In this document: one piece after another, positions 1 through 64,000 of the stretch
Layout of the letters: each line of letters starts with the position of its first letter
How positions within the stretch are numbered: the stretch's first letter is position 1
NCBI GenBank assembly: GCA_003054665.1
Contig: QAYY01000001.1
Span: 547,501 to 611,500 of the forward strand
Direction: 5' to 3'
Source: Opitutaceae bacterium EW11
GTDB lineage: Bacteria > Verrucomicrobiota > Verrucomicrobiia > Opitutales > Opitutaceae
DNA: 64,000 bases
Translations under genes and position numbers: made by a program
Notes under the pieces: generated by a model
Told to the model about the DNA's origin: nothing
What the model saw: only the letters and a program-made list of their open reading frames with translations
Databases searched by the model: none

Positions 1-629
1 AGGTGCCGCACGTCTGGTTCATGACCCGGCGGTCCCTCGACTACCCGGGCGACTACGTCGAACCGAACAACGTGGAGAACGGACGGATGGCGGCGGACTA
101 CCTCAAATCCCGCGGCCACAAGTCCGTCGCCGTCGTATCCACGGACCCCGGCTATAGCGCCGTCGTCAGCCGCACGGAGGCCTTCGTCGCGCGGGCCGCG
201 GAGCTCGGGCTCAAGGTGAGCAACCTGGTGGGCCGGGCCAAGACGGCGGTGAGCTACCTGGAGATCGCGCCGATCATCCACGCGGAAAGCGGCGCCCTGG
301 TGCGACGCCTCCTGGATACAGCCCCGCACGCGACCGGGCTGTACCTGCCGGTGGATCACTTCTGCGGTTCCTTCTTCCGCGCCCTGCGCGAGGCCGGCAA
401 GTCCCCCGACGGAGACTTCGAGGCCATCCTCGGGAACTACAATCCCGTCATCTACCACAACCTCGACCACTCGCCTGCGGCGATCGACATCAACCTCCAG
501 ACGCTGATTCGCAAGGTGCTCGATCACCTGATCTGGCGAATCGAGAACCCCGGGGTGATGGGCCGCATCGGCATCACGGTCTCCCCCCGGCTTCTGTCCC
601 GGGGAGAAATGGCCCCCACGGGACCCTGA
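1..629 (+). CDS. LacI-type regulator, sugar-binding part (5' truncated)
   Basis: The reading frame is open at the left edge and ends with TGA at 627-629, so only about 208 C-terminal residues are visible. They look like the effector-binding (periplasmic-binding-protein fold) half of a LacI/GalR regulator: 'ENGRMAADYLKSRGHKSVAVVS' resembles the family's segment where the subdomain follows 'A..L...GH..I'. The DNA-binding helix-turn-helix would lie upstream and cannot be seen. The gene ends 76 bases before a TonB-dependent receptor on the same strand, so it may control the glycan-use genes that follow. A substrate-binding protein is the alternative; no signal peptide can be checked. Confidence 0.7.
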   Translation, partial: VPHVWFMTRRSLDYPGDYVEPNNVENGRMAADYLKSRGHKSVAVVSTDPGYSAVVSRTEAFVARAAELGLKVSNLVGRAKTAVSYLEIAPIIHAESGALVRRLLDTAPHATGLYLPVDHFCGSFFRALREAGKSPDGDFEAILGNYNPVIYHNLDHSPAAIDINLQTLIRKVLDHLIWRIENPGVMGRIGITVSPRLLSRGEMAPTGP

Positions 630-705
630 TCCGCCATCCCTTTCCTTGGAGCGGCGGGTTACCTCCAGCTCCGAGAGAAGCTCAGTCACACTACATCCTA
701 ATCCC

Positions 706-3700
706 ATGAAAAGCTCACTGAAGGCTCCAGTCGGCCGGATCAGACTCCTACTGACCGCCGCGCTGGCAGCACCGCTGACGCTCTCCTCCGCCTTCGCAGA
801 AACGACAGACGCTGACAACGTCCGCCGGCTTCAGGACGAGAACGCGACTCTCCGCAAAAAACTCGCCGAACTTGAGGGCAAGACGGCCGCCGCCGAAACC
901 GCGGCAACGAACGACAAACCCGCCGCCAGCACGTCCGACTCCGCCCGTCCCTCTCAAGCCTTTACGGCCGCTTCGGGGCCGGCTTCCGAAAGCGACCAGG
1001 ACATGATCGTGCTCTCGCCCTTCGAGGTGAAAGGCGAGCGGGACTATGGATACCTGAAGACCAATGCCGCCACCGCGACGCGCATCGGCATGGAGATTCA
1101 ACGGGTGCCGATGAACATCTCCGTGATGAGCGAGGACTTCATCAAGGACACCGGCGTCAGCTCCATCACCGACGTCCTCCGCTATACCGCATCGGGATCG
1201 CCCGATTCACGGTTCGCGATGAGAGTCCCCGGCAACTCTTCCACGCCGCAGGGCAACTTCACCATGCGTGGCTTCACGGTGAACTCCCTCCTGCGCAACG
1301 GCATTTTCCGCTACACTTCGTACAACCTGGATAACGTCGACCGCGTCGAAATCGTGAAGGGTCCCGCGGCGGTCTTCTTCGGGCAGGGCTACCCAGGCGG
1401 CGTGATCAACTACATCACGAAGAAGCCGGTGTTCGAAAAGGAAAGCACGTCCATCAGCTACGCGATCGACGACAACGGAGGCGACAAGGTGGTCATGGAC
1501 CACAATGCCCCGCTTTCCTCCAAGGCAGCTTTCCGCGTCGTCGGGGCCTGGAGCGATCTCCGCGGAGACCGCAAGGGTGAGTTCAGGGACAACTTCAACC
1601 TGACGCCATCCCTCACGCTCGTGCCGCTCAAGTCCGGCAAGCTGAGGATCAACATGGAATTTGAGTATCTGAAGGAAACCTACAACCAAAACGACGGCGG
1701 CTGGATCTGGCCCCAGGGCTGGTTCGACGCCTACGCCAATCCTTCCGCCGAGCTGCTCGCCGCCTCGGGCGCCGCCAATGCCGCGGCCTACCGCACGCGC
1801 ATCTTCAACTCGCCGGCCAACTGGATCACCGACCTCCGCAAGGCGAGAAACGACCCGGCGCTCCCGATCTACACGAAGGACAGCGTCAAGGGGTCCGGCT
1901 ACTACACCGACGCCAACGGAAAGCGGGTCGAGGACAAGGGTTTCAACTTCACCAACAGCGGCTCCTACACCCGCGACGAAGTGAAGACGTTCCAGACGAC
2001 GATCGATGTCTCGCCCTTCTCCTGGGTGGACGCCCGTTACGTCTACACGAACGACAACAATCGCTTCGACAACATCTACGGCGCCATCGTCCCCAACGCC
2101 GACGGCGTCACTTTCAACGCCGCGAGCGGCGGAGCCGGCGCCGGCTACTACCGGCGCGCGAAAAACCACCAGCTCGATCTCATCTTCAAGGCCGACTTCT
2201 GGGGCATGAAACACAAGCTGCTCACCGGCGGGATCTATGAGGACGTGTTCCAGCAGTACATGGCCTCCACCGGCGCGGTCTACTTCCAGGTTCCCGGATA
2301 CAACTATCCGACGGTGAACCCCAATAATCTGCCGAACCCGACCAACAGCAACGTGCCCGTGAACCAGGTCCTGCGCAATCGCGCCGGCACGGTGCTCACC
2401 GCCCCGCAGGTCTACTCCATGTGGGATCCCGGCATCCACGTCACGCCGCCCGTCAGCAAAATCTACGGCATCAACCGCAATCTGCTCGACGGCTACAAAC
2501 CGCAGAACGACGCGCTCTACGCCAACTGGCAGATCCAGACGCTCAAGGACCGGCTCATCGTCCTCCTCGGCTACCGCCGGGAATCCAGCAAGGGCTCCGG
2601 CCAGTGGCTCACGTCCAACGATCCGTGGTTCGTCGTCCCGCCGGACGCCTATCTGAACCAGACCACGTATCCGCCGGATGTCTACAACTACACGGCCAGC
2701 TACTCCGGCGACCCGGAGAATTTCCGCCGCCGCAGCGGCAACGCCTGGATGACCGGCGTCTCGTACGCCCTCACCCCGGAAATCTCGCTCTACGCGACCG
2801 TGTCGAAGACGTTCAAGGTCAATTCCGGACTCGCCGGCGGCTTCGACGAACTCAGCCTCGACACCCTCCTCACCGAGGCGCTCGCCCACAACAACGGCAG
2901 CTTCAACTACCGCGGAAAATCGGTGACGAGCGTCGCCGAGGGCCGCGCCGCGCTGACCCAGAGCGGTGCCTTCGATTCGATCCAGAACGAGCAGGGCATG
3001 AACTACGAGGTGGGCGTCAAGACCACCCTCTGGCAAGACAAGCTGGTCTCCACTTTCTCACTCTTCCGGGGCACCCGGAAGGACCAGAAGCTCGACGACT
3101 CTCAGAAGACCAGCGAGGACCCGTTCAACTACAGCACGACGATGTTCGACAGCACGTCGACGTACTACAACAAGCGCAACTTCCGGTGGCGCATGGTCGG
3201 CGTCGAAAACCAGATCGAGGGCCTCGAGTTCGAGACCATCTGGACGCCCATCCGCAACTACCAGATCGTCCTGAACGGCGCGTGGCTCTGGCAGGCGGAA
3301 ACGCTCGACTTCCCGAGCTATCCGAAGCCGGGCACCACGACCTTCAAGAATGCGACCGCGGCCCAACAGGCGCTCTACACGATGTACTACAACAACCGCA
3401 TCGAGAACGTCCCCGAGTACCGCCTGAACTTCTATAACAAATACACGTTCACCGGCGGCCTCGTCCGCGGACTCAGCGTCTCCTTCGGCGGCCGGTATTC
3501 GTCCGAGACCATCTACAGCCGATCCCTCGATTGGAACCCCGACCGCGGCGGCTTCAAGGCCGGCAACTACGTGGTCTTCGACGCGAGCATCGCGTATCCC
3601 TGGGAGGTGCTCGGTTACCGCCTTACCACCACGCTGGGCATGAACAACGTGTTCGACGAGGTGTATTACGAGGGCAGCTACGCTCCTTCCGACGGTCGCT

Positions 3701-3732
3701 CCTGGGTTCTACGGACCACCGTCAACTTCTGA
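706..3732 (+). CDS. TonB-dependent outer-membrane receptor
   Basis: A 1008-residue outer-membrane transporter for energised uptake of a glycan fragment or siderophore. I start at the ATG at 706, which gives a signal peptide of about 30 residues; the frame also extends to a TTG at 646. A short coiled coil (about residues 38-60, 'LQDENATLRKKLAELEG') and a low-complexity Ala/Thr linker precede 'VLSPFEV' (about 102-108), a TonB-box-like segment typical of verrucomicrobial receptors. The plug follows ('RVPMNISVMSEDFIKD', 'VERVEIVKGPAAVFFGQG'-like at about 215-235) and then a beta-barrel ending in the expected aromatic residue ('RTTVNF'). It heads the plus-strand glycan-use genes and is closed by a strong terminator. 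Confidence 0.93.
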   Translation: MKSSLKAPVGRIRLLLTAALAAPLTLSSAFAETTDADNVRRLQDENATLRKKLAELEGKTAAAETAATNDKPAASTSDSARPSQAFTAASGPASESDQDMIVLSPFEVKGERDYGYLKTNAATATRIGMEIQRVPMNISVMSEDFIKDTGVSSITDVLRYTASGSPDSRFAMRVPGNSSTPQGNFTMRGFTVNSLLRNGIFRYTSYNLDNVDRVEIVKGPAAVFFGQGYPGGVINYITKKPVFEKESTSISYAIDDNGGDKVVMDHNAPLSSKAAFRVVGAWSDLRGDRKGEFRDNFNLTPSLTLVPLKSGKLRINMEFEYLKETYNQNDGGWIWPQGWFDAYANPSAELLAASGAANAAAYRTRIFNSPANWITDLRKARNDPALPIYTKDSVKGSGYYTDANGKRVEDKGFNFTNSGSYTRDEVKTFQTTIDVSPFSWVDARYVYTNDNNRFDNIYGAIVPNADGVTFNAASGGAGAGYYRRAKNHQLDLIFKADFWGMKHKLLTGGIYEDVFQQYMASTGAVYFQVPGYNYPTVNPNNLPNPTNSNVPVNQVLRNRAGTVLTAPQVYSMWDPGIHVTPPVSKIYGINRNLLDGYKPQNDALYANWQIQTLKDRLIVLLGYRRESSKGSGQWLTSNDPWFVVPPDAYLNQTTYPPDVYNYTASYSGDPENFRRRSGNAWMTGVSYALTPEISLYATVSKTFKVNSGLAGGFDELSLDTLLTEALAHNNGSFNYRGKSVTSVAEGRAALTQSGAFDSIQNEQGMNYEVGVKTTLWQDKLVSTFSLFRGTRKDQKLDDSQKTSEDPFNYSTTMFDSTSTYYNKRNFRWRMVGVENQIEGLEFETIWTPIRNYQIVLNGAWLWQAETLDFPSYPKPGTTTFKNATAAQQALYTMYYNNRIENVPEYRLNFYNKYTFTGGLVRGLSVSFGGRYSSETIYSRSLDWNPDRGGFKAGNYVVFDASIAYPWEVLGYRLTTTLGMNNVFDEVYYEGSYAPSDGRSWVLRTTVNF

Positions 3733-3770
3733 CCCACAGTGGGTAGCTAGGTAGCTAGAGGCCATGTACA

Positions 3771-3802
3771 GGCGGAAGCCCTTCAAAGGCTTCCGCCTTT
3801 TT
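3771..3802 (+). terminator. Intrinsic terminator after the TonB-dependent receptor
   Basis: A perfect 10-base-pair stem (GGCGGAAGCC / GGCTTCCGCC) with a 7-base loop is followed at once by five T. It separates the receptor transcript from the next gene. It also argues against starting the next gene at the ATG at 3764, because that would translate the hairpin. Confidence 0.9.
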
Positions 3803-3820
3803 CTCTCAATCCCTTCTCTC

Positions 3821-4351
3821 ATGTCTTTCTTCAGATACACCCTTCTGCTCGCCGTCCTCTCGGGGCTTCCCGCGATCGCGGCCGAAATGCCGCCGGCTCT
3901 CGTCGGCGCCTGGAAATACGATCCCGCCCGCAGCACGGAACTGAGCCCTTGGAAATCCTACGACCTCACGATCCAGCTCGAGGGCAACACGCTCACGCTC
4001 AAGCGCCGGCTCGGATGGGCCCGCCGCGACTACGCGGATGCGATTTCCCTGGATCTCTCCAAGTCCGAAAACGTGGTGCCAATGCCCTTCTGGCCCGACA
4101 ACCGCCACATCGGGGCATACTCCACGGAGGGCCGCACCGCGCGCGTCGTCGCCCAGTGGCTCGATGACCGCCGTATCCTCCGGCTGAGTACCGACTTAAT
4201 CCTCGACGCCCAGCAGGGTCCGCGGGCGGTCAACATCCTTTCCGACTACAAGCTCTCCGCCAACGGCCGGCAGCTCACGCTGACCGAGCTCCGCAGCACG
4301 CGGAATCGCCCGGTGGTGTACGTGTTCACCCGCGACGCAGCCAAGCCATGA
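3821..4351 (+). CDS. Secreted small beta-rich protein, unknown function
   Basis: A 176-residue protein with a signal peptide (first about 21 residues, 'FFRYTLLLAVLSGLPAIAA'). The mature part has alternating hydrophobic residues typical of a beta-barrel or lipocalin-like fold ('LVGAWKYDPARS', 'LTLTELRSTRN'). I start at 3821, just beyond the terminator hairpin, and not at the upstream ATG at 3764. The stop overlaps the start of the next gene by 4 bases (ATGA), so the two are translationally coupled and probably act together outside the cytoplasm. I do not recognise a named family; no catalytic motif is visible. Confidence 0.75.
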   Translation: MSFFRYTLLLAVLSGLPAIAAEMPPALVGAWKYDPARSTELSPWKSYDLTIQLEGNTLTLKRRLGWARRDYADAISLDLSKSENVVPMPFWPDNRHIGAYSTEGRTARVVAQWLDDRRILRLSTDLILDAQQGPRAVNILSDYKLSANGRQLTLTELRSTRNRPVVYVFTRDAAKP

Positions 4352-5997
4352 AACGCCTTTTTCTATCCCTCTTCCTCGTTCTCATCCCGGCGCTCCGCGC
4401 GGAGCTGGCCCCGCGTCAGCTCGACCGGGCACCCGCCACGGCCACGATTGTTCCGCTGTCCGACAACTGGCGTCTGGACGGAGATCTCCCGGCTCATGCC
4501 CTCCTCCTCTCGCTCCAGGGTCTGGCCAACCGGGACTGTCCGAGAGTCTATCTCGAGTATCCAAAAAACTGGCAGTGGGAGATTGTCCGCCCGCTGATCG
4601 GTTTTCTCGAGCGCCGCCACGGCATGAAGTTCGAGCGTCTCGGCGTGGACGATATCGACGCCGCGCTCGGGGCCTTCGCCCGCCATGCCAAGGGCTGCGT
4701 GGTCTGGGACAAAGCCGTGCGCTCCTCCCTCATCGTCGCCTTCACCGTTTCCGGCGTGGAGGACCTCGTGGTGGTCAACGAAGACCAGCTCGCCCTCGCG
4801 GAAAAACACGGGCTCAAGCCGGTGGTCGATCTGCGCGGGCGCTTCGAGGGCAAATCCGACAGCGCCATCTACCAGTGGGCCTACGATCAATACTTCGCTC
4901 GCTGCTCGCGGGACTACTACGTGGTGATGGGCGGCGAGTCTGGGAACCAGATGCAGCCCGGGGTGGCTGACTTCGGCATTCAACAACGCGCCTTCTTCAG
5001 CGACCTGTCCGCAAACCCGAAACACCCCGAGGAGCTCGCACTGTTGAAGAAGATCCTCAGCCAGCAGCACACCGCCAGCATCGTGCTCGGTTGGCACTCG
5101 TACGCAAAGGATACGGAAGGCCAGCACACCACGCTGACGAGCAGCTACGGCCTTCGCATGGAGGGGCTCCACAATCTGCCCAACGTCTCCTTCACCTCGC
5201 AGATTCCGCTCACGCCCGATTTCAAGTTCGCCAACAACCACCACGTCCGCCCGGACCAGAAGCTGAAGGCCGAGAAGAAGGTGTACGTCTGCGCCGTGGC
5301 GACCGACTCGATGGGGATCGGCACCTGGACGAAACCCGGCCGCGGGCGCATTCCCTACACCTGGCAAGTGCTCATGAACTGGGCCTGGATGAATCCGCCC
5401 GCCCTCCAGTACTTCTACGAGGACAAGTCGCCCAACGATTACTTCATCGGCGGGCTCAGCGGCCCGGGTTACATGTATCCCAAGGCGATTCCAGCGGACA
5501 AGTTTCCCCCTCTGATGAAGGCCGCGAGGGAGCTGATGGCGAAGCTGGACCTCCGCGTGATGGAGATCATGGACTACTCCGGCGGCAATCGTCACATCGG
5601 CAACACCGACCTGCCCAAGGAAGTGGTGGATCGCTACTATGAGCAGTTTCCCGACGTGCTCGGCTTCATCAACGGCTACGGCACCGCGCGGACGTTCGAT
5701 CTGCGCGACGGAAAACCGTTCATCAGCTACGACTATTACCTCGCGGTCGACCGCTCGAACGCCGAGGCAATCGCCGACCTCGAGGAGCTCATCCAGCTGA
5801 ATCCACGCCGTCCCTACTTCCTCCTCATGCACGTGCGGGAATCCAACACGATCGAGAAGGTGGCCGACATCCTCGGCGGGCTCAGCGAGCCGGTCGAAAT
5901 CGTTCCGCTCGACGTGTTCCTGAAGCTGGCGGCCGACGCGAAGACGTACACCACGCACTACATGACGGAAAAGGACCCGGTCTACGGTAATCCCTGA
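4348..5997 (+). CDS. GxGYxYP-domain protein, putative glycan-active secreted enzyme
   Basis: A 549-residue exported protein (signal peptide 'KRLFLSLFLVLIPALRA'). It carries the family signature near residue 370 as 'GLSGPGYMYP', the glycine-tyrosine motif that names the GxGYxYP family. Members have an N-terminal subdomain and a C-terminal glycosidase-like domain and sit in polysaccharide-utilisation loci of Bacteroidota and Verrucomicrobiota; the precise reaction is not established. The length fits a full-length member. It is coupled to the preceding small secreted protein by an ATGA overlap and followed after 13 bases by an exported S9 peptidase. Confidence 0.85.
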   Translation: MKRLFLSLFLVLIPALRAELAPRQLDRAPATATIVPLSDNWRLDGDLPAHALLLSLQGLANRDCPRVYLEYPKNWQWEIVRPLIGFLERRHGMKFERLGVDDIDAALGAFARHAKGCVVWDKAVRSSLIVAFTVSGVEDLVVVNEDQLALAEKHGLKPVVDLRGRFEGKSDSAIYQWAYDQYFARCSRDYYVVMGGESGNQMQPGVADFGIQQRAFFSDLSANPKHPEELALLKKILSQQHTASIVLGWHSYAKDTEGQHTTLTSSYGLRMEGLHNLPNVSFTSQIPLTPDFKFANNHHVRPDQKLKAEKKVYVCAVATDSMGIGTWTKPGRGRIPYTWQVLMNWAWMNPPALQYFYEDKSPNDYFIGGLSGPGYMYPKAIPADKFPPLMKAARELMAKLDLRVMEIMDYSGGNRHIGNTDLPKEVVDRYYEQFPDVLGFINGYGTARTFDLRDGKPFISYDYYLAVDRSNAEAIADLEELIQLNPRRPYFLLMHVRESNTIEKVADILGGLSEPVEIVPLDVFLKLAADAKTYTTHYMTEKDPVYGNP

Positions 5998-6010
5998 ATT
6001 CCGGCCCTTC

Positions 6011-8920
6011 ATGACGCTCCGCACGCTCACCGCCTTTCTCCTCGTCGCCGCTGCCGTGGCCTGGGCGCAGGGAAACAATCCCTCCGCCGCACCGGCGGCG
6101 AAACGGCCGCTGTCCGAGAGCGATTTCGACGGTTGGCGAACGATCGCGACGCCCACCGCTTCGCGCGATGGGCGGTGGATCGCCTACTCCTACATGCCGC
6201 TCGAGGGCGACGGCGACCTGATGGTGCACGAGGTACCGAAAGGCCGGTCGTATCGGATCCCTGTCGGAGCCCTTCCTCCTCCGCCGCTGACGGCGTCCGA
6301 GTCGGATCCGGAACGGCCAGCGCCGCGGCGCGCTGTCGCGGTGATGTTCACCGCCGACTGCCGCTTCCTCGTCGCCAGCACGTTTCCGAGCCAGGAGGAA
6401 ACCCTGCAGGCCAAGCGGGCGAAAAAGAAACCGCGCGAGCTCCCCAAGGAAGGGCTCGTCGTCGTGAATCTGGAAACGGGACAAGCGACGCGAATCGCGG
6501 ACGTCAAAAACGCCCAGATTCCCGCTCAAGGCGGCGCGCGAATCGCATTCCTCCGTTTCCCGCCGACCAAGACAGGCAGCCCGGAGGCACCCGAGACTCA
6601 GCCGGCAGAATCCCCGGAATCCACCCCGGCCAAAGATCACGGCAGCGATCTGGTGCTCCGTGACCTGACCGCGCCCAGCGGTTCCAAGGACCGCGTCTTC
6701 CCTCACGTCAGCGAGTATTCGCTCTCCCGAGACGGGACGCTGCTCCTCTACCTCGTGGCCTCGCCGGACAAGACCAAGAACGGCGTCTACGCGGTCGCCG
6801 GAACGTCGGCCACCCCTCTCGCCATCGCCCACGGCCCGGGAAAGTACGCGAAACTGGCGTGGGACCGGACGCAGACGCAGGCGGTCTTCACGGTGGACCG
6901 TGGCCGCGGCTCCCGACATCCGAGCGTCACGCTCTGCCGCTGGGCCCGCGGGGCCTCCTCCGCCGAGGAGATTCTCCTTCCTTCCAACCCTTTGCTTCCG
7001 GCTGGCTACGGCGTCAGCGCGGAGACCGCGGCGAGTTTCTCCTTCGACGGACGAAAGGTGTTCGTCCCCACCGCGCCTCTCCCTCGCGAACGCGACCCAC
7101 GTCTCGCTTCGCTGCTCGACGAGGAGCGGGTCCCGCTCGAACTCTGGCGCTGGGACGACGACTTCGTGCCGCCAGTGCGACGAAATCGCGCCGATCGCGA
7201 GCGCCGACGCACCTACCTGGGAATCCTCGATCTGCAGACGCGAACGTATCGCCAGATTGCCGACCCCACGTTGGCCGAAGTCACCTTCTCCGACGACGGC
7301 ATGAGCGCTTACGGACTCGACGACCGTCCCTATCGCCGACGGCTGGATTACGACGGTGTGTTCCAGGATCTGTACCTCATCGACACCACCACGGGAGAGC
7401 GCCGACTCGCCACGAAAGAGCTCGGCGAAAAACCCGGCCTGCGTTGGTCGCCGAACGGACGCTGGTTCGCGTATTTTCTGAACCAGCACTGGTATTCGGT
7501 CGACCGGCGAGACGGCTCGGTGACATGCCTGACGTCCTCGCTGCCCCACCCGCTTTTCAACGAACTCTCGGACGAACCGGAAGCGAAGCCCGCCTACGGC
7601 AGCGCCGGCTGGACGCGCGACGGGGACTCGTTCCTCGTCTACGATCGGTTCGACGTCTGGCAGGTCTTCCCGGACGGACGAACGCCCCGCAACATCACCG
7701 CGGGATATGGCCGGGCTTCGCAGATTCAGCTTCGGGTCGTGGCCCTGGAGCCGATTGAAGCCGGCGACGACAAACGCGGGATCGATCCGTCGCAGCCGCT
7801 CTTCCTTCGCGGCGAAAGCATGGAAACCCGCGCGACCGGCTTTTTCCGGACCGAGTTCGGTTCGGACAAGGCGCCCCAGCAGCTCCTCTGGGCGGCCCGG
7901 AATTACCAATACGTGGGGCGGGCCCAGAACGCGGATCTGCTGCTCGTCACCGCGCAACGTTTCGACGAATACCCGGACGTCTACGCGACGACACCGGCGT
8001 TCGACCGCCTCGAGAGAGTGTCGTACGGAGGCGCGCAACTGGAGCCGTTTCTCTGGGGTTCGGCCGAGCTGCTGAGTTACCGCTCCGCCGACGGCGTCCA
8101 GCTTCCCGCGGTTCTCTATCGTCCCGCTAATTTCGATCCGCGGAAGAAGTATCCGATGATCGTCTACATGTACGAGCGGCTCTCGTACGTGCTGAACGTC
8201 TTCACCCCGCCGGCACCCAACGCCGTGGTGAACACCTCGTTCTACACGAGCAACGGCTACCTCGTGCTCACGCCGGACATCGCGTACACCACCGGATATC
8301 CGGGCCGGAGCGCGCTGCGTTGCGTCGTCCCCGCCGTCGACGAAATCGTCCGCCGGGGCTACGTCGACGAGAACGCCATCGGCCTCGAGGGCCATTCCTG
8401 GGGCGGATACGAGGCGATCTACCTCATCACGCAGACCAACCGGTTTCGCGCCGCCGAGGCCGGCGCCGTCGTCTCCAACATGACGAGCGCCTACTCGGGC
8501 ATCCGGCTCGCCAGCGGACGTATCCGGCAGTTCCAATACGAAAAGCAGCAGAGCCGCATCGGCCAGTCGCTCTACTCCGCGCCTCACCTCTACCTCGAGA
8601 ACTCCCCGGTGTTCTTCGCCGCTTCCGTCGAGACGCCGGTGCTCATCCTCCACAACGATCACGACGACGCCGTGCCGTGGAGCCAGGCCGTCGAGTTTTT
8701 CATGGCCCTCCGGCGACTGGGCAAGGAGGCGTACCTCTGCAACTACAACGACGAATTCCACAGCCCGCGAAGGCGCGCGGATCAGAAGGACTTCGCCAAG
8801 CGGATGCACCAGTTCTTCGACCATTTTCTCAAGGGCGCGCCGAAGCCGGATTGGATGGTTCGTGGAATACCGCTCGAGGACCGCGACGAAGAGCTGCTCC
8901 GTTTTCGAGAAAATCCCTGA
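6011..8920 (+). CDS. Prolyl oligopeptidase family (S9) serine peptidase, exported
   Basis: A 969-residue protein with a signal peptide (about residues 1-20). The first two thirds form a WD-like beta-propeller ('TPTASRDGRWIAYSYMP', 'FSDDGMSAYGLDDRP'), followed by an alpha/beta-hydrolase domain. The catalytic triad is visible: Ser in 'GHSWGG' near residue 795, Asp in 'HNDHDDAVPW' near 884, His in 'DEFHSP' near 915. This is the S9 architecture of acylaminoacyl peptidases. In this neighbourhood it may trim peptide or ester parts of a glycoconjugate, but that is inference. The next gene begins 13 bases downstream. Confidence 0.93.
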   Translation: MTLRTLTAFLLVAAAVAWAQGNNPSAAPAAKRPLSESDFDGWRTIATPTASRDGRWIAYSYMPLEGDGDLMVHEVPKGRSYRIPVGALPPPPLTASESDPERPAPRRAVAVMFTADCRFLVASTFPSQEETLQAKRAKKKPRELPKEGLVVVNLETGQATRIADVKNAQIPAQGGARIAFLRFPPTKTGSPEAPETQPAESPESTPAKDHGSDLVLRDLTAPSGSKDRVFPHVSEYSLSRDGTLLLYLVASPDKTKNGVYAVAGTSATPLAIAHGPGKYAKLAWDRTQTQAVFTVDRGRGSRHPSVTLCRWARGASSAEEILLPSNPLLPAGYGVSAETAASFSFDGRKVFVPTAPLPRERDPRLASLLDEERVPLELWRWDDDFVPPVRRNRADRERRRTYLGILDLQTRTYRQIADPTLAEVTFSDDGMSAYGLDDRPYRRRLDYDGVFQDLYLIDTTTGERRLATKELGEKPGLRWSPNGRWFAYFLNQHWYSVDRRDGSVTCLTSSLPHPLFNELSDEPEAKPAYGSAGWTRDGDSFLVYDRFDVWQVFPDGRTPRNITAGYGRASQIQLRVVALEPIEAGDDKRGIDPSQPLFLRGESMETRATGFFRTEFGSDKAPQQLLWAARNYQYVGRAQNADLLLVTAQRFDEYPDVYATTPAFDRLERVSYGGAQLEPFLWGSAELLSYRSADGVQLPAVLYRPANFDPRKKYPMIVYMYERLSYVLNVFTPPAPNAVVNTSFYTSNGYLVLTPDIAYTTGYPGRSALRCVVPAVDEIVRRGYVDENAIGLEGHSWGGYEAIYLITQTNRFRAAEAGAVVSNMTSAYSGIRLASGRIRQFQYEKQQSRIGQSLYSAPHLYLENSPVFFAASVETPVLILHNDHDDAVPWSQAVEFFMALRRLGKEAYLCNYNDEFHSPRRRADQKDFAKRMHQFFDHFLKGAPKPDWMVRGIPLEDRDEELLRFRENP

Positions 8921-8933
8921 GACTGCCTCAACC

Positions 8934-9881
8934 ATGAACTCGCCCCAATTCATCGGCATCGATCTGGGCGGCACCAAGTGCGCCGTCAGCGTCCCCGAAG
9001 GTCTCTCCGGCGTGAAGGAAGTGGCGCGTTTCTCCACCTCCGAACCCGCCTCCACGATCAAGAGAATCTTTCAGGAAATCGATCGTCTGGCCCCTCGGAC
9101 CGACACCGCCTTCGGCGTCTCCTGCGGCGGTCCGCTCGACGCCAGGCGCGGGATCATTCTCTCGCCCCCGAATCTGCCCGGCTGGGACCATGTGCCGATC
9201 TGCGACGAGCTCGTTCGCCGGTATGGCGGCCGGGCGTGGCTGATGAACGACGCCAACGCTTCCGCGCTCGCCGAATGGCAGTCGGGCGCGGGCCGCGGCA
9301 GCCGAAACATGGTATTCCTCACCATGGGCACCGGCATGGGTGCCGGTCTCATCCTCGACGGACGGCTCTACGAAGGGACCAACGGCAACGCCGGCGAGGT
9401 GGGGCACATCCGCCTCGCACCGGCCGGTCCATTGGGTTTCGGCAAGGAGGGCTCGTTCGAAGGTTTCTGCTCCGGCGGCGGAATCGCCCGTCTGGCGCGT
9501 ATCCGGATTTCGGAGCACAAGGGGCATTCCACCCTGGCCGCGCTCGCCCCGGAGGAAATCTCCGCCCGGGACGTGGCCATGGCGGCGGCCGTGGGAGACG
9601 AACTCGCGCTAGCGATCTGGTCCGAGGTGGGAAGCCGGCTGGGTGAGGCGCTCTCCGTGCTGGTGGATGTCCTGAATCCGGAGCGAATCGTCATCGGAAG
9701 CATCTTCGCGCGGTGCGAACGTTTCATCGCCCCTTCGATGCAGGAGTCCCTCGTCCGCGAGTCGCTGGACGGAAACCTGAGCGTCTGCCTCGTGGTGCCG
9801 GGGCTCCTCGGCGAACAGATCGGCAGCCACGCAGCGATCGCTGTCGCGCGTTATCACTCCACGTCTCCGAACTTCCCATGA
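8934..9881 (+). CDS. ROK-family sugar kinase
   Basis: A 315-residue cytoplasmic ROK protein, probably phosphorylating the sugar released from the imported glycan. The phosphate-binding loop 'IGIDLGGTKCAVSV' is at residues 5-18, the catalytic Asp lies in 'NDANASALAE' (about 103), and 'GTGMGAGLI' and 'NAGEVGHI' follow. The start at 8934 fits; the frame extends 24 codons upstream into the previous gene. The usual ROK zinc motif (C-x-C-G-x2-G-C) is missing: the region reads 'GFGKEGSFEGFCSG', so this is a zinc-less variant. There is no N-terminal helix-turn-helix, so it is a kinase and not a repressor. The TGA overlaps the next ATG. Confidence 0.88.
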   Translation: MNSPQFIGIDLGGTKCAVSVPEGLSGVKEVARFSTSEPASTIKRIFQEIDRLAPRTDTAFGVSCGGPLDARRGIILSPPNLPGWDHVPICDELVRRYGGRAWLMNDANASALAEWQSGAGRGSRNMVFLTMGTGMGAGLILDGRLYEGTNGNAGEVGHIRLAPAGPLGFGKEGSFEGFCSGGGIARLARIRISEHKGHSTLAALAPEEISARDVAMAAAVGDELALAIWSEVGSRLGEALSVLVDVLNPERIVIGSIFARCERFIAPSMQESLVRESLDGNLSVCLVVPGLLGEQIGSHAAIAVARYHSTSPNFP

Positions 9882-11968
9882 GCACCAACCGTCGCACTTT
9901 TCTCAAGACCTCGGTCGCCCTCGCGGCCTCCGCTTCGTTTGCCCGGTTCGCGCTCGCACAACCGTCGGCCCACACCGGCAAAGCGGCGCCCGCCCCCGGA
10001 TCCCGCGGTCTGCTCTTCGATTCCGCGGACCTGCCGCGCCTCCGCGCAAACCTGCAGGACCCACGCTGTGCGGAGATTCGGGGAAAGCTGCTCGGTCTCG
10101 ATCACGGCGCCGAGCGGCGCTTCCTCCGTGAGGAGCTGCGCCTGAACAATTGCGCGCAGGACCTGCTCCGGGCGCGACAGATCCTCGAGCACGCCGCACT
10201 CGCCTTCGCCCTTACCGAAAGCGGCGATGCGCTGACCACCGCCCGGCTGGCGCTGCAGCGAATCTGTGAATACCCGAGGTGGGACTACTTTCTCGAAGGC
10301 GGAACGGAGACGATCGGTTTCCAGCGCGCCCCCGAGGCGACGCTCGCCGTTTGTTTCGCGCTCGACTGGCTCGGCGATCGCCTGACCGACGAGGAACGTC
10401 GGACCGCGGAGGCACAGGTCGCGAGCAAAGGAGCCCCGCCCTGCTACCGCTCGCTCTACGGAATGAAATATCCCGATCGGGTCCGCGGCTGGACCATGGA
10501 CCCCGACGAGCACTTTCCCTACACCTTCGATCTCAAGCGCTGGCCGCTGATCCTCAACGCGACCAATCTCAAGGTCATTCCGATCGCGGCCCTGGGCATC
10601 GCCGCGATCTGCCTCAAGGGCCGGCATCCCGATGCGGACAAGTGGCTCGAAATGGCGCGGCAAAGCGCCCGAGCCTTCTCCACGATGTACGGTCTGGACG
10701 GCGCGTACGACGAGGGTGCCGGATACTGGGGCTACACGACCCAGCACCTGATTCTGTTTGCCGAAGTGCTCCATCGGAAACTGGGCATCGACGATCGGAA
10801 GCTGATCAACTACCCGGGCACGATTCGGTACGCCGTCGCCATGTCGATGCCGTGCGGCGGGAAGGTCGTGTCCGATCCGCACGACAAGGTTCCCTACAAC
10901 GGCGTGCCCAAGGTGACGTACGATCCGGCACGCGACATGGTGAACTTCTCCGACGCAGGCGGGATGGACATGACCTCTGCCACGTGGGTGGGCCACACCG
11001 CAGACGATCCGCTCAGCAACTACGCCGCCAAGCACATCGGTTCGCTTCGCGAATTCCAGGCTCTCTTTTGGTACCGCCCCGACGCGCCGGAAACGCCGCC
11101 CGGAAACGATCTGCTGGACGTCCGGCTCAGCAACGACTGGGTCATCTCGCGCACGGGCTGGAAACCCGAGGACGGCGTCGTGGCGCTGCGCAGCGGCGGC
11201 CCGTCGAATCACGAGCACGCCGACCGCAACAGTGTGATCTTCAAGGTTCACGGAGAACGGCTCTTCCACGACCCGTTCAAGGCCGGTTATTCCCCGGCCA
11301 CGCCCCGCTGGCTCCTGCGCCAGACCGAGGCCCACACCGCGGTCCTGCTCGACGGACGCGGCCACCAGTACCACCACGGCGAGGAGGGCACGAACGCCTC
11401 CTGGGCCTCCGCTCGAATCGCGGATTTCCGATCCGGTCCCGGCTGGCTCACCGTGACCAGCGACGCCACCGAGGCGTACGCCCTCGTTCACCCTCAGGCG
11501 AAGCGGGTCGCCCGCACCCTGCTCTTCCTCAAGCCCGACGTGCTCGTCATCGTGGATCGGATACGACTCGCCTCTGCCCTACCCGTGCAGCTGCGCTTTC
11601 AGGTGTTCAACGAAGACGGACGGGGCCGGGCGGCCTGCGACGGCGCCCGGTTCACGATCCAGCGCCCGCTGGCGGGACTTCACGGACTCTGCGTCGGGCT
11701 CGCTCCCCTGACGGCTCGCACGGGTCTCCTCGCGCTTCCGCAAGAGGAGGGGCAGTATCCGTACGTGGAGGTTGTCTCTCCCGCGGCGGCCGACCACCTG
11801 ATCGTGACCGCCAGCACTGCGGTACCGGGCGAAGCCAAGGTCGGAAATCTGAGCGTCGTTCGAAAGGGGAACATCTGGCGGATCACCGGCGTGCATCTGA
11901 GTCGGTCCATCGACGCGTCGATCGATTCTACTCCGGACGACGTTCCTGTCGTCTCCGTCGAAAGCTGA
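9878..11968 (+). CDS. Heparinase II/III-like polysaccharide lyase, Tat-exported
   Basis: A 696-residue protein. The start at 9878 (4-base overlap with the kinase) gives a twin-arginine signal ('NRRTFLKTSVALAASASFA'). An (alpha/alpha) toroid follows ('LALTESGDALTTARLALQRI', 'YDEGAGYWGYTTQH') and then a heparinase II/III-type beta-sandwich ('NHEHADRNSVIFKVHG', 'HTAVLLDGRGHQYHHGEEG'). The Asn-His-x-His-Ala-Asp segment and the Tyr-rich helix are where lyases of this fold keep catalytic residues. It probably cleaves uronate-containing polysaccharide by beta-elimination. Coupled to the kinase and followed 2 bases later by the symporter, it supports a uronic-acid glycan as substrate. Confidence 0.88.
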   Translation: MSTNRRTFLKTSVALAASASFARFALAQPSAHTGKAAPAPGSRGLLFDSADLPRLRANLQDPRCAEIRGKLLGLDHGAERRFLREELRLNNCAQDLLRARQILEHAALAFALTESGDALTTARLALQRICEYPRWDYFLEGGTETIGFQRAPEATLAVCFALDWLGDRLTDEERRTAEAQVASKGAPPCYRSLYGMKYPDRVRGWTMDPDEHFPYTFDLKRWPLILNATNLKVIPIAALGIAAICLKGRHPDADKWLEMARQSARAFSTMYGLDGAYDEGAGYWGYTTQHLILFAEVLHRKLGIDDRKLINYPGTIRYAVAMSMPCGGKVVSDPHDKVPYNGVPKVTYDPARDMVNFSDAGGMDMTSATWVGHTADDPLSNYAAKHIGSLREFQALFWYRPDAPETPPGNDLLDVRLSNDWVISRTGWKPEDGVVALRSGGPSNHEHADRNSVIFKVHGERLFHDPFKAGYSPATPRWLLRQTEAHTAVLLDGRGHQYHHGEEGTNASWASARIADFRSGPGWLTVTSDATEAYALVHPQAKRVARTLLFLKPDVLVIVDRIRLASALPVQLRFQVFNEDGRGRAACDGARFTIQRPLAGLHGLCVGLAPLTARTGLLALPQEEGQYPYVEVVSPAAADHLIVTASTAVPGEAKVGNLSVVRKGNIWRITGVHLSRSIDASIDSTPDDVPVVSVES

Positions 11969-11970
11969 AA

Positions 11971-13794
11971 ATGCTCCTTCCGATCGCCGCGAGCGCTCCG
12001 GCCCGCCCCGCCTTCAACACGATCAACGCGGTCGATTACGGCCTGATCGGTCTCTATTTCGGAATCGTCATCTTCGTCGGCTTCTACGCGGCGCGGAAAA
12101 ACAAGGGCACCGACGATTACTTCAAGGCCGGCGGGCAGGTCCCGTGGGTCCTGGCCGGCCTGTCCAACTGGGTCACCGGCTTCTCCGCCTTCATGTTCGT
12201 CGCCGCCGCCGGGTTCACCTACCGCGTCGGCGTCGGAGCGATCCTGATCTTCACCATGTCCACCTGGGCGTACCTCGTGGGCTATTTCTATTTCGCGAAG
12301 ATGTGGCGGCGCGCACGGCTCAACTCGCCGCTTCAGTTCCTCACCCGCCGCTATTCGCCGTCGACGACCTATTTCTATTCGGTCGCGTCGATCCTGCCCC
12401 AGATCGTGGGCATCGGCCAGGGGCTCTACATCCTCTGCATCTTTGTCTCGACCGCGCTCGGTTTCGGCGAACGCACGTTCGAGCTCCTCGGCGTGAGCTT
12501 CAACGGACTCCAGGCCTCCATCCTCGTCGTCGGCCTGGTCGTGATCGTCTACACGGTGGTCGGGGGCCTTTGGGCGGCCGTTCTCACCGACGCCGTCCAG
12601 TCGATCATCATCCTCGCCATGACTGTGATCATCTTCCCCCTGTCGTACCGGTTCCTCGGCGACGGCGGAGGCCTGCTGGCTGGATTCCAACGCATGCTGC
12701 GGGAGGTGCCGGATTCGTTTCTTCGCCCGCAGGGCCAGGCCGCCAACGTGTGGTTCCTTCTCGGATACCTGGTGAACATCATGCTCGGGTACAACGTCGC
12801 CTGGCATCTGGCGCAGCGGTACTACAGCGTCGCGGACGAGCGCGGAGCCCGAAAAATGGCTCTGCTCTGCGCCGCCCTCTCCTTCGTGGCGCCGCTGATG
12901 TGGATTCTTCCGGTGATGGCGTCGCGGGTCATCTTCCCCGACCTGAATTCCCTCTGGCCGGCGCTGAAGGATCCGTCGGAAGCGGCCTACGTCAGCCTCG
13001 CCCTGCTGCTGCTGCCGCACGGCTTGGTCGGCTTCGTCGTCTCCGCCGTGCTCTCCGCCACGCTCGGACAGGCGAACGACGCCTGTAATTGGCTTTCGGT
13101 GACGGTCACCCGGGACATCTACGTCCCTCTGCGCAAACGGGCCTGCGGAGAGCCGCCCACGGACAAGCAGCAGATGCGCATGGCTCGTTTGACCATGCTG
13201 GTGATCGGGTGCCTCGGAGTGCTCGTGGCGTTTTTCATCCCGCGCTTCGGCGGCGCCTTCGAATTCGCCCTCGGTTATTATTCTCTCACCTCCGCCTTCA
13301 TGATGCCGGTCGCGCTCGGCATGATGTACCGGAAAACGCCGTGGTGGTCCGGGATCGCCTCGTGTTCGGCCGCGTTCGCCGTCGCGATCGCGCTGATGCT
13401 TTTCGGCGTCTGGCCGGACCACGCGCTCGCCCGCAATGTCCTGAGCGAGGCCGTCGTGGCCACCCTGGTATTCGCCGTATCCGCCCGCTGGTATCGGGCC
13501 GACGATCCCAGGCACGCGGAGCTTCACCGCCTCGATGCCGACCTGCGGACGCCGGTTCCCGACGCAGCGCCCGCGGGCCGAACCGGCCTGCAGGTTTACG
13601 GGCTCATCGGCGCGCTTTCGCTTCTTCTCGGCGGGGTCCTGATCGCCTGCACGGCCCTCCCGTCGACTCCGCAGGCTCCCTCAACTCACAACCTGGTCGC
13701 CGGACTGTTGCTGATCGGGCTGGGCCTGCTTTTGCGGCGCGTCGCCGGCAAGGCGCGCAAGGAGAACGTGGGACAGCCGCTGGGAAAAACCTAG
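11971..13794 (+). CDS. Sodium/solute symporter (SSS family)
   Basis: A 607-residue inner-membrane transporter with about 13-14 hydrophobic segments. The N-terminal part 'VDYGLIGLYFGIVIFVGFYA' and 'DDYFKAGGQVPWVLAGLSNW' are typical SSS first and second helices, and 'GFVVSAVLSATLGQANDACN' matches the eighth-helix region that binds sodium. I start at the ATG at 11971, two bases after the lyase stop; the frame continues upstream inside the lyase, which is not real. It should import the oligo- or monosaccharide made by the neighbouring lyase. Confidence 0.92.
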   Translation: MLLPIAASAPARPAFNTINAVDYGLIGLYFGIVIFVGFYAARKNKGTDDYFKAGGQVPWVLAGLSNWVTGFSAFMFVAAAGFTYRVGVGAILIFTMSTWAYLVGYFYFAKMWRRARLNSPLQFLTRRYSPSTTYFYSVASILPQIVGIGQGLYILCIFVSTALGFGERTFELLGVSFNGLQASILVVGLVVIVYTVVGGLWAAVLTDAVQSIIILAMTVIIFPLSYRFLGDGGGLLAGFQRMLREVPDSFLRPQGQAANVWFLLGYLVNIMLGYNVAWHLAQRYYSVADERGARKMALLCAALSFVAPLMWILPVMASRVIFPDLNSLWPALKDPSEAAYVSLALLLLPHGLVGFVVSAVLSATLGQANDACNWLSVTVTRDIYVPLRKRACGEPPTDKQQMRMARLTMLVIGCLGVLVAFFIPRFGGAFEFALGYYSLTSAFMMPVALGMMYRKTPWWSGIASCSAAFAVAIALMLFGVWPDHALARNVLSEAVVATLVFAVSARWYRADDPRHAELHRLDADLRTPVPDAAPAGRTGLQVYGLIGALSLLLGGVLIACTALPSTPQAPSTHNLVAGLLLIGLGLLLRRVAGKARKENVGQPLGKT

Positions 13795-13804
13795 ACCGCA
13801 AGCC

Positions 13805-15046
13805 ATGCACCCCATGCCTGTTTCTCGTCCCGAACCCGGCCTCGGTTCCGCCGCCCTGGGCGCCGAGGAGGAAGCGCTGGTGCTCGACGTTCTGCGTCGA
13901 CGCGAGTTGTTCCGCTACTACGGCAACGATCCCCAACATCCGCCGCGCATGGCCGCCGAGCTGGAGAAGGAAGCGGTCGCCTTGTTCGGCACCCGGTTCG
14001 CCCTCGCCGTAACCAGCGGGACGGCGGCTCTTGAAGTCGCACTGGCGGCGGCAGGCATCGGTCCCGGCGACGAGGTCATCGTCCCGGCGTGGAGCTGGAT
14101 TTCTTGCTTCACGTCGGTGGTTCGTTGCGGGGCGCGGCCCGTGCTCGCGGAAGTCGACGCCTCGCTCTGCATCGACGCCGGCGAGATTGCCCGTCTCCAA
14201 ACCCGCCAGACGCGTGCCGTCCTGGTGGTGCACTATCAGGGAGCGGCGGCGGACATGGATCGGATCATGGAGGAGTCCGCCTCGCGAAATCTCCTCGTGA
14301 TCGAAGACGGCGCTGAGGCGCCCGGGGCGACCCACCGCGGGCGGCGTCTCGGCAGCATCGGCGACATCGGGATCTACAGTTTTCAGCACAACAAACCGAT
14401 GACCGCCGGCGAGGGCGGCTTGATCGTCACTCGCCATCCCCACCTGTATGAGCGGGCCGTGCGCATGCACGACTTGGGACAATACCGGGCGCTGCACGCA
14501 CGGGTCTGCCCGCCGGCGTGGAGTTCCTTTGCGGGAGGGCAATATCGCATGTCCGAGCTCACCGCCGCCGTGGCTCTGGCCCAGCTCCGAAAGTTGGACC
14601 GTATCCGCGACCACTGCCGCGCCTTGAAAGCACGCATCGCCCCGCGAATCGGCGCTCTGCCGCATCTTCAGCTTCGCCCTCTGTCCGACCCTGCCGGCGA
14701 TTTCGGTTTCGAGCTCTATTTCTACGCGGAAACCGCGGCGGCCGCAGCCGAGCTCCGGCGGAGACTCGATGCGCGGGGCGTGTGGTGCCAGCAGCGAACC
14801 GGCACGTATCCTCACTACCGGCGCGATTACGTGATTTCCGGGATGGCCGCCCATCCGTCGCTTTCTCCCTTCCGCGAACTCTCGCCTTGGCCCGCGCCTG
14901 GCTATCGTCCGGAAGATTTTCCTCGGACCGAGGACCTCACCTCCCGCTTCGTCGCTCTTCCGCTCGGATGGCACTACACCAAAGCCGACGCCGATCATAT
15001 TGCGGCGAGCGTGGAGGCTGCGCACGCCGAACTCTTTGGCGCCTGA
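13805..15046 (+). CDS. DegT/DnrJ/EryC1-type PLP aminotransferase
   Basis: A 413-residue fold-type I PLP enzyme. The PLP-binding Lys sits in 'SFQHNKPMTAGEGG' (about residue 199), preceded by the Asp of 'VIEDGAEAPGA' that contacts the pyridine nitrogen and by 'TSGTAALEVALAAAGIGPGD'. Relatives transfer an amino group to keto-sugars or oxidised inositols. It ends the plus-strand run 10 bases after the symporter. A second DegT protein is convergent just downstream. A start at the ATG at 13814 is equally possible. Confidence 0.9.
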   Translation: MHPMPVSRPEPGLGSAALGAEEEALVLDVLRRRELFRYYGNDPQHPPRMAAELEKEAVALFGTRFALAVTSGTAALEVALAAAGIGPGDEVIVPAWSWISCFTSVVRCGARPVLAEVDASLCIDAGEIARLQTRQTRAVLVVHYQGAAADMDRIMEESASRNLLVIEDGAEAPGATHRGRRLGSIGDIGIYSFQHNKPMTAGEGGLIVTRHPHLYERAVRMHDLGQYRALHARVCPPAWSSFAGGQYRMSELTAAVALAQLRKLDRIRDHCRALKARIAPRIGALPHLQLRPLSDPAGDFGFELYFYAETAAAAAELRRRLDARGVWCQQRTGTYPHYRRDYVISGMAAHPSLSPFRELSPWPAPGYRPEDFPRTEDLTSRFVALPLGWHYTKADADHIAASVEAAHAELFGA

Positions 15047-15055
15047 ACGGCGCCA
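15037..15055. terminator. Hairpin between convergent aminotransferase genes
   Basis: TGGCGCC / GGCGCCA, 7 base pairs with a 5-base loop, overlaps the end of the plus-strand gene. No T run follows on either strand, so it would be at best a weak bidirectional terminator; a second GC-rich inverted repeat lies at about 15071-15095. Confidence 0.35.
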
Positions 15056-15148
15056 GGTTGGGTAAGTTGGGGGGCCGCGTGGCTTCGTCCGCGCGGCCCT
15101 GCGGGCCCCGGATCACTCAGGTCGCAGACACTCGCCCACGAGCCCGGC

Positions 15149-16360
15149 CTATTTCGCCAGTCTCCGGGCGACCGTTTTCACCGCGTGGGCGACTTGGTCG
15201 ACGTAACGGTCCTCCATCGCCTCGTTGACCGTCAGTTTGATGCTGTCGCTCAGGACGGATTCCGCGACGGGGCAACTCACCTCCCGGTAGTCGACGTCCG
15301 TCAGCCCAAGCTCCTTCACCGGCCAGCGCCCGCCGAAAAAGTTGTGGTGTTGGAAGACGTCGTACTGGTAGACGGCGCTCGGGATGTATCCGGCCGTGCA
15401 GGACACACCCTCCGCGGAAAGCACGGCGGCAAACTCGTCGCGGCTCACGCGGAACCGCCCCGGCTCGAGTCGAAAGAGATAAAACCAGTAGCTGTGCGTG
15501 TCGCCGGGCCGCACCGACGGCAGGATCAGCCCGGCCGTTTCGCTCAGCTGGGCGGTGAGGCTTGTGCCGACCCGATTCCTCCGCGCTGCGATCTCCGGAA
15601 GCTTGGTCAGCTGCGCGGCCGCAACTGCCGCCTGCGGTTCGCTCATCCGGTAGTTGGGAGCGAGTTCTTCCGGATTCCTGCCTCCGCCGATCCGGTCGTA
15701 GAACTTGTCGCCCCACTTCGAAAGGCCCCTGCCGAGTGCCTCCTGGTTCGTGCCCACCATGCCTCCGTCGCCGCAGCTGACGTGTTTGAAATCGTTGAAC
15801 GAATAGCATGCCAGGTCGCCCGCGAGCCCGACCGGCGAACCCTGCCAGCGAGCGCCCCACGCCTGGGCGCAGTCCTCGATCACCGTCAAATGATGTTCGC
15901 GCGCCAGCGCCACGAGCTTCGCCATGTCGCAGGAATTCCCCGCCAGGTGAACGGGCATGATCGCCCGCGTTTTCGCCGTGATCCGCCGCGCCACGTCGGC
16001 CGGATCGAGCGTGTAGGTGCGAGGATCGATGTCCGCGAAAACCGGCACGCCCTGCTGGTAGAGAATTCCGATCACGGACCCCATGTCGGTGATGCTCGGC
16101 ACGATCACCTCCTCGCCCGGCTGCAGGCGCAGAGCCGCCACCGCCACGTGCAAGGCCCCGCTTCCCGACGAGGTGGGAAAACAATACTGCAGCGGGTACT
16201 GGGCCCGGAACTCGGTCAGCAGCTGCTGCGTTTGCGGGCCGTTCCAGTAGAAAAGAGAACGCTGCTCCACCATCGCGATCAGCTTCTCCAACTCCGCCCG
16301 CCCCCAACGCTGCGGGATTGGAAGCGGCTCGCTCACCAACGCGGAAGAATGGTTCGTCAT
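15149..16360 (-). CDS. DegT/DnrJ/EryC1-type PLP aminotransferase (second)
   Basis: A 403-residue DegT-type enzyme on the opposite strand. The PLP Lys is in 'FNDFKHVSCGDGG', the Asp in 'VIEDCAQAWGARW', and the N-terminal helix region reads 'QRSLFYWNGPQTQ'. I start at the ATG at 16360, which overlaps the stop of the upstream gene by 4 bases; the frame continues much further upstream without support. It is the last gene of a run with two amidohydrolase-fold proteins and an AraC regulator. Sequence outside the core motifs differs from the aminotransferase at 13805, so the two are not recent duplicates. Confidence 0.9.
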   Translation of the reverse strand: MTNHSSALVSEPLPIPQRWGRAELEKLIAMVEQRSLFYWNGPQTQQLLTEFRAQYPLQYCFPTSSGSGALHVAVAALRLQPGEEVIVPSITDMGSVIGILYQQGVPVFADIDPRTYTLDPADVARRITAKTRAIMPVHLAGNSCDMAKLVALAREHHLTVIEDCAQAWGARWQGSPVGLAGDLACYSFNDFKHVSCGDGGMVGTNQEALGRGLSKWGDKFYDRIGGGRNPEELAPNYRMSEPQAAVAAAQLTKLPEIAARRNRVGTSLTAQLSETAGLILPSVRPGDTHSYWFYLFRLEPGRFRVSRDEFAAVLSAEGVSCTAGYIPSAVYQYDVFQHHNFFGGRWPVKELGLTDVDYREVSCPVAESVLSDSIKLTVNEAMEDRYVDQVAHAVKTVARRLAK

Positions 16361-17115
16361 GTTTTCAGGAAACGTTCGAGGTTGCGGTGCGCGATCGACG
16401 TCAGGTCGGTTGCGCCGATGCCGACCTGCCCGAGCTTCGCCAGAGCCGCCGCGGTGATCAGAAACGGAGTGTGCGAGGCGAAGGCCAGCTGCCGCGCACC
16501 CAGCCGGCGAACCAGCTGATCCACGATGTCGAACCACTCCGCAAACGAGAGATCGGCGAGAAGGTTCGGATGCCGAGGCAGCAGCGACAGGAGGTCGGTG
16601 CGATAAAGGCCGCTCGCCAGGACGGGCATGTCCGGGTGGCGCTCCAGGAACCGATCCAGCTGTCCGGTCGGCACCCCCGTGAGGCGCATCGCGAAGTATT
16701 CGTGACGCTCGTCGATCAGCCGCATCGAAATCACCAGCCGAAGCGAACGTCCCTGGATTTCCGATACGAACGCTTCGACCTCCGACGAGGTGAGGGCGTA
16801 GTTGTGATAGTTCGGTAGAATCCGGATGGCGCGAACCGATCGATCGCGTGCAACCACCGCGAGCTGTTCGCGCCAGTTTGCCAGCGCCGGATTGATCACC
16901 GGAACCGGGAGGAGATTCCGCAGGGTCCTGCAGCTTCTCAACAAGGCGCGGTTGGCCGGCGTGGGCTCCGGTGCAAAAACTGCGTCCAGGGGCGAAACCA
17001 GGGCCCGGCCGATCCCCTCTCCGCGCAAGGCTCGGGCGAGCGTGGCGGCGCGATGGGCGGGCTGAAAGCTGAACGGCCAGCCTCCGATCCAAGTCTGCGC
17101 GTCGAAGTAGTTCAT
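16357..17115 (-). CDS. Amidohydrolase-fold protein lacking the HxH motif
   Basis: A 252-residue TIM-barrel-like protein ('LPNYHNYALTSSEVEAFVSE', 'HPDMPVLASG', 'HPNLLADLSF') that resembles the amidohydrolase-2 family. The N-terminal metal-binding His-x-His is absent: the start reads 'NYFDAQTWIG' where a catalytic member has D-x-H-x-H. It may therefore be inactive, metal-poor, or a partner subunit. It is coupled by 4-base overlaps to the genes on both sides, one of which is an intact amidohydrolase, which fits a paired active/inactive set. Start at 17115. Confidence 0.75.
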   Translation of the reverse strand: MNYFDAQTWIGGWPFSFQPAHRAATLARALRGEGIGRALVSPLDAVFAPEPTPANRALLRSCRTLRNLLPVPVINPALANWREQLAVVARDRSVRAIRILPNYHNYALTSSEVEAFVSEIQGRSLRLVISMRLIDERHEYFAMRLTGVPTGQLDRFLERHPDMPVLASGLYRTDLLSLLPRHPNLLADLSFAEWFDIVDQLVRRLGARQLAFASHTPFLITAAALAKLGQVGIGATDLTSIAHRNLERFLKT

Positions 17116-17879
17116 GGGAGCTTCAGGAGGCGCCGGGCGTTTTCGAACAGGATCCGCCGGCGTGTTTCCGCATCGAGCGAAGATCCCGTCACTCGCGCGA
17201 TCGCCACCCGAAAATCGCGGACGGGAACGTCGGAACCGTAGAGGATTCTCTCCGGGCCCAATTCGTCCACCGCGCGTTCGAGAATTCCCGCCTCGGGCGC
17301 GGCGCCCGAGGTGTCGACGAAAAGATTGGGATGCGGCTTGGCCGCGAGAATGCCTCGGATGCCGCATCCGGTCAGGTGGGCCATGACGATCCGCACCTCC
17401 GGGTGCCGCCCTGCGAGCAGGGCCGCATCCTCGGGATCCGTGTGGTAACTGCGCTGCCGGATCTGCGTCATGCTCCAGGCGTGCTGCAGCACCACCAGAC
17501 CGTGCGCCTGCGCCGCGGCCATCACCGGCTGCATGCAGCGGTCCCGGGCATTGTTGGCGATCTCGAGTTTGATTCCGCGCGCGCCCCAGCCGAGACAACG
17601 CTCGACCTCGCGCCAGACCTCCCGCTCGCCGAGCACGGGATTGAGGTAACAGAAACCGGATACTTTTCCCGGAAATGTTTGGACCAGCCAGGCCGTGTCG
17701 TCGTTGATCTCGCGCACCTGCTCGGCGGCGGGACGGCGCCCGTAAACGAGCACGTCCCCGAGAGCCACGAGATGTTCGATCCCGAAGCGCGCTGCTTCCG
17801 CGATCAGTTCCGCCGCTTCCGCGCGGCCGCGCCCGTCCTCCTTCATGATCGGGTGGGTATGAATATCGATGATTCTCAC
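17112..17879 (-). CDS. Amidohydrolase-2 family metal-dependent hydrolase
   Basis: A 255-residue protein with GTG start. The metal ligands are recognisable: His-x-His in 'DIHTHPIM' (residues 4-11), His in 'LQHAWSM', His in 'VMAHLTGCG', and Asp in 'LYGSDVPV' (about 221). Family members hydrolyse or decarboxylate cyclic or aromatic acids, and lactonases also occur; in this sugar-processing setting a lactone or uronate derivative is a reasonable guess. It follows the AraC gene after 76 bases and overlaps the next gene by 4 bases. Confidence 0.85.
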   Translation of the reverse strand: MRIIDIHTHPIMKEDGRGRAEAAELIAEAARFGIEHLVALGDVLVYGRRPAAEQVREINDDTAWLVQTFPGKVSGFCYLNPVLGEREVWREVERCLGWGARGIKLEIANNARDRCMQPVMAAAQAHGLVVLQHAWSMTQIRQRSYHTDPEDAALLAGRHPEVRIVMAHLTGCGIRGILAAKPHPNLFVDTSGAAPEAGILERAVDELGPERILYGSDVPVRDFRVAIARVTGSSLDAETRRRILFENARRLLKLP

Positions 17880-17955
17880 CTGGGGAATGGGTAACGCATG
17901 CGCTCGGGATCCGCCGCGGCCTTCACTCTGCCAAGGTCGCGGCCGCCGTCAATCG

Positions 17956-18816
17956 CTATGTAACCTTTTGGTTACCTCCTGACTGATCCCTCGGAGCCGG
18001 CGCCCCCGGTCCGCGGCCGAGCCAGCGCGAGGGAGCCTGCCCGGTTTGGCGGCGAAACCATCGCGCAAAATAGTTCTGATCGGGAAGCCCCACCGCGGTT
18101 GCCACGCTGGAGATGCGCAGCCCTTGGGCGAGAAGGCGTTTGGACTCCTCGAGCCGCCGCAGGGAACGGTACTGCCCGAGCGTCAGGCCGGTTTCACGTT
18201 TCACCAGACGATTCAGGTAATCGCGCTGATAACCGCTCCGACGCACCAGGCCGTCGAGCGGCTCCTGCAGGTCGATGCGCGCAATCCACTGATTCACGAC
18301 CCCGGATTTCTCGCCGGGCTGGCCCGCGCTTCCACGGACCAGCCAGCCCGCAGCGCGGAGGCAAATCTTGAGGATTTCGAGCAGATGCAGCGCGCTCTCC
18401 AATCCCACGTCGCCATCCTTCTCGACCGGACGTCGGGATACCGCCGTCAGCCACTGGCGCACTTGCCCCAATTCCGACCGGTTCAGCACACAGACCACGG
18501 GTTCGTGCAGCGCCGACTTCCGCAGGCGGAAGTTGATCATCAGGCAGACGGGGCTCCGCTGCCTCCCGCGAACGAACGCATGATCGACGCCCGGAGGAAG
18601 GGCGACCACGGAGCCCGGGCCAATGGCCGCTTCCGAGCCCGCCACGTGCTGCCGGCCCTCGCCGTCCAGATACAACAGCACCTGGCTCCATCGATGCCGG
18701 TGAGGCTCCACTTCGGTGATCTCGGGCAGGTGCCGGTGGACCGCCACGGTGTGGATGCGCAATCCGGGAAGCTGGATGCGGATACTTTCGAGCAGGAGCG
18801 ATCTGAAACGCCTCAT
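17956..18816 (-). CDS. AraC-family transcriptional regulator
   Basis: A 286-residue regulator. The N-terminal half is a cupin-like sensor ('EPHRHRWSQVLLYLDGEG', 'VALPPGVDHAFVRG') and the C-terminal half has the two AraC helix-turn-helix motifs ('LVRRSGYQRDYLNRLVKRET', 'ISSVATAVGLPDQNYFARWF'). It probably senses a sugar and controls both the minus-strand genes below it (amidohydrolases, DegT) and the divergent plus-strand run starting 84 bases away. I choose the ATG at 18816 over the TTG at 18825. Confidence 0.92.
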   Translation of the reverse strand: MRRFRSLLLESIRIQLPGLRIHTVAVHRHLPEITEVEPHRHRWSQVLLYLDGEGRQHVAGSEAAIGPGSVVALPPGVDHAFVRGRQRSPVCLMINFRLRKSALHEPVVCVLNRSELGQVRQWLTAVSRRPVEKDGDVGLESALHLLEILKICLRAAGWLVRGSAGQPGEKSGVVNQWIARIDLQEPLDGLVRRSGYQRDYLNRLVKRETGLTLGQYRSLRRLEESKRLLAQGLRISSVATAVGLPDQNYFARWFRRQTGQAPSRWLGRGPGAPAPRDQSGGNQKVT

Positions 18817-18819
18817 TCT

Positions 18820-18853
18820 GCACAAAGCTAAGTCGGTTTTGTGCTAATTGCAC
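18820..18853. promoter_or_regulatory. Palindromic candidate operator between divergent AraC and SDR genes
   Basis: In the 84-base divergent region, GCACAAA (18820-18826) and TTTGTGC (18838-18844) form a perfect 7-base inverted repeat with an 11-base spacer. A shorter one, GTGC-N5-GCAC, overlaps its right arm (18841-18853). AraC proteins more often bind direct repeats, so the binding protein is uncertain. The position next to both start codons suits control in both directions. Confidence 0.45.
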
Positions 18854-18900
18854 CGGAATATTCCTCACGGCGGCGTTCGGTTCTGCGGTACGGTGCACCC

Positions 18901-19698
18901 ATGGCGACGCCCTCCCTCCCCGTCACACTCGTCACCGGCGCCGGCCGCGGCCTGGGACGCGGCATTGCGCTGCGCCTCGCCGCCCTGGGCCACTCCGTCG
19001 CGATCAACTACGCGTCCAACGAAGCCGCTGCGCAGGAAACCGCCGAACTCTGCCGGCAGGCGGCCTCGTTCGATTCGCAGCAGTTTCTCGCGATCCAGGC
19101 CGACGTCGGCGCGCCCGCCGGTCGTCAGAAGCTCCTGGCCTCCACCCTGGAAACTTTCGGTCGAATCGACGCGCTCGTGAACAATGCAGGAATGGGGCCC
19201 AAGATCCGGACCGACATCCTCGACGCTTCGGAAGTCTCGTTCGAGGAGGTTCTGCGAACGAATCTCCAAGGTCCGTACTTTCTCACCCAGCTGATCGCGA
19301 GGTACTGGCTGAGCGCCAAGCCGGTTCCGCTCCTGCCCCACGGTTTCAAGGTCGTCTTCGTGTCGTCCATCTCCGCCGACACGGCCTCGCTCAATCGGGG
19401 CGAATACTGCGTGTCCAAGGCGGGACTCGCGATGGCCGCTCAGCTGTGGGCCACCCGCCTCGCGGCTGAATCCATCCAGGTTTTCGAATTGCGGCCGGGC
19501 ATCATGGCGACGGACATGACCGCCGGCGCGAAGCAGAAATACGACGCGCTGCTCGCGCAGGGGTTGGTGCCCCAGGCGCGCTGGGGCACGCCCGAGGACG
19601 TTGGTCTCGCCGTGAGCGCCCTCCTCTCTGGCGATTTTCCCTTCTCCACGGGCGCCGTGATTCCGATCGACGGCGGTCTTCACCTCCGGCGGCTCTAG
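18901..19698 (+). CDS. Short-chain dehydrogenase/reductase
   Basis: A 265-residue classical SDR that oxidises or reduces an alcohol/ketone with NAD(P). It has the nucleotide motif 'TGAGRGLGRG' (residues 11-20), 'NNAG' (about 96), the catalytic Ser in 'VFVSSISADT' and the Tyr-x3-Lys in 'GEYCVSKAG' (about 167-171). I start at the ATG at 18901; the frame runs 20 codons further up into the regulatory region. It is the first gene of a plus-strand run with a GH88-like hydrolase, an isomerase-fold protein and a Gfo/Idh oxidoreductase, so a sugar or uronate derivative is the likely substrate. Confidence 0.9.
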   Translation: MATPSLPVTLVTGAGRGLGRGIALRLAALGHSVAINYASNEAAAQETAELCRQAASFDSQQFLAIQADVGAPAGRQKLLASTLETFGRIDALVNNAGMGPKIRTDILDASEVSFEEVLRTNLQGPYFLTQLIARYWLSAKPVPLLPHGFKVVFVSSISADTASLNRGEYCVSKAGLAMAAQLWATRLAAESIQVFELRPGIMATDMTAGAKQKYDALLAQGLVPQARWGTPEDVGLAVSALLSGDFPFSTGAVIPIDGGLHLRRL

Positions 19699-19713
19699 AC
19701 TGAACAACCCAAC

Positions 19714-21093
19714 ATGATCCGCATCCAGGAATCCATTACGGCGGAGGATCTGCGCGACGACGTCGCGCGCGTTTTTTCGCTCTCGGCCGCCAAGATCCGA
19801 CAGCTTCAGTCTGAGTGGGATCCGGCCAAGGGAACGCCCGTATTCACCGTTGCCGGCCGGTACACGTCGAGGGGTTGGACGGAGTGGACGCAGGGGTTTC
19901 TCTTCGGTTCAGCCATCCTGCAATATGCCGCGACCGGCGATGAGACGGCGCTCGCGATCGGCCGCGAAGGGACCCGCAAGCACATGGCCAGCCACGTGAG
20001 CCATGTCGGCGTTCACGACCACGGCTTCAACAACGTCTCCACCTACGGCAACCTCTACCACCTCGCGCTGTCGGGTGCGCTCTCGGTCGACGCGGGCGAG
20101 CTGGCGTTCTACGAGCTGGCGTTGAGAGTCAGCGGCGCCGTGCAGGCGGCGCGCTGGACGGAGCTGCCGGACGGCCTGGGCTACATCTACTCGTTCAACG
20201 GTCCTCATTCGCTCTTTGCGGATACGGTGCGTTCCCTCCGCTCCCTGGCGCTCGCCCACCGGCTCGGCCACGTCCTCATGGGCGAACGCGACCGGCGTAT
20301 TTCGCTTCTCGGACGGCTCGTGGCGCACGCGGAAACCACCTCGCGCTACAACGTTTATTTCGGAGACGGACGCGACGCCTACGACGTCCGGGGCCGCGTG
20401 GCTCACGAGTCGCTCTTCAACCTGAACGACGGCTCATACCGCTGCCCCAGCACCCAGCAGGGATACTCGCCCTTTTCCACCTGGACGCGCGGGCTGGCGT
20501 GGATTCTTTGCGGTTACGCGGAGCAGCTGGAGTTCCTCCGGACACTCGCGGACGAGGAGCTGACGCCTTTCGGCGGCAAACAGGAAATCCTCCGAAAGTT
20601 CGCCAACACGGCCATCGCCACGGCGGACTTCTATTGCGACAACTCGCCCACCGACGGTATCCCCTATTGGGATACTGGCGCTCCCGGTCTGTGCCGGCTC
20701 GGCAACTACCTCGATCGCCCGGCGGAGCCGTTCAACGATCACGAGCCCGTCGACAGCTCGGCGGCCGCCATCGCCGCTCAAGGGTTTCTCCGTCTGGCCG
20801 ATCACCTCGATGCAATCCAGGCGACGAAAGCCGGAGCCTACTACCGCGCAGCGGGCCTGACGATCGCTCAGACGCTGTTCAGCGAGCGCTACCTCGCAAC
20901 TTCGCCCCGGCACCAGGGCTTGCTGCTTCATTCCGTCTATCACCGCCCCAACGGTTGGGATCACATCCCTCCCGGGAAACGCATCCCGTGCGGCGAGTCG
21001 TGCCTCTGGGGCGATTATCATCTTCGCGAGCTGGCCCTGATGATTCTCCGCCGGATCGAAGGGAAGCCCGCCTACACCTTCTTCGGAATGTAG
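19714..21093 (+). CDS. GH88-like unsaturated glucuronyl hydrolase
   Basis: A 459-residue cytoplasmic (alpha/alpha)6-barrel protein without signal peptide. 'STWTRGLAWILCGYAEQLEF' (about residues 255-274) and 'DHEPVDSSAAAIAAQGFLRL' are close to the conserved tryptophan/arginine helix and 'D-S-S-A-A-A' helix of unsaturated glucuronyl hydrolases. Likely acid residues are the Asp in 'VHDHGFNN' (about 101) and in 'LFADTVRS' (about 169). Such enzymes release the unsaturated uronic acid left by lyases, which matches the heparinase-like lyase in the same region. The exact glycan cannot be told. Confidence 0.85.
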   Translation: MIRIQESITAEDLRDDVARVFSLSAAKIRQLQSEWDPAKGTPVFTVAGRYTSRGWTEWTQGFLFGSAILQYAATGDETALAIGREGTRKHMASHVSHVGVHDHGFNNVSTYGNLYHLALSGALSVDAGELAFYELALRVSGAVQAARWTELPDGLGYIYSFNGPHSLFADTVRSLRSLALAHRLGHVLMGERDRRISLLGRLVAHAETTSRYNVYFGDGRDAYDVRGRVAHESLFNLNDGSYRCPSTQQGYSPFSTWTRGLAWILCGYAEQLEFLRTLADEELTPFGGKQEILRKFANTAIATADFYCDNSPTDGIPYWDTGAPGLCRLGNYLDRPAEPFNDHEPVDSSAAAIAAQGFLRLADHLDAIQATKAGAYYRAAGLTIAQTLFSERYLATSPRHQGLLLHSVYHRPNGWDHIPPGKRIPCGESCLWGDYHLRELALMILRRIEGKPAYTFFGM

Positions 21094-21115
21094 CGGCCAG
21101 CCGACGCCAACCGAC

Positions 21116-21946
21116 ATGACCTCCACGCTCAGCGACTATTCGCGTCTCTGTATTCATACGATCACCACCAAGCCGTGGTCGCTCGAGGAAGCCGTCACCC
21201 GGTATTCGGCGGCGGGCGTCCGCGGAATCACCGTCTGGCGGCAGGCGCTCGAGGGCCGCGACGTCGTCGCCGCCGGACAGAGGATCCGCGATCACGGTCT
21301 TTCGATCGTTTCGCTCTGCCGGGGAGGCTTTTTCGCCGCAGCCACGAAAAAGAGCCGATCCCGGGCGATCGACGAGAACCGGCAATGCATCGACGAGGCC
21401 GTTCTCCTGGGAGCGCCGCTGATCGTCCTGGTTTGCGGCGCCACTCCGTCGCAATCGCTCGCCGAATCCCGCCGCCAGATTGCGGAGGCCATCGCCGCAC
21501 TCGCTCCCTACGCCGCGGCGGCCAACGTGCGCCTCGCCATCGAACCGCTTCACCCGATGTACGCCGCCGACCGCTCGGCGGTGAATACGCTTTCCCAAGC
21601 CCGGGCCATCTGCCGGGAAGTCGGCTCTCCCGCGGTCGGCATCGCGGTCGACGCGTACCACGTCTGGTGGGACGACCGTCTCGAGCAGGAAATCGCCGCC
21701 TGCGGGCGCGAGAATCGGCTCTTCGCTTTTCACGTTTGCGACTGGCTCACGCCCACCGCCGACCTGCTGAACGACCGCGGGCTGATGGGCGAAGGTTGCA
21801 TCCCCCTCCGACAAATCCGCGGTTGGGTCGAGGACGCCGGCTTTCGCGGTTTCAATGAGGTAGAGATCTTCTCCGACCGACTTTGGAAAACCGACCAGGG
21901 GCGCTTCCTCGAGGCCATCAAGGCCGCCTACCTCGCGCACACCTGA
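21116..21946 (+). CDS. Sugar phosphate isomerase/epimerase-like TIM barrel
   Basis: A 276-residue xylose-isomerase-like barrel. Typical pieces are '[20 protein letters not shown]' with a metal-ligand Glu, '[13 protein letters not shown]' with Asp and His, 'LFAFHVCDW' with His and '[13 protein letters not shown]' with Glu. The family isomerises or epimerises sugars and cyclitols. It sits 22 bases after the GH88-like gene and 28 bases before a Gfo/Idh oxidoreductase, an arrangement common in sugar or inositol catabolism. Confidence 0.87.
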
Positions 21947-21974
21947 GCGTTTTCCCGAATCCGCATCCGCTTCC

Positions 21975-23120
21975 ATGAAAGTACACACGATCGGCATTGT
22001 CATGAACGGCGTCACCGGACGCATGGGCACGAACCAGCACCTGGTTCGCTCGATTCTCGCCATTCGTGGCGCGGGTGGAGTTCGGCTGGGCAATGGCGAT
22101 GTGATTTTGCCGGATCCGATCCTCGTCGGGCGCAATTCCGACAAGCTCGCCGCCCTGGCCGCGACGCACGGCGTGAAACGTTTCACCACCGATCTGGATG
22201 CGGCGCTGAAGGACCCGTTCAACCGGATCTATTTCGACTCGCAGACGACGGACCGCCGTGCCGAGGGAATCCGAAAGGCCATCGCGGCGGGCAAGGCCAT
22301 CTATTGCGAAAAACCCACCGCCGTTGACACCGCCACGGCCCTCGCCCTCTACCGCGAATGCACGGCCGCCGGGCTCAAAAACGGCGTCGTCCAGGACAAG
22401 CTCTGGCTGCCCGGCTTGCTCAAGCTCAAGCTTCTCATCGACTCGGGATTCTTCGGCCGGATCCTCTCCGTGCGCGGCGAATTCGGTTACTGGGTATTCG
22501 AGGGTCACCTACAGCCGGGCCAGCGTCCTTCCTGGAACTACCGCAAGGAGGACGGCGGCGGCATCATCATCGACATGCTCTGCCACTGGCGGTACGTGAT
22601 CGACAACCTCTTCGGCAATGTCACCGCCGTCTCGTGCCTCGGCGCCACGCACGTCAACGAGCGGGTCGATGAACGCGGCGCTCCGTACGGCTGCACAGCC
22701 GACGATTCCGCGTACGCGACCTTTCAAACCGACCGCAGCATCGTGCTTCATTTCAACAGCTCCTGGTGCGTGCGCGTCCGCCGGGACGATCTGCTCACGC
22801 TGCAGGTCGACGGAACGAAAGGCTCCGCTGTCGCCGGGCTCCGCGATTGCTGGACGCAGCGATCCGAAACAACGCCGCGCCCGACCTGGAATCCCGACAT
22901 CGCACAACCGATCGATTTCTTCGCCGGCTGGCAAAAAGTCCCGGAATACGCGCCGTTCGAAAACGCCTTCAGAGTCCAGTGGGAGCTCTTCCTGAAACAC
23001 GTCGTCTGCGACGAGCCCTTCCGTTGGACGCTCCTCGAGGGCGCCAAGGGCGTCCAACTCGCCGAATACGGCCTGCGCTCCTGGGCAGAGCGCCGCTGGT
23101 TGGACGTTCCCGGCCTGTAG
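21975..23120 (+). CDS. Gfo/Idh/MocA-family oxidoreductase
   Basis: A 381-residue NAD(P)-dependent sugar dehydrogenase. The family's 'EKP' is present in '[13 protein letters not shown]' (about residue 113), and the catalytic-domain helix reads '[20 protein letters not shown]'. The nucleotide-binding N-terminus is atypical: it reads '[20 protein letters not shown]' where GxGxxG is usual, closer to the 'G-x-x-G-R-M-G' form. It closes the SDR-GH88-isomerase run. No signal peptide, so it is cytoplasmic. Confidence 0.88.
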
Positions 23121-23261
23121 AGCCCCCAAGCTCTGCCATCGCCCCTGGCTCTTTCGTCATTCCGGTCTCCAACCGGCGGCGATGGACGGTCTGCCGTCAA
23201 ACGTTCTTCGCAAGGCTGCCGCTGTATCCGAAAGCCCGATAGCCCATGGCTGGACCAACGC

Positions 23262-23627
23262 TCAGCCTGTCTCCGAACGAAATCGCGTCCTCCGAAATGC
23301 AGCGCTTGCCAAATACAGGATTCCGGGAACGGCCAACAAAACCACGAACAGCCGCGGGCCGCTGAGCGATACTCGCGTGATGAGCACGAACATCGTCCAC
23401 GCGAAGATCGAGAGTGCCCCGCCCCAGGCTTCCGAGATCCAGCCAAGCAGAATCCCAAGAGCGAGGAGTGCTAGCGCGACGAAGCCCATGAGAACCCGGG
23501 GCGGTTGCGTGAGTGGATTGGGGGCTCCCTCGCCGATCATGATGACGAGGCAGATCAGCAGAAGTCCGACGCCGAGCACGCGCCCGGTCCAACGGCAAAT
23601 GGCTGCAGCTACAGGAGACGTTTTCAC
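23262..23627 (-). CDS. Small integral membrane protein, unknown
   Basis: About 121 residues with four hydrophobic segments ('VLGVGLLLICLVIMIG', 'VLMGFVALALLALGILLGWI', 'LSIFAWTMFVLITRV', 'LFVVLLAVPGILYLASAAF') and a basic C-terminus. I favour the GTG at 23627, which opens 'VKTSPVAAAICRW'; the frame also reaches a TTG at 23678. The pattern of helices and 'GW...GG' in the middle resembles small uncharacterised four-helix membrane proteins. It lies 102 bases downstream of rtcB on the same strand and could be the tail of that transcript. Confidence 0.6.
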   Translation of the reverse strand: MKTSPVAAAICRWTGRVLGVGLLLICLVIMIGEGAPNPLTQPPRVLMGFVALALLALGILLGWISEAWGGALSIFAWTMFVLITRVSLSGPRLFVVLLAVPGILYLASAAFRRTRFRSETG

Positions 23628-23728
23628 GTTCGAGCGTTGGTTCACCGGGACGATAAACCCTACTTCCGGTTTTCCCAAGCTTCGCGTTGATCCGCTCGGC
23701 CCGGCTCGTTTCCATCACGACAGTCCAC

Positions 23729-25264
23729 TCAGAAGCCGTTGGTTTCGGCCGCAGCATCGCGACGCAAGAGCTTGTGCGCGGCCTTCTTTTCTCGTCGTGC
23801 ACGAAGCCAAGGCGGCTCCGGAGCTTCGCCCGCCATCAGGCAGCCTTGCGGCCGGACTTCGCCCACGACCTTCGCGAGGCTGAAGCGATCGATCTGGGCC
23901 TTCACCTTGGTCGCGTCCTTGTAGCCGAGCGGCGATTCGGAAAGGTCCGGGACACCGCAGAACCAGCGCACGTCCAACCCCGCGGTGTGCTCCGCCAGAA
24001 CCTGCTGAACGCGAGCTGGATCGATAGCGCCGTCGGCGTCCTTGAATGGACGGAGCATCGCGGTGCGCGATTGGTTTCGGCCCGCGCCATGTGGGCAGAA
24101 CGAGAGATAGTCGTCGTTGTCGGAGCCGAGCACGATCAGGATCTCTCGCGCCATGTTCAGCGGGATAAGCCCGAGCAGCGGTCGCCCCTGTGCATCGCGC
24201 CAGGCGGGCGTGGCGCCTTTTCCGTGGAAAAACGAGTCGCCCCGTTTCCAGACGAAATTGTGCTCGTTTCCAATTTGCACGAGGGCGCGCTGGCCCAGCC
24301 GACGCAGAAACGCGGCGTGGATCTGCGCGTGATTCTCCCGCGTCCAGCGGGCGACGTATTGGAGCGCGTCCCAGTAGGCGGCACCCTCCGGAGAATCTGC
24401 CGGAAGCCACACGGCGGCGTCCGGGATATCCTTCGAATTCTCGTCGCACCACTTCCGCGCGGCGATCTGGCCCCGCTTGTAGACGTCGGCACCCACGCCG
24501 CGGGATCCATGATGCGTGATCAGCACGTTGAAGCGTCCTTCGCGACGGGAAATCCACTCCGCGAGTTCCGTGTAGCCGGCCGCGTCGATCGCGGCGCGCT
24601 GCGCCTCCGTGAACTGGATACAACCCAGGTACGCGAAATGATTCCCGTCGCCCTGGGTTCCCATGAAGTCGCGGGCACGGCTCTGCAGTCCGTTCAGGAA
24701 CGGATTCTCCCAGACAGGCTCCTCGAGCACGGCCGACGGCCACTGCAGGCCGCGCGGCCGCCCACCCGCCCCGAAATGCGTCGTCTTCTGCAGGTGGTCC
24801 ATCATCTCGGCAACCGGGTGGTTGTCGGCGAAGAAGCTGGCGAACATCGAGCAGCAGATGTCGGCCGAGTGGGCGCCGGGGATGATCGCGTTTTCCACCT
24901 CGATCGCTCCTCCGACCGGGATCAGCGCTCGGCCCGAGCCGGAAGGACACGCATCCGGCATCAATGCGCCGCGCTTCACCACCGGGACGTGGAGGAGCTC
25001 GTGCATGCGAGCGCGCGCAGACTCGACGTTGCAGCGCTCCTCCGGCGTCTCCGGGACGATGGCCTCGGCCAGCGGCGCCGCTTCGAGGCGGGGAAGAATG
25101 ACGGGGAGCTGCTTCGGGAATTCGCGCTCGAGCGTTACCAGCACGGCCTCGCGGGCAAGTCCGGTGGCCTCGAGATCACGCGCCCGGCGCAGTGCCGCTC
25201 CCAGGCGGCGTCCCTCGTGCCAGCCGGCGGCGACCAGGTCTCGTGCTTTGATTTCCATGTTCAT
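23729..25264 (-). CDS. rtcB: RtcB-type 3'-phosphate/5'-hydroxyl RNA ligase
   Basis: A 511-residue RNA ligase of the RtcB superfamily, which seals RNA ends left by ribonucleases (2',3'-cyclic or 3'-phosphate with 5'-OH) using GTP and manganese. Metal ligands are visible in 'SADICCSM' (Asp and Cys) and 'NEHNFVW' (His), and the guanylylated active-site His sits in 'CPHGAGRNQSR' (near residue 390). The stretch between is longer than in the compact enzymes, and the family usually has about 400 residues. Upstream on the same strand are an AAA ATPase (78 bases), a sigma factor, an HNH protein and a set of tRNA-like genes, which points to tRNA repair. Confidence 0.95.
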   Translation of the reverse strand: MNMEIKARDLVAAGWHEGRRLGAALRRARDLEATGLAREAVLVTLEREFPKQLPVILPRLEAAPLAEAIVPETPEERCNVESARARMHELLHVPVVKRGALMPDACPSGSGRALIPVGGAIEVENAIIPGAHSADICCSMFASFFADNHPVAEMMDHLQKTTHFGAGGRPRGLQWPSAVLEEPVWENPFLNGLQSRARDFMGTQGDGNHFAYLGCIQFTEAQRAAIDAAGYTELAEWISRREGRFNVLITHHGSRGVGADVYKRGQIAARKWCDENSKDIPDAAVWLPADSPEGAAYWDALQYVARWTRENHAQIHAAFLRRLGQRALVQIGNEHNFVWKRGDSFFHGKGATPAWRDAQGRPLLGLIPLNMAREILIVLGSDNDDYLSFCPHGAGRNQSRTAMLRPFKDADGAIDPARVQQVLAEHTAGLDVRWFCGVPDLSESPLGYKDATKVKAQIDRFSLAKVVGEVRPQGCLMAGEAPEPPWLRARREKKAAHKLLRRDAAAETNGF

Positions 25265-25342
25265 GAGTTTGATGTGTTCGAATTCTACGCTGCGGCAACC
25301 GGGCCAACTAGCCCGATTGCCGCGGTGTTCCTGACCGGCCGG

Positions 25343-26476
25343 TCAGGTGTTCAGTTGGGTGTGGAAGCCCATCGCGCGGCCGCGCGGAGGCGTTTCCTGC
25401 GGGACGGGCGACTCCGGGTTGAACAGCGCGGCCAGCGGCACGCTGTCGCCCGACGGCGTCGGCTTGCCGAGATGCTGCGCCAGCCGTTCGGCTTCGCTCC
25501 TGTTCAGACGGCGGAACTCGCGGTGGGCCAGAAGCCGCCCCGAACGGAGCAGCGCGGGGTCGATGTCGGAGAGCACGCTGTTCAGCGTGCAAATCACCTG
25601 AACGCCCAAAGCGTCGCCCATGATTCCGTCGGTGAGGTTCAGAAGCGTCGCCACCTTCTCCCGATTGTCGCCGTCGCGACGCAGCAGGATGCTTTCGGCG
25701 TCCTCCAGCACGAGCACTTTGCGGAGCTTCGAGAGGCGATTCTCGTTGGCCCAGAAGGTCACGAGTTCGCCCGCGTCGACACTGCCGAAGCGCGAGGCAG
25801 GCATGAAGTAGAACAGATGCGACTCGCTGGTCCACGCGGCGAGCGAACGCAGCAGTGAGGTTTTACCGGTGCCAGGTTCGCCGCTCAAAATGGAGAGCCC
25901 GTAACGTCGCTCCTGCAGGCGAGCGATCCAGCCGTCGACCCAACCGGCCATGCAGTCGCCGTAGAAGAGATCGATGTCGGCTCGCGGCACGAGCTGCTCC
26001 TCCGCGATGCGGACGCGCTGCACGTCCAGACTCGAGTAGCTGGCGTTCAGCAGCGCGATGCGCGGACCGGCGGCGGAGGCCTTCGCGTCGTTCAAGAACT
26101 CCGCCTTCAGATGATCGAGCAGCGTCACCGCCAGCGCCTCGCTCGCGGCAAAGACGCGGAGCTGGTAACGAGGAGCATCGTCGAGCACCGCGTTGTCGCA
26201 ATGGACGAGTTCGACGACTCCGCCGGACGCGAGAGTCCCGCAAATTGCCTGGGGAACTCGCGCCGATGCATCGGCCTCCTCGTCGTCCGCATCGTAGAAC
26301 GACAGCCAGAGGGATTCGCCCAGGGCGTCCTTCAACGCGCGGACATTCCACGCGCCGACGTGAGTCCGGCCGTGAAGGAACCCGCGCTCAAGCGCCGGAT
26401 ACGGCACGGAAACGCTGGAGAGGTCGCGATAAAAAATCGTGCCCGCAGGCGTGGAGGGATGACGAAGTGGGTTCAT
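25343..26476 (-). CDS. AAA-family ATPase linked to RtcB
   Basis: A 377-residue protein. The C-terminal half is an AAA domain: Walker A 'LSGEPGTGKTSLLRSL' (about residues 210-225), Walker B 'KVLVLEDAESIL', sensor 1 in 'VICTLNSVLSDID' and sensor-2-like 'PALLRSGRL'. The N-terminal half (about 1-180) is not a domain I recognise. I start at the ATG at 26476, since the sequence further upstream is arginine-rich and unsupported. The protein could remodel or unload an RNA or RNA-protein complex for the ligase encoded 78 bases downstream; that role is inferred from position only. Confidence 0.85.
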   Translation of the reverse strand: MNPLRHPSTPAGTIFYRDLSSVSVPYPALERGFLHGRTHVGAWNVRALKDALGESLWLSFYDADDEEADASARVPQAICGTLASGGVVELVHCDNAVLDDAPRYQLRVFAASEALAVTLLDHLKAEFLNDAKASAAGPRIALLNASYSSLDVQRVRIAEEQLVPRADIDLFYGDCMAGWVDGWIARLQERRYGLSILSGEPGTGKTSLLRSLAAWTSESHLFYFMPASRFGSVDAGELVTFWANENRLSKLRKVLVLEDAESILLRRDGDNREKVATLLNLTDGIMGDALGVQVICTLNSVLSDIDPALLRSGRLLAHREFRRLNRSEAERLAQHLGKPTPSGDSVPLAALFNPESPVPQETPPRGRAMGFHTQLNT

Positions 26477-26659
26477 GACAGAACCGCGCATCAGAGCGCG
26501 CGGCGCTTCTTCCGCTGGACGGAGAGACGAGGCCGCGTGGTTTTGCGTGGCAGATTGAGCGTACTGGAATGCTGGCGACAGCGCCGGGGCGAATGGCCGG
26601 AGCCAGACACAGGCGTGAGCCGAAGGATCTTGAGAAAGGATGCGGAAATCATGGAGAAG

Positions 26660-26686
26660 GAGCCGACCGGTGCGCCCGGTCGGCTC
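26660..26686 (-). terminator. GC-rich hairpin at the end of the sigma-factor gene
   Basis: GAGCCGACCGG / CCGGTCGGCTC, an 11-base-pair stem with a 5-base loop, begins right at the sigma-factor stop codon. No T run follows on the minus strand, so it may be a pausing, processing or stability hairpin within the operon and not a full terminator. Confidence 0.4.
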
Positions 26687-27386
26687 AAGGGCTGCCAATC
26701 AACGACCGCCAAAGCGCGAGCACCTGGAAATCGGAGCGGAGTTTCTTTTCACCGGCTTCTCGGATCTGGCGGGCCCGCTCGCGCGAAACGCCGAGTTCGT
26801 CAGCGATCGCATCGAGGGTCACCTCGTCCAAGTAGTACCGGCGCAGCGCAAACGCCTGGTTTGCTGGCAGGCGAGCCACGGCGCCAAGTAAGGCTGATGC
26901 GATCTCCTGCCCGTCCACTGCTTCCGCGGGAGACGGAGCGCCGGGGTCCGAAAGGGTTTCCCAGTCGAAACCCGACTCGCGTTCAGCGGCGGCGAGGTCG
27001 TCCAGAGCGCTCGCGGCCTCGCGTACCGAGAGGCCGGTCGCCGCGGCAATTTCCGAGGCGGTTGGCCGCACGTTTCCGACGAGGGAGAGCTTGGCCAGCG
27101 CACCGGAGACCGTGTTGAGCTGCACGCGCCGGCGCCGCGACACGGGATCGAGCCGTCGGAGTTCGTCGAGCATGGCGCCGCGAACGCAGACGAAGCAGTA
27201 GGCACGTACTTCGTCCGGAGCACCGGAGACGCGGCCCAGCGCCTGGACAAGCGCGATTTTCCCGACCGAGGCCAGGTCGTCGCGCTCGACATGCGAAGGA
27301 AGGCGGCGCGACAGCGTCGCCAGCGCTGTATCAACGATGTCGATATAGTCGGCGACGCGCACGCGTGCTGGAGCGAGTGTGTTCAT
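26685..27386 (-). CDS. RNA polymerase sigma factor, FliA/sigma-28-like
   Basis: A 233-residue sigma-70 family factor. Region 2 contains 'DDLASVGKIALVQALGRV' and 'CVRGAMLDELRRLDPVSRR', typical of the FliA/WhiG group. Region 3 follows ('RPTASEIAAATGLSVREA'), and region 4 has the helix-turn-helix 'VTLDAIADELGVSRERARQI' (about residues 190-209). No anti-sigma gene is evident. No flagellar genes are nearby; it lies between the HNH gene and the AAA ATPase, so it may drive this RNA-repair locus or the tRNA-like array. Confidence 0.9.
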   Translation of the reverse strand: MNTLAPARVRVADYIDIVDTALATLSRRLPSHVERDDLASVGKIALVQALGRVSGAPDEVRAYCFVCVRGAMLDELRRLDPVSRRRRVQLNTVSGALAKLSLVGNVRPTASEIAAATGLSVREAASALDDLAAAERESGFDWETLSDPGAPSPAEAVDGQEIASALLGAVARLPANQAFALRRYYLDEVTLDAIADELGVSRERARQIREAGEKKLRSDFQVLALWRSLIGSP

Positions 27387-27467
27387 GGGAGGCGCGCTGC
27401 CCGGAAGGAGCTGACAACCCGCTCTGCCGCAGCAGAGCGGGCGCGACCTCTCAGGAACAGGCAGCGC

Positions 27468-28103
27468 TTAGTTCGTGAGGAAGTGTCGCCAGTCGGGATG
27501 TTTTGGCTCCCGAATCGCGGCGGCCGCGGGAAGCGGAGCCGGAGCTTTGGGTCGGCGGAGCAGGCGGAGGCCTGCTTCGTGCGGGAGCCGGTTGGCTTTG
27601 AGTGAGTTGATTTCCTTTTTTGCCCAAACGAGGTTTTCGAAAGTGTCTTTGCCTCCACGATCGCGGGGCACAACGTGGTCGAGATTGCCGCCGGACTTTC
27701 CGACGTGTTCCCCGGTGTACTGGCATACACCGCCGTCACGTTCGAAAACCGCCTGGCGCGTGACGCGCGGAACACGGATCGGCATCTTGTCGAACTGCGT
27801 CGCGATGATGACCGTGGGCACGCGGACCCGGAGTCGGGGTGTTGCGATCACGAAGTCGAACTCGCGGATCGGCAGCTTGATCCACTCCGCCCAGGGGAGC
27901 GGGTTGAGGTACAAGGGCCGGTCGAAGTCGAATGAACTGTCATCGAGCTTCGGATACGCCACGTCCATCCCGAGTGCCGGAGGCAAGTCGTCGCTCCCGC
28001 CGTTCAGCGCCACAAGGGCTTGCTTGACGGTGCGGTGGCCAATGACCTGCCAGGCTCGGTTGAGCGAGAGGACAATGGGTTTGTTGAGGACGTCGGTGGA
28101 CAT
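27468..28103 (-). CDS. HNH-type endonuclease
   Basis: A 211-residue protein. The C-terminal half has an HNH (beta-beta-alpha metal) fold: 'CQYTGEHVGKSGGNLDHVVP' with the general-base His near 143, then 'RDRGGKDTFENLVWA' with the Asn near 157. The N-terminal 110 residues ('VLSLNRAWQVIGHRTVKQAL') match the extra domain often found in front of this bacterial HNH type, whose substrate is not known. I start at the ATG at 28103. It is the gene nearest the tRNA-like array (170 bases), so an RNA or tRNA-gene-directed role should be considered, though most HNH enzymes cut DNA. Confidence 0.88.
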   Translation of the reverse strand: MSTDVLNKPIVLSLNRAWQVIGHRTVKQALVALNGGSDDLPPALGMDVAYPKLDDSSFDFDRPLYLNPLPWAEWIKLPIREFDFVIATPRLRVRVPTVIIATQFDKMPIRVPRVTRQAVFERDGGVCQYTGEHVGKSGGNLDHVVPRDRGGKDTFENLVWAKKEINSLKANRLPHEAGLRLLRRPKAPAPLPAAAAIREPKHPDWRHFLTN

Positions 28104-28273
28104 GGGATTGACTGGGTGAAAAGGGAATACGTCTCCGCGTGGGCATGCCCCCGCCGTGACGGTGTGTGTTCTGTTTTTGCGTTCCTCCGGTGGCCAAAAA
28201 CCGCCGTGCGAAAATGGATCTCCGCGCCCGTTACGCCGGCAGCCTCGGGTGGGCTGATCGGGCATCGCTGCAC

Positions 28274-28347
28274 CGGTCGTCGCGCAGGGTAACGCTCCCT
28301 GGTCTGCCGGTTATCGACCGATTGCTCTGCTTTTGAGCTACACGACG
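28274..28347 (-). tRNA. tRNA-like gene, anticodon GAT (Ile), atypical T- and D-loops
   Basis: 74 bases fold as a full cloverleaf: acceptor CGTCGTG/CGCGACG (one G-T pair), TA, D-stem GCTC/GAGC with loop AAAAGCA, anticodon loop TCGATAA (anticodon GAT, but C at 33), variable AGAC, T-stem CAGGG/CCCTG with loop AGCGTTA, A73, then CCG where CCA is usual. The anticodon stem has one mismatch (A-C) and one G-T pair. The D-loop lacks GG and the T-loop has GC where TTC gives T55-C56. It lies between the HNH gene and the zinc-ribbon ORF. Confidence 0.75.
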
Positions 28348-28386
28348 AAGGAGCCGGATGCTTAGCGTTTCGCCTACTCCCAAACC

Positions 28387-28557
28387 ATGGCGAAGAAACC
28401 CACCCGCGAGGAACGCGATCGAATGTGCACGCGCAAGCGGCGCTACGCGACACAGGCAGACGCGCTCACCGCGGCGGCGATCCTCGGCGTGGAGCGAAAC
28501 CGAACGGCGTACCGCTGCCCCCTTTGCGGGCGTTGGCACCTGTCTTCCGTGCGCTAA
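28387..28557 (+). CDS. 56-residue zinc-ribbon microprotein
   Basis: A small ORF, ATG to TAA, on the strand opposite to the tRNA-like genes around it. It is highly basic and ends in 'YRCPLCGRWHLSSVR'. The pattern C-x-x-K-R-x-Y ... Y-x-C-P-x-C-G-x-W-H-L is one I know from small zinc-ribbon proteins common in phages and mobile elements: Cys13 with the later Cys-x2-Cys and His could bind zinc. No clear ribosome-binding site precedes the ATG. A role in binding the tRNA-like RNAs or as a small regulator is possible; function unknown. Confidence 0.7.
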   Translation: MAKKPTREERDRMCTRKRRYATQADALTAAAILGVERNRTAYRCPLCGRWHLSSVR

Positions 28558-28592
28558 GCGCGCTAAGGGTCGTCGGCGACGATCGTAAAAAC

Positions 28593-28668
28593 TGGCAGGC
28601 CCGGCCGGAGTTGCACCGGCACTGTTCCGCGTTCGAAGCACGGCCGACTAGCTTTTGCCGACGGGCCT
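28593..28668 (-). tRNA. tRNA-like gene, anticodon TCG (Arg), atypical T- and D-loops
   Basis: 76 bases: acceptor AGGCCCG/CGGGCCT (7 perfect pairs), TC, D-stem GGC/GTC with loop AAAAGCTA, anticodon stem CCGTG/CGCGG with loop CTTCGAA (anticodon TCG, normal T33), variable AACAGT, T-stem GCCGG/CCGGC with loop TGCAACT, G73 and encoded CCA. The D-loop has no GG, and T-loop position 55 is G. It ends the five-gene block (Pro, Gln, Leu, Arg, Arg), 7 bases after the neighbouring Arg element. Confidence 0.8.
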
Positions 28669-28675
28669 TTGAAAG

Positions 28676-28750
28676 TGGTCCCTCCACGAGGACTCGCACC
28701 TCGATCTCAAGCTTCGCGGGCTTGTGTCCTGGCTCTTGGACGATGGAGAG
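28676..28750 (-). tRNA. tRNA-like gene, anticodon GCG (Arg), C33, atypical T- and D-loops
   Basis: 75 bases: acceptor CTCTCCA/TGGAGGG (one G-T pair), TC, D-stem GTCC/GGAC with loop AAGAGCCA, A26, anticodon stem CAAGC/GCTTG with loop CCGCGAA (anticodon GCG), variable AGAT, T-stem CGAGG/CCTCG with loop TGCGAGT, A73, encoded CCA. Position 33 is C, where nearly all tRNAs have U. Bacteria usually read CGN-arginine codons with an ACG anticodon, so GCG is unusual as well. Confidence 0.8.
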
Positions 28751-28793
28751 AAAGCGGAGGCCGGTTGGGCCTTCCATCATGCGAAACGAAAGT

Positions 28794-28879
28794 TGGTGCG
28801 GGCGGAGGGAATCGCACCCTCACGAGCTTGCGCTCATCGGCATCTCGGGCCGAAGCGTCTACTGTTCCGCCACGTCCGC
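28794..28879 (-). tRNA. tRNA-like gene, anticodon GAG (Leu), class II with long variable arm
   Basis: 86 bases: acceptor GCGGACG/CGCCCGC (one A-C mismatch), TG, D-stem GCG/CGC with loop GAACAGTAGA, anticodon stem TCGGC/GCCGA with loop CCGAGAT (anticodon GAG, C33), long variable arm with GAGC/GCTC stem and GCAA loop, T-stem GAGGG/CCCTC with loop TGCGATT, A73, encoded CCA. The long arm is the class II mark expected for leucine, so identity features are kept although the elbow motifs are not. A 43-base spacer holding a hairpin separates it from the Arg GCG element. Confidence 0.8.
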
Positions 28880-28887
28880 AAAGTCTT

Positions 28888-28962
28888 CGGCAGCGGCGCG
28901 AGGACTCGCACCTGCAGCCACGGATTCAAAGTCCGCCGTCCGTCTGGCAGGACGGCACCGCA
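28888..28962 (-). tRNA. tRNA-like gene, anticodon TTG (Gln), atypical T- and D-loops
   Basis: 75 bases: acceptor TGCGGTG/CGCCGCT with T1-T72 unpaired, CC, D-stem GTCC/GGAC with loop TGCCAGAC, anticodon stem GCGGA/TCCGT with loop CTTTGAA (anticodon TTG), variable GGCT, T-stem GCAGG/CCTCG (two mismatches) with loop TGCGAGT, G73, then CCG in place of CCA. A weak first pair and G73 are glutamine identity features. This is the least well paired of the five-gene block. Confidence 0.75.
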
Positions 28963-28967
28963 AAGAA

Positions 28968-29044
28968 TGGTCAGGGTGACAGGACTTGCACCTGCATGAT
29001 CTCCCTTCCGAGGGGAGTCGCCGACTAGTTGGCACCACACCCTG
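28968..29044 (-). tRNA. tRNA-like gene, anticodon CGG (Pro), atypical T- and D-loops
   Basis: 77 bases: acceptor CAGGGTG/CACCCTG (7 perfect pairs), TG, D-stem TGCC/GGCG with loop AACTAGTC, anticodon stem CTCCC/GGGAG with loop CTCGGAA (anticodon CGG), variable ATCAT, T-stem GCAGG/CCTGT with loop TGCAAGT, A73, encoded CCA. It is the first gene of the five-gene block in the direction of transcription and is 5 bases from the Gln element. D-loop GG is missing and T-loop position 55 is G. Confidence 0.82.
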
Positions 29045-29057
29045 TCATACAAAGTGA

Positions 29058-29086
29058 ACCGGCCCGGAGACGTACTCCGGGCCGGT
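29058..29086 (+). terminator. Strong hairpin upstream of the tRNA-like block
   Basis: ACCGGCCCGGAG / CTCCGGGCCGGT, 12 perfect pairs with loop ACGTA. On the plus strand it is followed by GTTTTCTCCTGTTTT, so it reads as a plus-strand terminator, which would end transcription coming from the zinc-ribbon ORF antisense to the array. On the minus strand it lies between the 31-residue ORF and the Pro element and could also be a processing site. Confidence 0.6.
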
Positions 29087-29099
29087 GTTTTCTCCTGTT

Positions 29100-29195
29100 T
29101 TAGCGGGTCTGCGGACGACGCCTGTAGTCGGCACGTGCAACCAGCACGAGACCGACAACGACGATCCACGCGACCACGAGGGCAACAGCGCTCAT
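29100..29195 (-). CDS. 31-residue single-span membrane microprotein
   Basis: ATG to TAA, encoding one hydrophobic helix ('ALVVAWIVVVGLVLVA') followed by a basic tail ('DYRRRPQTR'). A ribosome-binding-site-like AAAGGA lies 6 bases upstream of the ATG. It precedes the tRNA-like block on the same strand. Positive residues after the helix suggest an N-out/C-in orientation. It is a plausible toxin-like or accessory peptide; no family recognised. Confidence 0.55.
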   Translation of the reverse strand: MSAVALVVAWIVVVGLVLVARADYRRRPQTR

Positions 29196-29394
29196 GGCGT
29201 TGTCCTTTCTATTTTCGAGGCCTTGCTCCAAGGAGCTTCGGCCGTTCAACGCGCACGCCCCAAAATGAGGCGCGCACGAAATCGGAGCTGGCGGAGTGGA
29301 GCTCGCTCGCCTGAAACGGTTCGGAGCGGCCGGACCGCCGCAGCGCCCGTTGATCTGGCTCGGAGAACCGAGTCACCTCACCGTCGAAAGGAGG
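29196..29394. other. Unassigned stretch with possible tRNA remnants
   Basis: No convincing ORF. The minus strand contains hairpins (for example CTCGG AGAA CCGAG at about 29358-29371 on the plus strand) and a CCA-like end near 29290, but no consistent cloverleaf can be drawn. It may be a decayed member of the neighbouring array. Confidence 0.3.
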
Positions 29395-29464
29395 TGCGGG
29401 AGTGGGAGTCGCGCCCACGGCAACGTGGCTTATGAGACCAGTCGGATCGCTCGATCTTCCCGCA
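29395..29464 (-). tRNA. tRNA-like gene, anticodon CAT (Met or Ile2), weaker cloverleaf
   Basis: 70 bases: acceptor TGCGGGA/TCCCGCA (7 perfect pairs), AG, D-stem TCG/CGA with loop AGCGATC, four-pair anticodon stem with loop CTCATAA (anticodon CAT), variable GTTGCC, T-stem GTGGG/CCCAC with loop CGCGACT. It shares G55-C56 and the absence of D-loop GG with the others. No base separates D- and anticodon stems, and CCA is not encoded (CCTC follows). It lies 330 bases upstream of the main block. Confidence 0.55.
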
Positions 29465-30248
29465 AAAATGGATACCGCGGCTCAGGTTCTTCGCTGTGGG
29501 AGGACTTCTCCCACAGCCGTCCTCAGTCACCGCGAGAGGCCGCAAACGTCGGCGCGTCGTCGGGACAGAAGATATGTCGTCCTGGAGGCGTCGCGACGTG
29601 TCCGCGACGCCACGACCTTCCGATCAGCAATCGTCCAGGAAATCAGCCCCTGCCGGCTTCGGCCGCCGACTGGCTACAGATGAAATCCGAAGGGGCATGC
29701 GGACTCTGGCCTCGGATTCACAGCCAGCGCTCTGTTCAAACAGAAATGGTCGCCTCACCGTCTGGTCTTGGGGCCGCTCTGGATTGGAGACAATCACCAG
29801 CGGTCCTGCGTCACCAGACGCGAAGGCGAATTCGCGCGGAGGACTCGGGACCCAATAACATAACAATCTGTCGGTCCTCAGCCCATGCGCGGGAAATTGA
29901 AACGCGTGGCCGGCATCGCCGTTTGACGCTCGAAGGCGCACCACGCGTGTTGGGAACGCACGCGGCGTTCCGATATTGTTCGGAGCGCCGCCCGCGTGGC
30001 GGGCACCCGCCCTCCTCACCCCTCGCGGGGCTCGGGGCTGGCGCCATCTACGCGCTGCGCGCTCCGTCGCAAAAAGAACACACACCGTCAGCCCTATCGA
30101 AAGACGTGTGTCGCTCGGATTGGTCGGCCGCGGGATTTTTGTGCGGACGTTGGCTGATCGAAATGGGCTCAGCGGTGAAGCCACTTACGGAATCTTGAAA
30201 TTGAAACGAGCTCTGGGCTCGGTTCCGGAAGCGGCTGTGCGCAGGCAC
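29465..30248. other. Gene-poor stretch rich in hairpins
   Basis: I see no believable protein gene; the long plus-strand frame is arginine-rich and unlike a protein. Perfect hairpins stand out: GCTGTGGGAG/CTCCCACAGC at 29493-29517 (10 pairs) and GGCGTCGCG/CGCGACGCC at 29587-29611 (9 pairs), the latter enclosed by TCCTGGA (29580-29586) and TCCAGGA (29634-29640) as in a tRNA acceptor. It may hold non-coding RNAs belonging to the array downstream. Confidence 0.4.
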
Positions 30249-30327
30249 AAAAAAAACCACTTCCGGGTGGGAAGTGGCCGCGTAGGGCTACGAAGACTAC
30301 CTTCGTGAGCTACGTGGTTCCACTTCC
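30249..30327 (-). promoter_or_regulatory. Terminator with competing upstream pairing (attenuator or small RNA end)
   Basis: On the minus strand three 8-base segments occur in order: GGAAGTGG (30327-30320), CCACTTCC (30277-30270) and GGAAGTGG (30264-30257), then eight T (30256-30249). Segments 2 and 3 make an intrinsic terminator with a 5-base loop. Segments 1 and 2 can pair instead, enclosing a further stem (CGTAG/CTACG and ACGAAG/CTTCGT). This is the layout of an attenuator, or of a small RNA with its terminator. No minus-strand ORF lies upstream of it; the tRNA-like array and RtcB operon lie downstream. Confidence 0.6.
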
Positions 30328-30648
30328 TTTGAGATGGGCATAGCCGGACCGCGTATTCGCGAGTCGTTCACTATGCCGTGTCGCTTGCCCCGTCGGCGTC
30401 ATGCACGACCAACGAGGAGTCCTGGACAGGATTCGTCCTGTAACAATGGGTCGTGACGGTTTCATGGCAGAGGTGTGAGACGTTTGAGTGTTCGAAGAGG
30501 TAAACGGATTCAGCGGATTGAAAATCAAGAGGCGTTCTGAAGATTTTCTGGATTTCTTCTCCCGCCGCTCCGGACAACACGGCGGAGACTACCGAAACAG
30601 CCGGAATCTTGCCATGCAGATTCTGGCAGTTTACCTGACTACGCGATC
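30328..30648. other. Region upstream of the LysR gene
   Basis: No gene seen. It should contain the plus-strand promoter of the LysR gene and possibly the start of the minus-strand RNA that ends at 30249. I cannot point to a clear -35/-10 pair. Confidence 0.3.
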
Positions 30649-31560
30649 ATGTTTGAAAACCTATTCTCGGAGCGCGGACTCTCTCTCGATCGGATGAAAG
30701 TACTCGTCGAGGTTCAGGCCGCCGGAAGCATTGCGCAAGCGGCCCCGGGCGATCCTGTAAGGCAGAGTCAATACAGCAGGCAGTTGCGCGAGCTCTCGGA
30801 GTTTTTCGGCTGCGAGGTGGCGCAGCGTCGTGGGAAAGTGCTCAAGCTCACGGAGCGCGGTGAACGCCTGGCCCAGCTGGCTCGCGAACAGCTCCGCTCG
30901 CTCGACGATTTCCGTGCCGAATGCCAGGGCGAGACCGCAGTATTCACGATAGGCGCGGGAGATAGCCTGATCCAATGGCTCGTTATTCCACGGCTGAGCG
31001 AGGTATTGGCTGAGTTTCCGGGGACGCGTTTTGCGACCTCCAATCTCCGAACCAACGAAATCGTCCAGCAGCTCACGGACGGTCGGCTCGATTTTGGCAT
31101 CATTCGCAAAAACGCCATGGCCCAGGGGCTCAGGTCTGCCCCACTGGGGCGAGTCACGTACGTTGCGATCGTGCCAACGGCCCTGGCACGCAAGGGCGGC
31201 GTCGAATTAGAGCATGCGTTCGCCGAGCTGCCATTGGCTACACAGACGACGGACGGGCAGTTCTCGATGGGCCTGCGAGAACTCGCGGAGACGCTGGATG
31301 TGGCACTGTCGCCCGCAATTTCGTGCCAGTCTTTTCCCCAAACGATCGCAGCGGTTCGCACAGGGAAGTTCTGGGCCATCGTCCCCTCGATCGCCGTGCG
31401 GGAGCTTCCCGCTCACTCCGTGCATTGCGTCCAGGACCCGCACCTAAGGTCGCTGGCCCGTGAAGCCATGTTGGCCTGGAACCCGCGGCTTACGCGGATT
31501 CGTCCCAACGCGACTCGCATCGCAACCTCATTGAGCACGCGATTGAGGCTCCAAGCATGA
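30649..31560 (+). CDS. LysR-like transcriptional regulator
   Basis: A 303-residue protein. The N-terminal part is a winged helix of LysR type ('LSLDRMKVLVEVQAAGSIAQ', 'SQYSRQLRELSEFFGCEVAQ'), followed by a substrate-binding domain ('VIPRLSEVLAEFPGTRF', 'DGRLDFGIIRKNAMAQGL'). The recognition helix region 'PGDPVRQSQYSRQL' differs a little from classic members. It stands alone between the hairpin-rich region and tRNA-Val, so its target is unknown; regulation of the RNA locus is possible but unsupported. Confidence 0.85.
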   Translation: MFENLFSERGLSLDRMKVLVEVQAAGSIAQAAPGDPVRQSQYSRQLRELSEFFGCEVAQRRGKVLKLTERGERLAQLAREQLRSLDDFRAECQGETAVFTIGAGDSLIQWLVIPRLSEVLAEFPGTRFATSNLRTNEIVQQLTDGRLDFGIIRKNAMAQGLRSAPLGRVTYVAIVPTALARKGGVELEHAFAELPLATQTTDGQFSMGLRELAETLDVALSPAISCQSFPQTIAAVRTGKFWAIVPSIAVRELPAHSVHCVQDPHLRSLAREAMLAWNPRLTRIRPNATRIATSLSTRLRLQA

Positions 31561-31777
31561 CGATTCCCGAATTTGCTTCGGTTCGACCAGGAACCCAAGT
31601 CCCTTGCAGTGATCCCCACGGCCGCTCCGCCGCCATTTCAGCGAACGAAAACGCCCTTCTGCTCGAAAACTGGGCTCGTTAACAGCAAACAACCAAACAC
31701 GGCTGTCCCCAAACTTTGGTGTAGATCCGTGTAGATCCGAGATCCGGTCCCATATCTCTCCCGCAGATGGATCCAGA

Positions 31778-31854
31778 TGGTGGACGGTACTGGACTCGAA
31801 CCAGTGACCCCGTGCGTGTGAAGCACGTGCTCTAACCAACTGAGCTAACCGTCC
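31778..31854 (-). tRNA. tRNA-Val, anticodon CAC
   Basis: 77 bases with encoded CCA: acceptor GGACGGT/ACCGTCC, D-arm GCTCAGTTGGTTAGAGC, anticodon stem CGTGC/GCACG with loop TTCACAC (anticodon CAC, T33), T-arm CTGGTTCGAGTCCAG. All standard features are present, including GG in the D-loop and TTC in the T-loop. It is therefore a useful local contrast to the atypical tRNA-like genes 3 kb away. Confidence 0.97.
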
Positions 31855-31897
31855 GAAACGGGGGGCCAACGTGGCGGGCCGCCGGAGCCAAATCAAC

Positions 31898-32554
31898 TCA
31901 TTTTCTCACGCGAACAGCTCTGCGGCGCTCCGGGAAAAGCGTCCGGCAGATTTCGCAGACCGTGCCATCGCACCCCCGGGCGGTACAATGCTCGCGACCG
32001 TAGTAGATCATGCGGAGGTGCAGCAGATTCCAGTGCGCCTCAGGGAATAACTTCTTCAGGTCCCGCTCGGTTTCGGTGACGTTGCGGCCACGGGTAAGCT
32101 TCCACCGTTGGGCGAGACGGTGGATGTGGGTATCCACCGGGAACGCGGGGACCCCGAAGGCTTGAGACATCACCACCGAAGCGGTCTTGTGGCCGACGCC
32201 CGGCAACGCCTCCAGCGCCGCGAACGTTTTCGGAACCTCGCTTCCATGCTCCGCGACCAGAATTCTCGAGAGGCCTGATATCGCTCGCGCCTTCTGCGGG
32301 GCCAAACCGCAGGGCCGAACAATCGCCTCTATCTCTTCCACCTGTACTCGCGCCATCTCCGCCGGCGTGGACGCGCGCTCAAACAACCGGGGAGTGACTT
32401 CGTTCACTCGTTTGTCGGTACACTGAGCAGAAAGCAGTACCGCAATCAGCAAGGTGTAGGGGTCGTGGTGATTCAGCGGGATCGCCGGGTGCGGATATAT
32501 CTGAGCCAAACGTTCGTCGACAAATGCGGCCCGTTCGGCGGGTGTGGCATACAT
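31898..32554 (-). CDS. nth: Endonuclease III, base-excision DNA glycosylase
   Basis: A 218-residue DNA glycosylase/AP lyase removing oxidised pyrimidines. It has 'LLSAQCTDKRVNEVTPRLF', the helix-hairpin-helix 'LEALPGVGHKTASVV' with the catalytic Lys, and the catalytic Asp in 'FPVDTHIHRLAQRW'. Odd: four C-terminal cysteines are spaced C-x4-C-x4-C-x2-C ('CTARGCDGTVCEIC'), not the usual C-x6-C-x2-C-x5-C of the iron-sulfur cluster. I start at the ATG at 32554; 14 more codons are open upstream. It stands 44 bases from tRNA-Val. Confidence 0.93.
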   Translation of the reverse strand: MYATPAERAAFVDERLAQIYPHPAIPLNHHDPYTLLIAVLLSAQCTDKRVNEVTPRLFERASTPAEMARVQVEEIEAIVRPCGLAPQKARAISGLSRILVAEHGSEVPKTFAALEALPGVGHKTASVVMSQAFGVPAFPVDTHIHRLAQRWKLTRGRNVTETERDLKKLFPEAHWNLLHLRMIYYGREHCTARGCDGTVCEICRTLFPERRRAVRVRK

Positions 32555-32745
32555 ACGGCGCAACCCTCGTTGCCGCAGCGCAAGGTGCAAACCCATTTCG
32601 GCTGCCGCCGCAAACCCTCAAGTTCAAGACAAGCGACCGGTGGTACGCGATTAACAAGCAGCCGTATCTTGTTAAGAGCGAGTCAAAAGCATTTCTCCTC
32701 TGCCAAACCGTTGCACTGCCCCGAGCGTTTGTGGTCTGTCGCGCG

Positions 32746-33963
32746 ATGACCATCTTTGGACGCGTGAGCTCGGCATTCTCAGTGTGCAGAAACATAGCCG
32801 CTCTCGGGCTCGCAATCGGAGGAATTTGTCCGTCTTCCGTGCGTGCTCAGATAGAGCCGATCCTGGGGAATGTATCCACTCGCGGGAGCGTTGGCACAGA
32901 CGCAGACGCCCTGATTGGCGGGTTCATCATCTCCGGCACGGCGCCGCGCAAGATCCTCATCCGCGTGCAGGGACCGTCGATCGGCGTCGCTCCATACAAC
33001 GTCGCTGAGGTTCTGGATGACCCCACCTGCACACTTTACTCCGGCGACACCGCAATCGCGACCAACGACGACTGGCAGACGGACGCAACCGAGGCTAATG
33101 CAGTGCGGGCCTACCAGCTGCAGCCCAATTCCGCCCGCGAATGCGCGCTCGTGCGGACCCTCGACCCGGGCAGCTACACCGTCATCGTACGCGGGAAGAA
33201 CAACATCACGGGTATCGCCCTTCTGGAGATCTTTGACGTCGATTCGAAGAGTCCGGCGTCCCTAAGCCGGACGTTCAACCTATCGACACGCGGGCGAGTC
33301 GGCACCGGAGATAAAGTGATGATATTGGGCTTCATCATCCAAGGCACCCAGCCTCGAAACGTGCTTATCACCACCATCGGCGGCTCCCTGGGAGAGTTCA
33401 ACGTTCCCAATACTCTCAACGATCCCAAGCTCGAGATACACTCCGGCGATCAAATAATCGCCACCTGCGACGATTGGATGTCATCACCCGACTTCGACAC
33501 CATCGCACGCACCGGCTTCTCGCCCCGTGACCCCCTCGAGCCAGCCGTGTACCTGCAACTCCAACCGGGAAGCTATACTGCCGTGGTAAGCGGGGTCGAC
33601 GGCGCCCAAGGTGTCGCGCTGCCCGAGGTGTACGATGTACGTTCTTTGGTCGACGTCCGCTTTGCGCCCACGTCCATCTCGGACCGCACGGCAAAACTCG
33701 TTATCTCCACAGGAACGACCGCGGAAACGCTCGACCTCTCATTCGTCGGAGCAACCACCGCTACGGTAGCGACAGGCGCGAACGGCACCTACACATACAC
33801 CAATTCCGACGCCTTCCGGAGCAAGATCACGATTACCGCCAGCGGCTACACATTGAACGGCACTCTCCTCTTCTACCGGAACCAAATCGCTGTATTTGAC
33901 GGAACGTTACAAAAGCCCGGCGGCTCAAGCCAAGCCGCCGGCGGCCGGCTGATATTCCAATAA
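32746..33963 (+). CDS. Secreted protein with two NDDW-type beta repeats
   Basis: A 405-residue exported protein (signal peptide about 1-35). Two copies of a repeat of about 120-130 residues: 'NVSTRGSVGT', 'LIGGFIISGTAPRKILIRVQ', 'ATNDDWQTD' in the first, and 'NLSTRGRVGT', 'MILGFIIQGTQPRNVLITTI', 'TCDDW' in the second, each closed by 'PGSYT..V.G....G.AL.E..D'. The C-terminal 110 residues are Thr/Ser-rich and beta-like. The repeat recurs in two other genes here; relatives are common in Opitutaceae but I know no function. Surface adhesion or glycan binding is a guess. Confidence 0.8.
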   Translation: MTIFGRVSSAFSVCRNIAALGLAIGGICPSSVRAQIEPILGNVSTRGSVGTDADALIGGFIISGTAPRKILIRVQGPSIGVAPYNVAEVLDDPTCTLYSGDTAIATNDDWQTDATEANAVRAYQLQPNSARECALVRTLDPGSYTVIVRGKNNITGIALLEIFDVDSKSPASLSRTFNLSTRGRVGTGDKVMILGFIIQGTQPRNVLITTIGGSLGEFNVPNTLNDPKLEIHSGDQIIATCDDWMSSPDFDTIARTGFSPRDPLEPAVYLQLQPGSYTAVVSGVDGAQGVALPEVYDVRSLVDVRFAPTSISDRTAKLVISTGTTAETLDLSFVGATTATVATGANGTYTYTNSDAFRSKITITASGYTLNGTLLFYRNQIAVFDGTLQKPGGSSQAAGGRLIFQ

Positions 33964-34381
33964 CCGGGAGAAGGCGGGGAACCGGAAGCGAATCCCCCTG
34001 AATCGCGGATCGCCTCGCTAGAGACGGCCCGGAACGCCCGTCCTGCCCCGACGACCGGGAGGCGAGCCTCTTCGTTCAAGGAGTGCTCGCCGGGGCTTCC
34101 GATCGGGAAAATACGCAGGGAATCCAGCGGGGCCTAACGTTCAAGAAGCCCACAGAAGGCGTCGCGCTCCGAAAGCCGTAGAGGATCACTCGAATTGCCG
34201 CACGGAGCATTCTCGCACACCAAGGTGCCCTGCGCCGCAAAGCCTCAGCGTCTCCGGTAGACTGCAGGAGCCGCGCGGCATCAGTTTCCGGAATAGAGGC
34301 TGAAGCAGCGCGGAATTCCCTTCTCGCATTCAGGCAAGAAAGATTGACATCTGGAACCCATCGAGCGAGACATCCCAAGCA
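33964..34381. other. Intergenic stretch, nothing recognised
   Basis: 418 bases between two secreted-protein genes. No ORF with family character, RNA gene or convincing terminator seen. It should hold the promoter of the next gene. Confidence 0.4.
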
Positions 34382-36469
34382 ATGGACAAATTCGATGGGC
34401 GGAGGAAATCACGATCGGCACAGTTGATCGGCGCAGTTTTGGTCTGCCTGTCCATTTCGGGCGTTCGCGCTCAAACCGATCCCGGTCCGATAGACCTCTC
34501 CGACCGGGAAACCGCACGGACTTGGCACAACACCTGGTGGCCGAAAACCTACGGTGCGCCAATGAGCTTCACCGGTGATGCGTCGACCGGAGTTCCCGGC
34601 GATATCTCAGAAGCCTACCGCAACCAGACGGTCCTCCGCCTGAATATGCTCCGCCGCATGACAGGAGCCCAACCCGTCACGCTGCAGGCAGAGTACAACC
34701 GCTACTGCCAAGCCGCCGCCGTCCTGATGTCAGCGAATAAGAACATCAGTCATCTCCCAGATACCTCATGGAAGTTCTATTCGGATACCGCCGCGTTGGG
34801 CGCGCGAAACAGCCTTCTCGCATCCCAAGCAAACGGGGCTACTGCGGTGTACGTGTACCTCTACGATTGGGGTGAAAGCAATCAACAGTTGGGTCACCGT
34901 ATACTCATGCTGAATCCGTCGCTTCGAAACGTCGCAACCGGCGACGCCCCTGAATCATCTTCAGGAATTGCAAGCAACGCGCTTGGAAACAACTTCGATG
35001 CCGATCAATATATACGGGAGCCGGACTTTAAGGCACCATTCCAGACATGGCCGACAGCCGGCCACATACCACAATTCCTAGTCCCTGGTCGTTGGAGCCT
35101 AGTTGTAAGCGATTTCCGGCAACAGAAGTTCGACTTCACTTTCTGCACCATCGCAGTAACCCGAAACGGACTCATCCTTCCCACACAAGCTCGCCTTCTA
35201 GCGGGAAGCATTGGACTTGTGTGGACACTCGACGGGACGGATGAAGGGGCAACATATACTTGGTATTCTCTAGGATTAGAGCGGCTGTGGGGCCGTCCCA
35301 ATACGCCAGCAGACACCTTCTATCACGTCACTATAAGTGGAATCCGCACAGCCGCTGACAACGCACTGTGGAACGGGACTGGGCGCTTCGAATACGACGT
35401 GATTGGCTATGACCCAGCGGTCGCAACAAACCCGCCAAGAATCGTGAGCCAGCCCCATTCATCCACCGCTTACGAGGGAGGTATAGTAACGCTTTCAGTG
35501 AAATCCGATCACGCCATTGCCTATCAATGGTACAAAGGGATGCAGCCAATCGAAGGAGCGAACGGCTCAGTTCTGACACTTCAGAACGTAACAACTGCCG
35601 ACTCGGACAAATACTGGTGCCGTGTATACGGATCGGCAGGCGCGGCAGACTCCCAAATAGCAGACCTCGCCGTTTTCACGCCTGAGAAAGGGGATAATCG
35701 CTTCGTTAATATATCGACCCGGTCTTTTGTCGGGACCGGCTCTGAAATCCAGATAGCGGGCTTTGTGATCGGGGGCAACACACCGAAACGCATACTCATC
35801 CGCGCCGCTGGACCTGGCCTCGCACAATTCACCGTGCCCAATTTCCTCACAAATCCTGTTCTTCAACTATTCGACAAGGACGGAGTGAAGATTGGAGAAA
35901 ACGATGATTGGAGTCTCGCAACTAAGGAGAGCACGCCGGCGGTATATTGGTGGTATTCCGAAAACAGTCGCGATTCAGCGCTCCTCGTAACGCTCGCGCC
36001 AGGCGCATACACGGCAAAAGTATCAGGCGCATATGACACAGTTGGCGTAGCGCTCGTGGAGGTCTTTGATGTGGATAGCGACGCGCCACGGCTCGTCAAT
36101 ATCTCAACAAGATCACTAGTAAGGGCCGGTTCAGAGGTACAAATCGCCGGATTCGTAATTGCTGGAGACGCTCCAAAGCGAGTTCTGATCCGCGCTGCCG
36201 GTCCAGCACTCGCCCAATTCGAAATCAAGAACGCACTTCAAGACCCCATTCTCCAGTTGTCTGACAAAGACGGAAACGTACTCGATGAGAACGACGATTG
36301 GGCTATTGATACGAAGACCTCCACTCCGTCCGTTTACTGGTGGTTCGCCCAGGGCAGCAAAGACTCGGCGATCATGTGCACTCTGCCGCCGGGGAACTAT
36401 ACTGCAAAGGTTTCCGGGAAAGATGGTACTCAGGGCGTCGCACTCATCGAAGTATACGAGTTGCCCTAG
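34382..36469 (+). CDS. Secreted CAP-domain protein with Ig-like and NDDW repeats
   Basis: A 695-residue exported protein. After a signal peptide (about 1-30) comes a CAP/SCP-like domain (about 70-290: 'RLNMLRRMTGAQPVTLQAEY', 'LGHRILMLNPSLRNVATG'). An Ig-like domain follows (about 345-435, 'YEGGIVTLSVKSDHAIAYQW', 'ADSDKYWCRVYG'), and then two NDDW repeats (about 440-695, each with 'NISTRS', 'IAGFVI', 'ILIRAAGP'-type and 'ENDDW'). Base composition is visibly less GC-rich than that of its surroundings. Probably a cell-surface protein; the target is unknown. Confidence 0.82.
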   Translation: MDKFDGRRKSRSAQLIGAVLVCLSISGVRAQTDPGPIDLSDRETARTWHNTWWPKTYGAPMSFTGDASTGVPGDISEAYRNQTVLRLNMLRRMTGAQPVTLQAEYNRYCQAAAVLMSANKNISHLPDTSWKFYSDTAALGARNSLLASQANGATAVYVYLYDWGESNQQLGHRILMLNPSLRNVATGDAPESSSGIASNALGNNFDADQYIREPDFKAPFQTWPTAGHIPQFLVPGRWSLVVSDFRQQKFDFTFCTIAVTRNGLILPTQARLLAGSIGLVWTLDGTDEGATYTWYSLGLERLWGRPNTPADTFYHVTISGIRTAADNALWNGTGRFEYDVIGYDPAVATNPPRIVSQPHSSTAYEGGIVTLSVKSDHAIAYQWYKGMQPIEGANGSVLTLQNVTTADSDKYWCRVYGSAGAADSQIADLAVFTPEKGDNRFVNISTRSFVGTGSEIQIAGFVIGGNTPKRILIRAAGPGLAQFTVPNFLTNPVLQLFDKDGVKIGENDDWSLATKESTPAVYWWYSENSRDSALLVTLAPGAYTAKVSGAYDTVGVALVEVFDVDSDAPRLVNISTRSLVRAGSEVQIAGFVIAGDAPKRVLIRAAGPALAQFEIKNALQDPILQLSDKDGNVLDENDDWAIDTKTSTPSVYWWFAQGSKDSAIMCTLPPGNYTAKVSGKDGTQGVALIEVYELP

Positions 36470-36482
36470 TTCTGTTTCTGTC

Positions 36483-38321
36483 ATGCACCTCTTGAAGAAG
36501 ATAGTACCTGCAGCCATTATCCTGCTCTTGCCAGCTCTAAAAGCGGTTGGTGCGACTATAACGTGGCCATCATATGCGCCGCGCATCGAGCACGGCATCC
36601 AAGTAAATAGCCCGAGAGGCCAAGGGCATGCACAGGCGATGAACGGCATTCCCGTGTCATACCTCGGCACAGGCAACCCCGGGCACAGTTACTCCTCAGA
36701 GCTTTCGTTCACCTTGCCATACGCTCTCGAGGTCAAGTTCACCATGACGTTGACGCGGGTGTGGTCAAATACTCCAGAGCCGACCGGTCAAGCATGCGCA
36801 TTCTCAGTTGACGGTGAATCACTGTATGGAGCACTGGAGCAACTCAAGCCTTCCAGGGTCGTGGCACCGGACTGGATGGAAATCAAGTACTCCACTCCTT
36901 CTGCTGCTGACACGCCGATCGGGCAAATCGGCGGCACCGCATCCGGCGACACCGCCGTTCTTGTCATCGCGAGAAAGCTTTCGAAGGGAACTCACACGAT
37001 CGTGCTGAACAGCGGCTGCTGGAAAGACGGAGCCAAAACATGGATTGCTGTTTGGAACTCCTTGAGTGCGACGATTGACGACTGCCCGCCCCTTCCAGTT
37101 TACGACGCCGGCATGATAAATGTATCAGGCAACTCACAAGCTTCGATTACCCCAACAACCAAGCGAGTCATCTTCGGCGAGAGCATCGTCTTCCAACTGA
37201 GCGAGCAATGCCCCCCTGGTGCCAAACGTGTTTTTACAGGAGGCGACGCCATGTACGAGGCGCCCCCTGCATCGATCACAGTCACGCCGACAGTTGCGGG
37301 CGTTCATACTTATACATACTCCGTTGAAGGGCAGAAACGACTCGCCTATCGAAACATTGGGTTCGGAGCCTCGGTGCGACTGTGGGGCCCTAGCCTACCG
37401 TCTGACGGGGTCGATATCAGCGCTCTGCGCTACTATGACGTTAGTAGGAACGGCACCTATAAAGCCGTACAAACCGTCGACGGGTTCGCATCGATTCCGG
37501 CCGAGTGCACCATCGACGACATTCAGTCCGCAGTGGCTACAGCCACAGTCACCGTACTTCCTAAGCCCGTAACGTTCACATTTGGGCCGCAAACGTTTGA
37601 GTATGATGGTAGCGTGAAGGCGGTCTCGGTGGTGCCGAGCGATCCTGGCGCGACTTGGCGAGTTGTCTCTGGGGTTCTCTCTGGAACTGAGCCGGGGAGT
37701 ACCCCGTTTGTGGTCGAGGCGACGGGTAACTACGAAGGGACGGGAAATGGAACGCTGACCATCAATGGGGCGGCAGTCGCGGTGACCGCGTTTACTCCGG
37801 TTTCGTCTTCGTACACTGTTCTGTCCGGTCCGGCTCAAGGCCGTAACTATCCGAGAACCTGGAATGAAGGGGGAGCATGGCACGCATTCCTCGCACGCGA
37901 GGGAGTCTCGCTAGAGGTGCAGGGGCGTTCTACAACTCACGCCATTTCGGAGTTTGAACTCCAGGCAAAGCCTCCGGCCAAAGACTGGTATACGGTTTGC
38001 CAAGGCACTCCGGATGAAGACTCGCCTCAGGGCATCGGAGCTACCGCAAGGCGCGTATTCAAGACCCACCTTGGAGAACCACTGCCCGAGAACTCTTTGA
38101 TTCCCTCGGACACAGCACTTGCCGGCACATGGCGTATTCGGGCGCGCGTCCGTGGGACGGATGGTAAATGGTCCGAGTGGGCGTTCGAGCAGCCGCTCGC
38201 CGTAGTCATGCCGCTCAAATCGGTGCTGATGACTGGCCGGACGCTGCCGCCCACAGACGAGGCCAATTGGTTCGCGGCGTCAGATGCCAAACAATACGAC
38301 TTCAGCGTCTGGATACCGTAG
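36483..38321 (+). CDS. Large secreted beta-rich protein with MBG-like domain
   Basis: A 612-residue exported protein (signal peptide about 1-24, 'KKIVPAAIILLLPALKAVGA'). Mostly beta-rich sequence. A stretch near residues 365-425 ('FTFGPQTFEYDGSVKAVSVV', 'GNYEGTGNGTLTI') resembles the MBG-type beta domains of bacterial surface proteins. I start at the ATG at 36483, 13 bases after the preceding gene; the longer frame overlaps that gene. Unknown function, probably expressed with the CAP-domain protein. Composition is again looser than in the flanking genes. Confidence 0.75.
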   Translation: MHLLKKIVPAAIILLLPALKAVGATITWPSYAPRIEHGIQVNSPRGQGHAQAMNGIPVSYLGTGNPGHSYSSELSFTLPYALEVKFTMTLTRVWSNTPEPTGQACAFSVDGESLYGALEQLKPSRVVAPDWMEIKYSTPSAADTPIGQIGGTASGDTAVLVIARKLSKGTHTIVLNSGCWKDGAKTWIAVWNSLSATIDDCPPLPVYDAGMINVSGNSQASITPTTKRVIFGESIVFQLSEQCPPGAKRVFTGGDAMYEAPPASITVTPTVAGVHTYTYSVEGQKRLAYRNIGFGASVRLWGPSLPSDGVDISALRYYDVSRNGTYKAVQTVDGFASIPAECTIDDIQSAVATATVTVLPKPVTFTFGPQTFEYDGSVKAVSVVPSDPGATWRVVSGVLSGTEPGSTPFVVEATGNYEGTGNGTLTINGAAVAVTAFTPVSSSYTVLSGPAQGRNYPRTWNEGGAWHAFLAREGVSLEVQGRSTTHAISEFELQAKPPAKDWYTVCQGTPDEDSPQGIGATARRVFKTHLGEPLPENSLIPSDTALAGTWRIRARVRGTDGKWSEWAFEQPLAVVMPLKSVLMTGRTLPPTDEANWFAASDAKQYDFSVWIP

Positions 38322-38615
38322 TTCCCGACTTCCGTAGCGCGCATCAGACAGGTGAATGGCATCCAAGATGGTCGCTCGCCAACTGTCTAGCGACGACTTC
38401 TGAGAAACGATTGAACTGACGCCACCCGCTTCAGTTCCGGCTTCGGCAGGAGCTCTGTTCTAGCCTGGAAAGCTGCCACACCGAGCGAGCACCTTGCGAC
38501 AGGATGTGGAGTGCGCGCATGGGGACCTTTCCCTCGATGCGCTCCCGCAAATCTGCACGTCTCGCTGGCGATCTCTGGCATCCCGTGGCACAGATCTCAC
38601 GCAACCCCGCATGCT

Positions 38616-39746
38616 ATGAGTACCCACGCACCTTCAGGGCTGACGTCTCGGCGTCGTTTCCTGCAGTCACTCGTCGGAATCGGAGCGCTCGTTGGGCCAT
38701 CGCTCTCGTCAGTTTCCTCCCTCTTGGCAGAAGAGCCAAAGTCCCCCTCAAACGATAAACGGAAGCTGGGCATCGCGCTCCTTGGTCTCGGCGGGTATTC
38801 GACGGGACAACTCGCACCAGCACTCCATGAGACACGCCACTGTCGGCTGGCGGGAGTGGTGACGGGAACGCCAGCAAAAGCAGAGCGCTGGAAGCGTCAG
38901 TACAACCTGCCTGCGTCGTGCGTCTACAACTACGAGAATTTCGACCGGATCGCGGACAATCCGGAGATCGACATCGTCTACGTGGTAACGCCTAACGCGC
39001 TCCATCGAGATTTTGTCATACGTGCAGCGAAAGCAGGGAAGCACGTGATCTGCGAAAAACCCATGGCCACATCCGTCGAAGATTGCGACCGAATGATCGA
39101 TGCATGCCGGAACGCGAATCGAAAGCTATCGATCGGCTATCGTCTTCATTTCGAACCGCACAATCTCGAAGCCGTGCGGATAGGCACCGAGCGGATCTTC
39201 GGGCCGTTGACGATCGTGAAGGCGGGGCACGGATTTCACGGCTCCGGCGGGACCTGGCGGTTCGACAAGAAACTCGCCGGGGGCGGCCCTCTCATGGACG
39301 TCGGGATCTACTGCGTGCAAGCGGCATGTTATGTCACCGGCGAAGAGCCGGTAGCAGTGACTGCCGTCGAAAAGCCGAAGACCGATCCAGAGCGTTTCCG
39401 CGAGGTCGAAGAAACGCTCACATGGACCATGGAGTTCCCGAGCGGAACCCGCGCCGAGTGCATCACGAGCTACAACGAAAATTACAACCACTTGCGCGGG
39501 GAGGCCGCTAATGGATGGTTTGAGCTCTCCCCCGCCTACTCCTACCGCGGCATCCGAGGCAAAACCAGTTCGGGGAGAATGGATTTCCCGCAGGTAAACC
39601 AGCAGGCAATTCAGATGGACGCTTTCGCGAAGTGTATTCAAGACGGCACTTCGTCGAGCGTGCCAGGCGAGATGGGACGCCGAGATGTTCGCTACCTGAT
39701 GGCGATTTACGAAGCCGCGCGCACCGGAAAACGGGTAACGCTCTAG
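38616..39746 (+). CDS. Tat-exported Gfo/Idh/MocA oxidoreductase (GFOR-like)
   Basis: A 376-residue enzyme. The ATG at 38616 gives a twin-arginine signal ('SRRRFLQSLVGIGALVG'), so it is exported already folded with cofactor. Rossmann motif 'IALLGLGGYSTG' (about residue 52), 'HVICEKPMATSVEDCD' with the family Lys, and 'GGGPLMDVGIYCVQAACYVT' with the catalytic Asp region. It looks like periplasmic glucose-fructose oxidoreductase relatives. No operon partner: 294 bases upstream are free and the next gene is convergent. Confidence 0.9.
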   Translation: MSTHAPSGLTSRRRFLQSLVGIGALVGPSLSSVSSLLAEEPKSPSNDKRKLGIALLGLGGYSTGQLAPALHETRHCRLAGVVTGTPAKAERWKRQYNLPASCVYNYENFDRIADNPEIDIVYVVTPNALHRDFVIRAAKAGKHVICEKPMATSVEDCDRMIDACRNANRKLSIGYRLHFEPHNLEAVRIGTERIFGPLTIVKAGHGFHGSGGTWRFDKKLAGGGPLMDVGIYCVQAACYVTGEEPVAVTAVEKPKTDPERFREVEETLTWTMEFPSGTRAECITSYNENYNHLRGEAANGWFELSPAYSYRGIRGKTSSGRMDFPQVNQQAIQMDAFAKCIQDGTSSSVPGEMGRRDVRYLMAIYEAARTGKRVTL

Positions 39747-39945
39747 CCGCCGATCAAAGGCGGCATCAACTCGCCACCGCGCCGCCGTTGTATGCAAATC
39801 AACTGACGCACGTTTGGCGCCCCGAGATCATCCCTTTCGGGAAGGCGAGAGCCCCGAAGAACAAGGCTGCGTTAGCTGGACTCGGCACACGCATGACACC
39901 GGTTCCTGCCGTTGCAGATAGCAGGCGCTGCCTGGAAAGAGCGCG

Positions 39946-39974
39946 AAAAAGCCGCGGTCGGTGGACCGCGGCTT
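39946..39974 (-). terminator. Intrinsic terminator of the DUF2059 gene
   Basis: On the minus strand, AAGCCGCGGTC / GACCGCGGCTT (11 pairs, 4-base loop) leads into five T (39950-39946). It lies 42 bases beyond the stop of the DUF2059-like gene. Confidence 0.9.
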
Positions 39975-40016
39975 GTCATCGAATCATCCTGGCTGCACTG
40001 GCAGCCCTCTGCCTGC

Positions 40017-40784
40017 TCAGCCCTGTGGTTTCGCCGCAGGAGTGGGCGTCGGGGTCGACGGACCCTGCGCCTTCGCGGCTTGTTCCTGTGCAAACTGCTG
40101 ACTGAGGGACTGAATCTTCGGCATAGCTTTCATCATGCGCGGCATCATCACTTCCATCATGCGCTGCTGCATTTGCGGTTGTTTGTCTATCATGGCAGTG
40201 CCTGCCGGCGTCGCGTAGAAGTCGCTCAGCCCACGAAGCTCTTCGGCGGTGAACAGCTCGGAGTAGATTTTCGCGACATCCGATTTCATCTCCTCCGGCT
40301 TCAGCTCGGACCAGAGCGCATCCATCAACTTGGTTTGAAATGCAGCGAAATCTTCAGGTGAAACTTTGCCGCCCATCTGCGCCATCATCTGCTTCGACAT
40401 GGCGACGGCGGCTTGCTTCTGCTGGTCGATCATCTTCCCGAGCATTTGCTCAAACTTCATCTTGTTCAGCACGTCGGTAGCCTGCTGGACGGTCGCCTTT
40501 GTATCCAAAGTCTTGATCGTGCCACCGGCGATCGGCAGAGCGAACTCCTGGCCATCCTTTTCGACGGTCAGCACCTGCGTGGCGGAATCGTAGGCTTTCA
40601 GCTTGTAGCCCTCGAAGTCATTGCCGAGCGAAAGCCAGGCACTGTGATTTCCACCTTCCGTCGCGATGCCAAAACGTCGGTCCTGCCCCATGGACAGTAC
40701 GGCGTTGAATGAGAGTGGCGCAGTTTCAGCCGCGAAGGCCGCCACCGCAGTGAGCATTCCCAACACAGCCAATTTGATCTTCAT
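40017..40784 (-). CDS. DUF2059-like secreted protein
   Basis: A 255-residue exported protein (signal peptide about 1-19). An N-terminal beta-rich part ('FGIATEGGNHSAWLSLGNDF') is followed by a helical DUF2059-type domain ('LWSELKPEEMKSDVAKIYSE', 'FTAEELRGLSDFYATPAGTA'). The end is a Met/Gln-rich helix and a Pro/Thr tail. DUF2059 proteins are periplasmic and of unknown function. It is monocistronic with a clear terminator. Confidence 0.85.
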   Translation of the reverse strand: MKIKLAVLGMLTAVAAFAAETAPLSFNAVLSMGQDRRFGIATEGGNHSAWLSLGNDFEGYKLKAYDSATQVLTVEKDGQEFALPIAGGTIKTLDTKATVQQATDVLNKMKFEQMLGKMIDQQKQAAVAMSKQMMAQMGGKVSPEDFAAFQTKLMDALWSELKPEEMKSDVAKIYSELFTAEELRGLSDFYATPAGTAMIDKQPQMQQRMMEVMMPRMMKAMPKIQSLSQQFAQEQAAKAQGPSTPTPTPAAKPQG

Positions 40785-40971
40785 AGCAGGAGCAGGAATG
40801 GGGAACCGTGCCCGCCTGGCAAGCGTTCGGCCGGTACAACGCCGATCCGCCTTTCTATTACAAATGCATCCCGCTCACCGGTGCGAGGCCGCCCAAAGTC
40901 TCAGTACACCGGCCCCCAGGCGACTTCCGTGTAGAACTAGAAGCGTGCACCAGCACGCGGAGATCGGAAAC

Positions 40972-41331
40972 TCACCGACGTTTTTTGGGGCTCCAATCAG
41001 CCGTGATCACCGACGAGAAGCCGCCTCGCGCTTTCCAGTCCGCAACGATCGTCAGTTTCCGTGGCTTCAGAGCCGCCCCAAGATCGTCGCAGATCTTGTT
41101 CGTCGCTGCCTCAAAAAAGATGCCTTCGTTCCGATAGGCGTGGAAATAGAGTTTCAGCGACTTCAGCTCCACGCAGATCTTGTCCGGAACGTAGCGGACG
41201 GTGATATCGGCAAAATCCGGGTGGCCCGTCATCGGGCAGAGCGACGTAAACTCGTGATGCGTGTGCTCGATCACGTAATCGCGATGGGGCGCGGGATTGG
41301 GAAACGTCTCGAGGATCTTCGGATCGGCCAT
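40972..41331 (-). CDS. queF: NADPH-dependent 7-cyano-7-deazaguanine reductase (short QueF)
   Basis: A 119-residue tunnelling-fold enzyme that reduces preQ0 to preQ1 in queuosine synthesis for tRNA. Catalytic Cys32 and Asp39 lie in 'LCPMTGHPDFADI', and the substrate Glu region follows in 'CVELKSLKLYFHAYRNEG'. The length is that of the one-domain (YkvM-like) type. I start at the ATG at 41331; the frame extends 35 codons upstream without support. It follows RNase Y on the same strand after 142 bases. Confidence 0.96.
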   Translation of the reverse strand: MADPKILETFPNPAPHRDYVIEHTHHEFTSLCPMTGHPDFADITVRYVPDKICVELKSLKLYFHAYRNEGIFFEAATNKICDDLGAALKPRKLTIVADWKARGGFSSVITADWSPKKRR

Positions 41332-41473
41332 GGAGAAAAAAAGGCTGAAAGACTGAAGGGCTGAAAGGCTGAAATATCTTCCCCACGTTATCCACCCACT
41401 CGGCTCCAAAGCGGGACTGGCTCCCACCAAGCCCATCGGCCCGACGTCGTTCCTTCGGCCCTTCAGCCTTTTC

Positions 41474-43090
41474 CTACGTCGCCGTCTCGGTGAAGCGGCT
41501 CTCGCGGATGACGGTCACCTTGATCGTGCTTGGGTACTGCAGCTCCTCTTCGATCTTGCGACGAAGGATCTTGGAGATCTCGCGCGCCCGCTCGTCGGTG
41601 ACCTGCTGGGGCGAGACCACCACGCGAATCTCTCTTCCCGCCTGGATCGCATACGCCTGCTGCACTCCATCGACCGACATCGCGAGTTTCTCCAGCCGGT
41701 CCAGCCGCTGGATGTAGCTGCTCATCGACTCGGCACGGGCTCCCGGACGCACCGCAGAAATCGTATCCGCCAAAATCACGAGGCCGGCGTAAACCGTCTC
41801 CGGTTTCACCTCTTCATGGTGCGCCGCGACGGAGTTGACCACGATCGGCGTCTCACCGTGGCGCTTCACAAAATCAGCGCCGATCAAAGCATGGCTGCCT
41901 TCGAATTCCGCGTCGACCGCTTTGCCGATGTCGTGCAAGAGCCCTGCCCGTTTCGCTACGTTCGGATCGAGACCGATCTCACTCGCGATGAGCGAGCAGA
42001 GATAGCCGACCTCCACGGAGTGGTCCAAGGCGTTCTGCGTGTAGGAAAACCGGTACTTCAGACGGCCGAGCAGCTTGATGATTTCGGGGTGAAGGCCATT
42101 GATGCCCAAACGCTGGACGGCGTCCTCGCCCGCTTGTACCACGTTGAGTTCCACTTCCTCGCGAGAGCGGCTCACGAATTCCTCGATGCTCGCGGGATGG
42201 ATACGTCCATCCTTCACCAAAGCCTCCAGGGCCGCTCGGGCAATTTCGCGGCGCACGGGATCGAACGACGAAATCAGCACCATCTGCGGCGTCTCGTCGA
42301 TCAGCAGCGTGACACCGGTGGCCGCTTCGAAGGCTTTGATATTGCGACCTTCGCGTCCGATGATCCTGCCCTTCATCTCCTCGCTCGGCAGGTGGACAAT
42401 CGTCGCCGTGATGTCGTTGTTCGGCTTCGAGGAAAGCCTCTGCATCGCGGTGATCAGGATTCTCTTGGCTTCGCTCTGAAGCTCCTGCTCGGACTTTTCG
42501 AGGGTCTCACGGCGTAGCGCGCGGAGTTCATCCTGGCACTCCAGAAGCACCTCCTCGCGGAGGGTCTTTTTGATTTCCTCAGCGTCCATCTGCGAAACGC
42601 CTTCCAGACGTTTGCGCAGGCTTTTCGAAAGAGCCCGGATCGCATCCCGCGCCTGCTTCAAGGCCGCGTTTTCACGCGCCAATCTTTCCTGCTTCTGCTC
42701 CAGCTGGTAGTCCAGCAACGCCAGCGACTCCTCGTGCGCTCGGATTTCGCGGAGTTTGATATCCGTCTCGATCTCCCGGCGATCGAACTCACGGTTGATT
42801 TCGGCCCGGTGGTGCTGAATCTCCTCCTCGGCTTTCTGCCGAATCTCCTGGGCGGCAACGGCCGCCTCCCGCCGGGCAACTTCGATCAGTTGGGCGGCAG
42901 CAGCCTCGGCGCTTTTCCGTGTGTATCGCGTCAGAATCCAAACCAGGAAAAAGCCGAGCGAAACGCCCACGGCCGACGCAACCGTAAGCGACCACAATTC
43001 CGGGTCACCTGCGGCAATCAGAAACGCAAAGTCGGCTGCGCTGGCTGATCTCAAGAGGCGGCAAGCTAGGGCGATGGCACTAAAGTTCAA
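41474..43090 (-). CDS. rny: Ribonuclease Y
   Basis: A 538-residue membrane-anchored endoribonuclease starting mRNA decay. An N-terminal membrane helix ('LTVASAVGVSLGFFLVWIL', about 35-53) precedes a long coiled coil (about 60-220), then the KH domain ('GRIIGREGRNIKAFEAATG') and the HD domain ('ALDHSVEVGYL', 'GLLHDIGKAVDAEFEGSH', 'NSVAAHHEEV'). No ATG is available near the start: the frame opens with TTG at 43090, preceded by AAGAAAG; another TTG nearer the membrane helix is possible. The family is usually about 510-520 residues, so the later start would fit well. Confidence 0.95.
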   Translation of the reverse strand: MNFSAIALACRLLRSASAADFAFLIAAGDPELWSLTVASAVGVSLGFFLVWILTRYTRKSAEAAAAQLIEVARREAAVAAQEIRQKAEEEIQHHRAEINREFDRREIETDIKLREIRAHEESLALLDYQLEQKQERLARENAALKQARDAIRALSKSLRKRLEGVSQMDAEEIKKTLREEVLLECQDELRALRRETLEKSEQELQSEAKRILITAMQRLSSKPNNDITATIVHLPSEEMKGRIIGREGRNIKAFEAATGVTLLIDETPQMVLISSFDPVRREIARAALEALVKDGRIHPASIEEFVSRSREEVELNVVQAGEDAVQRLGINGLHPEIIKLLGRLKYRFSYTQNALDHSVEVGYLCSLIASEIGLDPNVAKRAGLLHDIGKAVDAEFEGSHALIGADFVKRHGETPIVVNSVAAHHEEVKPETVYAGLVILADTISAVRPGARAESMSSYIQRLDRLEKLAMSVDGVQQAYAIQAGREIRVVVSPQQVTDERAREISKILRRKIEEELQYPSTIKVTVIRESRFTETAT

Positions 43091-43327
43091 TCTTTCTTCG
43101 ACTTAACAGGGCCGGTGGACAACGCGCAGCTCACGGATACGAGGCGTGAGCCGGCACATACGTTCGGCATCGCGGAGAGGACCTCTGCAGAGCCGCAATA
43201 GCGATCCGTGGCAAAACGCTCCATAGGGTCGAGGTACCGTCCGCCAACGCAAACGCCGAGTTCCCTCGCCATCGAGCGGCCCTGCGACGGTCGCGAACGC
43301 CGACCGTGCTCACTCTGAGCATCCCTG

Positions 43328-44980
43328 TCAGCGGTCGGGAGGACGCGTGGCGAGCTGCGGCCAGACCGCGGCAACAACCTCCTGCATACGCGCCAAGGCT
43401 TGAGGCTCGCCGTCGTCCGCCGTCGTTTGCACGACGACGTAAGCCCAGCGCTCGTTCCGCAGATGAAAGAGCCGGTCCCGGGCATTGCGCAGAAGCATCC
43501 CCGCGTGGGACGGCTCCACCGATTCAGTTCCAACAAACCAATACGCAAAGAGCCCCGGCGCCCTCACCCGTCGCCCCGCTGCATCGCGGGCTTCCAGCTG
43601 CACGCGAAGCAGCGTCGCAGGAAGACGGCTGCCGTCAGCCAGTGCAAAGGCGTGGGTGCTTCGATCCGAGATCGACCACCCCTGCCCGGCGAGGCAGAGC
43701 TCCGGGCGGTGAATCGAACTGCGGTCACGTCCGCTGAGAACAACCGAGAAAAAGACCTGACGAGACCGGTCGAGCACCGACACGTAATTGCGCCTCGAAT
43801 ACCCTGTGTCGGCCGGAAGCAGCTGCCGTTCGAAATCGCTCACCTCTGTTCGCTGGCCGATCCACTCCGTCCCGATGAACTCCGGCAGCGGCGCCGGATC
43901 GACGGAGTTTTCGGACAACCTCACCCCCGCCGACTCCGCCGGCCGCAAGCGGTCGAATTGCCGTGTGCCGGCAATGGCCGCCAGCACCACGACCAGAACC
44001 GCGAACGCTCCAGGAAGAGTACCTGCCCTGCTGCCGGCACCGGCCATCGGCTTCTCCGCCTCCTCGGCGGGGGGTTGATGCTTGCGGGGACCGTCGGGAT
44101 TCCGTGCCGAGGGAAGCAGGCGTTCCGTAGCTCGAGCCGTCAGAAGAAGCAGCCCCAGAACGACCAGGAAGACCAGGACCCCCGACCAAGCGTGTACACG
44201 TTCTCCGGCGCTCTGACCGAGTAAATGCCCGGCACAAACAATCGCCAGAATCCGCGCGAGGTTGCCCAAAAACGCGAACGGCAAGGCCAACAACGCGAAC
44301 CCAGCCCGCAACCAAAACGAACGGAACGTGAGGTACCCCACCACCAATCCGAGCCCGACGAGAGCAACCAGAGAGCGGATACCCGAGCACGCCGCAGCGA
44401 CGTCGTATTGAAACCGCCCATTCGGCGCGAACAGCTGCGTGCCGCTGCGAACGATCTCGACGCCGGCGACGTGAGCGATCCCCTCGGCGCCCTTCGATAC
44501 GCCGAGACGCAGGTAGAACCCGAGGTCGTCCAGGAACCCAAACGGAACGGCAAACAGCAGAAAGACGATTGGAAACGCCGCTGCGCGTCCCCATCGCCGC
44601 CCGCCGCCCAGAGCGCAAACGCCCCAGGCATAAACGAGAAAGCCGAGGATTGAGATGCGCGTCTGCTGAATCGCGTACCCGATCACGTGGATACACGCTC
44701 CCGAGATCATGGCGGCAAGAGCCCAGCCGAGTGCCGATTGATAATCCCGGACCGGCTCGGTCCGCAGGTTTCTCCAGGCGAGCCAAACCGCTAGCAGCAC
44801 GACAAGAGGTCCGTGCTGGGATTCCGAGGCCGGATCGAACCACTGATATCCCCACCAATAAAAGAGCGAACGTGTATCGATATACCCCCGCGTCGCATTC
44901 CCAAATCCCTGGAAGAGCACGATGCCTGCAGCGGCGCAGAGCACCGCGGGCAACAGACTTCGCAAACGTGGGGAATTCAT
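43328..44980 (-). CDS. Exosortase fused to EpsI-like domain
   Basis: A 550-residue inner-membrane protein. Residues about 1-300 are the multi-span exosortase, a transpeptidase/protease that processes proteins with a C-terminal sorting signal: Cys in 'AAACSGIRSLVAL', Arg in 'NLARILAIVCAGH' and His in 'VHAWSGVLVFL'. After a linker and one more membrane helix comes an EpsI (DUF3485-like) domain (about 340-540, 'FFSVVLSGRDRSSIHRPELC', 'AYWFVGTESV'). Such fusions accompany exopolysaccharide genes, as here with flippases and glycosyltransferases. The start ATG is at 44980. Confidence 0.92.
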   Translation of the reverse strand: MNSPRLRSLLPAVLCAAAGIVLFQGFGNATRGYIDTRSLFYWWGYQWFDPASESQHGPLVVLLAVWLAWRNLRTEPVRDYQSALGWALAAMISGACIHVIGYAIQQTRISILGFLVYAWGVCALGGGRRWGRAAAFPIVFLLFAVPFGFLDDLGFYLRLGVSKGAEGIAHVAGVEIVRSGTQLFAPNGRFQYDVAAACSGIRSLVALVGLGLVVGYLTFRSFWLRAGFALLALPFAFLGNLARILAIVCAGHLLGQSAGERVHAWSGVLVFLVVLGLLLLTARATERLLPSARNPDGPRKHQPPAEEAEKPMAGAGSRAGTLPGAFAVLVVVLAAIAGTRQFDRLRPAESAGVRLSENSVDPAPLPEFIGTEWIGQRTEVSDFERQLLPADTGYSRRNYVSVLDRSRQVFFSVVLSGRDRSSIHRPELCLAGQGWSISDRSTHAFALADGSRLPATLLRVQLEARDAAGRRVRAPGLFAYWFVGTESVEPSHAGMLLRNARDRLFHLRNERWAYVVVQTTADDGEPQALARMQEVVAAVWPQLATRPPDR

Positions 44981-45169
44981 GAGGTCGGTGAACCTGCCGC
45001 TTCGTATTCACCGTCGAGTGTAACGGTTCCTTCCAGACAAATCCGTAAAAAGTTGGCGAAGGCGAAGCGATGGATTTTCCCCACCAATCCCGGAAGACAG
45101 TGAAAATTACAAAGTCTTGATTAGGCGCAGCGCTGACAACGTCGCACAGATGCGAGACAACCGCCCGCC

Positions 45170-46609
45170 GTGTCCCCGTCGATCCCCGTCGTCACCCCTG
45201 AGCTGTCCACCGTGCCCGCGTGGCGCGTATTTCTCCGCTCCGCGGACCACCGCCTGATTCGCGCCGGACTCACGGCGCTGCTCGGCATCGCCATCGCGCG
45301 GTACTTAGGCCCGGAGGAATTCGGCCTTCTCAGCTCCGCCGTGGGCATGGCCTCGATTCTCCTGGCCTTCAGTTCACTCGGGCTGGATCGGCTCGTCCGA
45401 GAGGAAGTCGAAGGACATCCCACCGATTCAGCGACGATCCTCGGCACGGCCATGGGACTCCGACTGGCAGCGGCAGGGCTGGCATATCTCGTCCTTCTCA
45501 TCGCTGCGCCGGCACACCATCCCGGCCTCCGGCTCGTCTGGCTCGTCGCATCGCTGGCCACCCTTTCGCACATCCCGCTTACGGTCGAATGCTGGCTGTC
45601 CGCAAAAAAACAAACACGCCCCTGCACCCTGGCACTGAACGTCGGCTTCGGGCTAACGGTTCTGCTCAGCCTAGCCTTCATGTGGAACGGAGTCTCGGCC
45701 GTCTGGTTTGCCGCGGTGCTGGCGCTCGAGGCTCCGTTTGCCGCCCTGTTGATTTTCCACGCGTACGGCAAACTGGCTCCGAACGAAGACACCTTCGACT
45801 GGAGCACGCCTCTGGCGAAACGCTGGGTTCGGCGTTGCTGGTCCACGGTCGCCGTCAACGTCGCGGTGGTCGGACTGTTGCAGCTCAATCCCGTCCTCCT
45901 GGCATGGATTCGCGGCCCTCTGGAAGCCGGGCGGTACGCGGCCGCCAGCCGTTTCTTTGAGGTTATCTGCTTCGGAATTGTCGGCCTCTCTGTTGTACGC
46001 ATGACTCGGATACGCGAGGCGCGCGGAGCCAAAGACCTCGATTTCGCAGCTCTCGCGCCGGTCATGGCCAATGCGGCAAGAACGGCTTGGTGTTTCGCGA
46101 TCGTTGCCGCGGGCACGGCACTTTGGGCGATGTCCCTGATATTCGGACAAACCTACAACGGCTCGGCGCTCACCTTCGGCATCCTCTCCTTCGCTCTGAT
46201 TCCTCAGGTGTTATCGCTGGTCGGAGTCGAGGCTCTGCCATCTCGGGAAGGCGAAGAGCAGCGGGTTCTTCGCACCGCAGGCGTCGGCCTCGGGCTGAAC
46301 TTGGTTCTCGGCTGCTGGTGGAGTGTTTGGTGGGGTGCTCCGGGCGCGGCCGCGGCAGGGCTCGTCGGCTCCATCGCCGCACACCTGATCATGCCGCGTT
46401 TTGACCCGGCGACACGGGAGCTTGCTCGGGTTCGCCTCGCCGTGCTCACGTTCCGAAATCCCTTTCCGGCGCAGGAGCCACTCGTCGCCGTGCCCGCCGC
46501 TCCGATCAGCTCGGCGCCCTCACTTTCCAAGGACTCGCCGGATAGCCTCAATCCTCTCCCGGGCGAGTCGCTCAAAACCAAAGTCGCGGGCACGCCGCAG
46601 TCCCTCTGA
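45170..46609 (+). CDS. Polysaccharide flippase (MATE/Wzx-like), first copy
   Basis: A 479-residue membrane protein with about 12-14 helices, GTG start. The first helix pair reads 'GLTALLGIAIARYLGPEEFG', a typical flippase beginning. It moves lipid-linked repeat units across the inner membrane. The C-terminal about 60 residues are Pro/Ser-rich and hydrophilic. Its last 90 bases overlap the 3' end of the convergent glycosyltransferase gene. It shares the 'RYLGP-[EA]-[ED]-FGLL' segment with the flippase at 47758. Confidence 0.88.
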   Translation: MSPSIPVVTPELSTVPAWRVFLRSADHRLIRAGLTALLGIAIARYLGPEEFGLLSSAVGMASILLAFSSLGLDRLVREEVEGHPTDSATILGTAMGLRLAAAGLAYLVLLIAAPAHHPGLRLVWLVASLATLSHIPLTVECWLSAKKQTRPCTLALNVGFGLTVLLSLAFMWNGVSAVWFAAVLALEAPFAALLIFHAYGKLAPNEDTFDWSTPLAKRWVRRCWSTVAVNVAVVGLLQLNPVLLAWIRGPLEAGRYAAASRFFEVICFGIVGLSVVRMTRIREARGAKDLDFAALAPVMANAARTAWCFAIVAAGTALWAMSLIFGQTYNGSALTFGILSFALIPQVLSLVGVEALPSREGEEQRVLRTAGVGLGLNLVLGCWWSVWWGAPGAAAAGLVGSIAAHLIMPRFDPATRELARVRLAVLTFRNPFPAQEPLVAVPAAPISSAPSLSKDSPDSLNPLPGESLKTKVAGTPQSL

Positions 46610-47629
46610 CTGGAGCCGTTCGCGAAGCGACGTCTCGGTGCAAATCCGGCCGAGCGCGACCGACGCCGATTCCGTATCCGCGAAGTCGATGTAGAGCGCA
46701 GCGTCCCCCGCCACTTCCCTGAGCACCGGAAGGTCCTGAACAACGCTCGGGCAGCCGGAGGCCATCGCGTCCAGCACGCTTCGCCCAAACGTCTCTTCCG
46801 TGGTGGAGAGAATATGCGCTTGGGCTCCGCGGAAACACGCCGGCAACCAACGCTCCTCGATCCAGCCGAGAAACTGGACGGCGGCCCCGATGCCGAGCCG
46901 TGCCGCCTCTTTTTTCGCTCCCGCCATTCCGCCCTCCCAGTCTCCACCCGACAGCACCAGCGGAAACGTTCGCCGCAGGTCCGCCGGAAGCCGTGCGTAC
47001 GCGGCCAGCGCGCGGTCAATCCGCTTGTAGGGATAGAAATTGGACGACCAAAAGAGGTACCTTTCCGGCAGCGAGAGCCGCTTCTTCGCCTCCGCATCGA
47101 TGACAGCATCGGGCTCGGGACAATATCGGCGATGATCGACGCCCTCCGGGCTGGCCAGGATCGGGGCTTTGATCGCGACGTGAGCCTGGCGGAGCCGCTC
47201 CGCCGTCCAGGCAGAATTGGCGATCACGAGCGACGCGCGGGCGAGTCCGCGGCTAATCGCAAGGTTGCGATAGATTCCCCGCAGCCCGGATCCGCGCGTG
47301 AGATGGTGGAGCGAAAAGACGTGCATCACGACCGGAAGCGGCGCCCTGAGCGGCATAAAACCGACCGTCAACAACGCATCCGCCCCTCTCGCTCTAGCCG
47401 CAGGCCCGACCCAAAAATGATCCGCGCAAAGACGCCTCAAGCGGTGGTTATTTGCCGGATACGACCGCACCACTTCCACGCGCGGATCCGTCGGAAGGTC
47501 CGTCTGCTCCTGTCCCGCGAAGAGCAACCAACGCACGTCCGGATACTCAGCCAAGCCGTGGGCTACAAAACCGGCGAACAAGGTCGAAAGCCCGGTGCGA
47601 CGAGTGGGGTTCTCGCACAGCAAGGACAT
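46520..47629 (-). CDS. Family-1 (GT-B) glycosyltransferase
   Basis: A 369-residue cytoplasmic glycosyltransferase. The C-terminal GT4/GT1 half is clear: 'LFWSSNFYPYKRIDRALAAY', 'AQAHILSTTEETFGRSVLDA' with the donor-binding Glu, and 'SGCPSVVQDLPVLREV'. The N-terminal part has 'HVFSLHHLTRGSGLRG'. I take the ATG at 47629; 30 more codons are open upstream. It should add a sugar to the exopolysaccharide repeat unit. Its tail overlaps the convergent flippase gene by 90 bases. Confidence 0.88.
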   Translation of the reverse strand: MSLLCENPTRRTGLSTLFAGFVAHGLAEYPDVRWLLFAGQEQTDLPTDPRVEVVRSYPANNHRLRRLCADHFWVGPAARARGADALLTVGFMPLRAPLPVVMHVFSLHHLTRGSGLRGIYRNLAISRGLARASLVIANSAWTAERLRQAHVAIKAPILASPEGVDHRRYCPEPDAVIDAEAKKRLSLPERYLFWSSNFYPYKRIDRALAAYARLPADLRRTFPLVLSGGDWEGGMAGAKKEAARLGIGAAVQFLGWIEERWLPACFRGAQAHILSTTEETFGRSVLDAMASGCPSVVQDLPVLREVAGDAALYIDFADTESASVALGRICTETSLRERLQSEGLRRARDFGFERLARERIEAIRRVLGK

Positions 47630-47757
47630 GGCTAAGGTAACCGGCACCGTTTCAGAATCAGCGGGCGCGACCCCGCGGCAAAGCGAAACTGCTGAGCCTG
47701 CTCGGCGAAGAAGTGACAACGGCAGCCCCTCCGCTCAGTAATTGCACGTTGCGCTCC

Positions 47758-49071
47758 ATGACTCCCGCTCACCCGATGACTCCGCAGCCGTGGCAGGGAT
47801 TTGTCTGGATCGTGGGAGGCCGCACGGTCCGGGCGGCTATCGGTCTTTTTGTCGGGGTGTGGGTGGCGCGGTACCTCGGTCCGGCCGACTTCGGGTTGCT
47901 CAACTCCGCCCTTGCGGTCGCGCTCATGCTTTCGGCTCTTTCGGGGCTCGGGCTCGACAGTCTGGTCCGGCAGGAACTCGTTCGAGAACCCCAGAAGTCC
48001 GGCGATATCCTGGGAACCTGCGTGACGCTTCGCCTCGCGAGCGGAGCGCTGCTTTATGTCGGACTCATCTGCGCCGCTCTGCGGCAAAGCCCCGAGCTAC
48101 GCGCACTCTGGCTCGTGTGCGGCCTGATGCTCGTGACCCACGTGCCGATGTGCCTGGATTTCTGGTATCAGTCCCGCCTCGATCTACGCTACTCCACCAT
48201 TGGCCAGAACATCGCGTTCGCGATCTCTGCGGCGCTCCGTGCAGGGCTCATCCTCATCGGCGGACCTGTGCTTTGGTTTGCCGGAGCCATCGTCTTCGAA
48301 GGGCCGGTCTCAGGGGCGTTCCTCTATTCTGGATACGTGCGGGGGCCCCCCAAGGACAGTCGGTGGGGTTGGGACTGGGCGCGCGCTCAGCGCTGGCTTC
48401 GCACGTGCTGGCCGTTGCTTGCCTCCAACCTGCTCGCCGTCGCCTTCACTCAGCTGAACCAGGTGATCCTCGTCGTGTACTCCGATGCACCGGTGGAGGC
48501 GGGACGCTACGCCGCGGCGAGCCGCGTTTTCGAATTGGGTTCTTTCGTGATCACCGCGTTCGTCACGACCCAGGTCCCGTCGATCACGCGGGCCCGCGAT
48601 CTACACCACGAACAGGGCGCACACGTGCTGCGGCGCAGTCTCGCCCAGGCGGCCGCGATTGCGTGGACCATCGGGCTCGGTGCCGCCGTGACGGCGCCTT
48701 GGCTGACGGCGCTGCTTTTCGGGAGCGAATACCGCGGCACGGAGGCGTCGATGCGTCTCGTCGCCCTGGCGCTCGTGCCGCTGGGTAGCGGGCTCATTCG
48801 TCACGAATGGTGGGTGGGCGCAGAGCGAACACATCGGCTGCTGATCGCCTACGTAGCCGGCGCAGCGGCGAATCTTCTGGTCGCCGTGTGGCTGATTCCT
48901 CGGTGGGGAGCGGCTGGAGCGGCCACCGCGATGCTGACGGGCCTGTGCACGACCCACCTCGGAGGATCCTTCTTCTGGTCAGACGCCCGGGAATTTGGAC
49001 GCTGGCAGCTCAACGCCCTGCTTCTTCGTCCGCTGTGGACCAGCCTCAAGCGCAACCAACCGGAGCCTTAA
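47758..49071 (+). CDS. Polysaccharide flippase (MATE/Wzx-like), second copy
   Basis: A 437-residue polytopic membrane protein, similar in plan to the flippase at 45170 ('VGVWVARYLGPADFGLLNSA'). I take the ATG at 47758; a GTG at 47713 would add 15 residues. It starts divergently from the glycosyltransferase at 47629 and is followed by GT2 with a 1-base gap. Two flippases in one cluster suggest two polymers or a duplication followed by specialisation. Confidence 0.88.
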   Translation: MTPAHPMTPQPWQGFVWIVGGRTVRAAIGLFVGVWVARYLGPADFGLLNSALAVALMLSALSGLGLDSLVRQELVREPQKSGDILGTCVTLRLASGALLYVGLICAALRQSPELRALWLVCGLMLVTHVPMCLDFWYQSRLDLRYSTIGQNIAFAISAALRAGLILIGGPVLWFAGAIVFEGPVSGAFLYSGYVRGPPKDSRWGWDWARAQRWLRTCWPLLASNLLAVAFTQLNQVILVVYSDAPVEAGRYAAASRVFELGSFVITAFVTTQVPSITRARDLHHEQGAHVLRRSLAQAAAIAWTIGLGAAVTAPWLTALLFGSEYRGTEASMRLVALALVPLGSGLIRHEWWVGAERTHRLLIAYVAGAAANLLVAVWLIPRWGAAGAATAMLTGLCTTHLGGSFFWSDAREFGRWQLNALLLRPLWTSLKRNQPEP

Positions 49072-49072
49072 G

Positions 49073-49924
49073 GTGAACGAGTGGATAGTCATTCCGGTTC
49101 ACAATCGCCGAAACGTCACCCTGGAGTGTCTCGCGCACCTCGCCGAGACGGGGGATCTATCTCGATTTCGCGTCCTTGTGGTGGATGACGGATCCTCCGA
49201 CGGCACCACCGAAAGCATCCGGCAGCGCTTCCCCGAAGTACTGCTGGCACGCGGCAACGGCGATCTCTGGTGGACGGGAGCGATCGCTCTGGGGATGGAC
49301 GAGGCGTTCCGTCAGGGCGCATCCGGCGTCTGCTGGCTCAACGACGATTGCCTCCCGGAGCCGGGCACGCTCCCAGCCTTGGTCGAGTGGGGGCAACGAC
49401 TTGGAGCCATCGTTTCGCCCCTCTGCGTCCGAAGCGACACCCACGCACGGGTGCCCACTGCGTTCGTCGGCAGGCTTCAGATCCACGCCGATAAAGGCTG
49501 CATCGAAGTGGACGGAGTAAGCGGCTTCTGCGTCCGTGTTCCCCGCGAGGTTTGGCTCAAGATAGGCGCACCTGACGCCCGGCGTTTTCCGCACTACTAC
49601 GGCGATACGTCGTACACGCTGGCGGCGAAAAAGGCCGGAGTTCGCAGCTACCTTCTGGCCGACTATCGCGCACAGCTCGTCCGCTACGAGCCGCGGCCGG
49701 AATCCGTATCGGAACATCTCCGCCGAGCCGCTCCGGCCGCCGCAAACTGGACGGCGTTATTCCTCTCCCCAAAGTCCCCTTTCCGCATACCCACCCTCTT
49801 CTGGTATTTCATCGCCAAATACGGCCCGACGACAGGAGCGGCGCTATTTGCGGCGCGCGCGCTGCAAGGTCAGCTCAAGTGGGGAGCCCATGTTCTGGCC
49901 GGAGGGCGGCGCAAGAGCGGCTAA
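49073..49924 (+). CDS. Family-2 (GT-A) glycosyltransferase
   Basis: A 283-residue glycosyltransferase with GTG start one base after the flippase stop. Nucleotide-binding 'VIPVHNRRNVTLECLAHL' at the start, 'RVLVVDDGSSDGTTESIRQR', the metal-binding Asp pair in 'WLNDDCLPEPG' (about residue 91), and 'GVSGFCVRVPREVW'. The sequence style resembles rhamnosyltransferase-like GT2 enzymes, but the sugar is not certain. Confidence 0.9.
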   Translation: MNEWIVIPVHNRRNVTLECLAHLAETGDLSRFRVLVVDDGSSDGTTESIRQRFPEVLLARGNGDLWWTGAIALGMDEAFRQGASGVCWLNDDCLPEPGTLPALVEWGQRLGAIVSPLCVRSDTHARVPTAFVGRLQIHADKGCIEVDGVSGFCVRVPREVWLKIGAPDARRFPHYYGDTSYTLAAKKAGVRSYLLADYRAQLVRYEPRPESVSEHLRRAAPAAANWTALFLSPKSPFRIPTLFWYFIAKYGPTTGAALFAARALQGQLKWGAHVLAGGRRKSG

Positions 49925-49969
49925 GCGCGCGCTCGCCGCTGGCGAAAGCGTACGTAGATTAAGCCTCGA

Positions 49970-51475
49970 GTGAACCCCTGGTACAAAGACCGAATCGTCT
50001 ACGCGTCCGCTGTCTTGTTGGCGATCGTGGCCGGCACTTGGATCGCGCAGGGGACCTGGATGGCGACAGCCGTCCTCGGCAGCGCATTTGTCCTGGCGGC
50101 GCTGGCGTACCTTGCGCCGCAGGCAACCCACGTCTTCGTGCTCGCGTTCCTGGTCTGCGGATACGTGGTCGGGAACCGAGGCTTCGCTCAGCTCGCGCCG
50201 AGCGCAGGCCTGCCTCTGTTTCCGGCCGAGTGCGGGCTGCTCGTCTCCGGCGCGCTGCTCGTCGTACAGTCCTGCATCCGTCGCGAGCTCCCCATGGTTC
50301 AGGACGGCCTCAACCGCCTGCTGTTGCTTTGGATCGCCCTAGGCTGCGCGCGGATCGGCTTCGATCTCTATCGGTTCGGGTTCGCCGCACTCCGGGACTT
50401 CGCGCTCGTCTACTACGCCGCCTTCTTCTTTGTCGCCCAGGCCGGAATCCGGCATCTGGAGTCGCCGAGCCGGTGGCTGCACCGTATCCTACTGGCCACG
50501 ACAGCACCTCTCCCTCTGCTGTTGTTCGCTTTTTCGAATTACCCGGACGTCTTTGTCCGGCAACTCACGTTTCGGGGAAACCCCCTCATCTTCTACAAGG
50601 GCGACCTGATCGGAACGCTGCTCTCGATCGGCTCGGTGGCGTGGTTCATTCGCTTCGAAGAAGGCCGCCGCCGCTGGCTCTCGTTGGCGATGAGCCTGGC
50701 CCTCGCCGGCACGATGCTGACGACGGACAACCGCGCTTCGTTTCTGGCCTTGGTCGTCGCCGCCGTCTGGCTGGCGATCGGGGGCCGCTGGAGATATCTT
50801 CAGGTGCTCACGGCTTCCGGCGTCGCGGTCGTGATCGCCATCCTGCTGTGGAGCCAATTCGTCGGTCGCAGGCTGGAAGACACTCCTCTTCGCGGCGCGT
50901 ACGAACAGCTCGTGTCGTTGACGGATTTCCAAGGCACACGCACGTACTCCACGTCGAGCAGCGGTCCGAAAGGGGACAACAATCGTTTTCGAATGGTGTG
51001 GTGGCAGACGGTGATTTCCGACACCGCGCGGACAAATCCTTACGTGGGCATGGGCTTCGGCTACGACCTGGCGGAGGAGTTTCTTCGCGCCTACTACCCC
51101 GACGGCGGAGACGATTTTAGCGCGCGCAGTCCGCACAATGTCTGGGTGACTCTCTTCGCCCGGATGGGCGCCATCGGCGTGGTGGCTTTCCTGCTCGTCG
51201 CTGCAGCGGTCTGGCGGCGCACGTTCTGGGCTGTGCGTCAGCACGAAGAACCTCAGCAAGCGCTTCCTTGGTGCGCGGCTTGGTCCCTTCTAACGGCCGC
51301 CTGCTTCGGCGTGGTGCTTGAGGGGCCAATGGGCGCGGTGGTCTTCTGGATCGCGCTCGGGACAGGAAACGCCGCTTTCTGGAAACGGACGCAAGCGCTC
51401 GCCGCGGCGTCGACAGCGACGCCGGACGAATCCGCCGCGCCGTTTCCGCCGGAAAAGCCCGTGCTGGGCCACTGA
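49970..51475 (+). CDS. O-antigen ligase/Wzy-like polymerase
   Basis: A 501-residue membrane protein with about 12 helices, GTG start. A long periplasmic loop ('NNRFRMVWWQTVISDTARTN', then 'GFGYDL', 'SPHNVWVTLFARMGAIG') carries the arginine- and histidine-containing signature of the O-antigen ligase/polymerase group. It should polymerise or transfer the repeat units brought out by the flippases. 45 bases separate it from the glycosyltransferase gene. Confidence 0.88.
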   Translation: MNPWYKDRIVYASAVLLAIVAGTWIAQGTWMATAVLGSAFVLAALAYLAPQATHVFVLAFLVCGYVVGNRGFAQLAPSAGLPLFPAECGLLVSGALLVVQSCIRRELPMVQDGLNRLLLLWIALGCARIGFDLYRFGFAALRDFALVYYAAFFFVAQAGIRHLESPSRWLHRILLATTAPLPLLLFAFSNYPDVFVRQLTFRGNPLIFYKGDLIGTLLSIGSVAWFIRFEEGRRRWLSLAMSLALAGTMLTTDNRASFLALVVAAVWLAIGGRWRYLQVLTASGVAVVIAILLWSQFVGRRLEDTPLRGAYEQLVSLTDFQGTRTYSTSSSGPKGDNNRFRMVWWQTVISDTARTNPYVGMGFGYDLAEEFLRAYYPDGGDDFSARSPHNVWVTLFARMGAIGVVAFLLVAAAVWRRTFWAVRQHEEPQQALPWCAAWSLLTAACFGVVLEGPMGAVVFWIALGTGNAAFWKRTQALAAASTATPDESAAPFPPEKPVLGH

Positions 51476-51572
51476 TTCTCACCGAAGCCAAAGCCTTTCT
51501 TGCGGAGACGGTGCGTTTGCCGCACGAAGTTGTTTGTCGCCGCGCGCAAGCGCACCACCCGCCTCCGCCGTT

Positions 51573-52871
51573 TTGTCCCACTTCGTCGCCACACTCCGCT
51601 CTCTTCCCGAGTATCTCCGTCTCTTTCGGCGGACAGCCCGGGAGCGTTACGACTGGGTATCGCCGCTCGCCATCCTGGCGCTGAGCTGCATCGGCGTGGC
51701 GTTCATCTTCAGCGCGCAGTACTCCACGCGCCCCGTTCTTCCCAAGGAGCTGGGGTTGAAGTGGATTCTCACGATGTTCAGCCAGAACTGGGTCAAACAG
51801 ATCCTGTTCCTTTTCGTCGGCGCGGGGTTGTACGTCATGGTGTCGCTCGTCCACTACCGGTTTTGGTTGAGCATCGCCCACTGGTTCTACCTCGCCTGCA
51901 TCGTGCCGCTGATCCTCGTGCTGATTCCCGGCATAGGAACTGAGAGTTACGGCGCACAACGCTGGCTGGATTTCGGTTTTTTCAGCTATCAACCATCCGA
52001 GACCTCGAAGGCAGCCGTCCTCCTGATGGTCGCGAGCGTCCTGGCCCGGTCGCAGATCGGCACCGTTCGTCAATCCCTCGGCACGTTGGGGAAATTGGCT
52101 CTTGCGGCGGGCATCCCCATGTTTTTGATCCTGTTACAACCCGATCTCAAATCGGCGATTGTGCTGCCGCCCATGGTGTTCTCGATGCTGTACGTCTCCA
52201 AGCTGTCCACGCGCTTTTTCGCGGTGGCCCTGGGGGCGTTCCTCCTCGTGGTGGGCGTCGTGGGATGGGATAGCTACAGCTACGTTCAGTTCATGGAATC
52301 CCACGGGTACTCGTACCAGACCGATCGCGGTAAGTACGAACCGCATACCTGGATCAAGCTGCACGATTATCAGCGCAACCGTATCATCGCCTTCGTAGCC
52401 CCCGAGAAAATCGACCCGTCGGGAACCGGCATCTCCTGGAACCGGCAGCAATCGCTCATTTCGGTCGGCTCAGGCGGCTTGACGGGCAAAGGGTGGACGC
52501 AGGGCACGCAAGCCCAGCTCGGCTACCTGCCCCGCGCGGTGGCGCACAACGATTTTATCGCCTCGGTCATCGCCGAGGAAAAAGGATTTTTGGGAAGCCT
52601 CACGGTTCTCAGCCTGTTTGGAGTAGTGTTGTTCAACGGCATTCGCATCGCCGGTCTCGCCCGAGACCGCTTCGGCACCTTGATCGCTCTCGGCGTGACG
52701 GTGCTCTTCGCCGTGCATGTGTTCGTGAACATCGCGATGACCATCGGGCTGGTGCCCATCACGGGCATACCGCTTCCCTTCATCAGCTACGGTGGCTCCT
52801 TCGTGCTTAGTTGCTGCTTGCTGCAAGGACTGGTCCAGAGCGTCTATCGCTTCAGGAAGGATTTCGTATGA
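51573..52871 (+). CDS. rodA: RodA/FtsW-type peptidoglycan glycosyltransferase
   Basis: A 432-residue SEDS-family membrane protein. 'GIGTESYGAQRWLDFGFFSY', 'QPSETSKAAVLLMVA', 'LQPDLKSAIVLPPMVF', the catalytic-loop pieces 'GWTQGTQAQLGYLP' and 'AHNDFIASVIAEEKGF', and the end 'LPFISYGGSFVLSCCLLQG' are all RodA-like. It polymerises glycan strands for cell elongation. No ATG fits the N-terminus; I use the TTG at 51573. RNase E/G follows, as often seen in rod-shape gene regions. Confidence 0.94.
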   Translation: MSHFVATLRSLPEYLRLFRRTARERYDWVSPLAILALSCIGVAFIFSAQYSTRPVLPKELGLKWILTMFSQNWVKQILFLFVGAGLYVMVSLVHYRFWLSIAHWFYLACIVPLILVLIPGIGTESYGAQRWLDFGFFSYQPSETSKAAVLLMVASVLARSQIGTVRQSLGTLGKLALAAGIPMFLILLQPDLKSAIVLPPMVFSMLYVSKLSTRFFAVALGAFLLVVGVVGWDSYSYVQFMESHGYSYQTDRGKYEPHTWIKLHDYQRNRIIAFVAPEKIDPSGTGISWNRQQSLISVGSGGLTGKGWTQGTQAQLGYLPRAVAHNDFIASVIAEEKGFLGSLTVLSLFGVVLFNGIRIAGLARDRFGTLIALGVTVLFAVHVFVNIAMTIGLVPITGIPLPFISYGGSFVLSCCLLQGLVQSVYRFRKDFV

Positions 52872-52967
52872 AATCGCTTCTTCGCGATACCGGCCGCTCT
52901 GCCGGAATTTCCTGCGCCGCAACTCCCGCGCTTCGGGGCTCCGTCGAAACCAACGACAACACGCACC

Positions 52968-54728
<1,761 letters not shown>

Positions 54729-54736
54729 CGTGTTCA

Positions 54737-54816
54737 GTGACATTAAATCCGTGTTGGTGACACGAATCCCGTGACGCTGACATGATATCAGCGCGTCGCT
54801 GACACGAATTCCGTTT
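54737..54816. repeat. Three imperfect direct repeats (about 18 bases)
   Basis: GTGACATTAAATCCGTGT (54737-54754), GTGACACGAATCCCGTGA (54757-54774) and CTGACACGAATTCCGTTT (54799-54816) share the core TGACA-C-GAATCCCGT. Repeated motifs of this sort occur at the ends of some insertion sequences (IS21-like), but no transposase is present here. Phage or plasmid remnants or a protein-binding array are alternatives. Confidence 0.5.
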
Positions 54817-54847
54817 CAGCGACGCTCCGTATACGCATCGGAAGTGT

Positions 54848-55297
54848 CTAGGTGCCCCGGTTGTCCTCTTGGGATATCAGCCGAATAACGACGCGCACCA
54901 GTTGATCGGTCGCGCCGTTCAACAGATTCTTAAATCCTTTGAACCAGCAAGCGTCGGTCCTGACCCGCTCGGCCTCTCGGGCCTCCTTTTCCGGATGCTT
55001 CAACATGCTCAGCAGCAGGAGCCGAAGCTGCGCATAATGTGTTTGGACGCCATGATGCAGGAAACTGTCTGCCTCGCCAGTCGCCAGCACGGCTTCTGCA
55101 CCCTCTAATAGCTTGAGAAACAGCCGCACAGCCTCATCCCGGCTAATGTTGAGGAGTGCCAGGGTGCATTTAGTACCATAGGATCGGACTGCGATGGAGG
55201 GGCCACCAAGTATATAGCGCGCTAGGAAGTCTGTGCACATTGCTCGCTGCAAAGGCAATACGCACGAGCCAAAACCGCGCGCACCCTGGCACGACAT
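54848..55297 (-). CDS. Hypothetical protein
   Basis: Up to 149 residues; a start at the inner ATG (55240) would give 130. The middle reads like a helical protein ('AVRLFLKLLEGAEAVLATGE', 'LRLLLLSMLKHPEKEAREAE', 'LVRVVIRLISQED'). It resembles no family I know. It lies beside the imperfect repeats and could be cargo or debris of a lost mobile element. Confidence 0.4.
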   Translation of the reverse strand: MSCQGARGFGSCVLPLQRAMCTDFLARYILGGPSIAVRSYGTKCTLALLNISRDEAVRLFLKLLEGAEAVLATGEADSFLHHGVQTHYAQLRLLLLSMLKHPEKEAREAERVRTDACWFKGFKNLLNGATDQLVRVVIRLISQEDNRGT

Positions 55298-55368
55298 GTT
55301 GACCGAGCACGGCTCAGTTTCGGTGCACCAAACTGGCCGCCATCGGTTTCGGAATCAGGAGAGAACCT

Positions 55369-56724
55369 TTACTCCAGATCGTAAACTTCGATCAGCGCGA
55401 CGCCGGTGCTGTTATTCTTACCAGACACCAGCACGGTGTAAGCGCCGGGAGTCAGCGTCACTACCAGCGCGGATTCGGCTGAGTGTGGGGCAAGCGGAAA
55501 TGCGCCCAGATGATGTGTCGCAGCGGCAATCGCGGACGCGTTTTCATTTGTGCTATCCCAATCATCACTACTGGCGACCGTGTCTTGACCCGACTTGATT
55601 GCGATCACGGGATCCTCGAGGAGTCCGGGCACTCCAAACTGTTTGAGTGTGGGTCCGGACGCCCGAATCAAGAGTTTCTTCGGGTAAGCACCCGAGACTA
55701 TAAAACCGGCGATTTGGATTCGCTCACCGGTATCCACGCGGGAACGAGTGGAGATATTACTCAGCACCGATCCGACCGTTGCACCGGACACATCGTAAAC
55801 CTCAATCAGCGCGACACCGGTCGATGAATTCTTGCCGGAGATCTGCGCGGTGTAGGCACCGGGTGGAACTGTGATCACGAATGCTGCATCACTTGAACCG
55901 TCGTCCCAAGGGGCGATATTAAGCTTGGCCACGGCCTGTTTGACCACGGCGCCTTTGGAGACGTCGTCACTCCAGTCATCATTTGTCGCAACTGACTGCT
56001 GCGAAGCATCGAAAAGTCGCAACACGGGGTCATCCAACACGCCAACGATTCCGAATTTCTTCAGAGCCGGACCGTTTGCCCGGACCAGCAGCGTCTTCGG
56101 ATCGCTTCCCGACACGATGAAGCCGGCGATTTCGATTTCTCCCCCGCGACCAACGAAAGCACGGGTGGATATGTTCGTCAGGCTGGACCTAAACAGCGAA
56201 ACCTCTGCATCGCGACCCGCGGCTGCTTGTATCGAGCTGTTCGACGTGATCACTGGACCGGCAGAGTAAGTTCCGTTGGCAGCCACCGCGCCGCAAAGAA
56301 AATCAAGGTACGCAGACACGTTCACGAATCGGTCCTCCGCACCGTCGGAGTGTGGAGTGATGAGGAGTCTCCCTTTGATGGAACCGTCGACAAAGGTTTC
56401 AAAAGGGGTGGCCACATCTGTGAATCCATCGGTCCGAGCCCTGGGGCTGCTCGTAAAACAAGGATACGGCGTTCTCCCCGAAGTTGAATCGTAACTCGCG
56501 AGAAGTTTGAACCCGTCGTACAAGGAATAGTTGAGGTAGCTATAGGACCCTCCAATTCCGTAGGCGTACCAAAGCTCGTTGACCGGACCAACCGCAGTTT
56601 GTCCTGGGCCATTGAGGCGAAACGTATACTCGATAGCTATTCCCTCCTTCCCGAAATAAAACTGAGCGCAAACTCGCGCTGCACCCATTAAGAGGAGAAT
56701 GAAGATGACAATACGGTTGCACAT
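55369..56724 (-). CDS. Secreted protein with two NDDW-type beta repeats (third family member)
   Basis: A 451-residue exported protein (signal peptide about 1-20, 'RIVIFILLLMGAARVCA'). The N-terminal 180 residues are beta-rich and unique. Then two repeats follow: 'NISTRAFVGRGGEIEIAGFI' with 'ATNDDWSDD', and 'NISTRSRVDTGERIQIAGFI' with 'ASSDDWDS', each closed by 'PGAYT..[IV]SGKN[SN]STGVALIEVYD'. The repeats match those in the genes at 32746 and 34382. The protein ends right after the last repeat with no cell-wall or PEP-CTERM anchor. Confidence 0.82.
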   Translation of the reverse strand: MCNRIVIFILLLMGAARVCAQFYFGKEGIAIEYTFRLNGPGQTAVGPVNELWYAYGIGGSYSYLNYSLYDGFKLLASYDSTSGRTPYPCFTSSPRARTDGFTDVATPFETFVDGSIKGRLLITPHSDGAEDRFVNVSAYLDFLCGAVAANGTYSAGPVITSNSSIQAAAGRDAEVSLFRSSLTNISTRAFVGRGGEIEIAGFIVSGSDPKTLLVRANGPALKKFGIVGVLDDPVLRLFDASQQSVATNDDWSDDVSKGAVVKQAVAKLNIAPWDDGSSDAAFVITVPPGAYTAQISGKNSSTGVALIEVYDVSGATVGSVLSNISTRSRVDTGERIQIAGFIVSGAYPKKLLIRASGPTLKQFGVPGLLEDPVIAIKSGQDTVASSDDWDSTNENASAIAAATHHLGAFPLAPHSAESALVVTLTPGAYTVLVSGKNNSTGVALIEVYDLE

Positions 56725-57021
56725 CGCTGGATAGGAAACGACCCCTGTCCCGCCCCCGGATTCGAGCGGCCGGATCAACTCAGCTCGCAAGGTTAGTCCG
56801 AGACAATCGCAAACGCGCACATTGCGCAAAGGTTGACACGCGGGCTCGAGTACTCAGTTCGACAACTCGAATTCTGCCGTGCAGAGCGAATAGCGGTCAG
56901 GCGGTCGCTTGGAGTCTGCACGCCGGTGGCGCCTCGACCCCTGCTTCTTCAGCAGAATGTCCTGGATCTTTTTGGGTCGCAGCGCTTGGTGCATCTACTC
57001 CAGTGTCCGCGCTCACGGGAT

Positions 57022-57966
57022 TGCTTCATCGACGGTGAACTGCCGCACTTCCTGTGGCCCCACTCTGCCTCGATGAGGGGCGAGGGGCCATGCCGGACGT
57101 GAGCGAGGTTTACCTCGCCTGGACGTTCAGTGGGGAAGCGGAATTTCAGGAACGTGAAGGCAACGGCCCGTGGATCACGCACCGGATCAAAGCCGGCTCG
57201 TTTTTTCTCACGACCGGAGGCGGTCCCTACGAGTGCCGGTGGAAAACACTCTCTGCCGAGCCGTTCCCCGCGATGATGGTCTTTGCTAAGCTGCCCTTGC
57301 TCGCGCGCGCTTTGGAGGAAGTCTACGGGGCGGACGCACCCCAAGGTGCGGCTGCGCGACCTGTCGGCTTTCACGGACCCCGACCTGAATTGGATGATGG
57401 AGGGCGTGCGACAGGAGCTCACGGCGCGTCGCGCCAGTGTGCTGCGTGTCCAAGGCTTGGCGCACCTCATCGCGGTTCATCTGGCGCGGAACTGTGCCGG
57501 GATCCCCATGGACCTGCGCGGCGCCAGTGCAGCGCTGCCCGGATTCAAGCTAAAGCAAGTCACCGATTGGATCGAGACGCACCTCGACGAAGAGTTCGAT
57601 CTAGACTCTCTCGCCGCCAAAGCGGACCTCAGCAAATTTCACTTCCATCGCCTGTTCAAGCAGGCCACCGGCTTGTCGCCGGCAAAATTTCAGTTGGACG
57701 CTCGCATGAAAGAGGCGCGCCGCCGACTACGCGAAACCAACATGCCGCTCCTGACCTACATTAAGGAAATCTCGCCGCGCCCGATCCTGTTTATCCATGG
57801 AGAAAAGGCTCACTCGCGCTACTTCAGCGAAACGGCCTATACCGCCGCGGCGGAGCCGAAGGAGCTGCTGATCATTCCGGGCGCGAGCCATGTCGATCTG
57901 TATGACCGGATGGACAAGATTCCCTTTGAAAGAATCGCGGCATTTTGCGCCGAGCACCTGAAATAG
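57022..57966 (+). pseudogene. Broken AraC regulator joined to the tail of an alpha/beta hydrolase
   Basis: Three pieces read as one degraded gene. 'GELPHFLWPHSAS' (about 57034) is in one frame. 'PDVSEVYLAWTFSGEAEFQE' to 'EEVYGADA' (about 57090-57342) is in a second frame. 'VRLRDLSAFTDPDLNWMMEG' through the helix-turn-helix 'LDSLAAKADLSKFHFHRLFK' is back in the first. That makes two frameshifts, near 57070-57095 and 57335-57350. After 'MKEARRRLRETNMPLL' the AraC domain stops, and the frame continues into 'ISPRPILFIHGEKAHSRYFS' and 'IPGASHVDLYDR', the end of a YcjY-like hydrolase with its catalytic His. A deletion has fused the two. The true 5' end is unclear. Confidence 0.8.
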
Positions 57967-58054
57967 CCCGAAACGGCGCGCCGGCGATTACTACCAGCGC
58001 AGCCACCGGGGTTCAGACGACACGCAGCGCCCGGGGCTGCGAACCAAAGACGTC

Positions 58055-58975
58055 CTAGAACAACACGTTTTCGATGAACTGTGTCAGGTGCTCCGGCAGC
58101 TTTCGATTGCGGCGGACGACGACCACGAGTTCCCGAACAAAACGCTCCGGCCAGGGCTGACGACGCAGGCTGCGCTTGCCGGAATAAAGCGCCAGCGCCC
58201 GCGTGGGCACAAAGCTGGACCCCATGCCAAGGGCGACGAGGTTCACGATGAGATCGAAACTGTCCAACTGCATGCCCGGCTCGATCCGCCAGCCATAGCG
58301 TTGCAGCCAGCTCCGCAGGCGCCGTCCGGTATTCGTGCGTTCGTCGAGGAGCAGCCAGTTCTGCTGGCCCAACCACGCGGCGCGCGCGTTCGCCCTGGCT
58401 GATTCCGGCAGCGGCGCGACATCCCTCGGAGTGATCAGGACGAAGGCATCGTTGAACCGATGCGTCACCCGCACGGTCTTGGGCAGGCGACGCGGCGGGC
58501 AGAGCACCCCGAGGTCGATTTCATTCGCCTCCAGCGCCGAGAGGATCGTCTCACTCGGCTCGTACGAGACGCGATAGCCCACCCCGGGCAGCCGTCGCAG
58601 GTTCGCATGAAAAAATCCAGGGAGATAAGCGAGACCGACGGAACGCGAGACTCCGACGCGCACCTCCTTCTTCGCCCCGGCAAATCCCTCCCGCAGATTC
58701 CTCAGCGTCTGGTCCAGATCCCCGAGGAGTCGTCCGGATTCGCGCTGCAGCGCGCGACCGGCGTCGGTCAGTTGCACGCTCCGCGTCGTGCGCTCGAAAA
58801 GCGCGAGCCCAAGGCTCGCCTCGATCCCCTGCACCTGCCGCGTGACCGCACTCTGCGTCAGCCCGGCCACTTCCGCCGCCTTGGTGAAGCTGCGGTGCCG
58901 AGCGACGAGGTGAAAAAGATGGAGTTCGTAGAGATCGAAGGGCGCTGTAGGCAGAAACTCATTCATCGGATGCAT
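58055..58975 (-). CDS. LysR-family transcriptional regulator
   Basis: A 306-residue regulator: winged helix ('ELHLFHLVARHRSFTKAAEV', 'LTQSAVTRQVQGIEASLGLA', 'LFERTTRSVQLTDAGRALQR') and substrate-binding domain ('EIDLGVLCPPRRLPKTVRV', 'LVALGMGSSFVPTRALAL'). ATGs at 58975 and 58966 are both usable. It is divergent from the ferredoxin gene at 59048 with a 72-base gap, so it probably controls that ferredoxin and the iron permease behind it. Confidence 0.93.
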   Translation of the reverse strand: MHPMNEFLPTAPFDLYELHLFHLVARHRSFTKAAEVAGLTQSAVTRQVQGIEASLGLALFERTTRSVQLTDAGRALQRESGRLLGDLDQTLRNLREGFAGAKKEVRVGVSRSVGLAYLPGFFHANLRRLPGVGYRVSYEPSETILSALEANEIDLGVLCPPRRLPKTVRVTHRFNDAFVLITPRDVAPLPESARANARAAWLGQQNWLLLDERTNTGRRLRSWLQRYGWRIEPGMQLDSFDLIVNLVALGMGSSFVPTRALALYSGKRSLRRQPWPERFVRELVVVVRRNRKLPEHLTQFIENVLF

Positions 58976-59047
58976 CAATCGATGCCACTAATGAATTTCT
59001 CTGACAAGCGCCGCGCGAGTATCCTGCCGCCCACAACTCACACGCCC

Positions 59048-59296
59048 ATGGCCATCCCTTCCGATCGTGTCCCGCAAAACGTTCCTGGCCGACTCTACGT
59101 CGATTCAAGCTGCATCGACTGCGACCTCTGCCGCGAAACCGCACCGTCCCTCTTCGCACGCTTCGACGAAGGGGGCTATTCCTACGTTCACCACCAGCCG
59201 ACCACGCCGGAGGAGATCGCGCTCGCCCAGGAGGCCATCGAAGGCTGCCCGGTCGAGGCGATCGGAAACGACGGCGACGACAAGGACGCGGCCTGA
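59048..59296 (+). CDS. Single-cluster [4Fe-4S] ferredoxin
   Basis: An 82-residue electron carrier. 'SSCIDCDLCRETAPSLF' gives the C-x2-C-x2-C part, and 'EGCPVEAI' the distant fourth Cys followed by Pro, as in monocluster ferredoxins of the Fer4_13/Fer4_15 type. It is the first gene of a plus-strand run with an FTR1 iron permease and DUF2249 proteins, and divergent from a LysR regulator. Confidence 0.9.
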   Translation: MAIPSDRVPQNVPGRLYVDSSCIDCDLCRETAPSLFARFDEGGYSYVHHQPTTPEEIALAQEAIEGCPVEAIGNDGDDKDAA

Positions 59297-59338
59297 ATCG
59301 GAACGCAGGGCCCTCGTGCCTCCAAGAAAAGGATACTC

Positions 59339-60211
59339 ATGTTCACCAGTTTTCTTCTCGCCCTGCGCGAGGGCACGGAAGCAGCGCTCGTCGTGGGCCT
59401 GGTGCTCGCCACGCTCCGACGTCTCGACCGCGGTGACTGCGACCGGCTTGTCTGGCTCGGCGTCGGTTCCGCGACGGCGGCAAGTCTCGCCGCAGCCCTG
59501 CTGCTCCAGCTCGTGGGCTGGCAACTCACCGGCACGGCCGAACCGGTCTTCGAGGGCGTCACACTCCTCCTCGCGGCGACGTTGCTCACCTGGATGGTGC
59601 TGTGGTCCCGGCGGGAAAGCGATGGCCGGGGACGCACGCTCGAATCAGGCCTGAGGTTGGCTGCCTGCGCTCCGGCGCGCACGGGAGTGTTTCTCATCAC
59701 CTTCGTGGCGGTGAGCCGCGAAGGTCTGGAACTCGCGCTGTTTTTGACCGCCTCGAGTTTCGGAGCCACGCCCGGCGCAACCCTGCTCGGAACCGCTCTG
59801 GGTTTGGGAACGGCGGTGTTGATCGGGTGGCTGCTCTTCGCGGGCGCCGCGCGGCTCCAGATTCGGCGGTTCTTCCGCGTGACGTCCGTGCTGCTCATCT
59901 TTTTTTCCGCCGGGCTGGTCGCAAAAGGCGTTCACGAACTCAACGAAGCCGGTTGGATTCCTCCCCTGGCCGAACCGCTTTGGAACACGAGCGCCGTGCT
60001 CGACGATCGCTCCGCTCTGGGCGAAGTGCTGCGGACGCTCTTCGGCTACCGCAGCCATCCGTCACTCACATCGGTGCTCGGATACCTCGCGTACTTCGCG
60101 GTGGTGGCACTGCTCCTGCGCGGACGCCACCCGCGTTCGTCGGATACACCGTGCCTGATGGATCGCGAAACTTCGCCCGGCGGGGGCGGGCGCAATCCCT
60201 TCGGCACTTGA
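59339..60211 (+). CDS. FTR1-family iron permease
   Basis: A 290-residue inner-membrane protein with seven helices. The two iron-binding motifs are present: 'LREGTEAAL' in helix 1 (about residues 9-17) and 'SREGLELALF' in helix 4 (about 131-140), the R-E-G-x-E signature. FTR1/EfeU proteins import iron together with a partner oxidase or peroxidase, which is not seen here; the ferredoxin 42 bases upstream may have a linked redox role. The C-terminal tail is short and hydrophilic. Confidence 0.93.
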   Translation: MFTSFLLALREGTEAALVVGLVLATLRRLDRGDCDRLVWLGVGSATAASLAAALLLQLVGWQLTGTAEPVFEGVTLLLAATLLTWMVLWSRRESDGRGRTLESGLRLAACAPARTGVFLITFVAVSREGLELALFLTASSFGATPGATLLGTALGLGTAVLIGWLLFAGAARLQIRRFFRVTSVLLIFFSAGLVAKGVHELNEAGWIPPLAEPLWNTSAVLDDRSALGEVLRTLFGYRSHPSLTSVLGYLAYFAVVALLLRGRHPRSSDTPCLMDRETSPGGGGRNPFGT

Positions 60212-60274
60212 GGTGCGTCAAAGCGCCGCCGCGGCGAACGCGCTATCCTGGCACCGTCACACACAGACAACTCT

Positions 60275-60556
60275 ATGTCACAATCCACAGACCTGAACGA
60301 CCGCACGCGCTTCGACGTGCGCGAAATCCCCGGACGTGTGAAGCACGTCCAGATCCTCCAACGCTGGATCGATCTTCCTGTCGGCGAATACTTCGTCCTG
60401 ATCAACGACCATGATCCGGTGCCGCTGTATCACCAGTTCTCGGCCCAGTATCCGGGAGCGTTTCGCTGGGAATACCTGCAACGCGGGCCGGAGGAGTTCC
60501 AGGTGAAGATCACCCGGACCAGCGCGACCGCCACACCCGTCGCACCGCCGCGCTGA
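60275..60556 (+). CDS. DUF2249 small protein
   Basis: A 93-residue protein matching the DUF2249 pattern: 'DVREIPGRVKHVQILQRW', 'LPVGEYFVLINDHDPVPLYH', 'RWEYLQRGPEEFQVKI'. These TusA-like folds often sit beside iron, haem or nitric-oxide-related genes, and their function is not settled. It follows the iron permease after 63 bases. Confidence 0.9.
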   Translation: MSQSTDLNDRTRFDVREIPGRVKHVQILQRWIDLPVGEYFVLINDHDPVPLYHQFSAQYPGAFRWEYLQRGPEEFQVKITRTSATATPVAPPR

Positions 60557-60618
60557 GAACGGCGCAACATCGGTTCCGTCCGGGACCGGCGTTCCGGGCG
60601 ACAAGAAATCCGGCAATC

Positions 60619-60999
60619 ATGAATGACACACTCATCGTCATTCCAGCGGCACAACGCGCACGTGCGAATCGCGCCCAGACCGCTGGAGCACCGACGCTGC
60701 CGGACGGCCCCGCGCCGTCCGGCTTCGCCCTACCCGACCTCGAGCCCTGGCCCACCGAACTCGACGCGCGCGGGCTTCGCCCCGTGAATACATTTCAGGC
60801 GGCGCTGACCGCACTTTCCTCGATCCCCGACGGCCATCCGCAATACGTCCGCACACGCACCCGCCCGGACGATCTCCTGGCGAAACTCGCCGCCCGCGGT
60901 GTGGAGGCGGCGAGCAGCGAATCACCTGACGGCACTTGGCGCACAGCCCTGCGGGGCATGGGAGAGAATGCCGCGAAGCACGGCGCCCGGCGTTCCTGA
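60619..60999 (+). CDS. Hypothetical protein, distant DUF2249-like end
   Basis: A 126-residue protein. The N-terminal half is Pro/Ala-rich. The C-terminal half ('FQAALTALSSIPDGHPQYVR', 'LLAKLAARGVEAASSESPDG', 'TWRTALRG') has the layout of a DUF2249 domain, but the match is weak. It follows the DUF2249 gene after 62 bases on the same strand. Confidence 0.6.
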   Translation: MNDTLIVIPAAQRARANRAQTAGAPTLPDGPAPSGFALPDLEPWPTELDARGLRPVNTFQAALTALSSIPDGHPQYVRTRTRPDDLLAKLAARGVEAASSESPDGTWRTALRGMGENAAKHGARRS

Positions 61000-61144
61000 T
61001 CCGTGGCGGCGGCATTTCCCCGCCGGCTGATACCTTCATCCGCCAGGTCTGCAGCCTGAACTCGCACCAGGGTCGGCGCGAATTCATGGAGAGTTCACGC
61101 CTGCTTCATCAAGACCTCACGGAGCGCCGTTACGCTGCGGCCGA

Positions 61145-61702
61145 ATGAGTGCGACGCCGCTGGTCCTTCTCTCCCGCCTTGTGCCGGCCGTGCGTGCGCC
61201 CTGGGCGGCTTCGGTCGCCGCGCTGTCGTTGGGAAAAGCGCTGCTGCTCCTCGCTCCGGCTATGCCCCTCGAGGTCTTTGCCCGCGCCACGGCCAGCGTG
61301 GCGGGCATGCTTGCGGGCGCGCCCGTAGACCGCGTTCCGGACGGGTGGCAATTGGCCGCCGTGCCGGAGCCCGTTGTGGTTTCGGTCGCCTGCAGCGGTA
61401 CGGATTTCTGGCTGATGTTGGCGATGCTCGTTGCCTGGCATGTCGGCCGCCTCGGCGGAGCGTGGCAACGGTTGCTCGCAGCGCTCGGCGGTCTTGCGGC
61501 CTCGTTCCTCGCCGCCATCGCCGTTAACGCCTGCCGCGTTGTCGCCGTCATGCAGGCACACCGCTGGATCATCCCGCGCTGGCCGGAGGCGTACGGCCCG
61601 TTTCTCCACCTTCTCACCGGCGTGGCGGTTTTCCTGCCGGCCCTGATTTTCTGCCATGCCTTTCTCGAACGCCGTCGAACTCGCCGCCACACCGCCGCCT
61701 AG
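61145..61702 (+). CDS. xrtK: Exosortase K-like membrane protease
   Basis: A 185-residue inner-membrane protein with 5-6 helices, much shorter than the fused exosortase at 43328. The catalytic triad of the family is in place: Cys in 'VSVACSGTDFWLML' (about residue 83), Arg in 'AVNACRVVAVM' (about 130) and His in 'GPFLHLLTGVAVFLP' (about 156). It overlaps the next gene by 47 bases, and that gene looks like an MSEP-CTERM protein, the expected substrate of this small exosortase type. The gene assignment to subgroup K rests on size and partner. Confidence 0.87.
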   Translation: MSATPLVLLSRLVPAVRAPWAASVAALSLGKALLLLAPAMPLEVFARATASVAGMLAGAPVDRVPDGWQLAAVPEPVVVSVACSGTDFWLMLAMLVAWHVGRLGGAWQRLLAALGGLAASFLAAIAVNACRVVAVMQAHRWIIPRWPEAYGPFLHLLTGVAVFLPALIFCHAFLERRRTRRHTAA

Positions 61703-64000
61703 CACCCTACCGGAGCGTCCGCTGCTGCCGGATTTCCTGCTCCGTCCCGAATCTCTTCTGTGGCTTTGGCTCGCCCCGATTGCCGTGCTCCTGCTCCTCA
61801 ATCTGCAGGGGTATCGCCTGATCGAAGGAAACATGGACGACGCCCAGCGGGCGCTCGCGCACCAGCTCGGCTGGGCGGGTCTGGCCAATTTCTTCGGAGG
61901 AATCGGGATCCTCGTCGGTTCGTGGTTGAGCGCTCGCAGGCGCCTCAAAAGCGAGCGGCCCGCGCTCGTCTGGGCGCTCGCGGCGGTTGCCGTGCAGACG
62001 GCGTATCTCTGGTTCGCCGCCGCCTCGACAGACAAGGTGCTTCCAACAAGCGTGCGCGCCTGGCTGTACCCGGAAACGCACTACCTTTTCAACCAGTTCG
62101 CCTTCGCCATGCTCCCGCTCTTCTGGGGCATCCTCCGCCTGGCGGCAGCCATTCCGGGAACCAGCCTGGGCAGGACTTTTGTCGCAAGCCTTGGACTCTC
62201 GCTGGGCGCTCCTCTCGTCCTCTACGTGGGGATGAACTTCTTCTCCCGCCTGCTGCGCTTCTGGCAGATACCGGCCATGCTCGTGGCAGCGGGTGTCGTC
62301 ATCCTCGGGATCCTGATGTTCGTCGGGCTGTCGCGCGCTCTGTTGATCGGCCTCCGGGCCGGGCAGACGCTCGGCCCCTGGGCGGAACGCACCGCAATCT
62401 GGCTGGTTGCGCTGGTATTCCCCGTCTGCGGGTTGCTGCTCAACCGCACCATCCCGTTTCCGACAGACCTGCAGGCCTGGGAAGTGTACGCCCTCGTCCT
62501 CGCGAACACCGGGATCCTGCTCCTCGCCTCCTACAAACACACGGCATGGCCCCGCGGATCCCTTCTCCTGCTCTGCGCCACGCTTCCTTTCTCCCTCTAT
62601 TTCTTCGTCGTTTTCCTCCCGTATACGCCGCTCTCGATCCTGGCGGTGATCGCACTCGGAACCGGTTTTCTCGTCCTCAGCCCGGTCGTGCTTTTCGTGC
62701 TGCACCTTCATCTTCTCAACCAAGCTCGACGCAACCTGCAGCTTTCAGCACGCGGCTGGCGGACAACCGCGGCATGCATCGCCTGTTTCCTCCTGCTGCC
62801 GGGGTTCTTCGTCGCCCGAGCTTTGGCGGACAAGGCCGCACTGCACGCGGCGCTCGATTACGTGTACGCGCCGTCGATCGAGTCCGGCGCGAACCGCTAC
62901 ACGTCCAGCCGGATGAATCTTCGCCGCGCCCTCGACAATCACCGGAAGTACAAGAACGGAATCTTTTACCCGCTCCTTTCCAGTTTCTACAGCTGGGCGG
63001 TATTCGACAATCTGGTACTTCCGGACGACAAGCTGGCCGCCCTTGAAACCGCGTTCTTCGGAGAGCCCGGCGGAAAAGAACGCCTCGATCCGGTGAAAAG
63101 TTCATGGGCAAGCAACGGCCGGAGTTCGGTCCGCGAGCGCACGCACATGCCGCGGCGGAACGATCTGCCGCACACCGTCGTGGTTCGCGCGCTAGAGACC
63201 GCAGCGCAACCGGTCGATGAGGGAACCCTGCGGACGACGTTCAAAATCACGCTCGAGAATCTCGGCGCGGCGCCGGCCGAGTACGTTCAAACGCTGCCCT
63301 TGCCGGCCGGCGTCTTCGTCTCCGGTTTTCGTCTGCACATCGATGGAGTCCCCGTTCCTGGACGGATCGTGGAAAAGAAGACGGCCCTCTGGGTGTATAC
63401 CATGATCCGCGATGGCGAGCGGCGCGACCCAGGGCTGTTGGTGTTCAATCGACCGGACGAACTGGAGCTGCGCGTCTTCCCGGTGGGTCGCGAAAAACCG
63501 TCCGTCGTCGAAATCGATTTCCTGACCCCGAAGAAGGCACCGTTCGCTCCGACCACGGCGGTCCGATCCAACGACCCGGCCGATGCGCTTCGCTCGCTGG
63601 GACAAGAAGCTCCACCGTCACTCATCGCCACCGAACGCGGTCTGACCGTTTTCGCACCGCAACACGCGCTCCCGCTCCCCGCAGTGCCGCGCGAAGCCTA
63701 CTTCCATTTCATTCTGGACCGGTCGTCGGAGGGCGCTTCCGTGGAAAGCCTGGCTCCGGCGATTGAGGCGATGTTGGCCAGCTTCCCGGGAGTGCGGCGT
63801 GGGCGCCTGAGTCTCGCCAATTACGACGTGGCCGAGCCGTTCGCAAAACTCACGCCCCTCGCCGACCTGAGCCGAGTCTCAGCCAGCGAACTCGACCGTA
63901 CGCTCCCCTTGTCCGGGGGTTTCATGCTGGACCGCGCGCTCGCTCTCGCTGTGAAGACACATCGGGACATCGACCTCGTCGAGACCAAGACAAACCTGCC
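61656..64000 (+). CDS. MSEP-CTERM-type membrane protein with VIT domain (3' end outside window)
   Basis: A frame open from the ATG at 61656 to the window edge, about 781 residues seen. Residues about 30-390 hold roughly ten membrane helices ('LLWLWLAPIAVLLLLNLQGY' first). A periplasmic part follows, with a VIT-like domain at about 515-628 ('QTLPLPAGVFVSGFRLHIDG', 'RIVEKKTALWVYTMIRDGE') and then a VWA-like start ('YFHFILDRSSEGASVESLAP', about 680). The C-terminal sorting signal would lie beyond the window. The start lies inside the exosortase gene; a later start at the ATG near 61833 would lose the first helix. Confidence 0.8.
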   Translation, partial: MPFSNAVELAATPPPSTLPERPLLPDFLLRPESLLWLWLAPIAVLLLLNLQGYRLIEGNMDDAQRALAHQLGWAGLANFFGGIGILVGSWLSARRRLKSERPALVWALAAVAVQTAYLWFAAASTDKVLPTSVRAWLYPETHYLFNQFAFAMLPLFWGILRLAAAIPGTSLGRTFVASLGLSLGAPLVLYVGMNFFSRLLRFWQIPAMLVAAGVVILGILMFVGLSRALLIGLRAGQTLGPWAERTAIWLVALVFPVCGLLLNRTIPFPTDLQAWEVYALVLANTGILLLASYKHTAWPRGSLLLLCATLPFSLYFFVVFLPYTPLSILAVIALGTGFLVLSPVVLFVLHLHLLNQARRNLQLSARGWRTTAACIACFLLLPGFFVARALADKAALHAALDYVYAPSIESGANRYTSSRMNLRRALDNHRKYKNGIFYPLLSSFYSWAVFDNLVLPDDKLAALETAFFGEPGGKERLDPVKSSWASNGRSSVRERTHMPRRNDLPHTVVVRALETAAQPVDEGTLRTTFKITLENLGAAPAEYVQTLPLPAGVFVSGFRLHIDGVPVPGRIVEKKTALWVYTMIRDGERRDPGLLVFNRPDELELRVFPVGREKPSVVEIDFLTPKKAPFAPTTAVRSNDPADALRSLGQEAPPSLIATERGLTVFAPQHALPLPAVPREAYFHFILDRSSEGASVESLAPAIEAMLASFPGVRRGRLSLANYDVAEPFAKLTPLADLSRVSASELDRTLPLSGGFMLDRALALAVKTHRDIDLVETKTNL

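What the first reader, a model, noticed from the sequence alone, without database searches (positions are those of the whole stretch)
28593..29044. All array members replace T55 by G and lack the D-loop GG
T-loops are TGCAACT, TGCGAGT, TGCGATT, TGCGAGT, TGCAAGT, plus AGCGTTA (Ile) and CGCGACT (Met): position 55 is G and 56 is C in all seven. D-loops (AAAAGCTA, AAGAGCCA, GAACAGTAGA, TGCCAGAC, AACTAGTC, AAAAGCA, AGCGATC) contain no GG, so the normal 18-55 and 19-56 elbow contacts are lost in step. The tRNA-Val at 31778-31854 has both normal motifs. Staphylococcal non-translating tRNA-Gly genes show a comparable UGC T-loop and D-loop change and serve cell-wall synthesis, so a non-ribosomal role is plausible.
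Basis: seen in the sequence. Interest (0 to 1): 0.88.

Follow-up and report, generated by a model that had tools for sequence, protein, structure and literature searches.

The report
Backup tRNA set with rewired elbow
The odd tRNA genes here are the remains of a spare set of transfer RNAs, which in some relatives covers all twenty amino acids; its conserved corner contact has been swapped for a different one, and it seems to be switched on when protein synthesis falters, possibly to replace tRNAs that something has destroyed.

Summary
In detail: all seven array tRNAs have G55-C56, while 43 of 43 other tRNAs examined in this genome have U55 and 42 have D-loop GG. The reading needs correcting: the elbow is rewired, not lost. 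G19-C56 stays and G18-U55 becomes A18-G55. In mixed arrays 84 tRNAs pair AG with G55 and 124 pair GG with U55, against 8 crossed and 14 other; of 48 tRNAs with changed C56, 44 have the predicted D-loop partner. The window copy is decaying. Opitutaceae relatives and phages carry up to about 40 such genes; five bacterial loci cover all 20 amino acids with G55 tRNAs alone and acylation signals are kept, so a cell-wall-only role is unlikely. In 16 array loci with a LysR neighbour a terminator precedes the array; 14 show a 50-55-codon leader ORF, and 13 repeat the terminator arm, as in a ribosome-controlled attenuator. Array-linked leaders average 19.4 different amino acids, 17.2 expected. Best reading: an inducible reserve tRNA set, shared with phages, whose altered elbow probably escapes something that depletes normal tRNAs. 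That last step is inferred.

The parts
30649..31560 (+). LysR-type regulator gene, divergent from the array
   Evidence: Pfam LysR_substrate 1e-24, HTH_1 9e-9; homologue beside the array in 17 of 36 stretches compared, 16 distinct places; of 13 further attenuator loci only L347, which has 3 array tRNAs, has it
30499..30531 (-). promoter-like block upstream of leader (TTGATT ... CCGTT); -10 half altered here
   Evidence: Alignment of 16 loci: CTTGATTT, about 15 nt, TCCGTTGTAAC in most; window reads CCGTTTACC, L111 and L108 also differ. The generic sigma-70 scan finds no promoter here
30310..30465 (-). leader ORF, 51 aa, 18 of 20 amino acids (D and F missing)
   Evidence: Translation; comparable leaders of 49-55 aa in 15 further array loci
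30320..30327 (-). attenuator segment 1 (GGAAGTGG) inside the last codons of the leader
   Evidence: Repeat of the terminator's 3' arm; exact 7-base repeat in 13 of 16 loci; pairs with segment 2 in the centroid fold
30247..30279 (-). intrinsic terminator (segments 2 and 3 plus U-run)
   Evidence: in the minimum-energy fold, z -3.85; terminator in 16 of 16 loci aligned
30075..30086 (-). upstream copy of flanking inverted repeat GGTGTGTGTTCT
   Evidence: Inverted pair with 28161-28172; 2 matches against 0.09 expected; of 25 other stretches searched 9 have both copies, 5 one, 11 none
29395..29464 (-). tRNA-Met(CAU), T-loop CGCGACT, no encoded CCA
29100..29195 (-). 31-codon ORF, hydrophobic peptide, between Met and Pro tRNAs
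   Evidence: sequence; not examined further
28968..29044 (-). tRNA-Pro(CGG), D-loop AACTAGTC, T-loop TGCAAGT, CCA encoded
28891..28962 (-). tRNA-Gln(UUG), D-loop TGCCAGAC, T-loop TGCGAGT, CCG in place of CCA
28794..28879 (-). tRNA-Leu(GAG), AG in D-loop, T-loop TGCGATT, C33, CCA encoded
28676..28750 (-). tRNA-Arg(GCG), D-loop AAGAGCCA, T-loop TGCGAGT, C33, CCA encoded
28593..28668 (-). tRNA-Arg(UCG), D-loop AAAAGCTA, T-loop TGCAACT, CCA encoded
   Evidence: 19-56 pair differs among orthologues
28278..28347 (-). tRNA-Ile(GAU), D-loop AAAAGCA, T-loop AGCGTTA, C33, CCA lost
   Evidence: not in ARAGORN's list
28161..28172 (+). downstream copy of flanking inverted repeat
27468..28103 (-). array-linked HNH protein (CQYTG variant: second Cys of the CxxC motif replaced)
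   Evidence: Pfam HNH_4 3e-6; alignments; tree
26685..27386 (-). sigma-70 family factor downstream of HNH
   Evidence: Pfam Sigma70_r4 2e-9, Sigma70_r2 2e-7; homologue in 21 of the 33 stretches and in none of the 40 viral ones; downstream of the same attenuator in 12 relatives with no or one array tRNA

Best explanation
The array is the decayed remnant of an inducible reserve tRNA operon. In intact relatives it supplies tRNAs for all 20 amino acids, built to be charged and to fold like ordinary tRNAs but with an alternative elbow: A18-G55 instead of G18-U55, with 19-56 kept Watson-Crick. With its HNH gene the array sits between a ribosome-controlled attenuator and a sigma-factor gene. When a ribosome finishes the short leader ORF it covers segment 1, segments 2 and 3 form the terminator and the array stays off. 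When any amino acid encoded in the leader cannot be supplied, or translation fails generally, segment 1 pairs with segment 2 and the array is transcribed. The altered elbow (no uridine 55 to become pseudouridine) probably lets this set survive an agent, such as a T-loop- or elbow-recognising tRNase, that depletes ordinary tRNAs. Phages carry the same kind of set, so the trait has probably moved between phages and bacteria. Shown by sequence: the elbow switch and its covariation, amino-acid coverage, identity signals, terminator and repeats, synteny, phage occurrence. Inferred: induction, use in translation, transfer, and the nuclease-escape function.
For: Array trait: host tRNAs 43 of 43 U55; 558 of 628 distinct CCA-bearing tRNAs from 44 stretches (35 distinct places) have G55-C56. 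Rewiring: of 600 tRNAs with G55-C56, 572 have AG in the D-loop against 306 expected in shuffled loops (max 339); of 144 with U55-C56, 140 have GG; 44 of 48 non-C56 members carry the predicted 18-19 dinucleotide, permutation mean 23, maximum 35 in 20,000. Mixed arrays: 84 AG/G55, 124 GG/U55, 3 AG/U55, 5 GG/G55, 14 other. Real tRNAs: discriminator base matches host in 516 of 582 (permuted mean 256, max 287); Ala G3:U70 19 of 21 against 1 of 594 others; long variable arm in Ser 32/32, Tyr 15/15, Leu 50/61, others 16/507; G55 tRNAs alone cover 20 amino acids in L075, L081, L101, L108 and L094, and 19 in phage L132. Attenuator: terminator in 16 of 16 loci, leader ORF in 14, arm repeat in 13; both alternative folds in the window. 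Leaders: 16 array loci average 19.4 amino acids, 9 with all 20, 17.2 expected (p 0.0003), against 18.2 (17.0 expected) in 12 loci with no or one array tRNA. Phage: the L132 array lies beside a T4-like portal gene. Precedents: a CDI toxin cuts between the T and pseudouridine of the T-loop (passage in PMC9086364); phage tRNAs argued to evade anticodon nucleases (passages of PMC10264068); Anabaena tRNA operon induced by translation stress (passages of PMC10272220).
Against: No expression, charging or decoding data. I found no nuclease known to spare A18-G55 tRNAs. Among all scored array tRNAs 36 combine GG with G55-C56 and 27 combine neither AG nor GG with G55-C56. Leaders are homologous, so the amino-acid richness is not 16 independent observations; relatives without array are also slightly rich (p 0.001), and the window's own leader has 18. 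Segment 1 has no exact copy in 3 of 16 loci, and the L121 fold is not better than shuffles (z -1.1). The 16 loci were chosen for having the LysR gene. No terminator-with-leader was found up to 1.5 kb upstream of the arrays in L157, L159, L129, L156, L132, L329, L330, L331, L333, L334, L118, L119 and L116, several of them short of upstream sequence. Position 73 differs from the host in Glu (19 of 28), His (20 of 27), Arg (11 of 60) and Phe (4 of 22). Well-known HNH-linked arrays with normal elbows exist, so rewiring is not needed for reserve arrays in general. C33 occurs in 96 of 634 array tRNAs with G55, unusual for decoding.
Confidence: 0.55

Rival explanations
1. Ordinary backup tRNA array (L-array) in which the elbow change is a neutral or founder peculiarity: an ancestral phage array drifted to A18-G55 and its descendants inherited it, with no protective role.
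For: Alternative 54-58 pairs (GG, AU, CA, CC) and C33 also accumulate, as under relaxed constraint; the CQYTG-type HNH proteins of the bacterial and phage rewired arrays placed in the tree form one clade.
Against: Mixed arrays hold both elbow types side by side, each with matched loops, which suggests repeated switches; nearly all isotypes are changed at once.
Confidence: 0.25
2. DNA-level escape: the change removes the conserved T-arm (GGTTCRANTCC) that integrases and some endonucleases use in tRNA genes, possibly including the array's own HNH protein; the D-loop change merely compensates.
For: The T-arm is a common integration site (recalled); an HNH gene lies beside these arrays.
Against: HNH genes of the same broad family lie beside arrays with normal T-arms in Nostoc, Mycobacterium and phage Tunturi_5; the array HNH proteins lack the second Cys of the CxxC motif.
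Confidence: 0.1
3. One reading: non-translating tRNAs for cell-wall or other non-ribosomal peptide synthesis.
Against: All 20 amino acids including Trp, Cys, His and Met in five loci; several isoacceptors for some amino acids; occurrence in a phage next to structural genes; predicted control by a translated leader.
Confidence: 0.04
4. Pseudogene cluster with chance base changes.
For: In the window 3 of 7 genes lack CCA and the promoter-like block is altered.
Against: Covariation, identity elements and encoded CCA in relatives.
Confidence: 0.05

Closest known systems
Long tRNA arrays (L-arrays), e.g. the Anabaena PCC 7120 trn operon (26 tRNAs on a megaplasmid, induced by translation inhibitors, repressed by TrcR; HNH genes are among those raised in the trcR mutant; passages of PMC10272220)
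   Same: Dense tRNA operon extra to the housekeeping set; HNH genes lie beside related arrays that I fetched; apparently held off in normal growth
   Different: The six HNH-linked plasmid and phage arrays that I fetched have almost only normal elbows; here the elbow is rewired and control is predicted by a leader-ORF attenuator with a sigma-factor gene behind it. The Anabaena 7120 tRNA sequences themselves were not examined
Phage tRNAs proposed to evade host anticodon nucleases (passages of PMC10264068; start of abstract of PMC11555353)
   Same: Phage-carried tRNAs altered in a way that could spare them from host tRNases
   Different: The change is in the elbow of nearly every isotype instead of single anticodon loops
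Staphylococcus non-translating tRNA-Gly (mentioned in passages of PMC4810233; loop sequences not seen)
   Different: One amino acid and cell-wall use; here 20 amino acids
Ribosome-mediated transcription attenuators of antibiotic-resistance and amino-acid operons (recalled)
   Same: Translated leader, mutually exclusive hairpins, intrinsic terminator
   Different: Leader samples nearly all amino acids and the output is a tRNA set plus a sigma factor

Membership tests
Long tRNA array (L-array) | Many tRNA genes at high density, extra to a full host set | tested here: met
   37 CCA-bearing tRNAs in about 3.5 kb in L075/L121; the window genome has 43 other distinct tRNAs. The window copy itself has only 7
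Long tRNA array (L-array) | HNH gene in or beside the array | tested here: met
Long tRNA array (L-array) | Silent in normal growth, induced by translation stress | not testable with these tools
   Only predicted from leader and terminator
Staphylococcus-type non-translating tRNA | Restricted to the amino acid used in cell-wall cross-bridges | tested here: not met
   20 amino acids with G55 tRNAs alone in L075, L081, L101, L108, L094
Staphylococcus-type non-translating tRNA | D-loop GG and T-loop changes that weaken use in translation | not testable with these tools
   Loop changes present; binding needs experiment; Staphylococcus sequences not fetched
Canonical elongator tRNA | G18-U55 and G19-C56 elbow | tested here: not met
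   18-55 replaced by A-G, 19-56 kept or compensated
Canonical elongator tRNA | Aminoacylation identity elements | tested here: met
   N73 516 of 582; Ala G3:U70 19 of 21; Glu and His mostly, and part of Arg and Phe, deviate at N73
Ribosome-controlled transcription attenuator | Short leader ORF, terminator, competing antiterminator | tested here: met
   Terminator 16 of 16, leader ORF 14 of 16, exact arm repeat 13 of 16; sequence evidence only, fold support mixed
Ribosome-controlled transcription attenuator | Expression depends on leader translation | not testable with these tools
   needs reporter fusion

The most novel reading that the evidence does not exclude
Some phages and Opitutaceae carry a second, structurally marked tRNA set. 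Elbow type (A18-G55 against G18-U55) works as a self mark: an enzyme of the host, of the phage or of the array module destroys tRNAs with the normal elbow while the marked set keeps translation going, and a leader peptide that tests all 20 amino acids turns the set on when any ordinary tRNA runs out.
Probability: 0.3. Interest if true: 0.95.

Novelty: new variant of a known kind. Interest (0 to 1): 0.88.

Why it matters
The tRNA elbow is among the most conserved features of biology and is read by the ribosome, RNase P and modification enzymes (passages of PMC4810234). A natural, near-complete set of tRNAs with a different but covarying elbow shows which parts of it can be exchanged, and gives a source of structurally distinguishable tRNAs for translation research. 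If the set resists tRNA-depleting enzymes, it adds a whole-set strategy to the phage-host conflict over tRNAs, where the work I saw argues from anticodon-loop changes. The leader suggests a general shortage sensor for any amino acid, which I have not seen described; no literature search was made for that point.

Tried and rejected
Lineage trait: rejected. General property of HNH-linked tRNA arrays: of 67 phage and plasmid records with an HNH match I fetched 12; 6 have an array in the stretch (Nostoc, Mycobacterium, Paenarthrobacter, Variovorax, phages S-CBWM1 and Tunturi_5) and these are almost wholly UUC/GG, the other 6 have none. Rfam and ARAGORN find only part of these arrays: ARAGORN lists 22 genes in L121 where my scan has 37 with CCA, so I used a scanner of my own; a few of its anticodon calls, for Leu and Ser, look shifted.

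A pattern search of 387 genomes with a spacing error of one base was kept as a control and repeated correctly. MAFFT alignment of six array tRNAs (Leu left out) misplaced stems, so pairs were counted from cloverleaf positions by script and no covariance model was built. My first parse of host discriminator bases was faulty and was redone. The leader search upstream of 17 further stretches found candidates only in L091/L123 (one place held twice), L088 (the same place as L113) and L107. Where several ATG starts fitted a leader I took a long one, which bears on the counts for loci without array.

Literature: ten searches; no listed title or abstract start describes a G55 or A18 tRNA array. The library holds open-licence papers only. 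Work of the Steinberg group on alternative 54-58 and 18-55 pairs in selected suppressor tRNAs is recalled, not seen.

Full report
What was checked. The window lies in a 6.4 Mb genome. Its family is that of Geminisphaera colitermitum TAV2, an Opitutaceae (Verrucomicrobiota): G052, of the same family, holds array-type HNH genes on contigs of 240,560 and 131,985 bases, the lengths of the named TAV2 contigs. The seven cloverleaves exist and all have G55-C56. The genome's 43 other distinct tRNAs (from 30 loci and 13 fetched) all have U55, 42 have D-loop GG and all have U33.

The elbow is rewired, not lost. The array D-loops lack GG but have AG where GG should be (AAAAGCA against AATGGTA, for example). 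I therefore searched for relatives. The HNH gene next to the array has close homologues (52-83 per cent) in 17 of 99 other genomes of the family examined; most genomes also have a distant second HNH gene. Beside the close homologues lie up to 40 cloverleaves, but 3 of the 19 relatives' stretches fetched had none and 2 had one or two, some of them cut by contig ends. With the stretches had at least three rewired members (35 distinct places). From these I collected 628 distinct tRNAs with encoded CCA: 558 have G55-C56, 23 UC, 18 GG, 12 GA and 17 other. In the 170 with 7-base D-loops, where numbering is least ambiguous, 139 read A18-G19.

Covariation. In 77 stretches with at least one G55-C56 tRNA I counted 796 distinct tRNAs of score 18 or more: 537 AG with G55-C56, 140 GG with U55-C56, 36 GG with G55-C56, 27 neither with G55-C56, 4 AG with U55-C56 and 52 with other T-loops. 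In the 18 stretches that I had picked as mixed or outlying the figures are 84, 124, 5, 3, 3 and 11. Where C56 itself is changed the partner at 19 follows: of 48 such tRNAs, 44 contain the dinucleotide predicted by the rule 18 = A with G55 or G with U55, and 19 = complement of 56 (permutation mean 23.2, maximum 35 of 20,000); in two of the four misses a U-G wobble is possible. Arg(UCG) orthologues alone show G-C, C-G and U-A at 19-56. Positions 54 and 58 vary together as well: UA 418, GG 72, AU 66, CA 49, CC 19, other 10 among G55 tRNAs. The folded elbow is therefore under selection. The geometry of A18-G55 is inferred.

These are tRNAs meant to be charged. Of 582 distinct G55 array tRNAs whose amino acid is represented in the host set, 516 have a discriminator base found in the host for that amino acid (permuted mean 255.7, maximum 287); the 66 others are mainly Glu (19 of 28), His (20 of 27), Arg (11 of 60) and Phe (4 of 22). 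Ala G3:U70 is found in 19 of 21 Ala and 1 of 594 others; long variable arms in Ser 32 of 32, Tyr 15 of 15, Leu 50 of 61, others 16 of 507. G55 tRNAs alone cover all 20 amino acids in five of the 12 places counted (L075/L121, L081, L101, L108, L094), 19 in L082 and in phage L132 (20 with its normal-elbow members), 18 in L159, 17 in L095 and L157, 16 in L129 and 13 in L127; with its upstream stretch L336 the L127 contig reaches 18, all elbow types counted. A complete decoding set speaks against a cell-wall role.

Where it occurs. Named carriers of the HNH gene include Geminisphaera, Lacunisphaera, Rariglobus, Ereboglobus, Pelagicoccus and unclassified Opitutaceae or Verrucomicrobia; in the three Pelagicoccus stretches few or no rewired tRNAs were found. 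In 387 genomes of the phylum, 85 have at least one match of the T-arm/CCA pattern. It clusters in Opitutaceae and in other families of the class: of six such genomes looked at, G296, G311, G392 and G278 have rewired arrays (with 1 to 3 normal members), G317 a mixed one with seven normal and one rewired tRNA, G293 a single rewired tRNA. Scattered single matches elsewhere were not examined. Of the 40 viral contigs with an HNH relative, 6 carry rewired arrays of 11 to 41 cloverleaves (L127, L129, L132, L156, L157, L159). L132 has a T4-like portal gene and a tail-fibre gene beyond the array, so it is a phage. Viral contigs found by pattern include mixed arrays (L240, L244, L248, L211). The six HNH-linked arrays of other plasmids and phages that I fetched have almost only normal elbows. 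In the HNH tree three phage sequences (L127, L132, L156) join the Opitutaceae core, with support of only 84/67 at that fork, while L129, L157 and L159 branch outside; three rows have long branches and unsure places.

Neighbourhood and control. In 17 of 36 stretches (16 distinct places), the window included, a LysR gene lies upstream and divergent. A sigma-70-type gene is found in 21 of the 33 stretches and in none of the 40 viral ones. In 8 bacterial stretches and 3 viral contigs a TROVE-like (Ro-type RNA-binding) protein gene is part of the block; the family was tested for L127 and L132 and the rest follow by sequence similarity. Phage L127 adds an RNA ligase, which fits RNA damage as a theme. 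In the 16 places with LysR I compared the region between LysR and array: most share a promoter-like block; an intrinsic terminator is found in 16 of 16; the script found a leader ORF of 50-55 codons ending about 25 bases before it in 14; and in 13 a 7-base piece of the terminator's 3' arm recurs near the end of the leader. In L111 the repeat and both arms carry the same changed base, GGAAGCG. For the window both alternative folds appear, the minimum-energy one with the terminator and the centroid with the antiterminator (z -3.85); for L121 the fold is not better than shuffles (z -1.1).

A leader that samples the amino acids. Fourteen leaders with those of L107 and L347 hold 19.4 different amino acids on average and 9 of 16 hold all 20; random draws of equal length give 17.2 (none of 3,000 draws as high). 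Twelve leaders of loci with no array or one remaining tRNA hold 18.2, one with all 20, against 17.0 (p 0.001). The leaders are homologous (median pairwise identity 36 per cent), so these p values overstate independence, but residues such as D, F and H stand at different positions in related leaders, for example in L100 and L102. A dissimilar leader candidate in L091/L123 has 19 of 20 amino acids in 35 codons.

Origin. A search for the terminator in 150 family genomes hit 19: six were array loci already held, L347 is a seventh, and in the other 12 the array is missing or down to one tRNA and the attenuator stands upstream of the sigma gene. By the positions in those calls the gap is under 100 bases in five (L337, L345, L346, L348, L349) and roughly 370 to 1,300 in seven. 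The array with HNH therefore looks like an insertion into an existing translation-controlled sigma operon, though loss of the array in these relatives is also possible. Inverted copies of GGTGTGTGTTCT bracket the tRNAs in the window and in 9 of 25 other stretches; 5 have one copy and 11 none. They could close the transcript as a long stem or mark the insert.

State of the window copy. Seven tRNAs remain, three without CCA, the promoter-like block is altered (CCGTTTACC) and the leader lacks D and F, while leader frame, terminator, HNH, sigma and LysR reading frames are open. It is best seen as decaying.

Known or new. Dense tRNA arrays are known, and one is induced by translation stress (passages of PMC10272220); tRNA clusters in viruses, some with HNH genes, are surveyed in PMC6409571 (passages). 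Phage tRNAs that evade anticodon nucleases are argued for (passages of PMC10264068). A toxin that cuts the T-loop between T and pseudouridine is known (passage in PMC9086364). A review of non-canonical tRNAs describes loss of GG and T-psi-C in tRNA-Pyl and mitochondrial tRNAs (passages of PMC7609411), and unusual 15-48 and 54-58 pairs are described for eukaryotic tRNA-Ala (passages of PMC7566577); neither passage set mentions a replaced 18-55 pair in a full tRNA set. I found no paper on the present type in ten searches of an open-licence library.

Confidence. Elbow rewiring as an array trait: about 0.95. tRNAs for decoding: about 0.8. Control by leader translation: about 0.7. Escape from a tRNA-depleting agent: about 0.4.

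Noticed in passing
window 28161-28172 (+) and 30075-30086 (-); L094, L095, L099, L108, L111, L080, L081, L120, L121: Inverted 12-base repeats (part of a longer GACGGTGTGTGTTCTTTTTTGCG in some) bracket the tRNA array; in one transcript they would be complementary.
   Followed up: partly
window 28387-28557 (+): 56-codon ORF with a CxxC pair inside the array on the opposite strand; similar ORFs (35-66 per cent) lie in the Ereboglobus stretch L111 and others, and in many viral contigs with an HNH relative but no array.
   Followed up: partly
window 29100-29195 (-): 31-codon ORF encoding a hydrophobic peptide, followed by a GC-rich hairpin, between Met and Pro tRNAs.
   Followed up: no
L094, L099, L100, L102, L080, L107, L108, L111, L127, L132, L156: TROVE-like (Ro-type) RNA-binding protein gene within or beside the arrays; phage L127 also has an RNA ligase gene.
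   Followed up: partly
window 28278-28347, 28676-28750, 28794-28879; arrays in general: C33 instead of U33 in 96 of 634 G55 array tRNAs, often with G34; none of 43 host tRNAs has it.
   Followed up: no
L337-L346, L348, L349: Same leader-ORF attenuator upstream of a sigma-70-type gene where the array is missing or down to one tRNA: apparently a translation-controlled sigma factor.
   Followed up: partly
L130, L150, L153 and similar viral contigs: Relatives of the array HNH protein (about 47 per cent identical to the window's) in viral contigs with no tRNA array found in the stretches held.
   Followed up: no
window genome tRNA-Ala(CGC), locus L026: Only one of the 43 non-array tRNAs without D-loop GG (GTTGATAG); its T-loop is TTTGATC, so 19-56 could still pair as A-U.
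   Followed up: no
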